IMG/VR virus record: IMGVR_UViG_3300034072_000381
Coordinates: 1-34,964 of that record
Strand: one strand, 5' to 3'
Length of the DNA stretch: 34,964 nt
Source of the DNA: a virus
In this document: positions 1 through 34,964 of the stretch, in pieces
Numbering within the stretch: position 1 is the first letter of the stretch
Layout of the letters: every line of letters begins with the position of its first letter
Notes under the pieces: model-generated
What the model saw: only the letters and a program-made list of their open reading frames with translations
What the model was told of the DNA's origin: nothing
The model's database searches: none
Made by a program: the position numbers and the translations under genes

Positions 1-127
1 TTGCGTCAGTATCAGCGGGAGTGGGATGACGATAAGAAAGCATTTCGCTCGACACCGAGACACGATTGGTGTAGTCATCCCGCAGATGCGTTTAGAATGA
101 TGGCGGTGGCCTGGCGCGCAGAGCCTA
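1..127. repeat. Left copy of 127-bp terminal direct repeat
   Basis: These 127 bases are identical to the last 127 of the window. The copy lies inside the large terminase reading frame, and joining the two ends keeps that frame intact. The repeat is therefore most simply the overlap left by a short-read assembler on a circular or circularly permuted molecule, not a biological terminal repeat. Confidence 0.97.
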
Positions 128-243
128 AAGCAGACGCAGCGCCAGATCCGAAGGTGTTGTATATCGGCCCACAAAACGAAGTCACACTGAACGATATGTG
201 GGCAGTGCATGAGCGCTCAACGAGCAGGAGAATGCGGATATGA
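1..243 (+). CDS. terL: Terminase large subunit, C-terminal end (gene wraps across contig join)
   Basis: This is the last 80 residues of the large terminase that begins at 33692; the TTG at base 1 is an internal Leu codon, not a start. The visible sequence HPADAFRMMA is the usual end of the terminase nuclease domain, where the Asp is the last metal-binding acidic residue. Across the join the whole protein is 462 aa (382 codons from 33692 to 34837, then 81 codons here including the stop). It ends in ATATGA, so its stop overlaps the next gene's start. Confidence 0.93.
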   Translation: MRQYQREWDDDKKAFRSTPRHDWCSHPADAFRMMAVAWRAEPKADAAPDPKVLYIGPQNEVTLNDMWAVHERSTSRRMRI

Positions 244-530
244 GTGGTGTTTCCAATCCTTATCGCTACCCGTTTGTAGCGCTCGGTACGTCGGCGACGA
301 GTACCTTCGGCGCGACAGGTGATTACGTTCACCGTGCGGTGGTTGCGGTCACAACGGCGGTTTCGGCTGATTGTTCGCTCGCAGTAGGCGGCACGACGAT
401 TGTCGCGCTTCCTGCCGACACTCCGAAAGGCGTGTACGACTTCGAGCTCAACATCGCGACCACAGGCTCGGTTACGGCTACAACGAACGGCGGTAGCTCG
501 ATCACGGTGGTCGGTCTCTTTACGCCATGA
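240..530 (+). CDS. Small beta-rich putative virion protein
   Basis: A 96-residue protein rich in Thr, Val, Ala and Gly with alternating polar and hydrophobic residues, as in the small beta-sandwich proteins of phage heads and tails. No catalytic motif or membrane segment is visible. The ATG overlaps the terminase stop (ATGA) and has AGGAGA upstream. The position between large terminase and portal suggests a head-related or accessory structural role. Function is inferred only from composition and location. Confidence 0.8.
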   Translation: MSGVSNPYRYPFVALGTSATSTFGATGDYVHRAVVAVTTAVSADCSLAVGGTTIVALPADTPKGVYDFELNIATTGSVTATTNGGSSITVVGLFTP

Positions 531-688
531 GCAAGCCAGGCCTTTACGCCAATATCCTTGCGAAGCAGGAGCGGCAGAAACGCCAGCGTGCCGAAGGTCG
601 GCCCGTTGAGCGTACCCGCAAGCCTGGTGAGCCTGGTGCTCCGACTGCCGAGGCATTCCGCGAAAGCGCGAAAACCGCGAAGAAATGA
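527..688 (+). CDS. Conserved 53-aa basic phage protein
   Basis: A 53-residue gene starting at ATG 527, overlapping the previous stop (ATGA) and ending in another ATGA overlap with the next gene. It opens with MSKPGLYANI, has a Lys/Arg-rich middle, then a KPGEPGAPTAEAF stretch and a run ending in KTAKK. I recognise this pattern (GLYANI, basic linker, KPG.xGAPT.xAF) as a recurrent micro-protein beside terminase and portal genes of podoviruses; its function is not known. The highly basic, Gly/Pro-rich composition fits nucleic-acid or virion binding, which is inference. Confidence 0.82.
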   Translation: MSKPGLYANILAKQERQKRQRAEGRPVERTRKPGEPGAPTAEAFRESAKTAKK

Positions 689-981
689 GCGCAGCCTGGC
701 AGCGTAAGGAAGGGAAAAACCCTGCTGGCGGTTTAAACGCCAAGGGGCGTGCGTCTTACAAGCGTGAGACGGGCGGCGAGCTCAAGCCTCCGGTGAAAGC
801 CGGTGACAATCCTCGCCGCGCTTCCTTCCTCGCCCGCATGGGCAATATGCCTGGCCCGATGGAAAAGAACGGCAAGCCGACTCGGTTGGCATTGGCACTG
901 AAAGCATGGGGCGCCTCCAGCAAAGAGGACGCCAAAGCGAAAGCTCGAGCGATATCAGCCCGAAACGAACGGAAGGGTTAA
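685..981 (+). CDS. DUF6321-like phage protein
   Basis: A 98-residue basic protein. The order of motifs matches what I recall of DUF6321: KNPAGGLNAKGRASYKRETG near the N terminus (residues 11-30), then NPRRASFLARMGNMPGPM (about 42-59), then KPTRLALALKAWG. The family occurs in many tailed phages next to terminase or portal genes and has no established function. The start overlaps the previous stop (ATGA). A link to packaging or head assembly is inferred only from its position immediately before the portal gene. Confidence 0.82.
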   Translation: MSAAWQRKEGKNPAGGLNAKGRASYKRETGGELKPPVKAGDNPRRASFLARMGNMPGPMEKNGKPTRLALALKAWGASSKEDAKAKARAISARNERKG

Positions 982-983
982 CG

Positions 984-3257
984 ATGGCACAGGTCACGAA
1001 CAACGAGCTCGAGCGCTTTCTCCGCACGACGGCGACCTACGACAACGAGTTCGCCAAATGGCAGAGCCGTACCAAAAAGCTCATCAAGCGCTACCGCGAT
1101 GACACGCGAGGGCAGACGGGCAACGAAACGGCGAAGTTCAATATCCTCTGGTCAAACGTCCAGACGCTGATTCCTGCCGTATTTGCCAAGCTCCCGAAAG
1201 CTGACGTTTCGCGCAGGTTTGGCGACAACGATCCCGTCGGTCGCGTGGCGTCTATGCTCGCCGAACGCGCACTTGACTTCGAGATCGAGCATTACAGCGA
1301 TTACCGCAGCGCCTTGCGCTATGCCGTTGAGGATCGATTCCTCGGGGGCCGCGGCACGGTGTGGGTGCGTTATGAGCCCCATGTTGCTCCCCAAGGCATC
1401 GAGGATGACGGCGTACTAATCACCGGCACCATCGAAGCAGGGGAGGGTGCACCGCCCGACCTTGAGCAGATCGAATACGAGCGAGCGCCCGTCGACTACG
1501 TGCATTGGCGCGACTTTGGGCATTCGCAGGGCCGTACCTGGGAAGAGGTCACGCAGGTTTGGCGCTGGGTTTACATGACCCGCGAGGCGATGGTCGAGCG
1601 CTTTGGTGAAGAGATGGCGCGCAAGATCCCGCTCGATCAGGGGCCAGAGCCGATCAACGTCTACAACGACAGCGCCCGCAGCTTCAACCGAGCCAAGATC
1701 TGTGAGCTTTGGGATAAAGAATCGCTGAAGGTTTATTGGTTCTGTAAGGGTTTGCCGCAGTTCATCGACGTTCGCGATGACCCGCTCGGCCTCGAAGGCT
1801 TTTTCCCGTGCCCGAAACCGCTCTATGCGACAACGACGAGCGATAGCCTGGTGCCGGTGCCTGACTTTGTGTTGTATCAGGATCAGGCAGTCGAGCTCGA
1901 TATCCTCTCCGATCGCATCGACGGGTTGGTAAAAGCCTTGCGGGTGCGCGGCGTATATGACGCCAGCCAACCTGCCCTGCAGCGCTTGATGACCGAGGGC
2001 GACAACAATGCCCTAATCCCTGTCGATAAGTGGGCAGCATTCGGTGAGAAAGGCGGCCTGAAGGGTAGCATCGACCTGCTCCCGATCGACACCATCGCGC
2101 AGTGCTTGATTCAGTGTTATCAGGCACGCGCTGACATCAAAGCGCAGATCTACGAGATCACGGGCATCAGCGACATCATTCGCGGTCAGACGGCAGCGAG
2201 CGAGACAGCAACAGCGCAGCAGATCAAGGGCCAATACGCAGGCCTCCGCTTGCGTTCCATGCAAGAGGATGTGGCGCTATTCGCCACAGAGGTCTTACGC
2301 CTCAAAGCACAGATCATGCTGATGCACTATGAGGAAAAGACCATACTGCAATATGCAGCAGCAGATCAGATGAATCCGAATGATCAGCAGATGATTCCGC
2401 AAGCGCTGCAGCTGTTACGCGACAAACCGCTACGCACTTTCCGCATCGATATCGCGGCTGACAGTCTGGTGCAGATTGACGAGCAGCAGATGAAGCGCGA
2501 TCGGTTGGAGTTCCTGCAGGCCTTTGGCGGGTTCCTAAACCAGGCGCTCCCCGTCGGCCAGGCAGCCCCTGAAATGGTGCCGATGATGATGGAACTGCTG
2601 AAATTCGGCGTTCAGGCGTTCAAGGCAGCGCGACCGCTCGAGGGCGAGCTTGACCTGGTGGTGAGCCAAGCGAAAGAGCAGGTGGCGAATCCGCAGCCTG
2701 ATCCCGCCTTGCAAGCGCAGCAACAGCAAGCGCAAGCGCTGCAGCAGATGGAGATGCAAAAGGCGCAGATGGCGGCACAGACCGAGCAAGCGAAGCTGCA
2801 GACCCAGTTGCAGGTCGAGCAACTCAAGGCGCAGAACGACTCGCAACTTGAGCAGATGCGTCAGCAGTTCGAGGCGCAGATCGAGCAGCAAAAGCTCGCC
2901 GCGCAGCAGCAGATCGAGAAATACAAGGCCGACCTCGATGCCGCTACGGCGGTCATGGTCGCTCGCATACGCGCCAACCCAGGGCTCGATATCCCGGCAC
3001 TCGAGGCGCAACAAGCGGTGTCCGAAAAGGTCATGGCCGATATGGGCGCCGATGTGCGGGCGCAACTTGATCGCATCGCGCAGCTGTACGAGCAGATGGC
3101 GAACTCGAACAACGAGAATATGTCGGGCGTTCGCGCAGCGCTTACGACGCTCACCGCTCCGAAACGGATCATTCGCGGGCCTGATGGCCGAGCGGTGGGT
3201 GTTGAGGCGGTGCAGCAATCCTTTGCCGAGTTTGAACCTGGCATGAGGCCGCAATAA
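984..3257 (+). CDS. Portal protein
   Basis: A 757-residue protein that would form the dodecameric ring at the head vertex through which DNA is packaged and ejected. The size, the N-terminal region (LWSNVQTLIPAVFAKLPK, then conserved FLGGRGTVWVRYEP near residue 125) and the position downstream of the terminase are typical of podovirus portals. Residues of about 570-650 form a Gln/Ala/Lys-rich coiled coil, the expected C-terminal barrel or crown helix. I chose ATG 984 because GGAAGGG lies 6 bases upstream and MAQVTNNELERF is a sensible N terminus. An earlier in-frame ATG at 906 would overlap the preceding gene by 76 bases and has no such site. Confidence 0.92.
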   Translation: MAQVTNNELERFLRTTATYDNEFAKWQSRTKKLIKRYRDDTRGQTGNETAKFNILWSNVQTLIPAVFAKLPKADVSRRFGDNDPVGRVASMLAERALDFEIEHYSDYRSALRYAVEDRFLGGRGTVWVRYEPHVAPQGIEDDGVLITGTIEAGEGAPPDLEQIEYERAPVDYVHWRDFGHSQGRTWEEVTQVWRWVYMTREAMVERFGEEMARKIPLDQGPEPINVYNDSARSFNRAKICELWDKESLKVYWFCKGLPQFIDVRDDPLGLEGFFPCPKPLYATTTSDSLVPVPDFVLYQDQAVELDILSDRIDGLVKALRVRGVYDASQPALQRLMTEGDNNALIPVDKWAAFGEKGGLKGSIDLLPIDTIAQCLIQCYQARADIKAQIYEITGISDIIRGQTAASETATAQQIKGQYAGLRLRSMQEDVALFATEVLRLKAQIMLMHYEEKTILQYAAADQMNPNDQQMIPQALQLLRDKPLRTFRIDIAADSLVQIDEQQMKRDRLEFLQAFGGFLNQALPVGQAAPEMVPMMMELLKFGVQAFKAARPLEGELDLVVSQAKEQVANPQPDPALQAQQQQAQALQQMEMQKAQMAAQTEQAKLQTQLQVEQLKAQNDSQLEQMRQQFEAQIEQQKLAAQQQIEKYKADLDAATAVMVARIRANPGLDIPALEAQQAVSEKVMADMGADVRAQLDRIAQLYEQMANSNNENMSGVRAALTTLTAPKRIIRGPDGRAVGVEAVQQSFAEFEPGMRPQ

Positions 3258-3442
3258 TGGTGATGACAACCAAAGGCGAGATGGATGAGGCGCTACTCGA
3301 GAAACGCCAGGGCGCGATCGAGAACAATCACGAATTTACGCAATGGGTCGAATACTGGCATGAGGGCGAGCTAGTGCATCGATCGGTGCACGTTCAGTTA
3401 AAGCAAGCGCCCGCTCTCTTTCCCGAACTGGAGAAACTCTGA
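3257..3442 (+). CDS. Small conserved phage protein downstream of portal
   Basis: A 61-residue acidic protein with the core GEMDEALLEKR and WVEYWHEGELVHRSVHVQLK. I have seen this short pattern (GEMDE.LLEKR followed by EYW..G.LVHRS) downstream of podovirus portal genes, but no function is known. The ATG overlaps the portal stop (TAATG), and the stop overlaps the next ATG. A second in-frame ATG at 3263 is an alternative start. Tight coupling to the portal and the following virion genes suggests a head-assembly role. Confidence 0.8.
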   Translation: MVMTTKGEMDEALLEKRQGAIENNHEFTQWVEYWHEGELVHRSVHVQLKQAPALFPELEKL

Positions 3443-3897
3443 TGGCGAATTCCCAAGCAATGTGCACATCGTTCAAGGTCGAAATCTTGGGCGGCGTTCA
3501 CGCAATCGGCACCCCTCCCACTCGCGGCACGACCGCCAAGGATACGTTCAAAGCCGCCCTTTTCGAGGATACGGCAAGCCTCGGTGCGGCCACGACGGCT
3601 TATAGCTCCTCAGGCGAAGTGTCGGGCGCAGGCTATTCCACAGGCGGCATCACGGTATCGAACGCCACTGATCCCGCCTCAAGCGGCACGACGGCGTACT
3701 GGACGCCCTCGGCCTCGCTGACGTACAGCAATGTCACGCTTACGACTCCGTTTGATGCGGTGTTGATCTACAACAGCACGCAATCGGATAAGGCCGTGGC
3801 CGTTTACACCTTTGGGAGCCAAACGGTAACGAGCGGCACGTTCATTCTCACGATGCCGACGAACGACGCCACCACTGGCCTTTTACGCATCGCGTGA
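3442..3897 (+). CDS. Putative virion structural protein, beta-rich
   Basis: A 151-residue protein starting MANSQAMCTSFKVEILGGVHAIG, with a FKAALF segment and a Ser/Thr/Gly-rich remainder with alternating hydrophobic residues, consistent with a beta-sandwich head or tail protein. A short N-terminal helix followed by this fold type recurs in marine and freshwater podoviruses between portal and capsid genes. No enzyme motif is visible. It starts at an overlap with the preceding TGA. Its exact virion location cannot be told from the sequence. Confidence 0.82.
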   Translation: MANSQAMCTSFKVEILGGVHAIGTPPTRGTTAKDTFKAALFEDTASLGAATTAYSSSGEVSGAGYSTGGITVSNATDPASSGTTAYWTPSASLTYSNVTLTTPFDAVLIYNSTQSDKAVAVYTFGSQTVTSGTFILTMPTNDATTGLLRIA

Positions 3898-3900
3898 TGA

Positions 3901-4677
3901 ATGGCACAGGGGCCGTGGGATACAGGGACTTGGGATGACGCAGAATGGGACAGTCTCCCGATCACGACGGTTGTCGGCACAGGCGGTGTCGGCAACCTCG
4001 GCGTCGAGCAATCCCAAACGGTCTCAGGTGAAAGCGCAACCGGCGAAGTCGGAGACGCCACCGGCAGCACGACCGTCGGCGCCTCGGGCGTCAGTGCCAG
4101 CGGCGAGACGGGAAGCCTGGGACAAAGCACTGAAGCGGGCCTTACGGGTGTCAGCGCCACCGGAGAAACCGGCGACCCCCTTGATAGTGTCACCGTCGCA
4201 CTTACGGGTGTGGTGGGCTCAGGCCTGGTTGGAGACGAAAGCGATTCTATCGAGGTTGGCCTCGGCGGCACGGCTGGAACGGGTGAGCTCGGTAGCTTCG
4301 ACAACAGCGCCAGCGCCGCCATCACCGGCGTCGACGCCACAACGGCGCTCGGCACCCTCACTCCGGTTATCCAACCGCCCAGCATCATCGTCGACACGCA
4401 CGACGGCGGCGATGACAAACGACGCAAAAAGCTCTGGGAAGAAGAGCAACGCAAAAAAACGCGGCGGCGGGAAGAGTTAATCGCAGCGTATGAGGATCTT
4501 TTTGAGGCAAAACCCGCGCTGGCCGAATCCATTGTTGGCCCGTACATCAAGCCTAAGTCACGAACGGCTATTCCCGAAGTGGATTGGGAAGGTTTGCTGC
4601 AGAACCTCGATCGCGTCGAGGCTTTGTACCGCGAGCATAGAGAAATGGACGATGAAGATGTATTGTTACTGATATGA
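3901..4677 (+). CDS. Structural protein with six perfect-length 20-residue repeats
   Basis: A 258-residue protein in three parts. Residues 1-25 hold a WDTGTWDDAEWD motif. Residues 26-145 are six consecutive units of exactly 20 residues, of the pattern (A/G)(T/S)GE.GD....S..V.L.GV., followed by a truncated seventh. The C-terminal third is charged and helical (DDKRRKKLWEEEQRKKTRRRE, then a 60-residue helical segment ending in DEDVLLLI). Such Gly-spaced repeats (ATGETG...TGVS) recur in phage virion proteins and probably build a beta-solenoid or beta-stack. The gene lies four bases after the previous stop and overlaps the next gene by ATGA. The helical tail may anchor it to the virion; that is inference. 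Confidence 0.83.
   Translation: MAQGPWDTGTWDDAEWDSLPITTVVGTGGVGNLGVEQSQTVSGESATGEVGDATGSTTVGASGVSASGETGSLGQSTEAGLTGVSATGETGDPLDSVTVALTGVVGSGLVGDESDSIEVGLGGTAGTGELGSFDNSASAAITGVDATTALGTLTPVIQPPSIIVDTHDGGDDKRRKKLWEEEQRKKTRRREELIAAYEDLFEAKPALAESIVGPYIKPKSRTAIPEVDWEGLLQNLDRVEALYREHREMDDEDVLLLI
3976..4335 (+). repeat. Six 60-bp tandem coding repeats
   Basis: Six in-frame 60-bp units encode 20-residue repeats without any insertion or deletion. The amino-acid pattern is conserved much better than the DNA, which argues for old duplications kept by protein structure rather than recent slippage. Confidence 0.85.
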
Positions 4678-5021
4678 AACGCACCTACGTTTACATCGAC
4701 GGCGAATTTGTGGAAAAGAAGCGCGACGAAAATGGGCGCTTGCATTACATCATGCCCGACATCCAGCCCTACAAAAGCATGATTGACGGTCGCATGATCA
4801 CCTCGCGCTCAGAACACCGAGCGCATTTGAAAGCCAACAACTGCATCGAGGTCGGCAACGAAGATCCGACCAAGCACATCAAGCGCGAAAAGCCTAAAAC
4901 CTCGCGGGTTGACGTATTGCGGCATCAGCTGGCCAGCCTTACTCACGCTCAGGCCAACAAGATCCTTGAGCGACTGCGCGACGAAGTTCGATTTACTCAC
5001 GATCCCCACAGGAGACGGTAA
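4674..5021 (+). CDS. Conserved phage protein of unknown function
   Basis: A 115-residue basic protein. The centre, HYIMPDIQPYKSMIDGRMITSRSEHRAHLKANNCIEVGNE, is a motif I recognise from podovirus head modules: a short beta-hairpin followed by a basic SRSEHRxHLK helix. The C-terminal 35 residues are probably helical. No catalytic site is seen. It starts within the previous gene's stop (ATGA) and ends just before the scaffold gene. A small DNA- or head-associated protein is likely. Confidence 0.82.
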   Translation: MKRTYVYIDGEFVEKKRDENGRLHYIMPDIQPYKSMIDGRMITSRSEHRAHLKANNCIEVGNEDPTKHIKREKPKTSRVDVLRHQLASLTHAQANKILERLRDEVRFTHDPHRRR

Positions 5022-5023
5022 CG

Positions 5024-6031
5024 ATGGATATGGAAAATCAGGCTGACACCCAAGACCCAGGGCAAGAGCAGCCGCTAGACCGCAAAGAGCTTCTCGCACA
5101 GCAGTTTGATGCCGTGGAAGCGGGCGAAGATCCCGCCCCCCAGGCCAGCAATCGAGATCAATCAGGTCGGTTTACGAAAACCAAAGAGCCGGCACCGCAA
5201 GAACCTGCCGAACAGCCGGTATGGTCGAAGCCGCCCGCCTCATGGAAAAAGGAATATCACGAGTATTGGCACAAAGCCGACCCTAAACTGCGCGAATACG
5301 CCTGGCAGCGCGAAGAGCAGATGAAAAAAGGCGTCGAGCCGCTCCTTTCCAAGGCTCAATTTGCCGATGCGATGAACGAGGCGCTCGAGCCGTATATGGC
5401 GACGATCCGCGGGCTCGGCATGACGCCTGATAAGGCCGTTGCCGCGCTCGCACAGGCCGACCATACGCTCCGAACGTCGCCGCCAGAGCAAAAAATGCAG
5501 TATTTCCTGCAATTGGCGCAGAGCTATGGCATTAACCTCGGCCAATTAGGCCAAGGTGGGCAGGCCGCGATGCCGCAAGCGCCAGGCGCCGTCGATCCGA
5601 TGGTGTGGCAGTTGCAAAACGAGCTTAACGCCATGCGTGGCGAGGTAATGGGCTGGAAGCAGCAGCAGGAAATGCAGCAGAACCAGCAGTTACTCAACGA
5701 AATTAACGATTTCTCGCTGAAGGCCGAGCATTTTGAAGACGCTCGACCGACCATGATCCAGCTTTTACAGAGCGGGGTTGCGGAAACGCTAGAAGATGCG
5801 TATGAAAAAGCGATAAGATTAGATTCAGAGCTGTTTGAGCGGGTGCAATCGGCCTCACAGGCGCAGGTTGCAGCTAAACAGGCAGCGCAGAAAGATCGAG
5901 CAGCAAAATCTGCCCGAGCAGCCGCGGTTAGCGTCAGAGGTTCCACACCAGGAACCAACACGGCTTCCAAAGCGCAAAGTCGCCGCTCTCTGCTTGAGGA
6001 GGCATTCTCCGATTTAGAGCAGCGGTTATAA
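5024..6031 (+). CDS. Scaffolding-type head assembly protein
   Basis: A 335-residue acidic, Gln/Glu/Ala-rich, mostly helical protein immediately upstream of the major capsid gene, the standard place for a scaffold. The N-terminal 60 residues look disordered (Asp/Glu/Gln/Pro-rich). Residues around 65-85 contain PPASWKKEYHEYWHKADPKLREY, a motif I associate with podovirus scaffold proteins, followed by long amphipathic helices and a Gln-rich coiled coil (about 200-230). The C terminus has a basic helix rich in Arg and Lys, which in known scaffolds binds the coat protein. Start ATG 5024 has AGGAGA 9 bases upstream. Confidence 0.85.
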   Translation: MDMENQADTQDPGQEQPLDRKELLAQQFDAVEAGEDPAPQASNRDQSGRFTKTKEPAPQEPAEQPVWSKPPASWKKEYHEYWHKADPKLREYAWQREEQMKKGVEPLLSKAQFADAMNEALEPYMATIRGLGMTPDKAVAALAQADHTLRTSPPEQKMQYFLQLAQSYGINLGQLGQGGQAAMPQAPGAVDPMVWQLQNELNAMRGEVMGWKQQQEMQQNQQLLNEINDFSLKAEHFEDARPTMIQLLQSGVAETLEDAYEKAIRLDSELFERVQSASQAQVAAKQAAQKDRAAKSARAAAVSVRGSTPGTNTASKAQSRRSLLEEAFSDLEQRL

Positions 6032-6054
6032 ATAACTGATATAGGAGTTAAATC

Positions 6055-7074
6055 ATGGCATTTGCCAACTCAAGTATCAGCGACATCATTGCGACTAACA
6101 TTCAAAGCCGTACTGGTGAACTCGCTGATAACGTGACCAACAACAACGCCTTGCTGCGTCGGTTGAAGGATCGCGGAAACATTAAGACGTTTTCTGGCGG
6201 TAACGTCATCCTCCAGGAAATCATGTACAACGATGACACCACCAACAACACGAATTCCTATTCGGGTTACGAGGTGCTCAACGTCTCGCAAAACAGCCCC
6301 ATCTCGGCGGCCCAGTTCTCGATCAAGCAATACGCGGCTGCCGTGTCCATCTCGGGCCTCGAGATGATTCAGAACAGCGGCAAGGAAGCGATCATCGACT
6401 TGCTTGACGGACGTATGGAAGTGGCCGAAGCGCAATTGGCGAACCGCATCAGCGGTGACCTCTACGGCGACGGCACCGGCAACGCTGGCAAGAACCTCGA
6501 CGGTCTTGCGATTGCAGTGCCGGATTCGCCTTCCTCGGGCACCTACGGCGGTATCAACCGCGCTGTGTGGCAGTTCTGGCGCTCGGTGGCCTATTCTGGC
6601 GTCACCGATGGCGGCGCTGCCGTGTCGGCCTCCAACATTCAGCAGTACATGGACGCGCTCGCTGTTCAGCTGATTCGCGGCACCGACAAGCCCGATTTGA
6701 TCGTTGCGGATAACAACTATTACCGCCTCTATCTGCAGTCTCTGCAGAGCATCCAGCGCATCACCGATCAAGGATCGGGCATGGCGGGTGCAGGCTTTGC
6801 CTCGCTGAAGTATTACGGCGCCGGCATGGCCTCGGATGTGGTGCTCGATGGTGGTGTGGGCTCCAGCACTTACAACAGTGGCTCGGGCAACGCCAACCAT
6901 ATGTGGTTCCTCAACACCAAGTACCTGATGTTCCGTCCCCACAAAGATCGCAACTTCGTTCCGATCGGTGGCGAGCGCCAGGCCGTCAACCAAGATGCGA
7001 TCGTCAAATTGATCGGCTTTGCCGGCAACTTGACCTCGAGCGGCCCGCAGTTTTGCGGCGTCCTGATCGCTTAA
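6055..7074 (+). CDS. Major capsid protein (HK97-fold type)
   Basis: A 339-residue protein, the length expected of an HK97-fold coat protein that forms the icosahedral shell. It follows the scaffold gene and precedes a decoration-type gene. The N terminus (DIIATNIQSRTGELADNVTNNNALLRRLKDRG, then a strand GGNVILQEIMY) resembles the capsid proteins of many podoviruses. Internal sequences such as KYLMFRPHKDRNFVPIG and the final GPQFCGVLIA also fit. The ribosome binding site TAGGAG is strong, as expected for the most abundant protein. Codon use is strongly biased, which opens a long meaningless frame on the other strand. Confidence 0.92.
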   Translation: MAFANSSISDIIATNIQSRTGELADNVTNNNALLRRLKDRGNIKTFSGGNVILQEIMYNDDTTNNTNSYSGYEVLNVSQNSPISAAQFSIKQYAAAVSISGLEMIQNSGKEAIIDLLDGRMEVAEAQLANRISGDLYGDGTGNAGKNLDGLAIAVPDSPSSGTYGGINRAVWQFWRSVAYSGVTDGGAAVSASNIQQYMDALAVQLIRGTDKPDLIVADNNYYRLYLQSLQSIQRITDQGSGMAGAGFASLKYYGAGMASDVVLDGGVGSSTYNSGSGNANHMWFLNTKYLMFRPHKDRNFVPIGGERQAVNQDAIVKLIGFAGNLTSSGPQFCGVLIA

Positions 7075-7086
7075 GGAGATACGAAA

Positions 7087-7569
7087 ATGGCTAACATTGT
7101 TAACGGTTTTGCGTATCCCGCCTTGGGTTACACCCAATCAAGCCCGTCGATTGCGGTCGGCACGGTGGTGACCTTGGACGATGGCGGCATGGCCGTCTAC
7201 GTTCAGGCTGCCTCGGCGCTCTCGCAGTACAACGCGGTTTGCATTCCCAACACCAACATTGCCACGAACGCGACCACCGCCCGTGTCGCCGCCACCAAGC
7301 GTGTCGGCTTCGCGCAGGTGTCCATCGCCTCGGGCGACTATGGTTGGGTGCACCTCGGCGGCAAGGTTCGCGTGAAGGTCTCGGCGTCCTGCTTACCGGC
7401 AGTCGCCTTGTACACGACCACGACCGAAGGCGTCTTGGATGACGCTACGGTGTCGGGCGCCCTGGTGGCAGGTGTGGTGACGGAAGTCACTGCGTCGGCA
7501 ACCTCGGCCATGACGGCTGTAGCGGCGTACACGATGGTTATTCCGGTTCCGTCGAACGCGACCCCGTAA
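7087..7569 (+). CDS. Putative head decoration/cement protein
   Basis: A 160-residue beta-rich protein just after the capsid gene, with a strong AAGGAG site 8 bases before its ATG. Alternating Val/Thr/Ala segments with GDYGWVHLGGKVRVKVS and a capsid-like bias toward small residues fit a capsid-decorating or spike protein. The arrangement (coat, then an abundant small beta protein) is like that of DUF2190-type cement proteins, though I cannot prove membership by eye. Confidence 0.8.
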   Translation: MANIVNGFAYPALGYTQSSPSIAVGTVVTLDDGGMAVYVQAASALSQYNAVCIPNTNIATNATTARVAATKRVGFAQVSIASGDYGWVHLGGKVRVKVSASCLPAVALYTTTTEGVLDDATVSGALVAGVVTEVTASATSAMTAVAAYTMVIPVPSNATP

Positions 7570-8348
7570 TGCAACCTCTGGAAATCACGGTTCAGGCGGC
7601 AGGCGATCCCGCGGAGCTTTGCTCCAACATTCGCTCTGCCCTGAGCCGTGGTTTACCAGAACTGGCCACCGCTCCCATTGCTCACGACGGTACGTTTGTG
7701 TGCGTGGCGAGCGGGTGGTCTATGCCGAGTTTTATTGACGAGATCAAAGCGCATCGCCGAGAAGGCCGACCGATTGTGGCGGTGAAGGCGGCGCACGATT
7801 TCCTTTGCGAGAACGGTGTCGAGCCCGATCTGTGGGTCAACCTTGATCCTCGAGACCGCACCAAGGGCATACAGCGCCACAATGCGCGCACGTTGTACCT
7901 GGTTGCCTCGCGCTGCCCGCCGGTCACGTTTGACGTATTGAAAGATCGTCGCGTGATGTTGTGGCACAGCTGGGCAGAGGGGCCAGAGATGCAAGCGATC
8001 GGAGCGGGAAAGCTCGCGGTCGGCGGTGGAACAACGAGTGGGATGCGGGCGATCAATATCGGCTACATCCTCGGATTTAGAAAGTTTGTGCTGTACGGCT
8101 ACGATAGCTGCAACCGCGCAGACGGTGTAAAACGGTTTACGGGTGAGCAGACCGGCCCGACGATGGATGTATACGTGGGTGACGGCAAAGAGAAGCGCAA
8201 ATTTATCTGCAATGCTGCGATGGCGCAGCAGGCAAACGAGTTTCAAATGATCTACACGGTGATGAACGACATCACGGTGGAGTCGCGGGGGCCAGGGTTA
8301 ATCTCGGCCATTTTAGAGGAACGGCGACGATTGGATCTCGCCGCATAA
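7569..8348 (+). CDS. DUF115 / MptE-like Rossmann-fold protein
   Basis: A 259-residue protein with the layout of the DUF115 (6-hydroxymethylpterin pyrophosphokinase MptE-like) family: an early nucleotide-binding-like loop FVCVASGWSMPSF (43-55), a conserved DLWVNLDPRD segment (87-96), and the signature GGGTTSGMRAINIGYILGFRKFVLYGYD (152-179). Relatives include archaeal MptE and the motility accessory factors tied to flagellin glycosylation. Inside a capsid operon its substrate is unknown; sugar or nucleotide transfer to a virion component is speculation. The ATG overlaps the previous stop. Confidence 0.83.
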   Translation: MQPLEITVQAAGDPAELCSNIRSALSRGLPELATAPIAHDGTFVCVASGWSMPSFIDEIKAHRREGRPIVAVKAAHDFLCENGVEPDLWVNLDPRDRTKGIQRHNARTLYLVASRCPPVTFDVLKDRRVMLWHSWAEGPEMQAIGAGKLAVGGGTTSGMRAINIGYILGFRKFVLYGYDSCNRADGVKRFTGEQTGPTMDVYVGDGKEKRKFICNAAMAQQANEFQMIYTVMNDITVESRGPGLISAILEERRRLDLAA

Positions 8349-8360
8349 CGGAGCACAAAC

Positions 8361-8717
8361 ATGGCATTTCCTTCTCGAGTTCAAGGTGCAGGACAGTCAG
8401 GCGGCGCGACCACTGCGATTTGCGGTGATGTGCAGTCAGCCGTGACGGCAACGGGTTCGTCAGCGACCGACGCCCTGCAGGTCAATGCGGTGGTGGTTCG
8501 ATCAGGCACAACGGCCTCGGGTACGGGCGTCAAGCTCCCCGCCGCCGAGCCTGGCGCGATGATGGTGGTGCGTAATGATGGCGCTGAGACGCTGACGGTA
8601 TATCCGCAGACGGGCAGCACCATTGACGGCGCCGCCTCGGTAACCGTGGCTGCCGCCAAAGCGAGCCTCTTTTTCGGCACCAGCGGCACGACCTGGGTAA
8701 CGCTCGCAGGAGCCTAA
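8361..8717 (+). CDS. Small virion protein, paralogue of the next gene
   Basis: A 118-residue beta-rich protein. It aligns over its full length with the first 120 residues of the next gene: PSRV.G.G, TAICGD, the central GTGVKLP..E.G, then LT.YP...STI.GAAS and TTWV.L. It is therefore one copy of a tandem duplication. The pattern (a beta domain with VKLP and TIYP strands) is common in phage decoration or fibre-base proteins. GGAG lies 8 bases before the ATG. Confidence 0.82.
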   Translation: MAFPSRVQGAGQSGGATTAICGDVQSAVTATGSSATDALQVNAVVVRSGTTASGTGVKLPAAEPGAMMVVRNDGAETLTVYPQTGSTIDGAASVTVAAAKASLFFGTSGTTWVTLAGA

Positions 8718-8720
8718 TCG

Positions 8721-9542
8721 GTGCCTATCCCGTCGAGGGTTTTAGGCAGCGGCATTAACACGCTCTCGACCATTGCCATTTGCGGTGATGGGATCAACAG
8801 CGTGTCGGCAGCAGGAACGTCTGCCGGCGATGCAACGGCCATTGCTTACGTCTTTACGAACGTCACCACAACAGGGGCGGGCGCAGGCGTTAAACTCCCT
8901 CAGACCGAGGAAGGCGAGACGATTACGGTAGTGAACAGCGGGGCTAACCCGCTGACCATTTATCCGTACAGCACCGATAGCACCATCAACGGTGCAGCAA
9001 GCAGCGAGCTTTTGCCTGGTGGCTCGGCGATCTACAGCGCAACGAGCAACACCACTTGGGTTTCGCTGCAGGGCTATAAGCAGTTACCGAAAAAGCGTTA
9101 CGGTTCGTTCTACGATAACACCACACAAACCGCAGCAAGCGCCGATGTGGCCTATGCGGTGGTGTTTGCGACAACGGTAGCGGCTTATGGCGTATCGATT
9201 GGATCGCCCGCCTCGAGGATTGTGGTGGAAGATACGGGAGTGTATGACTTCCAGTTCTCCGCGCAGTGCGATAAGACCTCGGGCGGCGATGCGTTTGTTT
9301 ATTTCTGGCCGCGAATTAATGGAACGAACGTGCCTGATAGCGCATCGTTTTTCCGTTTGAAAGGCAACGATGCCGAGCTAGTGCCTTCATGGAACTTTAC
9401 CCTTCCGATGACGGCGGGCCAGTATTTTGAACTGATGTGGTCAACGAGCGACACCTCGACGCAGTTACTGGCGGCGACGGCAGTCTCGATTTGGCCAGGT
9501 ATTCCCTCTGTTATTTTGACCGTGAACGAAGTCAGTCTGTAA
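8721..9542 (+). CDS. Two-domain virion protein: duplicated N-domain plus jelly-roll-like C-domain
   Basis: A 273-residue protein starting with GTG, with AGGAG 8 bases upstream. Residues 1-120 are a paralogue of the preceding gene product. Residues of about 125-273 form a second beta domain (YGSFYDNTTQTAASADVAY, then VEDTGVYDFQFSAQC, then FELMWSTSD) with the strand spacing of C1q/TNF-like jelly rolls often found on phage heads and fibres. It may be a head fibre or decoration trimer. Only four bases separate it from its paralogue, so the pair probably arose by duplication followed by domain gain. Confidence 0.82.
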   Translation: MPIPSRVLGSGINTLSTIAICGDGINSVSAAGTSAGDATAIAYVFTNVTTTGAGAGVKLPQTEEGETITVVNSGANPLTIYPYSTDSTINGAASSELLPGGSAIYSATSNTTWVSLQGYKQLPKKRYGSFYDNTTQTAASADVAYAVVFATTVAAYGVSIGSPASRIVVEDTGVYDFQFSAQCDKTSGGDAFVYFWPRINGTNVPDSASFFRLKGNDAELVPSWNFTLPMTAGQYFELMWSTSDTSTQLLAATAVSIWPGIPSVILTVNEVSL

Positions 9543-9560
9543 CCCCACAGGAGAAAGACG

Positions 9561-10109
9561 ATGCCCTTAGATAGTGATGTACCCAACGGCGACGAGCAGC
9601 TGCACGTAGAGTTTTTTATCGCCAAAGAGATCGATCCGCGCTGGGATGGTAAACCCTTCATTCGGATCAACATTCCTGGTGATAAAACAAGCGTGGTTGA
9701 GCAGCCCGTGCGCGAAGATCACAAGCGCCGATTCCCTCGGCAATGGCTTTATTTTCAAATGAAGCAGAACGAACTCGAGGGGCCACAGGTGCTCGGGGTA
9801 TCGCTTGAGGATTGGTGTAAAGAATCCCCTGAAGATTTGACCAAAGCGCAGATCGAAGAGCTTAGAATTTTAAAGTTCCAGACCGTTGAGCAGATCGCGG
9901 CAGCAAGCGATCAGCAGTTACAGCGGATTGGGATGGGCGGCCCAGGCTTGCGCGAGCGAGCTAAGGCGTTTTTGAACCGTCGCAATCGGTCAGAGACGCA
10001 GGCCGAACTTGAGGATACGAAAAAACAACTTGCCGAGCTACAAGCGCAGATGGCTGCGTTGACTGAGGCTCGCAAACCAGGGCGCCCGAAAAGGGTCGCC
10101 GAGGGATAG
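9561..10109 (+). CDS. Conserved phage protein with helical and coiled-coil C terminus
   Basis: A 182-residue protein, probably a virion or assembly factor. The N-terminal 90 residues are mixed (a DHKRRFPRQWLYFQ segment). Residues of about 95-140 contain LRILKFQTVEQIAAASDQQLQRIGMGGPGLRERA, which resembles helix-hairpin-helix repeats. The end is a heptad-like helix (LEDTKKQLAELQAQMAALTEA) followed by a basic PGRPKR tail. The gene lies between decoration and adaptor genes with an AGGAGA site. The HhH-like segment and basic tail suggest DNA contact, which I infer only. Confidence 0.8.
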   Translation: MPLDSDVPNGDEQLHVEFFIAKEIDPRWDGKPFIRINIPGDKTSVVEQPVREDHKRRFPRQWLYFQMKQNELEGPQVLGVSLEDWCKESPEDLTKAQIEELRILKFQTVEQIAAASDQQLQRIGMGGPGLRERAKAFLNRRNRSETQAELEDTKKQLAELQAQMAALTEARKPGRPKRVAEG

Positions 10110-10112
10110 CGT

Positions 10113-11027
10113 ATGAGCACAACGACGATGCTGCAGCTGATTCAGCAAGTAACTGCTGAGTTAGGTCTGCCGATCCCCGCAACGGTCGCTGGTAATCCAA
10201 ACCAAGACGTTGTTCAGCTTCTCGCACTGATGAATGCGACGGGATACGAACTGCAACGTCGGGCTGATTGGCGGGAACTGACCAAGCAGCATACGTTTTA
10301 CACCGAGGCGATCAGCACGACGGGAACGTGGACAACCTCGGCGTACACCATCACCGGCATTCCCTCGACCGCCGGCCTTGATACGACCTACCAAGTGCAG
10401 GGCGTCGGTATTCCGAATGCAACCTATATCACCTCGGTCGACTCGGCTACCGCGGTCACGATTAACTACCAACCGACAGAGGCGCAGGTCGGTGGTGGTT
10501 TGGTATTCCAAAAGGTCAAGTATTCGCTCCCTGCTGACTACTACTCAAGCGTGAATCGCACGCATTGGGATAAGTCAAAGCGCTGGGAAATGCTCGGCCC
10601 CGAGAGCCCGCAACAGTGGGAATGGCTGCTGTCGGGTTATATCTCGACCGGCCCGCGTATTCGTTACCGTTTGCTCGGCCCGTACTTCCAGATTTGGCCT
10701 GGCATGAACGCAGGCGAGCTATTGGGTTTTGAGTACCGCAGCAACGGGTGGGCGCAGTCGAACTCGGGCGGCGTCAAAACGAGCTTTACGGCTGACACCG
10801 ACACTTGCATCTATCCCGATCGGGTGATGGTGCTTTCGACCAAGCTCAAATACTTCGAGGCTAAAGGCTTCGACACGACCGCCATATTCCGCGACTACAT
10901 GATGGAGCTCGAGACCGCGATCGCGCAGGATACGGGTGCGGCTAACCTATCGTTTGCCCCGCGGCCTGGCACGGTGCTAATCGGCTACGACAACATTCCT
11001 GACAGTTCGTACGGGTACGGCCAATAA
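10113..11027 (+). CDS. Head-to-tail adaptor-like protein
   Basis: A 304-residue protein three bases after the previous gene. The N-terminal half-helix TMLQLIQQVTAELGLPIP with LLALMNATGYELQRRADW is the pattern of podovirus adaptor proteins (P22 gp4/T7 gp11 type) that bind below the portal. A beta insertion follows (about 60-130), then conserved WEWLLSGYISTGPRIRYRLLGPYFQIWPG and a helical end (LKYFEAKGFDTTAIFRDYMMELETAI). The nozzle protein follows immediately with a one-base overlap, as in other podovirus tail modules. Confidence 0.83.
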   Translation: MSTTTMLQLIQQVTAELGLPIPATVAGNPNQDVVQLLALMNATGYELQRRADWRELTKQHTFYTEAISTTGTWTTSAYTITGIPSTAGLDTTYQVQGVGIPNATYITSVDSATAVTINYQPTEAQVGGGLVFQKVKYSLPADYYSSVNRTHWDKSKRWEMLGPESPQQWEWLLSGYISTGPRIRYRLLGPYFQIWPGMNAGELLGFEYRSNGWAQSNSGGVKTSFTADTDTCIYPDRVMVLSTKLKYFEAKGFDTTAIFRDYMMELETAIAQDTGAANLSFAPRPGTVLIGYDNIPDSSYGYGQ

Positions 11028-12592
11028 TGGCTGTAGCACGTCGAAGACTGGTTCAACAAGCGAGAGCAAATGTGGCCTCGCTACCCGCTCCCGTGGGCGG
11101 CTGGAATGCGCGAGATTCGCTCGCGAACATGGCGCCGACCGATGCGGTGCAGCTGGTCAACTTTTTCCCTTCGGTGTCAAACGTCAATCTTCGCGGTGGG
11201 TACACGAAACACGCCACCGGCTTTCCCGATGACGTAGAAACCCTGATGACTTACTCAGGAGGCGCCACAGACGAGCTCTGGGCGATCTCCGACGGCGAGA
11301 TATACGACGCCACCTCTGCAGGGCCAATCGGCGCAGCAGCGGTGACAGGGCTCACCAACAGCCGCTGGGAATATACGAACGTCACGACGGCGGGCGGTAA
11401 TTATTTGTATGCCGCGAACGGTGTCGACAAGCCTTTGCTGTACGACGGCAGCAGTTGGACAGCGATCGATAACGTATCAAGCCCCGCGATTACAGGCGTT
11501 ACGACAACGACCTTGACGCAGCCGACGCTGTTTAAGAATCGACTGTGGTTCATCCAAAAGGACACGCTGAAAGCCTGGTATTTGCCAACCTCGAGCGTCG
11601 GCGGTGCGGCGCAGGTGCTTGATCTCTCTGCCGTCGCTCGATTAGGCGGCACATTGGTCTCGATGGCGGCATGGACGATTGATGCCGGTTATGGCGTCGA
11701 CGATAACCTGGTGTTTATCACCAACCAGGGCGAGGTCATCGTTTACCGCGGCACCGATCCTGCCTCGGCCTCGACCTGGGCGCTGATCGGTATTTGGATT
11801 GTGGGTTCGCCGATCGGGAATCGCTGCTTGATGAAATACGGCGGCGATTTGTTGGTGCTCACGCTCGATGGGTTAGTACCGCTCGCCTCGGCGCTGCAAT
11901 CCTCGCGCTTAGATCCGCAGGTCGCGCTCTCCGATAAGATCCAAGGCGCGTTTGCGGCGGCAGCCTCGGCCTACGGTAACAATTTCGGATGGTGCCTCCT
12001 CTACAACCCCAAAAACAACGCGCTCATCGTCAATGTGCCCGTCTCCGACGGCATCAAAGAACAGTTTGTGATGAACAACATCACGAAAGCCTGGTGCAAA
12101 TTTACCGGCTGGAACGCCTTTCATTTTGCATTACTCAACGACGAGCCTTATTGGGGCGGTGCTACGTTCGTAGCGAAAGCATGGACTACCGGCACGCTGG
12201 GCTATACCGATGACACGACGAACATCTTTGGGCAGGTGCTGCAGGCGTTTAACTACTTCGAGACGCGAGGCGTAAAAAAGATTTTTACCCGCGCTCGACC
12301 GGCGATCTTTAGCAACGGCACCCCCTCGATCACGGTCGGCATCAACGTCGATTTCAACATTCAGGACAACGTGGCGCCCCTTTCCTTTACGCCCCCGACG
12401 GTCGGCGTATGGGACTCTGGGCTATGGGATACGGCCATTTGGGGGTCGGATTTAGAGATTCAGAACAACTGGCAGGGCGTGACGGGTGTGGGATATTGCG
12501 GCGCCATCCAGTTACAAAGCAGTAGCAACAAACTCAACATTCAATGGGCCTCAACCGATGTGGTGTATCAGCTAGGATGGGCGGGTATATAG
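11027..12592 (+). CDS. Tail nozzle/stopper beta-propeller-like protein
   Basis: A 521-residue beta-rich protein. The start, APVGGWNARDSLANMAPTDAVQLVNFFPS, is the typical N terminus of podovirus tail tube/nozzle proteins (P22 gp10 and T7 gp12 functional class). Repeated blade-like segments follow (LYAANGVDKPLLYDG, RLWFIQKDTLKAWYLP, DLLVLTLDGLVPL). The C-terminal region has a WDSGLWDTAIWG motif similar to the N terminus of the 3901-4677 gene product. ATG 11027 overlaps the adaptor stop (TAATG). Its role in closing the short tail is inferred from position and family pattern. Confidence 0.85.
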   Translation: MAVARRRLVQQARANVASLPAPVGGWNARDSLANMAPTDAVQLVNFFPSVSNVNLRGGYTKHATGFPDDVETLMTYSGGATDELWAISDGEIYDATSAGPIGAAAVTGLTNSRWEYTNVTTAGGNYLYAANGVDKPLLYDGSSWTAIDNVSSPAITGVTTTTLTQPTLFKNRLWFIQKDTLKAWYLPTSSVGGAAQVLDLSAVARLGGTLVSMAAWTIDAGYGVDDNLVFITNQGEVIVYRGTDPASASTWALIGIWIVGSPIGNRCLMKYGGDLLVLTLDGLVPLASALQSSRLDPQVALSDKIQGAFAAAASAYGNNFGWCLLYNPKNNALIVNVPVSDGIKEQFVMNNITKAWCKFTGWNAFHFALLNDEPYWGGATFVAKAWTTGTLGYTDDTTNIFGQVLQAFNYFETRGVKKIFTRARPAIFSNGTPSITVGINVDFNIQDNVAPLSFTPPTVGVWDSGLWDTAIWGSDLEIQNNWQGVTGVGYCGAIQLQSSSNKLNIQWASTDVVYQLGWAGI

Positions 12593-13020
12593 TCAACGGC
12601 CCCGTGGTGGGCGAGTGGGTCATGTCCCAGATGGGCGGCGCCTACTTTGCCGAGCGCTCGAATGCGATTGGGTTGGTGCGGGGAGAGAACATCGCGTGCG
12701 GCGTGGTGTACGAGAACTGGAATGGCCGCTCGATTGTGTGCCATATCGCCTGCCAAGGCCGTATGACGCCCGAATGGCTCGCAGCGATCTTCGATTATCC
12801 CTATAACGTCTGTGATGTTGATAAGATAATCGCGCCTGTAGCGTCGACAAACGCCAAAGCGCTCAAACTGGTTAGGAACATGGGTTTCACCGAGGAGGCG
12901 CGAATCGCTGATGCGAGCCCGAACGGTGATTTGGTGTTAATGACAATGACACGCGAAAAGTGTCGATTTTTAGGTGACCGCTATGGGCAAAAGCTCGCCG
13001 AAACCACCGCCGCCGCCTGA
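12577..13020 (+). CDS. GNAT-like acetyltransferase-fold phage protein
   Basis: A 147-residue protein. The second half, VDKIIAPVASTNAKALKLVRNMGF, has the spacing of the GNAT acetyl-CoA-binding helix and the N..A..L..K.GF motif found in acetyltransferases. It ends with DASPNGDLVLMTMTREKCRFLG. Proteins of this kind recur in podovirus tail modules without a known substrate. I chose ATG 12577, which overlaps the nozzle stop by 16 bases; an upstream in-frame ATG at 12544 lies deeper in the nozzle gene and has no better site. The end overlaps the next gene by 38 bases. Confidence 0.78.
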   Translation: MGGYIVNGPVVGEWVMSQMGGAYFAERSNAIGLVRGENIACGVVYENWNGRSIVCHIACQGRMTPEWLAAIFDYPYNVCDVDKIIAPVASTNAKALKLVRNMGFTEEARIADASPNGDLVLMTMTREKCRFLGDRYGQKLAETTAAA

Positions 13021-15100
13021 TTACGCAGCCGCTGCGAAAGAACAGGGAACGGCCAACCTTGAGGCCGCTCGCTTAACCGCACGGCTCTCAAACCCCAACA
13101 TTTCAACCCCGCTCGGCGGTCAGCGCGTCACCTTTGGCCGCACGGTCACTAATCAGCAGGCCTACGACGCTGCGATGAAGCAGTACGAACAGGCTTTGCA
13201 ACAGTACGAACAGCGTCAACAGGCTCCGCAAGCCCCGCCAGGTAAGGGTGGAACTACTCAGGCGGGCGGTCAACCGCAGCCTGGCGTCCCAGGGTACGGT
13301 GGTGGAATGCCGCAAAAGGGCGGTATGCCGCAGGGCGGTATGGCGCAGCCTGGCGTCCCCGACTACAGCGGCATTCAGGATCAGATGGAATTTGCCCAAG
13401 GTCGCGCTGGCATGGGGCCGACCGGCATGGGCGGGTTTGGCGGCACGACGTTCCAACCTGGCCAACAAGGGTTCACCTTCCAAGGCCCAGGCGGCGGCAT
13501 AGGCGCATTCGGTCTGCAATACGACGAATCAGGCCGCCCGATCGCGCCCGATATTTCGCAATTTCAGTACATGACTGACCTCGATACCCCGTTTATCGAG
13601 CAGTATTTGACGCCTGAAGCGCAGGCGACCCTTGAGGCGCAACAGCGTGTCGAGCGTGCGTATGCGGGCCTTGGCGAACAGGCAATCGGTCAGGTTTCGG
13701 ACATTTTTAGCCAACAATTCCGACCTGATTTGACCCCGATGGCAACGCAGCTGCAGGGGTATGGCGAAGTGCCAACCGCTCCAGACCTTGCGGCAATGGG
13801 TCAAGTTCGACGCGACATCAGCCCCGAGGCTTTAGCAGCCGCTCCCGAGCTTGCCGCGATGGGTCAGGCCGCAGGCGGCCCTGCAGGCGGTCAATTTGGC
13901 ATGGCAGGCGGTGGCCCTGCCGCTCCCGAGCAGATTGCGGGGGCAGACGTTACGGGCGTCGGGCGCGTGTCCTACGGCCCGCAGGAAGGTCAGTATGGTT
14001 TCGCTCGCGGTGTAGCCCCTGGGCAGCGCTTACAGCAAGGCGTCGATACGCGAGGTTTAACGGCGCTCCCGACGGGCGCTGGCATGACGGCGCAGGAGGC
14101 GATCCTCTCTCGCTTAACGCCAACCTTGACTCGCGAACAGGCTGCGCTTGAGCAGCAGTTAGCGAACCAAGGCTTAGTGCGAGGCGGTGAGGCCTATAAC
14201 GCCGCGATGCAACAGCAGATGCAGCGCGCCAATGACCTCATCACGCAGGCCGCCCTACAGGGCATTAGCGTTGATGCGGCGATGCGTCAGCAGGGTTTCA
14301 GCGAGCGGCAGATTCAGGCCGAACTTGCAAACCAAGCACGGCTCGCGCAATTCGGCATGGGCGCACAGCAAGCACAGTTAGCAAACCAAGCCGTCGCGCA
14401 GAACCAGGCACAGGCTCTCGCGGTACAACAGGCCCAGAACCAAGCGCAAGCTCAGGATCTGCAGCAGCGGCTAGCGATGGGCCAGTTTGGCCGCGAGGGT
14501 CAGCAGCTGGCGTTCCAGATGGGGCAAGCGGCAACGCAAGCGCAAAACCAAGCGATCGCGCAAAACTTTGCCCAAGCGCAGGCGGCACAGCAGGCGCAGA
14601 ATCAGGCGCTTGCTCAGAACCAAGCCGCGGCGCTGCAGCAGTTTCAGGCGCAAATGGCGCGTCAGCAGCAGGGTTTTGGTCAGCAGATGGATATGGCTGG
14701 CCTTTACAATGCAGCGCTCGCGCAACAGCAACAGACGGCATTGCAGCAGGCTCAAGCGCAAGCGGCCTTGCAAAACCAGGCATTTGGTCAAGCGCAGACG
14801 GCAGCGCAGTTCGCGAATCAGGTTCGCCAGCAGCAACTCGCCGAGCAGATGGCGCTCAGAGCGCAGCCGCTCAACGAGATCGCAGCGCTTATGGGTGGAT
14901 CTCAGATTCAAATGCCTCAGTTCCAAGGGTATTCGGGCGCACAGGTCGCCGCAGCACCGATTTTCGGCGCATCACAGGCGGCGGGCAACTTCGCGCAACA
15001 AAACTACGCCAACCAGGTCGCGGCCTACAACGCTCAGGTCGGTGGCTTGTACGATCTTGCCGGCACTCTCGGCGGCGCGTTTATCGGTCGGCCAGGTTAA
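12983..15100 (+). CDS. Large Gln/Ala-rich internal virion (ejection-type) protein
   Basis: A 705-residue protein starting at ATG 12983 after TAGGTGA; the start MGKSSPKPPPPPDYAAAAKEQ is typical of podovirus internal proteins. Residues of about 85-180 are Gly/Pro/Met/Gln-rich and probably disordered. Residues of about 380-440 hold a helical GEAYNAAMQQQMQRANDLITQAA segment. Residues 436-626 are an exceptionally Gln/Ala-rich coiled coil. The first of three large proteins between tail nozzle and fibre, it sits where P22 and T7 encode the proteins ejected into the cell. Its membrane or periplasm-spanning role is inferred. Confidence 0.83.
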   Translation: MGKSSPKPPPPPDYAAAAKEQGTANLEAARLTARLSNPNISTPLGGQRVTFGRTVTNQQAYDAAMKQYEQALQQYEQRQQAPQAPPGKGGTTQAGGQPQPGVPGYGGGMPQKGGMPQGGMAQPGVPDYSGIQDQMEFAQGRAGMGPTGMGGFGGTTFQPGQQGFTFQGPGGGIGAFGLQYDESGRPIAPDISQFQYMTDLDTPFIEQYLTPEAQATLEAQQRVERAYAGLGEQAIGQVSDIFSQQFRPDLTPMATQLQGYGEVPTAPDLAAMGQVRRDISPEALAAAPELAAMGQAAGGPAGGQFGMAGGGPAAPEQIAGADVTGVGRVSYGPQEGQYGFARGVAPGQRLQQGVDTRGLTALPTGAGMTAQEAILSRLTPTLTREQAALEQQLANQGLVRGGEAYNAAMQQQMQRANDLITQAALQGISVDAAMRQQGFSERQIQAELANQARLAQFGMGAQQAQLANQAVAQNQAQALAVQQAQNQAQAQDLQQRLAMGQFGREGQQLAFQMGQAATQAQNQAIAQNFAQAQAAQQAQNQALAQNQAAALQQFQAQMARQQQGFGQQMDMAGLYNAALAQQQQTALQQAQAQAALQNQAFGQAQTAAQFANQVRQQQLAEQMALRAQPLNEIAALMGGSQIQMPQFQGYSGAQVAAAPIFGASQAAGNFAQQNYANQVAAYNAQVGGLYDLAGTLGGAFIGRPG

Positions 15101-15122
15101 AACGACATAGGATGGTTTCACC

Positions 15123-15344
15123 ATGAGATACGGTCAGCGCCTCGCTCAAATGCTGCAACGGCAGCAAACCCCGATGGTCGACAATCGCGGCCAAGGCGAT
15201 AACTTGAGTTATGGCATCGCGCAGAATGGATCGGCGATCAACCCCGCTCCGCGTCAGCAGCCACAACTTTATCGCCCGATGGCAAAAAGCCCTGGAATGA
15301 TGACTCCGAAGGGCGGTCAGGATAGGAGTAGCTACGATGGCTGA
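15123..15344 (+). CDS. Small Gln/Pro-rich virion-associated protein
   Basis: A 73-residue basic protein (MRYGQRLAQMLQRQQTPM, then a Gln/Asn/Pro-rich, probably disordered region). It overlaps the next gene by 8 bases and lies between two large internal-protein genes, so it is probably part of the same ejection set. There are no other recognisable motifs. The ribosome binding site (AGGATGG) is moderate. Confidence 0.68.
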   Translation: MRYGQRLAQMLQRQQTPMVDNRGQGDNLSYGIAQNGSAINPAPRQQPQLYRPMAKSPGMMTPKGGQDRSSYDG

Positions 15345-16698
15345 GCGCAGAGGCCGAAATGTAATGGTCAGCACCTTTCGGGTGCCTGACGAATACGAAC
15401 GCGCCCGCATGGAAGCCGAGCGCCGCGCAGCGATGGCACAAATGCTTGAGGCGCAAGCGTATCAACCGCTCAATGTTAACCAAGCCGCTCCGATCGCGCC
15501 CTCACAAGGCCTCGCGAAGATACTGAAGAGCTATGTCGGCGCGTATCAGCGTAAAAAGGCTGAAGAGGCCGAGGAAAAGGCTAAGGGCAAAGAGGAAGAA
15601 ACAGCCGAACAGATCATGGGTCGGCTGATGGGTCGCGAACTCCCCGAGTTTGAGCCCGATGAAGAAAAGCGCGCTGCAAACCAAGCTGCCGAAGCAGAGA
15701 GAATCGCAGGCATTCGTGCGGATATTGAGCCCTCGATTGCTCGCCAGCGTGAGACGGGGCAGCTTGAGGAGGTCATGCCGACGGCTCAATACACTCGCGA
15801 TCCGATGGAGGCGTTGCGCCTTGCAGGAACGCCTGCAGGACAGGGCGCGTTGCAGAGAAACCAAGTGCTCGCAGGTTTGTTGGCTCGGTCTGTTGAACAA
15901 CCCGCGCAAGAAGAGTTTTATGCGCCGGTTGTGGGTGAAGGTGGTAAATACGTTCAATTCGGCAAGCGTGGCGGCACTCGAGCCTCTGATATTGCCGCAC
16001 CCGCCCCTGCACCTGCAGCCGTCACCACTGCGACGATTATGAAAGACGGCAAACCAACCGTCATTGATGCGCGCACTGGAAACGTAATTGGCGCAGCGGT
16101 GCCTACAGCGCCGCGAGAAGAGCGATTGGTTTCGGTCATGGGGCCACAAGGGCCGACTTATGTTCGCGAAAGCGAAGCAGTGGGCATGAAGCCGTTTACC
16201 GCGCAAACCTTGAAGCAAGAACAAGCCGAGGCGGCAGAGGAAGAGCGCAAACGCAGTACCTCAACCTCGACGCAGATCACGCTTGATAATGCGGCAGCAT
16301 TGCTCACGCACCCTGGTCGCGAGGCTGGCACGGGCGCCTCTAGCTGGAAAGCAAACATTCCTGGCACAGACGCAAGAGATTTCAAAGCGCAGCTTGATAC
16401 GCTCAAAGCGCAAACCTTTATCCCAATGGTGAGTGCGTTGCGAGGCCTCGGTGCATTGTCTGATGCCGAAGGTAAAAAATTGTTGGATGCGGTTGGCGCC
16501 TTAGATACGGGTATGAGCGACGAAGGCTTTTACACTTCGCTAGAAAAGGTTATCGACGAAATTTATAGCAAAGCCGAAGCGTCAGGATTGCGGGTTCAAC
16601 GTCCGTTGTTGCCGCCAAACCCGTACAAAAAAACCCAACCTGCAACACAGCGAAGCAGCGTAATGGATGCAGCCGATGCAATTTTAGGCGGGGGCTGA
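15337..16698 (+). CDS. Internal virion protein, second ejection-module component
   Basis: A 453-residue protein with TAGGAG upstream of its ATG. Residues 60-120 are strongly charged and helical (KKAEEAEEKAKGKEEETAEQIM). The middle is low-complexity with a PAPAPAAV linker. The C-terminal third (about 300-450) is helical, with TQITLDNAAALLTHPGREAGTGASSWKANIPGTDARDFKAQLDTLKAQTFIPMVSALRGLGALSDAEGKKLLDAVGAL cut by gaps into a recurrent phage domain I recognise from internal virion proteins. No enzymatic residues are obvious. The position between two other large internal proteins supports a DNA-ejection role. Confidence 0.83.
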   Translation: MAERRGRNVMVSTFRVPDEYERARMEAERRAAMAQMLEAQAYQPLNVNQAAPIAPSQGLAKILKSYVGAYQRKKAEEAEEKAKGKEEETAEQIMGRLMGRELPEFEPDEEKRAANQAAEAERIAGIRADIEPSIARQRETGQLEEVMPTAQYTRDPMEALRLAGTPAGQGALQRNQVLAGLLARSVEQPAQEEFYAPVVGEGGKYVQFGKRGGTRASDIAAPAPAPAAVTTATIMKDGKPTVIDARTGNVIGAAVPTAPREERLVSVMGPQGPTYVRESEAVGMKPFTAQTLKQEQAEAAEEERKRSTSTSTQITLDNAAALLTHPGREAGTGASSWKANIPGTDARDFKAQLDTLKAQTFIPMVSALRGLGALSDAEGKKLLDAVGALDTGMSDEGFYTSLEKVIDEIYSKAEASGLRVQRPLLPPNPYKKTQPATQRSSVMDAADAILGGG

Positions 16699-16699
16699 T

Positions 16700-18769
16700 A
16701 TGGCTAAAGCAGAGCAATATGCCCAATGGATTGTGGCGAACCAAAACAAAAAAGGGACGCCAGAATTTGAAACGGTTGCAGCAGCCTATCGAGAGGCTAA
16801 ACAGCTAGAAGCGGGCGATACCGCAGCGCAGCGAAAAGAAGCGCGAGCGGCTGGCGCTCGATTGCCGACGGGCGTCAAAGCGACGTTGCAGGGATTACGC
16901 GGCGCGACCCTTGGGTTTATTGATGAGCTTGCGGGCGCTGGAGCCGCAGCGGGCATGGCAGGCGCTTATAGCGGCGCAGGTTACGCAGGCCAACCTGCTC
17001 CGACAATGCGCCCAGATCAGGCGGGAATGCTTGCCAAAGAGGCCGTGCGCGGTGGTTTAGAGCAGTTTGAAGCAGAGCAGCCTGGCGCAGCGATGGCGAC
17101 CGAGGTGGGCGGTGCATTGCTTACCGCTCCTTTCACGCTGGGCGGCAGCGCGCTTCGCGCAGGCATGGGGCCGATTCGCCGCGGGTTGGAATTTTTAAAG
17201 CCGGTGACAGCAACGAGCGCGGTGACGGCAGCGGGTGAAACCGAGGCCGAAGCTCCAATCGATATGATGCGCGACATCGCAGCGGGTACAGCTGAGGGCA
17301 CGGCCTACGGCGGCGCGTTTGGTCTTGCGGGCAAAGGTCTCGGTATGGTCGGGCGTCAGATTGGCGCTCGATTGCCAGGCGTCAGCGAGCCCGTGCAAAT
17401 TAACGAAGCGCGGGAGCGGTTAGCGCAATTGCTTGCTCGAGATGCCGAAGCTCGGCAGATGTACCTAGATGATCCGTTGCTGCCAAAGGTCGGCCCTCAA
17501 CAGCGCGCTGACATTGGATTAGGAGATCCTACGGAAGTCGCAGAGGCTAGGTTGCGGCGACTCGGGCCTGGCGCACCAATTGTGGCCACAGGGCAAGACG
17601 TACAACGTGAGCTCGACTTACTTGCAAACCTGCCAGGTACAGCAGCAGCGAGGTTAGAAAGCACCGCAAGGAAAATTGCTCAAGGGCGCGAACCCGCATT
17701 GGTTTCAAGTGCTGAAAGAGCTTTAAAAGCGCAAGGGATTCCCTTTGGGGAAACCCTGCAAACTTTTGCCCGCCAAAAACAAGCGCAAGCAGCTCCATTT
17801 TATGAACGGCTTGAAAATGCCACTTTTCTCGTAGACGAGGGATTAGCGGCATTGCTTAAAAGGTCACAAAAGGCGTTTAGCAAAGCTGAAGAGCTTGCAT
17901 TAGTAAGCGGTATGCCTGAAGCGCTTAACCTTGCAAACCTTCGCCCAGGCGATCGCATTCCGTTTACGGTGCTCGACAATCTAAAGCGAGCGCTTTACGA
18001 CATCGAAGAAAACGCAAAGGGTGAGTTTGGCAAAGCGACAAATTTGAGTCGTAACTACACCAATTTGCGGCGCGAGTTTACAAACAAACTTGATGCCCTT
18101 TCGCCGAAAGACGAAATGGGGCGAAGCATTTATCGTCAAGCGCGAGAGGCTTTCCAATCGGTTGCACAATTAGAGTCGGCAATGGTTCGTGGCAGCAAAG
18201 CCATGAAAACAAACGTTGGAGAGCTTCGCGAATTTATGGATGACCTTGGGCCTGCAGAGCTTCAAGCATTTCGCTTGGGTGCGGCAGAGGCGATTCGTGA
18301 AGTGACGGGTGGCCAAGCCGGCCAAACGCGGCTGTTAAACGTATACAAAGAGCCCGCCTTGCAAGCTCGGTTGCGTTTAATTTTTGGCGATGATTTTGCA
18401 GAATTTAATCGCACGATTTTGCAGCAAGAACAACTTAAAAAGGTTGAAAGGTTAAGCCAACAAGGATCAAAAACAGCGCAAAGACTTGCAGGCGCAGAGG
18501 ATCAAGGGCAGTTCATGGAAGCGCTCGATCTCGCCCAGGCTGCACAGGGCGGTGGAGTTCCCCTTGCAACAAGGGCGGCGCGTAAGTTCTCGCAGCTATC
18601 AATGCCCGAGCCTACGCGAAACCGATTAGCACAGATGTTGTTATTGTCAGATGAGCCCGCGCAGCAAGAATTGAGAGACGTTCGCGCCTACATGGAAAGG
18701 CGTCGACGGCAGCAGGCATTGGCGGGACAATTAGCGGGACGCGCAGGCGCCCTTACGGCACAGGAGTAA
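16700..18769 (+). CDS. Internal virion protein, third ejection-module component
   Basis: A 689-residue protein beginning AKAEQYAQWIVANQNKKGTPEFETVAAAYREAK, a short domain that occurs at the N terminus of many phage internal virion proteins. Residues of about 60-230 are Gly/Ala-rich with weakly hydrophobic stretches (GAGAAAGMAGAYSGAGYAG; TAEGTAYGGAFGLAGKGLGM) that could insert in a membrane. The remaining 450 residues are long helices. One base separates it from the preceding gene. The terminal CAGGAGTAA would make a good ribosome binding site for a gene directly behind it, which is now interrupted by the antisense HNH gene. Confidence 0.84.
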   Translation: MAKAEQYAQWIVANQNKKGTPEFETVAAAYREAKQLEAGDTAAQRKEARAAGARLPTGVKATLQGLRGATLGFIDELAGAGAAAGMAGAYSGAGYAGQPAPTMRPDQAGMLAKEAVRGGLEQFEAEQPGAAMATEVGGALLTAPFTLGGSALRAGMGPIRRGLEFLKPVTATSAVTAAGETEAEAPIDMMRDIAAGTAEGTAYGGAFGLAGKGLGMVGRQIGARLPGVSEPVQINEARERLAQLLARDAEARQMYLDDPLLPKVGPQQRADIGLGDPTEVAEARLRRLGPGAPIVATGQDVQRELDLLANLPGTAAARLESTARKIAQGREPALVSSAERALKAQGIPFGETLQTFARQKQAQAAPFYERLENATFLVDEGLAALLKRSQKAFSKAEELALVSGMPEALNLANLRPGDRIPFTVLDNLKRALYDIEENAKGEFGKATNLSRNYTNLRREFTNKLDALSPKDEMGRSIYRQAREAFQSVAQLESAMVRGSKAMKTNVGELREFMDDLGPAELQAFRLGAAEAIREVTGGQAGQTRLLNVYKEPALQARLRLIFGDDFAEFNRTILQQEQLKKVERLSQQGSKTAQRLAGAEDQGQFMEALDLAQAAQGGGVPLATRAARKFSQLSMPEPTRNRLAQMLLLSDEPAQQELRDVRAYMERRRRQQALAGQLAGRAGALTAQE

Positions 18770-19330
18770 TCACTTCCTATGATGCCCCGCTTGAATTCGC
18801 CAAATATGCGAGTAAGACACTCCGAATCGCTTTGCAAGAACAGATCGTTTTTCGCTGCTAGTGCGGATTTCAGCAACATCAGCGTCAGACAAACGCCCAT
18901 TCCAGTGATCGGTTCCGTAGTGATGCCGTCGCTTCTTTGCCGTATCGGCGTTGTTCTCCGCTCGAGTGCCGATCCGCAAATGAGCGGGGTTAACGCACGG
19001 CGGGTTATCACAAGTGTGCATGATGACCTTATCATCAGGGATAGGCCCGACGTAAAATTGGTAAGAGTAACGATGAGCGCGAACAGGCTTTTCGCCAGGC
19101 AGCAAAAAGATCCCGTATCCATCCTGATTACGGTTGCCTTTCCATTCCCAACAACCATCGCTTTTATCAAAGCGCGTCTCAAAAACATCATGCGGGCCAA
19201 GCAATGCGTAGTCGCCAAGGCGTCCTTGGTTTCTCGCTTTTGTGTAGCACTTGCGGCACAACTTTCGGCCCACAACCTTAAGATTTCCGCATTCAACGCA
19301 ACTGAATCGATCGCCAGATTGGTATGTCAT
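18770..19330 (-). CDS. HNH homing-type endonuclease, antisense
   Basis: A 186-residue protein. An N-terminal zinc ribbon (C11-x2-C14, C25-x2-C28) is followed by the HNH core (His86; HTCDNPPCVNPAHL at 105-118; then GTRAENNAD), the signature of free-standing phage homing endonucleases. The C-terminal 45 residues look like a NUMOD-type helix-turn-helix (LAKRFGVSYSHIWRI) for DNA recognition. The start is ATG 19330: AGGAGG lies exactly 6 bases upstream, while the longer open frame runs into the tail-fibre gene. It is transcribed against all neighbours from its own likely promoter and probably spreads itself by cutting fibre-region DNA of related phages. Confidence 0.92.
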   Translation of the reverse strand: MTYQSGDRFSCVECGNLKVVGRKLCRKCYTKARNQGRLGDYALLGPHDVFETRFDKSDGCWEWKGNRNQDGYGIFLLPGEKPVRAHRYSYQFYVGPIPDDKVIMHTCDNPPCVNPAHLRIGTRAENNADTAKKRRHHYGTDHWNGRLSDADVAEIRTSSEKRSVLAKRFGVSYSHIWRIQAGHHRK

Positions 19331-19350
19331 TGGACACCTCCTGTGCGTCG

Positions 19351-19379
19351 ATTCTATGCCATCACCGAGGTATAGGCAA
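19351..19379 (-). promoter_or_regulatory. Sigma70-like promoter of the HNH gene
   Basis: On the minus strand TTGCCT (19379-19374), 17 bases, then TAGAAT (19356-19351): 4/6 and 5/6 matches to the sigma70 consensus at ideal spacing. It lies 20 bases upstream of the HNH start with AGGAGG between, and overlaps the ribosome binding site of the tail-fibre gene on the other strand. Confidence 0.55.
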
Positions 19380-21434
19380 ATGTCGTACAATGGCTCTGGA
19401 ACCTTCCTTATCAACACTGCCGGCCAGCCGGTAGTATCAGGCACCGTCATCTCAAGCACGGCCTTTAACGCGCTGACCGCAGATCTCGCGACAGGCCTCT
19501 CGACGGCCATCACCAAAGACGGCCAAACGACGATCACCGCCAATATCCCGATGGCGAACTACAAGTTCACGGGCCTCGGTGTGGGATCGGCTGCAGGGGA
19601 TTCGGCCAACCTCTCCCAGGTGCAATCGACCGCGGTTAAGCTCCTTGCCTCGGTCTCAGGCGCTGACACCATCACCGCAGTCGGATCGCCGAACGTCGCA
19701 GCGTATGTGGCGGGCCAGATGTTCTACTTCGTCGCAGCTGGCGCGAACACTGGCGCAGTGACGATCAACATCGACTCGCTCGGTGCGAAAAGCATCACGC
19801 GAGACGGCACTACCGCCCTTGCCGCAGGCGATATCCAAAGCGGCGAAGTGTGCGTCATCGTTTATGACGGCACGCAGTTCCAGCTAGTCAATGGCGCGAG
19901 TCAGTCGGCATCGATCGTCACCGAAAACCTCACGGTTAACAAGGCGACGGTGCTTAACGAATCAGGCGGCGATAACGATACCCGCATCGAGGGAGATACA
20001 GACCCTAATCTTTTGTTTGTGGATGCGTCGACGGACAGGGTGGGCGTGGGTACGGATACGCCTCTTTATAAGCTAGATATCAATGGCAGCACCCGTGCAA
20101 CAGATTACAAGATTGGTGGAGTAACAACAGAAACAGCACTTTTCCAAGTTTCTGGTGGTGCGTATTTAGGTAATAACGACAGTCGATGGCTTGCTTTTAG
20201 CACTAACAACACAGAGCGTCTAAGAATAGACGCCTCCGGCAACCTCGGCTTGGGCGTCACGCCGAACGCAACTACAGCAACGCATATCCAAGGCCCGTCT
20301 AGTTTCTTTATCGGGCCAAAAGGCGATGGCTTGTATTTAATGAGCAATGCGTACTATGACAGCACATTTAAGTACGCAACGACGGATGTAGCGTCTTATT
20401 ACAGCCAATCAGCCGGATTACACCGCTGGTACACCGCAGCCTCCGGCACCGCAGGCAACACCATATCCTTCACGCAGGCGATGACGCTGGATGCGTCGGG
20501 GAATTTGGGGGTGGGGGCGAGTTCGCCAACCAGTTTCGGCGCTGGCGCAGTTTTGGTTGATGTTGCAGGCACTAGCGGATACGGCGGCGTTTTGGGTAGA
20601 ACGACTAATGTAACCGTGCAGATGTGGGCAGATGAAGGCGCAGCAGCAGGGTCAATGGGGACGCGTACAAATCACCCCATACGCTTTACCACCAACAACA
20701 CCGAACGCGCACGCATCACGAGCGGGGGGGAGTTTCTTGTAGGCGAAACATCAAATCTATACTCGTCAAAAATACTTACCAGAGAAGGGCCAATCTCCAC
20801 CAGAGTCGCTAATGTAGACGCTAATTATGGAGATGTTTTCGTTGCAGGATATACATCAAATACGTCAGAAAGAAATATCATAAGAAGCGCAGTATCTTCT
20901 GTTGCTGGCTCATCTGGCTTTCAGTTTATGATTTCTGATGGTGGGGGATCTGCAAATGTAACCGAATCATTTCGCATAAATCGTACAAGTTGCGCTGTTA
21001 TTGGCGCGTTATCTAAAGGCTCTGGCTCGTTTAAGATTGACCACCCGTTAAAGCCTGACACGCATCACCTTGTACATTCGTTCATTGAAGGTCCGCAGGC
21101 TGATTTAATTTATCGCGGCAAGGTAACTCTTGTAGATGGCAAAGCAACGGTCAATATTGATGTTGCGGCAGGGATGACTGAAGGTACGTTTATTGCGTTG
21201 TGCCGCGAAGTGCAGTGCTTTACTAGTAATGAGTCAGATTGGGATGCGGTGCGTGGCTCAGTTAGCGGCAACGTGCTGACGATTGAATGCCAAAACCCAA
21301 ATTCTTCTGCAACGATTTCTTGGATGGTCATTGGCGAACGTCAAGACAAGCACATGTACGACACGGATTGGACTGACGAAAACGGTAAAGTCATCGTTGA
21401 GCCTGAAAAGCCTGTTGTCGCGGAGGCCAAATAA
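19380..21434 (+). CDS. Tail fibre / receptor-binding protein
   Basis: A 684-residue fibre protein. The N-terminal 200 residues (MSYNGSGTFLINTAGQPVVSG, ANIPMANYKFTGLG, YDGTQFQLVNGAS) are the common virion-anchoring part of phage fibres. Then come repeats of the type NNTERLRIDASGNLGLGVTP, MTLDASGNLGVGASSP and NNTERARITSGGEFLVGE (about 270-460). The C terminus carries GSFKIDHP, LVHSFIEGP and YRG segments, as in a domain at the end of many phage fibres. ATG 19380 is preceded by GAGG at 9 bases; longer frames start inside the HNH gene. The distal half is visibly richer in A/T than neighbouring genes, suggesting exchange of the receptor-binding part. Confidence 0.9.
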   Translation: MSYNGSGTFLINTAGQPVVSGTVISSTAFNALTADLATGLSTAITKDGQTTITANIPMANYKFTGLGVGSAAGDSANLSQVQSTAVKLLASVSGADTITAVGSPNVAAYVAGQMFYFVAAGANTGAVTINIDSLGAKSITRDGTTALAAGDIQSGEVCVIVYDGTQFQLVNGASQSASIVTENLTVNKATVLNESGGDNDTRIEGDTDPNLLFVDASTDRVGVGTDTPLYKLDINGSTRATDYKIGGVTTETALFQVSGGAYLGNNDSRWLAFSTNNTERLRIDASGNLGLGVTPNATTATHIQGPSSFFIGPKGDGLYLMSNAYYDSTFKYATTDVASYYSQSAGLHRWYTAASGTAGNTISFTQAMTLDASGNLGVGASSPTSFGAGAVLVDVAGTSGYGGVLGRTTNVTVQMWADEGAAAGSMGTRTNHPIRFTTNNTERARITSGGEFLVGETSNLYSSKILTREGPISTRVANVDANYGDVFVAGYTSNTSERNIIRSAVSSVAGSSGFQFMISDGGGSANVTESFRINRTSCAVIGALSKGSGSFKIDHPLKPDTHHLVHSFIEGPQADLIYRGKVTLVDGKATVNIDVAAGMTEGTFIALCREVQCFTSNESDWDAVRGSVSGNVLTIECQNPNSSATISWMVIGERQDKHMYDTDWTDENGKVIVEPEKPVVAEAK

Positions 21435-21640
21435 TGGACATGCAAACCCTGAAAGGCGCACTCAAAAGCAAAACGGTTTGGTGGAACGTGCTGCTGGCGT
21501 TGCTGGCGTCACTTGAGATTTTTAGCGCAAACCTGACGACCATTTTTGGCGCAAAAACAGCGGCGACCATCCTACTCGCTGGCGCTATGTGCAACCTTGT
21601 GTTACGGACTGTTACAACGCAGGCATTAAAGGAGAAATGA
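21434..21640 (+). CDS. Holin-like two-helix membrane protein
   Basis: A 68-residue protein with two hydrophobic segments (about 17-32, VWWNVLLALLASLEIF, and 42-57, AATILLAGAMCNLVLR) and a positively charged end (LKEK), the topology of class II holins. It opens the lysis cassette directly after the tail fibre with a TAATG overlap and GGAGG 7 bases before its ATG. Holins make holes in the inner membrane to release or activate endolysin. The exact holin role is inferred from topology and position. Confidence 0.75.
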   Translation: MDMQTLKGALKSKTVWWNVLLALLASLEIFSANLTTIFGAKTAATILLAGAMCNLVLRTVTTQALKEK

Positions 21641-21641
21641 A

Positions 21642-21863
21642 GTGGATTACCAGGTGGCGTTCAATCTGGTGGTGGGTCTCGCTGCAGCATTTGGAGGCTG
21701 GACTTTGCGTTCGATTACGCACTCTCTGGAAAATCTCCAGAAAGACCATAAAGAAATGATGAATCAGTTTGTTCGACGCGACGATTACCGCGATGCGCTC
21801 GAACGGATTGAATCGATCCTGACGCGCATCTGGGACAAGCTCGACGAAAAGGTTGACAAATGA
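21642..21863 (+). CDS. Membrane-anchored coiled-coil lysis protein
   Basis: A 73-residue protein starting with GTG, with AAAGGAGAA upstream. One N-terminal membrane segment (about 5-20, VAFNLVVGLAAAFGGW) is followed by a charged helix (ENLQKDHKEMMNQFVRRDDYRDALERIESILTRIWDKLDE). This topology is seen in small phage lysis-cassette proteins (holin partner or antiholin, XhlA-like). It could equally act as a second holin. It overlaps the Rz gene by 4 bases (ATGA). Confidence 0.75.
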   Translation: MDYQVAFNLVVGLAAAFGGWTLRSITHSLENLQKDHKEMMNQFVRRDDYRDALERIESILTRIWDKLDEKVDK

Positions 21864-22330
21864 TCCAAGCGTGGCTGTTTCGTCAAACAGCTTACGTGGT
21901 GATTGCGGCAGCGGTAATCGGCGGCGGTGCTCTCGCAGGATGGTGGGTTAAAGAGCAGGGCCGTAAGGAAATGCAGCCTGTCATCGATCGATTACAAAGC
22001 GAGCTTGAGGCCGAACGTGCAGCGCGGCAACGAAACGAGGAAGCCTTAAATGCGTATACCCAAGAGCTTGAGCTACTTCGCAATCGGCCTCGGTCTAATA
22101 GCCCTGTCCGGTTGTGCGTCACCCCAAGCGTGCCAGATCGCCCCACCCCCGCAAGCGTTGATGATCCCACCCCCACCGCCAGGGGCGACTCAGGACAAGC
22201 TCGAGACGATTTTGCAGCAGGGCCAGATATCGGCGTCCCCTTGAGGAATCTCGCGTATCGCTGCGACGTCGAGCAAGCGAAATTGCGCGCATTGCAGGAG
22301 TGGGTTAATGGATTGGTCGCTGTACCCTAA
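21860..22330 (+). CDS. Rz: Rz-like i-spanin
   Basis: A 156-residue protein with one N-terminal membrane anchor (about 9-29, QTAYVVIAAAVIGGGALAGWW) followed by a charged coiled coil (VIDRLQSELEAERAARQRNEEALNAYTQELELLRN), the form of the inner-membrane spanin that with Rz1 fuses inner and outer membranes at lysis. The assignment is strengthened by a complete Rz1-type lipoprotein gene nested in another frame at 22050. The segment of about 75-125 is Pro/Asp/Ser-rich, as expected where the nested gene constrains the sequence. It ends 23 bases inside the endolysin gene. Confidence 0.88.
   Translation: MIQAWLFRQTAYVVIAAAVIGGGALAGWWVKEQGRKEMQPVIDRLQSELEAERAARQRNEEALNAYTQELELLRNRPRSNSPVRLCVTPSVPDRPTPASVDDPTPTARGDSGQARDDFAAGPDIGVPLRNLAYRCDVEQAKLRALQEWVNGLVAVP
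22050..22244 (+). CDS. Rz1: Rz1-like o-spanin lipoprotein, nested inside Rz
   Basis: A 64-residue protein read one frame shifted inside Rz. It has an N-terminal signal MRIPKSLSYFAIGLGLIALSGC with a lipobox LSGC (Cys22 would be lipidated and anchored in the outer membrane) and a Pro-rich stretch (APPPQALMIPPPPPG), the hallmark of Rz1. GAGGAA lies 8 bases before its ATG. Together with Rz it forms the spanin complex that completes lysis of a Gram-negative host. Confidence 0.9.
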   Translation: MRIPKSLSYFAIGLGLIALSGCASPQACQIAPPPQALMIPPPPPGATQDKLETILQQGQISASP

Positions 22331-22679
22331 TTTCCGCAAAGCAGAATTTGACTGCAGCCATTGCGGCAAAAATGAAATGAAACCGGAGTTTTTGAGCAAA
22401 CTCCAAGCGTTGCGTATGCGTTATGGGAAACCCATGCGCGTGACCAGCGGATTCCGTTGTGCAGAACACCCTATCGAGGCAAAGAAAGCGACCCCTGGCG
22501 CGCACGCATCAGGCTGCGCGTGCGATATTGGAGTGGAGGGGCAGGAGGCTTATCAATTATTGAAGTTAGCGTTTGAGTTTGGGTTTACTGGCATTGGAGT
22601 GCAACAAAAAGGAAACGGGCGTTTCATACACTTAGACACAATCGCAGCACCGCCTCGCCCAAACGTCTGGTCTTACTAA
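22308..22679 (+). CDS. Endolysin, M15-family zinc peptidase
   Basis: A 123-residue peptidase of the M15_3 type (D-Ala-D-Ala carboxypeptidase / L-Ala-D-Glu peptidase fold) that would cleave peptidoglycan stem peptides. The zinc site is visible: His66 and Asp73 in GAHASGCACDIG and His108 in RFIHLDT. TSGFRC (46-51) is the usual preceding motif. N-terminal C16-x2-C19 (FDCSHCG) is common in this subgroup. There is no signal peptide, so release depends on the holin. AGGAG lies upstream of the ATG. Confidence 0.92.
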   Translation: MDWSLYPNFRKAEFDCSHCGKNEMKPEFLSKLQALRMRYGKPMRVTSGFRCAEHPIEAKKATPGAHASGCACDIGVEGQEAYQLLKLAFEFGFTGIGVQQKGNGRFIHLDTIAAPPRPNVWSY

Positions 22680-22688
22680 GGGGTTTTT

Positions 22689-22985
22689 ATGCGCGCTGAT
22701 GGCATCCCAAGGCGTTTTCAGCTGGCAGGGCATACGATCAAGGTGGTCAATGTCGCAGTCAAAAGATGGCCTTACGGCGATAATGTTTTGGCAATGTGGT
22801 CGCCGAGTGATCTTAAGATCGAACTCCGCGGCGATCTCACCGGCACGCATCGCCAAACCGTTTTCCTCCACGAAGCGATGCACGCCATGCTTGATACGAG
22901 TTCGTATTACGAGCTGTCGCAAAATGAAGACTTCGTAGATCGGATGTCGATCATGCTCCATCAGATGCTGACGACGATGAAGTAA
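22689..22985 (+). CDS. Mini zinc metallopeptidase (HExxH)
   Basis: A 98-residue protein with FLHEAMHAML at 59-68: the HExxH zinc motif with His61, Glu62 and His65, and a possible third ligand Glu80 in QNEDFVD. This is the layout of short ImmA/IrrE- or SprT-like metallopeptidases, which in phages sometimes remove repressors or host factors; the target here is unknown. It lacks a signal peptide and DNA-binding domain, so it is only the catalytic core. It lies between the endolysin and a phosphoesterase gene. Confidence 0.83.
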   Translation: MRADGIPRRFQLAGHTIKVVNVAVKRWPYGDNVLAMWSPSDLKIELRGDLTGTHRQTVFLHEAMHAMLDTSSYYELSQNEDFVDRMSIMLHQMLTTMK

Positions 22986-22986
22986 A

Positions 22987-23985
22987 ATGCCTAAGTTCTG
23001 TACTGACGAAGAGTTTATTCAAGCCTGGCACCGACTCAAATCAGCTAAAAAGGTGGCAGACCATTTCGGTATGGGCGTGCGTCCGGTCTACTCTCGGCGA
23101 CGAACCCTTGAGGCGCGGCACAACATTTCGCTGCAAGCAGATAGCGAACCGACGGCGCCCAACTCCATTAAAACCATTGTCGGCAAAAAGATCGAAGAGT
23201 TAGCCGAAACACGGGTGCGGATATACGAACGTGATATCCCGATTGAATGCACCGATGGGGTGGTGATGGTGGCGTCAGATTGCCACTATTGGCCAGGTAT
23301 CGTCACCGACGCGCATCAGGCGTTTTGTCGGTTAGCTCGAGCGCTGAAACCGCAGTGCGTTATTTTAAACGGCGATATTTTGGATGGCGCTCGCATCAGC
23401 CGGCACGATCGCTCGATGTGGCAAAAATTGCCGACGGTGAAAGAAGAGATCCATGCCGTGCAGGATCGGTGCGCGGAAATCGAGCGAGCAGCGGGTAAGG
23501 CAACCCTGATTCGGACGATCGGAAATCACGATGCACGTTTCGAGAACTATCTGTGCCGCATGACGCCTGAACTCGAGGAAATGGACGGCACGACGTTGCT
23601 GCATTACCTACCGCGATGGCAGGCGTGTTGGGCTGTGCATATCAACCCTGACACCGACGGTTGGACGGTGGTGCGCCATCGACCTGTATCCGGTGGGATA
23701 CACGCCGCTTATAACTCGACGCTGCGATCAGGCACAAACTATGTGCACGGGCATCTACACAAACTGCAGGTGACGCCTTGGGCTGACTACAGGGGCCGTA
23801 GATACGGTGTAGACTCAGGGACATTAGCAGAGCCCAGAGGCGCTCAGTTTGATTACACTGAGGCAGGGCCATTGAACTGGGCCTCCGGCTTTGTGGTGCT
23901 GACGTTTCATGAGGGCAAGCTATTACAACCCGAAATGATGGTCATCGAGCATGGAAAGCCCTGGTTCCGAGGACAAATGGTCTAA
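22987..23985 (+). CDS. Calcineurin-like metallophosphoesterase with N-terminal HTH
   Basis: A 332-residue protein with the full two-metal phosphoesterase motif set: SDCHYWP (Asp98, His100), NGDILDG (Asp130, Asp133), IGNHDAR (Asn180, His181) and VHGHLHK (His254, His256, His258). Residues 1-45 (DEEFIQAWHRLKSAKKVADHFGMGVRPVYSRRRTLE) look like a helix-turn-helix, suggesting a DNA-associated substrate such as nucleic-acid ends. Genes like this occur in phages near the end of the late operon. The actual substrate is not known. One base separates it from the previous gene. Confidence 0.87.
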   Translation: MPKFCTDEEFIQAWHRLKSAKKVADHFGMGVRPVYSRRRTLEARHNISLQADSEPTAPNSIKTIVGKKIEELAETRVRIYERDIPIECTDGVVMVASDCHYWPGIVTDAHQAFCRLARALKPQCVILNGDILDGARISRHDRSMWQKLPTVKEEIHAVQDRCAEIERAAGKATLIRTIGNHDARFENYLCRMTPELEEMDGTTLLHYLPRWQACWAVHINPDTDGWTVVRHRPVSGGIHAAYNSTLRSGTNYVHGHLHKLQVTPWADYRGRRYGVDSGTLAEPRGAQFDYTEAGPLNWASGFVVLTFHEGKLLQPEMMVIEHGKPWFRGQMV

Positions 23986-24139
23986 GCCTGACGTATGCGC
24001 CCGCTGCGTGTTTCTATGCCCTTGGAACGGCGAGGGCTATGGGTGTAGCCACCCTGAGATTCGCGGCCTCCTAGAGGGCATCGTGCGGTGTCAGGGGCGT
24101 TATTTCATCGAGAAAGGCTTGCGATTTCTCGAGCGATAA
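23951..24139 (+). CDS. Cys-rich small protein, possible zinc finger
   Basis: A 62-residue protein overlapping the phosphoesterase gene by 35 bases. Cys16, Cys19, Cys23, Cys32 and Cys47 (CARCVFLC, GYGCSHP, VRCQG) suggest a small zinc-binding fold like the short Cys4 proteins common in phages. It is the last rightward gene; its end overlaps the convergent gene at 24105. The start is uncertain because the ATG lies within the previous gene without a clear ribosome binding site. Confidence 0.6.
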   Translation: MESPGSEDKWSKPDVCARCVFLCPWNGEGYGCSHPEIRGLLEGIVRCQGRYFIEKGLRFLER

Positions 24140-24281
24140 TATCGGCCTCAACGTCAAGCCCATGCGCTCGCATTCGATACAGGATCTCAGCGATGGTCGG
24201 CTCGCGTTTCTGACCATATCCCCAAGGGAGCTTTTTAAGCTCGCGTTCCCATGCACCAGGTTCTGATTGATTATCGATCAC
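24105..24281 (-). CDS. Small unknown phage protein (end of leftward operon)
   Basis: A 58-residue protein I do not recognise: an N-terminal polar segment with GAWERELKKLPWGYGQKREP, then a helical end (TIAEILYRMRAHGLDVEADIIAREIASLSR). I chose GTG 24281 because GGAGGGAGGG sits 7 bases upstream and the GTG overlaps the stop of the micro-gene before it (GGTGA), a coupled arrangement. The frame stays open upstream, so a longer form from ATG 24374 (89 aa) is the alternative, but that start has only a distant GGAGG. Confidence 0.62.
   Translation of the reverse strand: MIDNQSEPGAWERELKKLPWGYGQKREPTIAEILYRMRAHGLDVEADIIAREIASLSR
24109..24131. terminator. Hairpin between converging operons
   Basis: A perfect inverted repeat, CGAGAAA / TTTCTCG with a 9-base loop, lies exactly where the rightward late and leftward early operons collide. 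It has no T-run on either side, so it is at best a weak or factor-dependent bidirectional terminator. Confidence 0.3.
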
Positions 24282-24385
24282 CAGTAATCCCTCCCTCCTC
24301 GAGAACATCTCACATTCGGAGCAGGCACCCAGCGCCATTCGTAAGCTCGCCAGGCGCGATATCGCTCTAACCATCGTCGGATCAT
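24278..24385 (-). CDS. Micro-gene, 35 aa, Trp/Arg-rich
   Basis: A 35-residue frame beginning in an ATGA overlap with the stop of the gene upstream, with GGAGG 4 bases before it, and ending in a GTGA overlap with the gene downstream. The product is very basic and aromatic (MIRRWLERYRAWRAYEWRW at the start). The coupling at both ends is what one expects of a real phage micro-gene. The competing explanation is a single longer gene in the other frame from 24374. Confidence 0.5.
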   Translation of the reverse strand: MIRRWLERYRAWRAYEWRWVPAPNVRCSRGGRDYW

Positions 24386-24948
24386 AAGGCCTCCACACTG
24401 TAGCTATCGCTCGGTGATCTCCACTCTTTGTCAGGTTTTGGGTCGATCCAGCTAGGATCTGACCATAGCAATCGGTTATTCGGGTAGGCAATCAGCTGCC
24501 CTTTGCCCGCTCCTTTGGCGCTATCAAGGGCGATAACGTGATGGTTTTTGTGCTGATCGCTGACCTCTGACCACCCATCCTTGGCCCAATCAATTGTGAA
24601 AAGGTAAGTGCCTTTGCGGATCTGACCGTCACGGCCTAGAGCGCTGACTCTGTGGTTACGTAAGAACGCGAAGGCGTGTACCTGGGCGTAGTAGCCATAA
24701 CTATCCCACCAGGCGCAGAGATCGACTGAGAGCGGCTCACAGGGCGCTATACAGAGGGCGTGTATTGGGATGCGAGCCCATTGCGCGCCCGATGCCAGCA
24801 TGATTTGGAACATAGGCACTCGAGCAGGCTCTGCGCGAAACCCGAATATCGTCGCCTCGGTGTATTCGCCCTGGCCTTTTGCCTGGTCATAGAGGAACTC
24901 ATTGCGAACATGGCACTCGACGTAAGGGGTGTCGCAGAGGAAGTTCAT
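24382..24948 (-). CDS. Conserved phage protein of unknown function
   Basis: A 188-residue protein. The order FRAEPARVPMFQIMLASGAQWARIPIHALC, then CAWWDSYGYYAQVHAFAFLRNHRV, then TYLFTIDWAKDG, SDQHKNHHVIALD and IAYPNNRLLWSDPSW recurs in a family of marine and freshwater phage proteins whose function is not established. ATG 24948 has AGGAGG 9 bases upstream; a GTG two codons earlier would be too close to that site. It overlaps its upstream neighbour by 4 bases in the leftward early operon. Confidence 0.82.
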   Translation of the reverse strand: MNFLCDTPYVECHVRNEFLYDQAKGQGEYTEATIFGFRAEPARVPMFQIMLASGAQWARIPIHALCIAPCEPLSVDLCAWWDSYGYYAQVHAFAFLRNHRVSALGRDGQIRKGTYLFTIDWAKDGWSEVSDQHKNHHVIALDSAKGAGKGQLIAYPNNRLLWSDPSWIDPKPDKEWRSPSDSYSVEAL

Positions 24949-25232
24949 ACCCACCCCTCCTTAACCAGCTGCGCGATCGTGCGCGCCATGCCCTCGAAAT
25001 GCGCGAGGCGTAACTCATCGCGGGATAGGCCGCTCTTATTCGTGCGACCGTCGACCTCATCGTGGCACGCAGAGCACGCCCAGGCGCCGAGCAGATCGGG
25101 TGCTTTGGTTCCCATGCCAGAGATCCCTGCAAGGCGTATATGAGCCAATACAACGGTTTGGCTATTAAAGTTACAAACGCCAGGAATGCGTACTAAGCAC
25201 CCGCGATCTTTAGCGAATTTGCGGTAATTCAC
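24945..25232 (-). CDS. YbcO-like DUF1364 nuclease
   Basis: A 95-residue protein matching the DUF1364 pattern known from E. coli prophage YbcO: KFAKDRGCLVRIPGVCNFNSQTVVLAH, a Gly-rich loop GISGMGTKAPDLLGAWAC, then SACHDEVDGRT and LRLAHFEGMARTI. The Cys16, Cys21, His32, Cys53 and His57 arrangement fits an HNH-type metal-binding nuclease fold that probably acts in phage recombination or repair. The start is GTG in a GTGA overlap with the upstream gene, with GGAG 9 bases before. Confidence 0.88.
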   Translation of the reverse strand: MNYRKFAKDRGCLVRIPGVCNFNSQTVVLAHIRLAGISGMGTKAPDLLGAWACSACHDEVDGRTNKSGLSRDELRLAHFEGMARTIAQLVKEGWV

Positions 25233-25441
25233 CCAAACATCTCCGCTTGCCCGCGCAGAATGTAACGTGCATAACGCTTCCCGTTACGCTTTTCGATAAC
25301 CGTCTCAATATCCAACCCTTCGCGGCGTAGCTCAACAATTCTCGCAGCAAGCCTAAAGCACCCATACTCATTCAATGCATCTAAAGGTGTAATCACGCGG
25401 CGCGTGATCAAGTGAGATCGAATGGCGTCGGTTTGTGTCAT
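25229..25441 (-). CDS. Small helix-turn-helix protein (HTH_39-like)
   Basis: A 70-residue protein of the pattern QTDAIRSHLITRRVITPLDALNEYGCFRLAARIVELRREGLDI, a compact winged helix found in many phages between recombination genes (HTH_39 family). A short wing and C-terminal YILRGQAEMF follow. It probably binds DNA, but no regulatory target is evident. ATG 25441 lies in an ATGA overlap with the upstream gene and has AGAGGA at 7 bases. Confidence 0.82.
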   Translation of the reverse strand: MTQTDAIRSHLITRRVITPLDALNEYGCFRLAARIVELRREGLDIETVIEKRNGKRYARYILRGQAEMFG

Positions 25442-25755
25442 GCTCCCATCCTCTTATTGGCTGATACGGTTCTGTAAACATCTAACACGATTTTTTCGGT
25501 GTCGCGTTTGTTGTGGAGCTTCCAATACCCCTGCAATGCCGCGACGTAAATTTCATGCGCCTCTCTGGTATTGGCGTGCTGCATCGCGAGTGCCTGGCGC
25601 TCGGCCACCGTTCCCTCAGTATGCGTAAACACGGCCTCGCGGGTGCGTTTCCAAGCGATCTCTGCCCGCTCCATTTCGCCGCGAGCTTCGGCGCACGAAT
25701 CGTCGGTTTCAACGAGAAACCGTAATGCTTTCTCTGCACGTTCTTCGCTAATCAC
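25438..25755 (-). CDS. Helical unknown phage protein
   Basis: A 105-residue mostly helical protein. The core GTVAERQALAMQHANTREAHEIYVAALQGYWKLHNKRDTEKIVLDVYRTVSANKR resembles small helical proteins linked to phage recombination genes (GTVAER..A, then LEVYRS.NA). The start is GTG 25755: AAGGAGA lies 8 bases upstream and the overlap with the glycosyltransferase gene is then 8 bases, whereas the longer ATG 25794 form has no such site. Function unknown. Confidence 0.75.
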   Translation of the reverse strand: MISEERAEKALRFLVETDDSCAEARGEMERAEIAWKRTREAVFTHTEGTVAERQALAMQHANTREAHEIYVAALQGYWKLHNKRDTEKIVLDVYRTVSANKRMGA

Positions 25756-26452
25756 CTTCGCGTTCTCCTTGCAAGACTCGCACTGCAGCTGCATTCCATT
25801 CGCTGCTGTACTCGACGTTTTGCCATCGCGGGAACCAAGGGCCGCCTCGCGTGAAATGCACCGCTACAGGGTCATTTTCATCAGCTGGCGTATACCATCC
25901 TTCCAGGTAGTTAAATTTCACCGGCAGCGAGCCGATCCTTGACGGGTCAGGTATCCACTTAAACTGATGCAAGTACATTCCACTTTGGATGTTGACGATG
26001 TCGGGGGTAAGCGCTTTGCTCTCCTCGGCCTCGCAGTTCCACAGAATGCAGCTTGACCAATTCTTTTTGGGATATTGGTGTTGCTGCTGATCGTCCATTT
26101 TGGTTTCTTCAAGTGGCGTGTAGTCATGTTTCACGACCATCACCGCTTTGTTGAGATCGGTGTATTCCAAGATCTCGGAGATATCTTTCCGAAACATAAA
26201 GTCGCAATCGACGAACAGCGCCCAGCCCTTATGCCCCGCCAAGTGCGGCACCAGAAATCGCGTAAAGCTAAACTCGGTGCTCGATAGCGGATCTCGGTCT
26301 CGCGTATATAACCCGAGCCGACGTAGCTCAGACTGCACGATAGGCCTGATATCAAGCGGTATCGTCGAATGCTCAAGCAGGGTATGCCTGGCGACCTTGT
26401 ACGCGATCTCCTCGCGAGGATCGTAGCCGATGAAAATTCTGAAACCGTTCAT
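25748..26452 (-). CDS. Glycosyltransferase, GT-A fold with DxD
   Basis: A 234-residue protein with the start FRIFIGYDPREEIAYKVARHTLLEHS, the segment DPLSSTEFSFTRFLVP, and the metal- and sugar-nucleotide-binding ALFVDCDFMF (Asp82, Asp84), then KHDYTP, KNWSS and LTPDIVNIQSG; this matches a conserved GT8-like family seen in phages and bacteria. It would transfer a sugar from a nucleotide sugar to an unknown acceptor. It is embedded in the early recombination operon (ERF, exonuclease), which is odd for a surface-modifying enzyme and leaves DNA, protein or cell-surface targets open. Confidence 0.88.
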   Translation of the reverse strand: MNGFRIFIGYDPREEIAYKVARHTLLEHSTIPLDIRPIVQSELRRLGLYTRDRDPLSSTEFSFTRFLVPHLAGHKGWALFVDCDFMFRKDISEILEYTDLNKAVMVVKHDYTPLEETKMDDQQQHQYPKKNWSSCILWNCEAEESKALTPDIVNIQSGMYLHQFKWIPDPSRIGSLPVKFNYLEGWYTPADENDPVAVHFTRGGPWFPRWQNVEYSSEWNAAAVRVLQGEREGD

Positions 26453-26454
26453 GG

Positions 26455-26688
26455 TTAAAACGGCAGATCGTCATCGAACTCGACGTCGACCTTGGCCTCG
26501 GGTTTAGGCTTCGGCTGGGTCACGCTCAAGCTCATAAACGGCTTGCCGGCCTTGGACTTTTTCATACGTCCAAAGATCGTCCACTCACGCCCCTCGACGT
26601 TGAGCGAGCCGATGTAATCAGGGCTCTTATCGGAACGCTTCTCGCCGGCTCGGAATAAAACACCTGTATTCGTATTGTCGTAGGTCAC
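26455..26688 (-). CDS. Small DUF736-like protein with SSB-type acidic tip
   Basis: A 77-residue protein starting with GTG in an overlap with the exonuclease gene. The body (NTGVLFRAGEKRSDKSPDYIGSLNVEGREWTIFGRMKKSKAGKPFMSLSVTQ) has the strand order of small OB-like DUF736 proteins. It ends in FDDDLPF, the same kind of acidic Asp-rich, Phe-ending tip that bacterial single-stranded-DNA-binding proteins use to recruit partner enzymes. Adjacent exonuclease and ERF genes fit an ssDNA-handling role. That it binds ssDNA is inference. Confidence 0.82.
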   Translation of the reverse strand: MTYDNTNTGVLFRAGEKRSDKSPDYIGSLNVEGREWTIFGRMKKSKAGKPFMSLSVTQPKPKPEAKVDVEFDDDLPF

Positions 26689-27308
26689 AGTTTCACCTCA
26701 TTCAATTTGTTAACTTTGTCTTCCAACTCGCCCAAAAACATAGACACCTCGGCCTCGATCTCGGCAATGCGCGTGTCATCGCGCTCGACACGAATGATCA
26801 ACAGCTGCAAGTGCTCAGGCAGCCTTGGATCGTAGGCCGCAAAATCGCACCATTTCGCATTTGTCACAGCCATTTGGAATTGCATCTGGGCCAAGTATCG
26901 AGCGGGAATCGTGCGAGTGAGAATCCACTCAAGTATCGTGTTGGTCTGTGGGCATTTGATCTCGACTAGGCCCTCGCCGACGATGCCATCAGGAGACGCC
27001 CCAGCGCCTTGTATCGTCGGGTGGTCAATAAACCCCACCTCCTCGACAAGCTCGCCTGTACGGGCCGCATATGCAGCCCTAGCGTGCGGTTCCTGCTCCG
27101 TACCCCACTCCATTGCGGCGTTGCTGAACGACTCGGTAGGTTTACCCGTCAGTCGCTCGACGATCAGCTGGGCCATGTAGTTATCGCGACTTGCTGAGTA
27201 GCCTGATCGGGTTTTGGCGATGACATCAGCAACGCGGCTGGCGGTGACTTTGCCGAGGCGGGACTGTAGCCATTCCTCGCGGTTAGCTTGTTGGTAGGAC
27301 TGCATCAT
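26685..27308 (-). CDS. YqaJ / lambda-exonuclease-like recombination nuclease
   Basis: A 207-residue nuclease of the PD-(D/E)XK YqaJ group. Visible motifs are EEWLQSRLGKVTASRV near the N terminus, WGTEQEPHARAAY (68-80), GASPDGIV (Asp107) and VEIKCP (Glu116, Lys118), then YLAQMQFQMAV. It would degrade one strand of DNA ends to expose ssDNA for the ERF protein encoded just upstream. I chose ATG 27308, 7 bases after GGAGG; a GTG one codon earlier and an ATG one codon later are alternatives. Confidence 0.92.
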   Translation of the reverse strand: MMQSYQQANREEWLQSRLGKVTASRVADVIAKTRSGYSASRDNYMAQLIVERLTGKPTESFSNAAMEWGTEQEPHARAAYAARTGELVEEVGFIDHPTIQGAGASPDGIVGEGLVEIKCPQTNTILEWILTRTIPARYLAQMQFQMAVTNAKWCDFAAYDPRLPEHLQLLIIRVERDDTRIAEIEAEVSMFLGELEDKVNKLNEVKL

Positions 27309-27868
27309 CACGCTGCCTCCGGTGGGGGTGTCAGTTCTTTCTTGCGGGCGGTGAACACAGCCATATGCGCGAGCCGTTGCTCATTGCTTAGGCGCTTAAA
27401 CAACTTGGTGAGCTCCTCGACCGTTTGTGCGTTGTTAATCAATGCAACTACATCAGGGTCAATTTCTGTTTTAGGCTTGTGACGCGCCTGGGCGGCCTCG
27501 GCGTCATCGTCGATCTGGGCTAGGCCTACGATCGCAGCCAAGGCGTATCGCCTGGCATAGGTAATCCCAGAGCCTTGCGCCTGGGGGCTGTCATCCTTCG
27601 TCAGCACAGGCGTGATCGACTTAATCCATTCGCCGCTCGAGTGGGCAAGCGTCGTAATCAGCACAGGCTTATCGCCAATGATGTCGATCGCTTGGATGAC
27701 GGCGAGGCCGTTCTCCGACAGCTGGGTTCGACAGGCGTCCCAACATGAGGCAAGGTCGGCATATTTGCTTTTGAAAAACGGGTTGCTGCTGTCTTTCAGG
27801 GCACCCGTGATCGCGCCTTGTGCTTTGGATAATGCGGCGGCTAAGGCGCCGATGGTGTCACTCTGCAT
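27308..27868 (-). CDS. erf: ERF-family single-strand annealing protein
   Basis: A 186-residue protein with the ERF hallmark NPFFKSKYADLASCWD (28-43) and later HSSGEWI, PVLTKDDSPQAQGSGITYARRYALAAIVGLAQIDDDAE. ERF proteins form rings that anneal complementary single strands during phage recombination and circularisation. Gene order (ERF, nuclease, ssDNA-tip protein) is a standard recombination cassette. AAGGAA is 7 bases before the ATG. The C-terminal 50 residues are a charged helical tail. Confidence 0.93.
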   Translation of the reverse strand: MQSDTIGALAAALSKAQGAITGALKDSSNPFFKSKYADLASCWDACRTQLSENGLAVIQAIDIIGDKPVLITTLAHSSGEWIKSITPVLTKDDSPQAQGSGITYARRYALAAIVGLAQIDDDAEAAQARHKPKTEIDPDVVALINNAQTVEELTKLFKRLSNEQRLAHMAVFTARKKELTPPPEAA

Positions 27869-27980
27869 AGGTATATTCCTTCAGGTTAGATAATTGTTGG
27901 TTGCAGGCTTCGATGCGTTCGAGCTCTTCGCGCTCCTGCATCTCGAGGTCGATTTGGTGCCACCAGGTGTCATCGTCCAT
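27858..27980 (-). CDS. Micro-gene, 40 aa, acidic helix
   Basis: A 40-residue frame with an excellent ribosome binding site (GGAGGTGATCG before ATG 27980), ending 11 bases inside the ERF gene. The product is acidic and mostly helical, starting MDDDTWWHQIDLEMQEREEL. The strong start signal and tight packing between its neighbours make it a likely real gene. No function is recognised. Confidence 0.65.
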   Translation of the reverse strand: MDDDTWWHQIDLEMQEREELERIEACNQQLSNLKEYTYAE

Positions 27981-28080
27981 CGATCACCTCCGCGCAGCTG
28001 TGGCCGTCACAGGGCTCGACAAGGCCCGCTAATAGGTAGATCGCGATCAGGCCGATCACTGCCCAATGCTCACGCTTCAT
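27970..28080 (-). CDS. Micro-gene, 36 aa, single membrane segment
   Basis: A 36-residue frame starting in an overlap with the gene upstream and ending 11 bases inside the next micro-gene. It has a hydrophobic stretch WAVIGLIAIYLLAGLV (6-21) after a positive MKREH, then two Cys residues in EPCDGHSCAE. This looks like a small inner-membrane protein with a periplasmic, possibly disulfide-bonded tail. AAGGGG lies 6 bases before the ATG. Early membrane micro-proteins often act on the host or in exclusion; that is speculation here. Confidence 0.6.
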   Translation of the reverse strand: MKREHWAVIGLIAIYLLAGLVEPCDGHSCAEVIDGR

Positions 28081-28345
28081 CGCAATCCCCTTCCCAGCGC
28101 AGTGCGTCGATGTACTCTTCAGCCTTGCAAACGAGCTCATCGTAGAGGCCTGGCGTCATCTCGCTGCCCCATAGGTACAAGTCAGTATTGAGCGCGGTGT
28201 AATCGCGTAGGCGGGGATTGTCGCCTTTGTGGTAAACCCCGATGACGGTGGCTTTCTCGATCTCTACGCCTTCGTCAACCTGTTCGTATTCGACGGTGAC
28301 CTCGACCAGGGTGCCGTAGAGCCAGATTTGTGTATCGAATTCCAT
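28070..28345 (-). CDS. Early unknown protein
   Basis: A 91-residue acidic protein (MEFDTQIWLYGTLVEVTVEYEQVDEGVEIEKATVIGVYHKGD, then helical). The first half has a strand pattern like small phage proteins of unknown function. ATG 28345 follows GAGAGGAAG and one of the three repeated promoter-operator-leader modules, so the gene is very probably early and repressor-controlled. The much longer open frame upstream would run through that promoter and is not used. Confidence 0.83.
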   Translation of the reverse strand: MEFDTQIWLYGTLVEVTVEYEQVDEGVEIEKATVIGVYHKGDNPRLRDYTALNTDLYLWGSEMTPGLYDELVCKAEEYIDALRWEGDCDEA

Positions 28346-28417
28346 GTTGCTTCCTCTCTCTGGATGCGTTGTTTCTGTCAACGTGGGTAAATTTACCACA
28401 GTAAACCGTGCTGTCAA
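28346..28417 (-). promoter_or_regulatory. Leftward promoter-operator-leader module 1
   Basis: On the minus strand TTGACA (28417-28412), 16 bases, TAAATT (28395-28390). The spacer and -10 are covered by the palindrome TTTAC-TGTG-GTAAA (28405-28392). A further half-site makes GGTAAATTTACC (28397-28386). A leader follows with GTTGACAGAAACAAC and CCAGAGAGAGG, the ribosome binding site. The same arrangement is found at modules 2 and 3. Confidence 0.75.
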
Positions 28418-28998
28418 GCGTAGCTCGACCAATACTGTTTTCCGTAGACCGGAGCGCCCGCGATAACCTGGATGGGTTTCTCGAGGTACGCAGTGGCCGA
28501 TTGGTGAATCTTCACCTTTGGCACGTTGCCGGTCATGCTCACGCGGCGCTTGATCGGCTCGCCGATGAACACGCCTGGCAGCGGCGCACACTCACCGGCC
28601 ATAAAGCTCTGCTCCTGGCGCTCTTGGGCAATCTCGCGAAGCTCGACCATCTGACCTTTGACGCTGACCACCTGGTAATACTCGACATTGGTCTGCTCCC
28701 AACCCCAGGAGGATCTAAACACCTCGCCGCCTTTAAGGCCGTGCGGCGCAAACCGCTGGGCGCGTCGAGCCTTCACCGCGGCCTTGTGAGCCTCGAGGCC
28801 CGCGACCGTTTCCTCGATGAGCTTGCTCAGTGATTCTTGGCTTTTGAATTTGTAGTGCCAGGCTGGGTTCGCGCTTTTGCCTGAAAACGCGATGCCGTAC
28901 AACCGGCCCTCTTTTTCCTGCTGGTAAACCACAAACTCTGTGGCTTCGTGGATGTAGCTCAGAACGTAGCCTGGCGGGATGTATCGTACTTTTTTCAC
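28414..28998 (-). CDS. Early unknown protein
   Basis: A 194-residue protein starting with GTG 28998 after AGAGAGGTAAGACA and module 2. Residues 1-60 resemble a small domain (KKVRYIPPGYVLSYIHEATEFVVYQQEKEGRLYGIAFSGKSANPAWHYKF) followed by a helical linker, a segment FRSSWGWEQTNVEYYQVVSVKGQMVELREIA, and a mixed end with KRRVSMTGNVPKVKI. The middle looks like a short SH3-like barrel found in phage proteins of unknown role. An earlier in-frame ATG lies inside the repeated leader and is rejected. Confidence 0.82.
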   Translation of the reverse strand: MKKVRYIPPGYVLSYIHEATEFVVYQQEKEGRLYGIAFSGKSANPAWHYKFKSQESLSKLIEETVAGLEAHKAAVKARRAQRFAPHGLKGGEVFRSSWGWEQTNVEYYQVVSVKGQMVELREIAQERQEQSFMAGECAPLPGVFIGEPIKRRVSMTGNVPKVKIHQSATAYLEKPIQVIAGAPVYGKQYWSSYA

Positions 28999-29066
28999 TG
29001 TCTTACCTCTCTCTGGTGTTGTTTCTCTCAACGACACTAGTTTACCAAAGTAAACCTATATGTCAA
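28999..29066 (-). promoter_or_regulatory. Leftward promoter-operator-leader module 2
   Basis: On the minus strand TTGACA (29066-29061), 16 bases, TAAACT (29044-29039). The perfect palindrome GTTTAC-TTTG-GTAAAC fills 29055-29040 and includes most of the -10. The leader has GTTGAGAGAAACAAC, a potential GTTG/CAAC mini-hairpin, and CCAGAGAGAGG as ribosome binding site. Confidence 0.78.
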
Positions 29067-29380
29067 GCAGCCTGGGGAAAATTTAGATATCCAAATTGCC
29101 TTATAAATTTTTCCAATTTCTCTTTGGTCATGCTGGGCCAGTGGTGGCCGATTTCTTCAAAAAAGACATACATCACCACCGCGGCCTCGCAGTCTTCTTC
29201 CCACCAGGTTGGTTTCTCGCAGTATTGGCTGCCGATCTCGAGCGCCCAGGCGGGCAGCTGGGCCTGGCGTTCTGGTGACAACCAGATGCCAGCGTGGCCC
29301 GCGGTAATGATCATGTAAATGCCAGGGGCAAATTCTTTTTGGTAGTTGACTCGACCCCAAGGGCTGCTTTGAATTTTCAT
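29063..29380 (-). CDS. DUF7007-like protein
   Basis: A 105-residue protein with the pattern SSPWGRVNYQKEFAPGIYMIITAGHAGIWLSPERQAQLPAW, then WWEEDCEAAVVMYVFFEE, as in the DUF7007 domain (SPWG..Q....APGI..V.T..HGG..L...R....P, then YEEDC.W..). The domain is common in phages and plasmids and has no known activity. ATG 29380 follows the AGAGAGGTT ribosome binding site of module 3. It is the first gene of the leftward early block and its 3' end overlaps the -35 of module 2 by four bases. Confidence 0.87.
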   Translation of the reverse strand: MKIQSSPWGRVNYQKEFAPGIYMIITAGHAGIWLSPERQAQLPAWALEIGSQYCEKPTWWEEDCEAAVVMYVFFEEIGHHWPSMTKEKLEKFIRQFGYLNFPQAA

Positions 29381-29451
29381 GTTAGTAACCTCTCTCTGGT
29401 TCGTTGTTTCTCTCAACGGGATCAGTTTACCACAGTAAAAAACCCTGTCAA
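29381..29451 (-). promoter_or_regulatory. Leftward promoter-operator-leader module 3
   Basis: On the minus strand TTGACA (29451-29446), 16 bases, TAAACT (29429-29424). The palindrome TTTAC-TGTG-GTAAA lies at 29439-29426. The leader repeats GTTGAGAGAAACAAC and CCAGAGAGAGG. It drives the first leftward gene and is back-to-back with the regulator promoter, whose -35 starts 6 bases away. Confidence 0.78.
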
Positions 29452-29456
29452 CGCAC

Positions 29457-29485
29457 TTGCGTAAAATAATTTACATGGGTAAAGT
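29457..29485 (+). promoter_or_regulatory. Rightward regulator promoter with fourth operator
   Basis: TTGCGT (29457-29462), 17 bases, TAAAGT (29480-29485). The operator TTTAC-ATGG-GTAAA (29470-29483) sits in the spacer and supplies the -10 from its distal half, exactly as in the three leftward modules. An extra half-site GTAAA at 29461-29465 forms GTAAA-ATAA-TTTAC with the first. Binding here would block the regulator's own promoter. Confidence 0.6.
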
Positions 29486-29495
29486 TCGCGCCACT

Positions 29496-29663
29496 ATGAC
29501 ACCACAAACTTTGCTCAATCATTTTGGTTCCCAGGCAGCCATTGCCAGGGCGTTTAACGTGACCGATGCCGCGGTGCTGAAGTGGATCAGAGCGGGCGTA
29601 TTACCGCCTCTCAGGGTCTACCAGGCGAAAGAAATGCTGAAAGGCGTGAAGCGCCGCAGATGA
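29496..29663 (+). CDS. Cro-like DNA-binding regulator
   Basis: A 55-residue protein of the lambda-Cro class. The helix-turn-helix is visible in TLLNHFGSQAAIARAFNVTDAAVLKWIRAGVLPPLRVYQ: turn helix QAAIARAF, recognition helix DAAVLKWI. It should bind the palindromes in the four promoters beside it. I chose ATG 29496 because the predicted -10 is at 29480-29485 and transcription would start near 29492. The in-frame ATG 29475 and TTG 29457 lie within the promoter. No Shine-Dalgarno precedes 29496, so a near-leaderless message is implied. It is the only clear transcription factor beside the early promoters. Confidence 0.82.
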   Translation: MTPQTLLNHFGSQAAIARAFNVTDAAVLKWIRAGVLPPLRVYQAKEMLKGVKRRR

Positions 29664-29696
29664 AAAAAAAGCCCCATAACAGCGTTACAAGGCTTT
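29661..29696 (-). terminator. Leftward intrinsic terminator
   Basis: Read leftward, a hairpin AAAGCC ... GGCTTT with an inner stem TAAC-GCT-GTTA is followed by eight T residues, a textbook rho-independent terminator for minus-strand transcription. It lies just after the regulator stop codon. It would end a leftward RNA starting around 30056 or stop read-through from the methyltransferase gene. Confidence 0.7.
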
Positions 29697-30056
29697 CTAG
29701 AACATCAAACCCCCTTTCGGGGGTTGACGGGGCCAAGGGGATGCCCTACGCTCGGGATGCTCATCGAGGTTCAGTGAAGATACCCTTTCGGGAAAAGGTT
29801 GTCAAATTTCACTCGACCTCCAGCTCGGGATTTCTGGTCGGGGAAACAACGCACAGAAACTCCTTAAACCTAGATCGGGGCGGTGGGCCTCTAGGCACGC
29901 AGCGTGTAGCGAGGAAGCGTGAACCACACCAGGGCAACCTGGCAAAAGTAGCTCGCAGCAGGATGGCTCCGACAGTCATCAAATCCTGTACGACATCCCA
30001 TAGGCGTATTCCGTCTGGATGCCGTGCAGGACTCACCAACAGTCATCCCCATTCAA
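29664..30056 (-). ncRNA. Candidate structured non-coding RNA
   Basis: About 395 bases with no convincing gene but dense perfect helices. In plus coordinates: 29737-29743 with 30044-30050 (7 bp) and, nested inside, 29754-29759 with 29994-29999 (6 bp). Local stems are 29766-29770 with 29816-29820 and 29773-29778 with 29808-29813; 29831-29836 with 29854-29859; 29869-29873 with 29891-29895; 29909-29913 with 29952-29956; 29929-29933 with 29938-29942; and 29959-29964 with 29983-29988. Read leftward, two hairpins carry GAAA tetraloops (CCCGAAAGGG, CCCCCGAAAGGGGG), and the RNA would end at a T8 terminator, so I favour the minus strand; the plus strand has a GCAA tetraloop and is not excluded. I do not recognise the family. 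Confidence 0.5.
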
Positions 30057-30064
30057 ACCATAAT
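30036..30064 (+). promoter_or_regulatory. Weak candidate promoter for the 30088 operon
   Basis: CATAAT at 30059-30064 (5/6 to the -10 consensus), with a poor -35 (CCAACA) 17 bases upstream. The overlapping minus-strand GATAAT at 30068-30063 could serve the leftward RNA, so the A/T-rich patch 30059-30075 may be a divergent promoter region. Support is weak. Confidence 0.3.
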
Positions 30065-30087
30065 TATCCATAACACTAGGGGTATCT

Positions 30088-30624
30088 ATGTACGAGTTAG
30101 ATCAGGAAGCATGGGATCGATGGAAAGCGTTTCGTAAAGCCATTAAGAAACCTATTCGTGAAGTCAGCGAAAACGCTGCCAAACTCAAATTGAGTCGGTT
30201 TGGGGCTGACCAAGATGCGGTAGTGCAACAATCCATTGCGAACGGCTGGCAAGGGCTGTTTCCGTTAAAAACCCAAAAAGGCGAAAAGCCTGTCAAATCT
30301 GAAAAGCAAATCGAGGCCGATCGGCAAGCGATGGCTGACGCAAACGCCCGATGCGAACGATACTGGGATAACCTCGAACCAACCGCGATCAACCGCCTAA
30401 AGCTCTGTGAAGCTCTCTGGGCGCGTTACACGGTGAACCCTGACCCTGATACCCCAGAGCGCCTGAAGTGGCTGCGAGATGTGATCGCGCTGCATTTACG
30501 CGAGGCCAATGCGAAGGATGTGCTTTGCGAGCCTGGGCTCTCGACGATGTTGTTTGTTTTTTTCGGTGAACGAGGCTTTAATCGATTAAAGGAGCGAGCG
30601 CGTGCAGAAACCGTTAACGGATGA
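30088..30624 (+). CDS. Replication-associated phage protein (putative)
   Basis: A 178-residue protein. The segment AWDRWKAFRKAIKKPI ... DQDAVVQQSIANGWQGLFPL (about 8-62) is a motif that recurs at the end of phage replication initiation or primosome-type proteins. Here it stands at the N terminus, followed by a charged linker and a helical C-terminal domain (RLKLCEALWARYT, LKWLRDVIALHLREANAKDVL). It leads a short rightward operon with AGGGG 5 bases before the ATG. As no polymerase or helicase is encoded, it is the best candidate for recruiting host replication, but this is inference. Confidence 0.75.
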   Translation: MYELDQEAWDRWKAFRKAIKKPIREVSENAAKLKLSRFGADQDAVVQQSIANGWQGLFPLKTQKGEKPVKSEKQIEADRQAMADANARCERYWDNLEPTAINRLKLCEALWARYTVNPDPDTPERLKWLRDVIALHLREANAKDVLCEPGLSTMLFVFFGERGFNRLKERARAETVNG

Positions 30625-30757
30625 GGAGATCGCGAAGCTCTGGCCAGGCAGTACGACCTGGGCGGCCTTGTTTGAGTTTGCAAGACGAATTGAGAAAGCG
30701 CATGGCATCAGTGAAGAAACCAAGGAAGTGCAGCGAGTGCAAGAGGCTATTCGCTGA
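30602..30757 (+). CDS. Conserved 51-aa phage micro-protein
   Basis: A 51-residue gene starting with GTG 30602, 7 bases after GGAG, and overlapping the preceding gene by 23 bases. The sequence VQKPLTDEEIAKLW, then TTWAALFEFARRIEKAHGI, matches a short pattern (LTDEEI..LW....... A..FAR.IE.AHGI) found beside replication and nuclease genes of many phages. Function unknown. Confidence 0.78.
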   Translation: MQKPLTDEEIAKLWPGSTTWAALFEFARRIEKAHGISEETKEVQRVQEAIR

Positions 30758-30866
30758 CCCGTCGACTTTTTATGCACATAAAAGCGCCTACGGGTGTAAA
30801 TCTGACGAGGTGCTGAAGTCGCAGGGTTATGTGCTCTCGAAGCTCGGGTGGACGCGACCGCGATGA
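30702..30866 (+). CDS. Small C2HC zinc-finger-like protein
   Basis: A 54-residue protein starting at ATG 30702 inside the previous gene in another frame. It has Cys10-x2-Cys13 and then a His...Cys pair (His25, Cys31) in FYAHKSAYGC, the spacing of a single C2HC/C2H2 finger (KCSECKRLFADPSTFYAHK). It is basic and probably binds nucleic acid. It ends in an ATGA overlap with the nuclease gene, so it is translationally coupled to it. Confidence 0.72.
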   Translation: MASVKKPRKCSECKRLFADPSTFYAHKSAYGCKSDEVLKSQGYVLSKLGWTRPR

Positions 30867-31186
30867 GATTCGCCGCTCGCCGAGACCTGAACGACAAGGA
30901 GATCTCAGAGGCCGTGAGGGCGGCAGGCTTTACGCTCCTCGACTTTGGGCGCGCTGGCGGTGGGTTACCCGACAAGCTGGCATTGCGAAAGCTACCCGAT
31001 GGCACCTATTTCACCTGTTGGCTTGAAATCAAAAGCGCCAAGGGCAAGCTCAAGGCCAATCAGTTACTCGCCAGAGAGATCTGGAAACCCCGCGGCGAAT
31101 GGCTCGAGGCCCGCGATCCGCAGGAAACCGTGCGGGAACTTTTTAGGTTGTGGCAGTCGAAGATTCGACCGGAGTTTTCGCGCTGA
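30863..31186 (+). CDS. PD-(D/E)XK (VRR-NUC-like) nuclease
   Basis: A 107-residue nuclease of the minimal VRR-NUC / resolvase-like type. RRDLNDKEISEAVRAAGFTLLDF is followed by GGGLPDKLALRK (catalytic Asp), LEIKSAKGK (Glu-x-Lys), KANQLLAREIWKPRG (conserved Gln) and a final helix. Such enzymes cut branched or flap DNA and fit a role in phage recombination. The start overlaps the previous stop (ATGA). The last 44 bases overlap the convergent methyltransferase gene. Confidence 0.86.
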   Translation: MRFAARRDLNDKEISEAVRAAGFTLLDFGRAGGGLPDKLALRKLPDGTYFTCWLEIKSAKGKLKANQLLAREIWKPRGEWLEARDPQETVRELFRLWQSKIRPEFSR

Positions 31187-31691
31187 CGAGCACCCAGAAC
31201 CCGCGGCCCATGAGGTTATGCGTCTGCAGCTGGTGGATCTCGAAGTATCGGCAGAGCAGCGGCAGCCACCAAGAGGCCGGTTGCTGGATCAAGTGAGCAT
31301 TGCGACCGTCGGGTAGGGTTTTCCCTGCTGGCCCCGTATGTACGCTAAAAAACCCGATGCGGGTAATGCGCGCTAAGTCCTCGAGCACGGCCTCGAGATG
31401 CTCGGGCTCGATATGCTCAAGCACATCGATGCAAGCGACGAGATCGGCAGACCTAGGCGACCCGTATTCAACGAACGCAGGATCATAGGGGTAATACTCG
31501 AATTCGAGCCCGCTTGATTGCAGGGTTTTGCCGAGGTTGCACTTGCCCGCCCCGTAATCTGAGAGCGACTTGATGTTGTTCTCGCGCATGACCTTGGCGA
31601 CGAGTGGGGCGAAAGCGAGAGACGCCACGCCATACGCAGGGTTTTTGTGTAGCTCGATTTGTTGCTTGCGATAGCTTTCGGTGATGGTCAT
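31143..31691 (-). CDS. Class I SAM-dependent methyltransferase
   Basis: A 182-residue Rossmann methyltransferase. Motif I is SLSDYGAGKCNLGK (42-55), with YYPYDPAF as the acidic strand-2 region and DLVACIDVLEHIEPEHL as the post-I/motif IV block. The end, GRNAHLIQQPASWWLPLLCRYFEI, is typical of a phage subgroup of unknown substrate. There is no DPPY or NPPY motif, so a DNA adenine or cytosine methylase is unlikely. ATG 31691 follows AGGAAA by 8 bases. It is alone on the minus strand between two rightward units. Confidence 0.85.
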   Translation of the reverse strand: MTITESYRKQQIELHKNPAYGVASLAFAPLVAKVMRENNIKSLSDYGAGKCNLGKTLQSSGLEFEYYPYDPAFVEYGSPRSADLVACIDVLEHIEPEHLEAVLEDLARITRIGFFSVHTGPAGKTLPDGRNAHLIQQPASWWLPLLCRYFEIHQLQTHNLMGRGFWVLVSAKTPVESSTATT

Positions 31692-31692
31692 C

Positions 31693-31720
31693 TTGCGATT
31701 TTCCTGCATTGGTTTATGCT
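31693..31720 (+). promoter_or_regulatory. Candidate start promoter of the rightward late block
   Basis: TTGCGA (31693-31698), 16 bases, TATGCT (31715-31720), in the 35-base gap between the divergent methyltransferase and 31727 genes. Transcription would start about 7 bases on, almost exactly at the ATG, which lacks a Shine-Dalgarno. Matches are only 4/6 in each box. Confidence 0.4.
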
Positions 31721-31726
31721 GCGATT

Positions 31727-32095
31727 ATGGCAGAACACCGTAAAAATGCCGCTCTGTTCGTTGCGACGTTGCTGCATTCGGCGACGGTCACGCACTTACA
31801 GCACCTCCAAACGAAAAGCTATGCCGCGCACAAAGCGCTGCAAAAATACTACGAGACTATTCCTGACCTAGTAGATGACTTTGCGGAAAGTTATCAGGGC
31901 GAATACGGGTTAATCACCGAGTACCCCTCGGATCGCCACAATGCGACCGACCCCAAGCTCTACATGGATCGCTTGGCTGACTTTGTGAGCGAGATCCGCA
32001 CCGTACTGCCGAAAGACACCCCCCTTCAAAACACGGTCGATGAGATCGCCTCGCTGATCAATTCGACGCGGTACAAGCTCAAGTTTCTGTCATGA
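31727..32095 (+). CDS. DUF5856-like phage protein
   Basis: A 122-residue helical protein. LLHSATVTHLQHLQTKSYAAHKALQKYYETIPDLVDDFAESYQGEYG matches the DUF5856 pattern (H..HLQ.KSYA.H.AL..YY....DLVD..AE.YQG.YG), resembling a ferritin-like four-helix bundle. It is found in many tailed phages with no known function. I chose ATG 31727 (MAEHRKN); a TTG at 31709 is an alternative. It is the first gene of the rightward late block and overlaps the next by 4 bases. Confidence 0.84.
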   Translation: MAEHRKNAALFVATLLHSATVTHLQHLQTKSYAAHKALQKYYETIPDLVDDFAESYQGEYGLITEYPSDRHNATDPKLYMDRLADFVSEIRTVLPKDTPLQNTVDEIASLINSTRYKLKFLS

Positions 32096-33177
32096 AACGC
32101 GAGCAGGTCGCGGCGGCACTGCAGTACCTGGGAGACCGCGCCCAATTGCGCGATCGATTCCAGCGCGCTACGACGCTTGATCAACCCACCGACCAGGACG
32201 CTTTCGATGTGGCCGCAGAAATCGGCGCAGGCTTTGTGCCTGGCGTGGGTCAAGTGCAGGCCGGTCGAGACTTCGAGCGCAGTCGCCGCCAGGGCGATCG
32301 GCTTGGAATGTTGCTCGCAGGGTTTGGCATGGTGCCGGTGGTGGGCGGCGCGGCAAAGGCTGTCCAAAAGGCAGGCAAAGCGATCGATAAGGCGATCGAA
32401 GCCAGGATGTTTCAGCGTGTCGATAACGACTTCGACAATTTGATTGAGGAATACAACACGCTTAAAGACGCAAAAGGCGGTCGAGTGTTAAATACGGACA
32501 CGGCTCGGGAGTTATCCCCAGATTACATTGCCGACCGCACCAAATCTGCTGACGTACATGAGCCCTCCAGCGCGTTCATCAAGCGTTTGTATTCCAAGCG
32601 CCTCGCCGAACCAACCCCGCCTGGCAAGGTGCCAGTGGTGGTATTTACCGCAGGCGGCACAGGCGCAGGGAAATCATCAGGCCTTGAACTGCTCGAACAA
32701 CGCAACCCCGCTTTCGCTCAGGCTGAATTGGTGTACGACACCAACATGAACAAATTTAGCTCGGCCAAAGACAAAATCGACCAGGCACTCGAGTCAGGCC
32801 GCGAGGTCAAAATCCTCTACACCTACCGAGATCCTGCCGAATCATTACGCCAGGGCGCGCTGACGCGAGCGATGGGCCAGGAAAAGAAATACGGCACAGG
32901 CCGCACTGTCCCGCTCGCCGAACACGGCAATACTCATGTCGGCGCCCGCAAAACAATGGATCAGCTGCGCGAACACTACAAGGACACGCCAGGCATCGAA
33001 TTCCAGGCGATCGACAACAGCAGAGGCCGCGGCATGGCCCAGGCCGTTGAATTTGAAGATTTACCGCAGTTAAGCGATAATGCACAACTGAGAGGAAAAT
33101 TAAGAGATGAACTCGAAGCAGCCTACCAAGCCGGTGAGATTAGCGAATCCACCTACCGAGGCTTTAAAGACTATTAA
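32092..33177 (+). CDS. Zeta-toxin-like P-loop kinase with hydrophobic N-domain
   Basis: A 361-residue two-part protein. Residues of about 36-100 hold two Gly/Val-rich hydrophobic segments (FDVAAEIGAGFVPGVGQV; GMLLAGFGMVPVVGGAAKAV), seen in phage virion proteins. Residues of about 155-361 are a kinase domain with the Walker A loop GGTGAGKS (188-195), then YDTNMNK, LYTYRDPAESLRQGALTRA and HGNTHVGARKT, the order found in Zeta toxins, which phosphorylate UDP-N-acetylglucosamine. No antitoxin of Epsilon type is adjacent. It lies in the late block before terminase, so it may be a virion or ejected protein. Whether it is toxic is unknown. Confidence 0.83.
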   Translation: MKREQVAAALQYLGDRAQLRDRFQRATTLDQPTDQDAFDVAAEIGAGFVPGVGQVQAGRDFERSRRQGDRLGMLLAGFGMVPVVGGAAKAVQKAGKAIDKAIEARMFQRVDNDFDNLIEEYNTLKDAKGGRVLNTDTARELSPDYIADRTKSADVHEPSSAFIKRLYSKRLAEPTPPGKVPVVVFTAGGTGAGKSSGLELLEQRNPAFAQAELVYDTNMNKFSSAKDKIDQALESGREVKILYTYRDPAESLRQGALTRAMGQEKKYGTGRTVPLAEHGNTHVGARKTMDQLREHYKDTPGIEFQAIDNSRGRGMAQAVEFEDLPQLSDNAQLRGKLRDELEAAYQAGEISESTYRGFKDY

Positions 33178-33265
33178 GTTCCCAAGCGCTCGCGAGCTCG
33201 GCCAGAGCTTCGCCCAGGCCATCAACCAAAAAGTGATGCAGGGCGATGCCAAGCCGAAGCGCTAA
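33107..33265 (+). CDS. Micro-gene, 52 aa, overlapping the kinase end
   Basis: A 52-residue basic protein starting at ATG 33107 inside the 3' end of the Zeta-like gene, 71 bases before its stop, with AGAGGAAAA 7 bases upstream. Sequence begins MNSKQPTKPVRLANPPTEAL, then FPSARELGQSFAQAINQKVMQ. The strong ribosome binding site and the coverage of an otherwise empty gap support it. No family is recognised. Confidence 0.65.
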   Translation: MNSKQPTKPVRLANPPTEALKTIKFPSARELGQSFAQAINQKVMQGDAKPKR

Positions 33266-33278
33266 ACAAGCGAGAACG

Positions 33279-33419
33279 ATGGCGGCAGCGGCTCACAACC
33301 CGCAATTTGCTAAACGCATGGGCATCCCGCAGACCGTCGCCAAAGAGTTTAACCAGGCCGACAAGGGCAAAAGACTTGCCGCGGCCATGAAGATGATGCA
33401 TAAACGCAACAATGCCTGA
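33279..33419 (+). CDS. Micro-gene, 46 aa, basic, before small terminase
   Basis: A 46-residue basic protein (MAAAAHNPQFAKRMGIPQTV, then AKEFNQADKGKRLAAAMKM). The pattern A...P..AKR.GIP..VA.EF..AD.GK recurs in short podovirus proteins just upstream of terminase; the role is not known. It starts 13 bases after the previous stop with GAGAA upstream and overlaps the small terminase by 8 bases. Confidence 0.75.
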   Translation: MAAAAHNPQFAKRMGIPQTVAKEFNQADKGKRLAAAMKMMHKRNNA

Positions 33420-33714
33420 AGGACGTTTTAAAAAGGGACAGAAAGGCGGCCCAGGGCGACCGAAAGGTTTGCCTAATAAGGCTACTCTGGCCGCCAGAGA
33501 AGCCATTGCAGCGTTTGTAGACAACAACGCAGACCGTCTCCAAGGGTGGCTAGATCAGATCGCAGAGGAAAAAGGGCCACAGGCTGCTTTCGATTGCTTT
33601 AGCACTCTGCTTGAGTATCACGTACCGAAGATGAGCCGCACCGAGCTCACAGGGCAAGATGGTGCGCCTCTGGTAGTGGAGATCACGCACTTTGCGGATA
33701 AGGCTTCCAAATAA
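33412..33714 (+). CDS. terS: Terminase small subunit (putative)
   Basis: A 100-residue protein with a basic Gly/Pro/Arg DNA-contact segment FKKGQKGGPGRPKGLPNKAT, an AT-hook-like GRP in a DUF5681-type start, followed by helices (LAAREAIAAFVDNNADRLQGWLDQIAEEKGPQAAFDCFSTLLEYHVPKMSRTEL). This is the common small-terminase or packaging-initiation arrangement directly upstream of a large terminase. It would recognise the phage DNA for packaging. It overlaps the large subunit start by 23 bases. Confidence 0.82.
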   Translation: MPEGRFKKGQKGGPGRPKGLPNKATLAAREAIAAFVDNNADRLQGWLDQIAEEKGPQAAFDCFSTLLEYHVPKMSRTELTGQDGAPLVVEITHFADKASK

Positions 33715-34964
33715 CTGGAACCCCCGCCCCTACCAATTGGGGGTGTGGAAGTACCTCGAGACGGGCGGCACGCTCGCTGAACTGGTTTGGCATCGTCGCT
33801 CGGGTAAGGATGAAGTCGCTCTACACTGGGCAGCGTGCGCGGCCTTTAAGCGTGTCGCGAACTATTGGCATATGCTTCCTGAGTACGCCCAAGCACGCAA
33901 AGCGATCTGGGAAGCGGTCAACCCGCATAGTGGCAAGCGCCGCATCGATGAGGCTTTCCCGCCAGAACTCCGATCGAATACTCGCGATCAGGAAATGCAG
34001 ATCGTGTTTAAGAACGGCTCGACCTGGCAGGTAGTAGGCTCAGATAGCTACAACCGCCTAGTCGGCTCGACGCCTGCAGGGGTGGTGTATTCGGAATGGG
34101 CGCTGACCAACCCCGCAGCGAGAGGCTACTTGCGCCCGATCTTGGCTGAGAACAACGGCTGGCAGATCTTCATCACGACGCCTCGCTCGCGAAACCATGC
34201 GTACATGAGCTTCAAGGCGGCAGAGAAGAACCCTGACGCCTACGCAGAAAAGCTCACGGCGATCGACACGGGCGTATTCACGCCAGAGCGGCTAGAAGAA
34301 GAACGCCTCGCCTATATCGAGAGCTTTGGCCAGGACGAAGGCGAGAGCCTATTCGCCCAGGAATATCTCTGCAGTTGGGATGCGGCGATACTCGGTAGCT
34401 TCTACGGCCATGAGATCCGCAAGGCTGAAGAGCAGGGCCGCATCACGCAAGTGCCGTATGACGAACACGCACCCGTGCACGTATCGTTTGATATCGGGTA
34501 CACCGATGACACCTCGATGTGGTTCTACCAGGTGATTGGCGGCGAGATCCATGTCATCGATTTCTACTCAGCGTCGGGCCTCTCAACGCCCGCGGTGGTC
34601 GAGATCCTGCAGGGCAAGCCTTACCGATACGGCAAGTTCCAGCTGCCGCATGACGCGAGAGCTAAGACCTTTGCGAGCGGCGGGAAGTCAGTCATCGAGC
34701 AGATGGCCGCGCAACTCGGGATCGGCAACATGATGATCGTGCCCAACCTCTCGGTGCAGGATGGCATCCAAGCGGTGCGCCAGATGCTGCCTCGAGTGTG
34801 GTTCGATGCCGAAAAGTGCGAGCAGGGCATTGAGGCGTTGCGTCAGTATCAGCGGGAGTGGGATGACGATAAGAAAGCATTTCGCTCGACACCGAGACAC
34901 GATTGGTGTAGTCATCCCGCAGATGCGTTTAGAATGATGGCGGTGGCCTGGCGCGCAGAGCCTA
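33692..34964 (+). CDS. terL: Terminase large subunit, N-terminal part (continues at base 1)
   Basis: The ATPase-nuclease motor that packages DNA; 462 aa when joined across the contig ends. The ATP site is HRRSGKD (34-40), a deviant Walker A typical of podovirus terminases. Walker B is GVVYSEW (130-136, Glu135), and the coupling motif is ITTPRSRNHA. The nuclease acidic residues are in SFDIGYTDD, IDFYS, PHDARAK and HPADAF (after the join). There is no ATG; TTG 33692 is preceded by GGAG at 10 bases and gives MRIRLPNNWNPRPYQ, a normal terminase N terminus. The frame is open from 33677 onward and has no stop before the window ends. Confidence 0.92.
   Translation, partial: MRIRLPNNWNPRPYQLGVWKYLETGGTLAELVWHRRSGKDEVALHWAACAAFKRVANYWHMLPEYAQARKAIWEAVNPHSGKRRIDEAFPPELRSNTRDQEMQIVFKNGSTWQVVGSDSYNRLVGSTPAGVVYSEWALTNPAARGYLRPILAENNGWQIFITTPRSRNHAYMSFKAAEKNPDAYAEKLTAIDTGVFTPERLEEERLAYIESFGQDEGESLFAQEYLCSWDAAILGSFYGHEIRKAEEQGRITQVPYDEHAPVHVSFDIGYTDDTSMWFYQVIGGEIHVIDFYSASGLSTPAVVEILQGKPYRYGKFQLPHDARAKTFASGGKSVIEQMAAQLGIGNMMIVPNLSVQDGIQAVRQMLPRVWFDAEKCEQGIEALRQYQREWDDDKKAFRSTPRHDWCSHPADAFRMMAVAWRAEP
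34838..34964. repeat. Right copy of 127-bp terminal direct repeat
   Basis: Exact copy of bases 1-127. Removing one copy gives a circular unit of 34,837 bp. The length 127 matches a common maximum k-mer size of short-read assemblers, which supports the assembly-overlap reading. Confidence 0.97.

Follow-up and report, generated by a model that had tools for sequence, protein, structure and literature searches.

A candidate four-site Cro regulon in the early region of an uncultured phage

Introduction

The record of an uncultured virus, 34,964 bases long and analysed here at its full length (the window), carries one palindrome, TTTAC-N4-GTAAA, in the promoters of three successive leftward genes and in that of a cro-like gene. 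Which protein, if any, reads this palindrome, and what would it do to the four promoters? A first-pass annotation had proposed a four-site regulon under the cro-like gene. The record is classed linear; both of its ends (1-243 and 33412-34964) look by eye like terminase genes, so the record could represent a circularly permuted genome that is nearly complete.

We conclude, with a probability of roughly 0.85, that the palindrome is the operator of a P22_Cro-family protein, which would shut four promoters: its own and three nested leftward copies. We also lean, less firmly, toward an early switch made of three exchangeable parts, namely a Cro helix and operator that are swapped jointly, a promoter-operator-leader cassette that is copied, and an uncatalogued double-pseudoknot RNA class downstream of cro.

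Results

The palindrome and its promoters

The whole 34,964-base record holds four exact copies of TTTAC-N4-GTAAA, at 28392, 29041, 29426 and 29470, and none elsewhere. The placement given by the first-pass annotation, in three leftward promoters and the promoter of the regulator, was thereby borne out (Table 1). With one mismatch allowed, the palindrome matched five times in the record; 100 dinucleotide shuffles averaged 0.42 matches and never exceeded 3. Of 200 first-order simulations, only two produced TTTAC arms with a four-base gap, one copy each. Since any 5-base arm could have drawn attention, the broader count matters too: some 5-base arm reached four copies in 3 of the 200 simulations. 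One-mismatch palindromes also lie off promoters, at 33060 in the window, 11135 in G003, 15361 in G004 and 14123 in G005; the window and G003 sites are probably coding sequence, lying by position close to the 3′ end of homologous genes.

Every copy overlaps the -10 box of a sigma-70-like promoter, and in all four promoters the TAAA of the -10 comes from the right arm of the palindrome. The layout is one exact site per promoter, without the three-operator clusters of lambda type (oR, oL). The leftward promoters are as first described, TTGACA-16-TAAAYT, and the gene starts behind them (ATG at 29380, GTG at 28998, ATG at 28345) were correctly placed. The cro promoter had been assigned the same geometry, which holds in part: the palindrome meets the -10 alike, but the promoter is weaker, with TTGCGT, a 17-base spacer and TAAAGT. 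A promoter scan of positions 24300-31300 returned 4 sites, against 4.3 ± 1.9 in shuffles. Consensus match alone therefore proves nothing, and our argument rests on conservation instead.

The window has extra half-sites as well, GTAAA at 29461 and GGTAAATTTACC at module 1, from which graded binding had been suggested. The former is absent from the relatives L037 and L052; the latter is replaced by GGTAAACTTACT in L036, GGTAAACTTATC in L037 and GGTAAATTTACA in L052. We dropped the suggestion, since these half-sites vary or vanish.

Table 1. Positions of promoters, operators, leaders and genes in the early region of the window
Feature	Position	Strand	Details
O-like gene	starts 30088		phrog_678; structured RNA between cro and this gene
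OOP-like RNA promoter	29805..29777	-	TTGACA-17-TATCTT
OOP-like RNA terminator hairpin	29698..29666	-	ends at cro stop
cro-like gene	29496..29663	+	55 aa, P22_Cro family; recognition helix T23-D-A-A-V-L-K-W30
cro promoter	29457..29485	+	TTGCGT-17-TAAAGT
Putative operator O-cro	29470..29483	+	TTTACATGGGTAAA; over -10 of cro promoter
Leftward promoter P3	29424..29451	-	TTGACA-16-TAAACT; TG one base ahead of -10
Putative operator O3	29426..29439	-	in P3 (gene A)
Leader copy 3	29403..29417	-	GTTGAGAGAAACAAC; predicted 5′ end of mRNA
Gene A	29063..29380	-	105 aa, DUF7007; Pfam PF22653, 2.1e-19
Leftward promoter P2	29039..29066	-	TTGACA-16-TAAACT; TG one base ahead of -10
Putative operator O2	29041..29054	-	in P2 (gene B)
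Leader copy 2	29018..29032	-	GTTGAGAGAAACAAC
Gene B	28414..28998	-	194 aa, GTG start; phrog_37844 (no assigned function), 3.9e-25
Leftward promoter P1	28390..28417	-	TTGACA-16-TAAATT; TG one base ahead of -10
Putative operator O1	28392..28405	-	in P1 (gene C and recombination genes)
Leader copy 1	28368..28382	-	GTTGACAGAAACAAC; same letters in L048 under another operator
Gene C	28070..28345	-	91 aa
Erf-like annealing protein, YqaJ/RecE-like exonuclease, SSB-like protein	26455..27868	-	gaps -1, -4

P1-P3 stand at the head of a leftward array of 13 genes: A, B, C and ten more. The gaps are 64 bases (A-B) and 68 bases (B-C) at the inner promoters, and -47 to +2 elsewhere. Positions 24300-31300 contain five terminator-like sites, against 6.7 in shuffles; the sole one on the minus strand (29698-29666) lies beyond cro, and the scan found none between P3, P2 and P1. 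Because the gaps are small and no minus-strand terminator-like site intervenes, we read the promoters as nested in one array. The earlier suggestion of separate promoters instead of one long operon thus falls. Gene A is 74% identical in L036 and 69% in L037, and gene B 51-70% across L036, L037 and L052; family searches (Pfam, PHROG) gave no match for gene C.

The record has one P22_Cro gene. Its 55-aa product matches Pfam P22_Cro at 1.9e-10 (40.8 bits, cut-off 30.2; 39.7 bits in the genome search), as well as the profiles of P22 Cro (1rzs, 9e-12) and N15 Cro (2hin, 1.8e-10), and a palindromic operator adjoins cro, a feature shared with this family. No cI or cB partner was found beside cro. Neither an HTH_3 repressor (PF01381) nor an integrase (PF00589) matched in the record, from which a small part of the genome may be missing, and the CI-type repressor that opposes Cro in a lambda-type switch was not found there.

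The predicted cro transcript start lies 0-5 bases ahead of the ATG at 29496, and similarly close in L037 and L052, so a leaderless or nearly leaderless cro mRNA is predicted. This parallels the leaderless cro mRNA of the telomere phage PY54, as reported in excerpts of PMC4488713. In PY54 and phiKO2, also a telomere phage, Cro binds a single site and does not repress its own gene, according to excerpts of PMC4488713 and PMC4997575, whereas the cro promoter of the window carries a putative operator. Autorepression is therefore not to be presumed from family membership.

Conservation and exchange of cro and operator

We collected relatives through the gene A protein, the Cro protein and DNA patterns. 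All four sites recur in five of five relatives with this Cro type (L035, L036, L037, L052, L057), with 18 of 20 copies exact and 2 carrying one mismatch. L035, L036 and L037 have four exact sites each; L052 and L057 have three, with one mismatch in the cro site. These relatives are not independent: L035 and the window hardly differ, and L052 resembles L057. More generally, all four sites are present in every record whose Cro is at least 70% identical. A control pattern read backwards, with one mismatch allowed, matched these five relatives 1, 0, 0, 3 and 1 times. The P3 and cro sites are 44 bp apart in all five sequences compared (window, L036, L037, L052, L057), and the five Cro rows with the palindrome share the helix TDAAVLKW without change, L047 having another.

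Polymerase does not need the left arm, TTTAC, which is kept while the remaining spacer diverges: against L037, 20 of 20 left-arm bases are retained and 19 of 40 in the rest of the spacer (Fisher 2.4e-5), and against L052 the counts are 19 of 20 and 16 of 40 (Fisher 2.7e-5).

TTTAC-N4-GTAAA is absent, even with one mismatch, from three of three contigs with a different Cro (L046, L047, L048; 46% identity over 43 residues). Gene C and the genes that follow it have relatives in these contigs, at up to 98% identity (L048), and each contig has one leftward promoter, which lacks the palindrome. Genes A and B gave no match in them, L046 being a 1.3-kb piece in this gene comparison. Under another operator, L048 repeats the window letter for letter in the leader and in the first bases of gene C. 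As far as these contigs tell, cro and operator changed together while leader and gene C stayed. The proposed regulon under the P22_Cro-family gene is thus supported: the sites are kept together with the helix, upstream of orthologous genes in relatives with the same Cro type, and are gone where cro was replaced.

All five DUF7007 relatives scanned (L038-L042) lack the palindrome, and L038, L039 and L040 have no convincing promoter repeats. Among 11 stretches that matched the DNA pattern, five (L051, L053, L054, L055, L056) carry a promoter-like word and no match to the window Cro; we treated them as chance or as another system.

Recognition helix and operator type

We compared 102 non-redundant cro upstream regions, drawn from 80 loci kept of 209, plus 6 loci, plus 76 loci; four entries were skipped as too short or with an unreadable helix. 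V-S-Q-W helices (n = 38) go with TTAAG-N4-CTTAA in 25 regions, with TTTAG-N4-CTAAA in 9 and with none of the patterns in 4. V-L-K-W helices (n = 17) go with TTTAC-N4-GTAAA in 5 regions and with none in 12. Among the other helices (n = 47) a single one, V-S-H-W, has TTTAG-N4-CTAAA. An S-Q or S-H helix with a C-type operator, or an L-K helix with a G-type operator, was seen in 0 of the 102 regions. We attach no probability to these counts: the helix classes and the three operator patterns were defined once the data had been inspected, and the loci are related by descent. Across the 102 regions, recognition helix and operator change together.

Eleven of the 12 V-L-K-W regions without an exact palindrome belong to one more distant group (among L067 and L073-L088), in which half-sites are arranged differently; the remaining one, L143, matches weakly and comes from an archaeal MAG. 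In the distant group, the 11 non-redundant TDAAVLKWK regions contain 51 GGTAAA/TTTACC half-sites against 1.8 expected, and the 2 TDAAVLKWR regions contain 10 against 0.33, compared with 2 against 1.9 in 18 regions with the P22-type helix SDAAVSQWK. In one further small class (L068, helix SQAAVAQWG), GTAAA/TTTAC words number 4 against 0.2 expected, an unexplained excess.

The half-site bases are predicted by helix residues in the rules of Hall, LeFevre and Cordes (2005), as cited in an excerpt of PMC4997575. Our comparison follows the same idea, here in uncultured phages, and ties L28-K29 versus S-Q to the inner base of the half-site.

Several loci illustrate variants. In L067 and L073-L088, with helix TDAAVLKW, GGTAAA half-sites are spaced otherwise, for example TTTACCCCTGCCGGGGGTAAA, and direct repeats occur. 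L174, L212, L148 and L188 have the helices TKGAVSQW, TKGAISQW and TKGAVSHW with GTTTAG-N4-CTAAAC in the same place of the leftward promoter. L209 has a mixed site, TTTAC-ATGG-CTAAA, in its cro promoter and TTTAG-N4-CTAAA in the divergent promoter.

The repeated leader

The first reading overlooked that the repeated unit includes a leader, GTTGASAGAAACAAC..CAGAGAGAGG, which persists through operator changes. The leftward modules are 87% identical over about 50 bases. A strict form of the leader, GTTGABASAMACAAC (IUPAC), occurs in the leftward leader nearest cro in 18 of 100 upstream regions, under six helix classes. A leader hairpin was considered and rejected: folding reached z -0.57, -0.89 and -1.51 against shuffles, and the GTTG/CAAC stem is broken in L037 P3 and in L052.

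At least three copies of one operator near cro were found in 4 of 64 sequences (window, L036, L037, L052), which all belong to the window's clade. Two copies occur in L174 and in L212; the second leftward copy of L174, whose operator is a different one, lies about 670 bp away. The window's clade reads as one in which the promoter-operator-leader cassette was copied to new genes.

RNA beside cro

A conserved, predicted structured RNA with two pseudoknot helices lies downstream of cro, with its core at 29825-29983 (+) and an extension to about 30031. RNAalifold on six sequences gave 60 pairs, 11 of them with double changes, and single-sequence folds only mildly outdo shuffles, whichever strand is folded (z -2.2, -2.4). 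Searched against 46 sources at E up to 1, a model of the 159-base core matched 14 times; the poorest hit, L113 (E 0.29), was left out of the count. An alignment of 23 matches, 19 of them distinct, had two pseudoknot helices added by eye. In it, 98.3% of 838 cells are paired and 28 of 46 pairs show changes on both sides, the alignment having been fitted to part of the structure but not to the two added pseudoknot helices; a slid-partner control gave 29-39% paired and 0-6 pairs with double changes.

Rfam returned no match at E up to 0.5 in 24000-31500 and, with a limit of E 5, three chance-level matches only on 29680-30090. Nothing in the literature searched was recognised as this RNA. A pattern from its 3′ half occurs in at least 120 stretches in IMG/VR. 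Among the matches listed, a P22_Cro-like gene stands upstream on the same strand in 60 of 76 loci examined, and in all 56 of the examined listed loci that have at least 1.5 kb upstream. An O-like gene follows downstream in 33 of the 76 listed loci, of which 61 have at least 800 bases there, with the window protein as sole query. The RNA model matched all 70 viral loci given, four of them cut by a contig end, and had no match in the phage collection. Its only genome match, L260 (26.7 bits), was set aside, as that stretch looks protein-coding and has no cro or O nearby.

A leftward OOP-like RNA, about 108 bases long and terminating at the cro stop, is predicted within 29805-29659 (-). Its region is 91-96% alike in L036, L047 and L048 and 73-74% in L052 and L057. 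Place and direction are those of lambda OOP, as far as the excerpt of PMC5869508 describes it. The double-pseudoknot RNA perhaps works with or against this small RNA.

A promoter-like site, TTGACG-17-TACGCT at 29724-29752 (+), lies ahead of the structured RNA and may start it; the site is kept with small changes in L036, L037, L047, L052 and L057 (spacer 17-18; TACCTT in L052). In L047 (2617-3663) and L048 (about 1-1690), a gene whose translation resembles a cytosine methyltransferase lies between the other-type Cro and the RNA. With helix class TRAAVQQW, cro and the structured RNA are often 1.2-2.0 kb apart.

Discussion

From these features we infer binding, repression, timing, additive read-through and start sites as follows. 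Host RNA polymerase would fire all four promoters early in infection, leftward transcripts starting at the predicted G of GTTGAGAG. The almost leaderless cro message would give a slowly rising repressor. Meanwhile, transcription of the left array (genes A, B and C, Erf, exonuclease, SSB and others) would draw on one promoter, then two, then all three together; if read-through occurs, genes further left would see more promoters before shut-off. A Cro dimer on TTTAC-N4-GTAAA would cover the spacer and -10 box and so block the promoter, and abundant Cro would close the left array and cro together. The three leftward promoters probably descend from a single copied cassette, each one now standing ahead of a gene; genes A and B are missing with their promoters in L047 and L048.

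Could the palindromes instead be recent copies of one promoter that no protein reads, the left arm merely hitch-hiking? The 87% likeness of the leftward modules does point to one ancestor. Recent copying leaves unexplained, however, why the cro promoter has the palindrome without the leader or the remaining module, why L037 and L052 retain the arms although spacer and flanks have diverged, and why the palindrome vanishes along with this cro type; we regard the idea as very improbable. The leader offers a stronger challenge. Kept in its strict form under six helix classes, at the predicted 5′ end of each message, it might be the main shared signal, acting on RNA through stability or translation, with the operator secondary. 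We judge this unlikely: the GTTG/CAAC stem has no folding advantage over shuffles (z -0.6 to -1.5) and is broken in some relatives, and the palindrome in the cro promoter would be left without an explanation.

Two further alternatives accept the operator and change its reader or its sign. Some other regulator, of host or phage, might read the palindrome, with Cro a coincidental neighbour; HTH_3 (PF01381) is the only other repressor family covered record-wide, and a host protein could serve. We hold this to be quite unlikely, since helix and operator covary even between distant groups; the P22-type helix, for one, goes with TTAAG-N4-CTTAA, again in 5-4-5 layout. We give least credence to activation of the left promoters by Cro. 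Three good promoters under one regulator would suit timed activation, but the site overlaps spacer and -10 in all four promoters, its own included, where a bound dimer would block polymerase, and the left -35 boxes, already at consensus, need no activator. Repression by Cro remains our preferred reading.

How does such a regulon compare with known switches? Lambda has divergent early promoters around cro, a left recombination array and a right O gene. The window shares this plan, with its O-like gene (phrog_678) on the right, and differs in having three left promoters, one operator per promoter and no CI found. With P22 and N15 Cro (Pfam P22_Cro; 1rzs, 2hin, 6on0) it shares the protein family and a palindromic operator adjoining cro, and loci with the P22-type helix show TTAAG-N4-CTTAA in the 5-4-5 layout of the window operator. 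Departures from that family are the spread of four operators across 1.1 kb, with three sitting in copies of a single early promoter, and the lack of a cI or cB partner found beside cro. Nothing in the literature searched was recognised as this palindrome or phage.

By description, the closest analogue is the ESAS/SAS system of cluster K mycobacteriophages (Adephagia, Pixie, TM4), in which a SigA-type promoter, an inverted repeat and a start-associated sequence precede several genes. The inverted-repeat consensus varies between subclusters, and Adephagia has seven ESAS, according to excerpts of PMC3203893 and PMC11373665. The window cassette likewise repeats a promoter, an inverted repeat and a start-associated sequence. 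We see a likeness of function and claim no kinship; the sequences and hosts are different, and the joint change of helix and operator indicates a cognate regulator in the window, whereas PMC11373665, as excerpted, calls that of ESAS unclear. The window would thus provide a counterpart to ESAS with an indicated regulator.

A phage regulon whose regulator, operator and promoter copies can all be read from sequence lends itself to a direct test, a two-residue plus two-base swap. Exchange of cro and operator as a unit, the leader staying behind, suggests a route to heteroimmune relatives. Should the RNA next to cro be confirmed, uncultured phages would have yielded a new class of structured RNA. 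Promoter-like repeats also occur elsewhere: in the left array of L165, a 42-base promoter-like block is repeated ahead of two genes, without the Cro operator.

Follow-up and report, generated by a model that had tools for sequence, protein, structure and literature searches.

What does a phage keep in a non-coding stretch ahead of its replication gene? The window, a 34,964-base virus record (IMGVR_UViG_3300034072_000381, positions 1 to 34,964), carries such a stretch between a gene for a P22_Cro-like regulator and a gene for a replication protein, here called rep (Table 1). Rep is related over its full length to the rep of Podoviridae sp. ctkAd229, whose genome has portal, coat, and tail genes of P22 type; judged by this kinship and by the P22_Cro-like gene, the window phage is of P22-like build. 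A sequence-only reading of the stretch had proposed an undescribed phage-encoded structured RNA and no credible protein gene, and comparison with homologues bore out both proposals.

Table 1. Features in and around the RNA element of the window
Feature	Position	Strand	Details
P22_Cro-like regulator	29457-29663		Directly left of the RNA element
Promoter	29724-29752	+	−35 TTGACG, 29724-29729; spacer, 29730-29746; −10 TACGCT, 29747-29752
5′ leader of transcript	29760-29823	+	Predicted start at ~29760, placed from the −10 box; conserved GTCAA, 29801-29805
Type I RNA core	29824-30047	+	Eight covarying helices and pseudoknots, from 87-sequence alignment, mutual information, and pair counts
P2	29828-29829/29862-29863 and 29832-29836/29854-29858	+	Encloses conserved GGUCGGGGAAACNACGC loop; 94-95% paired; two-sided changes in 4 pairs
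P3	29869-29874/29890-29895	+	100% paired; two-sided changes in 6/6 pairs
P4	29883-29886/29924-29927	+	Crosses P3; 97.7% paired; two-sided changes in 3/4 pairs
P5	29896-29900/29917-29921	+	100% paired; two-sided changes in 2/5 pairs
P6	29909-29913/29952-29956	+	Crosses P4 and P5; 99.5% paired; two-sided changes in 4/5 pairs
P7 hairpin	29929-29933/29938-29942	+	90.5% paired; two-sided changes in 5/5 pairs
Repeat copy 1 (ACAGTCATC)	29972-29980	+	After invariant GGCTCC
P8 hairpin	29985-29992/30023-30030	+	Between the repeats; 98.1% paired; two-sided changes in 6/8 pairs
Repeat copy 2 (ACAGTCATC)	30039-30047	+	After CACC; conservation ends here (3′) and AT content rises beyond
Replication protein (rep), 178 aa	30088-30624	+	C-terminal half of O-like/primosomal proteins; N-terminal DUF1376 half absent

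A structured RNA family upstream of rep

Searching viral contigs with the rep protein yielded ten first loci, nine of which (all but L007) carried the RNA sequence upstream of rep; in L001 and L010 the RNA was only partial because the contig ends there. A single conserved motif, CGGGGAAACNACGCRCAGA, matched at least 120 contigs, nearly all matches being true members, and the RNA, designated type I, was present in more than 100 viral contigs. All members of the family come from uncultured phages, described as freshwater-type. An alignment (A2) was built from 87 non-redundant full-length copies, which have in common the promoter, a variable leader, the core, and two direct repeats.

Across the eight helices of the core (40 pairs), standard pairing was found in 97.2% of 3446 alignment cells, compared with 81.4% in shuffles and 27 to 43% when partners were slid. 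Two-sided changes occurred in 30 of the 40 pairs and in 604 cells (172 in shuffles), and the covariation score over the 87 copies was 0.477 as opposed to 0.189. The pairs of highest mutual information recovered the helices without any preset structure. As P4 crosses P3, and P6 crosses both P4 and P5, the core is pseudoknotted. Folding was better than in shuffled sequence on both strands, with z scores of −3.76 (plus) and −2.94 (minus) for 431 nt and of −2.57 and −2.21 for the 224-nt core; being only moderate and present on both strands, this excess settles neither the strand nor the reality of the RNA. Core lengths in the homologues are spread over all three reading frames, so the element is not a protein gene; 42 of the 87 copies have no open plus-strand frame, and a protein-coding reading was rejected for want of a common one. 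Covariance-model searches with Rfam 15 gave no gathering-level match in the window, GOLLD, ROOL, riboswitches, and group I introns included. Type I is thus a real, structured RNA family with no relative in Rfam.

The promoter was kept in all 87 copies as TTGACG or TTTACA followed, at a spacing of 17 to 18 bp, by TAnnnT. In the window the 17-bp spacer is palindromic, and among the homologues the spacer took 58 distinct forms with 4.8 palindromic pairs, compared with 3.2 (SD, 0.86) after shuffling. A spacer that is palindromic yet free to vary could be a repressor operator tracking changing repressors, or a cruciform; in the transcript model it lies outside the RNA. Pairing of TTGAC with GTCAA as an RNA helix was rejected, since TTTAC variants retain GTCAA and TTGAC belongs to the −35 box. 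Near the Cro-like gene, GTTTAC...GTAAAC palindromes recur at 29040-29060, 29420-29440, and 29465-29485, where they overlap promoter-like sites, and these are probably operators of that gene.

The plus strand is well supported by the conserved promoter, by gene context and order, and by the excess of G.U over A.C in the helices read as plus strand (61 cells in 14 pairs versus 26 cells in 6 pairs). Transcription probably begins near 29760, and conservation of the RNA extends to 30047; these limits replace the boundaries of 29664 and 30056 proposed earlier. The two long-range helices that had been drawn around the local stems are perfect complements in this genome, but neither was kept in homologues, and the first has its 5′ arm (29737-29743) inside the promoter spacer. 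No intrinsic terminator was found after repeat 2 in the window or in L153.

A direct repeat of changing sequence within the type I RNA

In the aligned members, the 7 to 11 nt that follow GGCTCC recur after CACC, 59 to 72 nt downstream, so that the two copies flank P8. In an anchored test, copies 1 and 2 shared at least 7 identical nucleotides in 86 of 87 sequences, the sole failure (L176) being an artifact of a mis-anchored tail; with copy 2 permuted among sequences, the mean was 60.9 and the maximum 69 in 2000 trials. The repeat itself differed across type I, with variants including UCAGUCAUC, ACAGUCAUC, AAGGUCAU, AAGGUCAAA, AAGGGCAUA, UCAGGUUUG, AAGGCUCA, and AAGGCCCAUC. When the repeats were left out of tree building, the resulting tree required at least 19 changes of repeat sequence (6 if variants were coarsely lumped), and the identity between the copies was kept. 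Type I RNAs therefore hold their two copies identical despite changing sequence.

No complement of the repeat was conserved within the RNA or in the phage contigs. For two identical, freely varying strings with no partner in RNA, a natural explanation would be that one copy, in RNA form, pairs with the template strand of the other. A switch in which repeat 1 pairs with the invariant GGCTCC arm was rejected, as the repeats change in L030/L064 and L129 and the arm is constant. Beyond repeat 2, the AT fraction climbs from about 0.43 to 0.59.

Exchange of RNA and protein cassettes in the slot before rep

Linkage to rep was assessed in 82 loci selected independently of the RNA, 81 of them through the rep protein and one (L129) through a tblastn match of that protein in a phage record. 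Type I RNA preceded rep in 45 of them, a second RNA (type II) in 32, a DUF1376 gene in 2, and a third element in L129; the remaining 2 were ended by the contig. Thus, 77 of the 78 intact loci not carrying DUF1376 had an RNA before rep. RNA and rep lay 12 to 1103 nt apart, in some loci with a further gene between them, and control of a single start codon is therefore not a sufficient account. In L323 and L206, the genes between RNA and rep include HNH-nuclease-like and methylase-like reading frames. The loci L018, L020, L025, L031, and others labeled 'MGD' bear the RNA with a rep of which only the last ~80 aa are present, without the O-like domain.

The window rep matches residues 223 to 299 of 346 in phrog_678 and residues 180 to 261 of 272 in phrog_6451. 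Its AlphaFold model is all-helical (mean pLDDT, 90.6), and a PDB fold search with the model gave no significant match. In the single protein of phrog_6451, DUF1376 occupies residues 2 to 122 ahead of the domain shared with the window rep; the ordinary full-length protein therefore consists of DUF1376, a linker, and the rep domain.

The same promoter module sits before the type I, type II, and DUF1376 (PF07120; E value, 2e−26) cassettes. Rep proteins were 91 to 99% identical among L327 (type I), L317 (type II), and L318 and L320 (both DUF1376), and the 250 nt preceding the promoter were 90 to 96% identical in L317, L320, and L327, so that their difference in kind is confined to what separates the promoter module from rep. 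Likewise, L309 (type II) and L306 (type I) shared 96% identity in rep and 94% upstream. Type I RNA, type II RNA, and a DUF1376 gene are hence exchanged as cassettes in one slot, which demonstrates that their function is interchangeable and not which function it is.

Lambda-type origins lie within O genes and are laid out as iterons followed by an AT-rich repeat. DUF1376 cassettes contain three iterons spaced 11 bp apart and then an AT-rich direct repeat resembling TCCAATAACCAAT; the isolated Bordetella phage IFTN2 has a fused DUF1376-rep gene with 11-bp-spaced repeats and a AACCAGAACCAG run inside it. The DUF1376 gene is the N-terminal half missing from the window rep and, by its iterons and AT-rich repeat, contains a lambda-type origin; we infer, by analogy with O-type initiators, that DUF1376 may bind the iterons. 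The window contained no iteron triple with a period of 10 to 12 bp and no AT-rich repeat of the DUF1376-cassette kind, the latter being absent from L317 and L327 also, and DUF1376 was found in none of the RNA-bearing loci collected up to that search.

About 40% of rep loci have type II RNA in the slot (for example, L146, L148, L158, and L317). This second structured RNA, which looks unrelated to type I, differs from it in sequence, carries a G-rich hairpin, GGGGGGUAGGGGGG, and has its 3′ end at CCGAGCAU. The direct repeat shrinks in type II to about GCAU/GCAG, and the repeat was accordingly rejected as a rule covering both types; on present sequences it is established for type I and otherwise seen in L129 only. 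In this distant relative (MW202691), a structured-looking third element at 5440-6020 before rep has the same repeat layout, each of the two repeat places being occupied by AGCGTGTGCA, a 10-mer very unlike the type I repeats. L305, a near relative of L129 (rep 97% identical), is quite different before rep.

E-value searches of Rfam with type I, type II, and L129 loci returned only irrelevant sub-threshold matches. Type I and type II DNA had nothing above chance-level matches in isolate phages and plasmids, a relaxed sequence pattern scanned over genomes gave zero matches, and 72,556 plasmid records, searched as a sequence test for kinship with RNA II of plasmid ColE1, held no similarity to either type. 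The sole match of a rep-protein scan of reference genomes was a MAG contig binned as Candidatus Paceibacterota (L303), which carries a type II RNA with its G-rich hairpin and is possibly a phage contig put in the wrong bin. No description of such an RNA was found in the open-access papers searched; one may exist elsewhere.

Proposed role in replication and competing explanations

In sister phages the slot of the RNA is taken by an initiator gene with a classical origin, and DNA copying therefore probably begins with the RNA. Origin function is the simplest role that the sequences suggest for a cassette appearing to substitute for the initiator N-domain and origin, and it is considered likely. 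A fuller reading, in which the cassette is a replication-origin or initiator module made of RNA and acting by repeat pairing, has somewhat better than an even chance.

In the proposed mechanism, the strong promoter would give rise to a transcript of ~290 nt, in which a pseudoknotted domain is predicted to form at 29824-29956, with repeat 1, a hairpin, and repeat 2 coming after it in that order. The folded RNA would expose the 9-nt repeat 1, which would pair with the template strand at repeat 2 during or just after the passage of polymerase and so fix an RNA-DNA hybrid (R-loop) beside the AT-richer downstream DNA. The displaced strand or a primer, together with the rep protein, could then load the host helicase, by analogy with ColE1 RNA II replication; the rep encoded downstream would be what remains, as a C-terminal half, of an O-like initiator. 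We infer each of these steps (transcription, hybrid, priming, and helicase loading). That repeat 1 pairs with template DNA, as the repeat sequences suggest, is tentative and falls somewhat short of an even chance. Much the same doubt attaches to the view that the structured RNA replaced a protein initiator domain and iteron origin, with a 9-nt guide selecting the origin by template-strand pairing. As identity in type II is limited to GCAU/GCAG, the repeat-pairing step may not be general.

In ColE1 the primer is processed by RNase H, and a G-rich loop of RNA II corresponds to C-rich template close to the origin, formally also a direct repeat. Among replicons that a structured transcript opens, ColE1 is the best known, and its RNA II forms a persistent RNA-DNA hybrid, the normal hybrid of RNA polymerase being ~10 nt (PMC5043065). 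The phage repeat, at 9 nt, is close to the latter length. Like RNA II, the phage RNA has a fold and would be transcribed from a promoter lying before the proposed start site, fold and promoter being conserved among the homologues; the fold is needed for RNA II function, and a persistent hybrid is the likeness proposed. Unlike RNA II, with which it shares no sequence or Rfam similarity, it is borne by P22-like phages, is coupled to an O-like rep, and can be swapped with a protein initiator cassette; its repeats are not G-runs, and ColE1 itself works without a plasmid-encoded initiator. With lambda-type O genes and their in-gene iteron origins (phrog_6451, phrog_678), the module shares the slot, the C-terminal rep domain, and near-identical flanks, but the N-terminal domain and the iterons with their AT repeat are missing and an RNA is found instead.

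The alternative that survives best, though unlikely, is a cis-acting leader of the rep operon, such as a riboswitch-like or protein-bound 5′ UTR whose repeats would serve as sites for alternative pairing or a regulator. A leader would fit the constant position ahead of rep in the same orientation, the Shine-Dalgarno-like run and start codon adjoining repeat 2 in many members, and a candidate alternative stem around repeat 1 (stem A) that overlaps P8, itself weak at 5.2 versus 4.6 pairs. It is harder to reconcile with a gap of up to 1103 nt with other genes intervening, with the lack of a conserved terminator or anti-SD element after the core and of a conserved repeat complement in the RNA, and with near-identical phages that fill the slot with an initiator domain and iteron origin.

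A trans-acting or structural RNA of the GOLLD, ROOL, or OLE kind, or a two-site guide or sponge directed at host nucleic acid, is improbable. Size, pseudoknots, and a strong promoter would suit the former, and two identical strings of free sequence the latter; neither accounts for the constant location ahead of rep (77 of the 78 intact loci lacking DUF1376), for a slot otherwise taken by a replication gene, or for the lack of a conserved repeat complement in phage contigs. The likeness to GOLLD and ROOL (PMC12286853) lies in a large, multi-stem, phage-borne, metagenome-derived RNA; unlike them, the present one is about 220 to 290 nt, matches nothing in Rfam, is tied to a replication gene, and follows a direct-repeat rule. 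The earlier comparison with these RNAs thus held for complexity only, as the element occupies a replication-gene slot and is not a free-standing RNA gene.

HK022 put is a structured RNA that lies early in a phage operon. A processive antitermination RNA of this type, acting on RNA polymerase in the early operon, is slightly less probable still. The element does directly follow an early promoter and precede the operon, where distance to the first gene would be immaterial, but antitermination leaves unexplained both the exchange with the DUF1376/iteron cassette and the two identical repeats of free sequence. The put RNA is also far smaller than the present one and is not known to undergo exchange of replication cassettes. 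Lambda OOP RNA likewise adjoins phage replication genes; it is a small RNA antisense to cII, once proposed as a primer in a role later rejected (PMC12197685), and no fold like that of type I is known for it.

It is very unlikely that the two 9-mers are DNA-level iterons, protein sites that track a changing DNA-binding protein. Two direct copies about 60 to 70 bp apart near a replication gene are compatible with such sites, but identity to the single letter across many sequences suits base pairing better than protein recognition, two far-apart copies do not resemble the iterons that recur every 11 bp in the sister cassettes, and the conserved RNA fold would be left unexplained. Least probable by far is the leftward RNA of the sequence-only reading, running on the minus strand from 30059 to 29664: that strand folds too and the T8 terminator at 29666-29698 is real, but neither the terminator (absent from L006 and L010, both type I, and so not part of the RNA) nor the outer helices are conserved, a start at the A/T-rich patch at 30059-30075 was not supported, and promoter, context, and G.U counts favor the plus strand.

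A class of pseudoknotted RNA in more than 100 phage contigs and with no Rfam relative would be notable by itself. Its exchange with a protein-initiator/iteron-origin cassette in near-identical phages suggests that an RNA can replace both an origin-binding protein and its DNA sites. If the view of a 9-nt guide pairing with template DNA is true, the locus would be an RNA-guided origin, interchangeable by recombination with a protein version, and at least two unrelated RNA types would share the slot. Newness rests on the exchange and on the unrelated fold, and would be lesser if the R-loop step proves ColE1-like. The exchange supplies natural matched pairs of phages, and the repeat rule makes the base-pairing idea directly testable.

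GC skew in the window reaches a local minimum near 30 kb, at the same place as the change of gene strand, and so is not independent evidence for an origin. To the right of the replication genes, the product of 32092-33174 (361 aa) contains a Zeta_toxin domain (PF06414; E value, 3e−13). The minus strand, at 24382-24954 and 26685-27868, encodes a protein of a ferredoxin-like family (phrog_3704) and a YqaJ exonuclease adjoining an ERF annealing protein.
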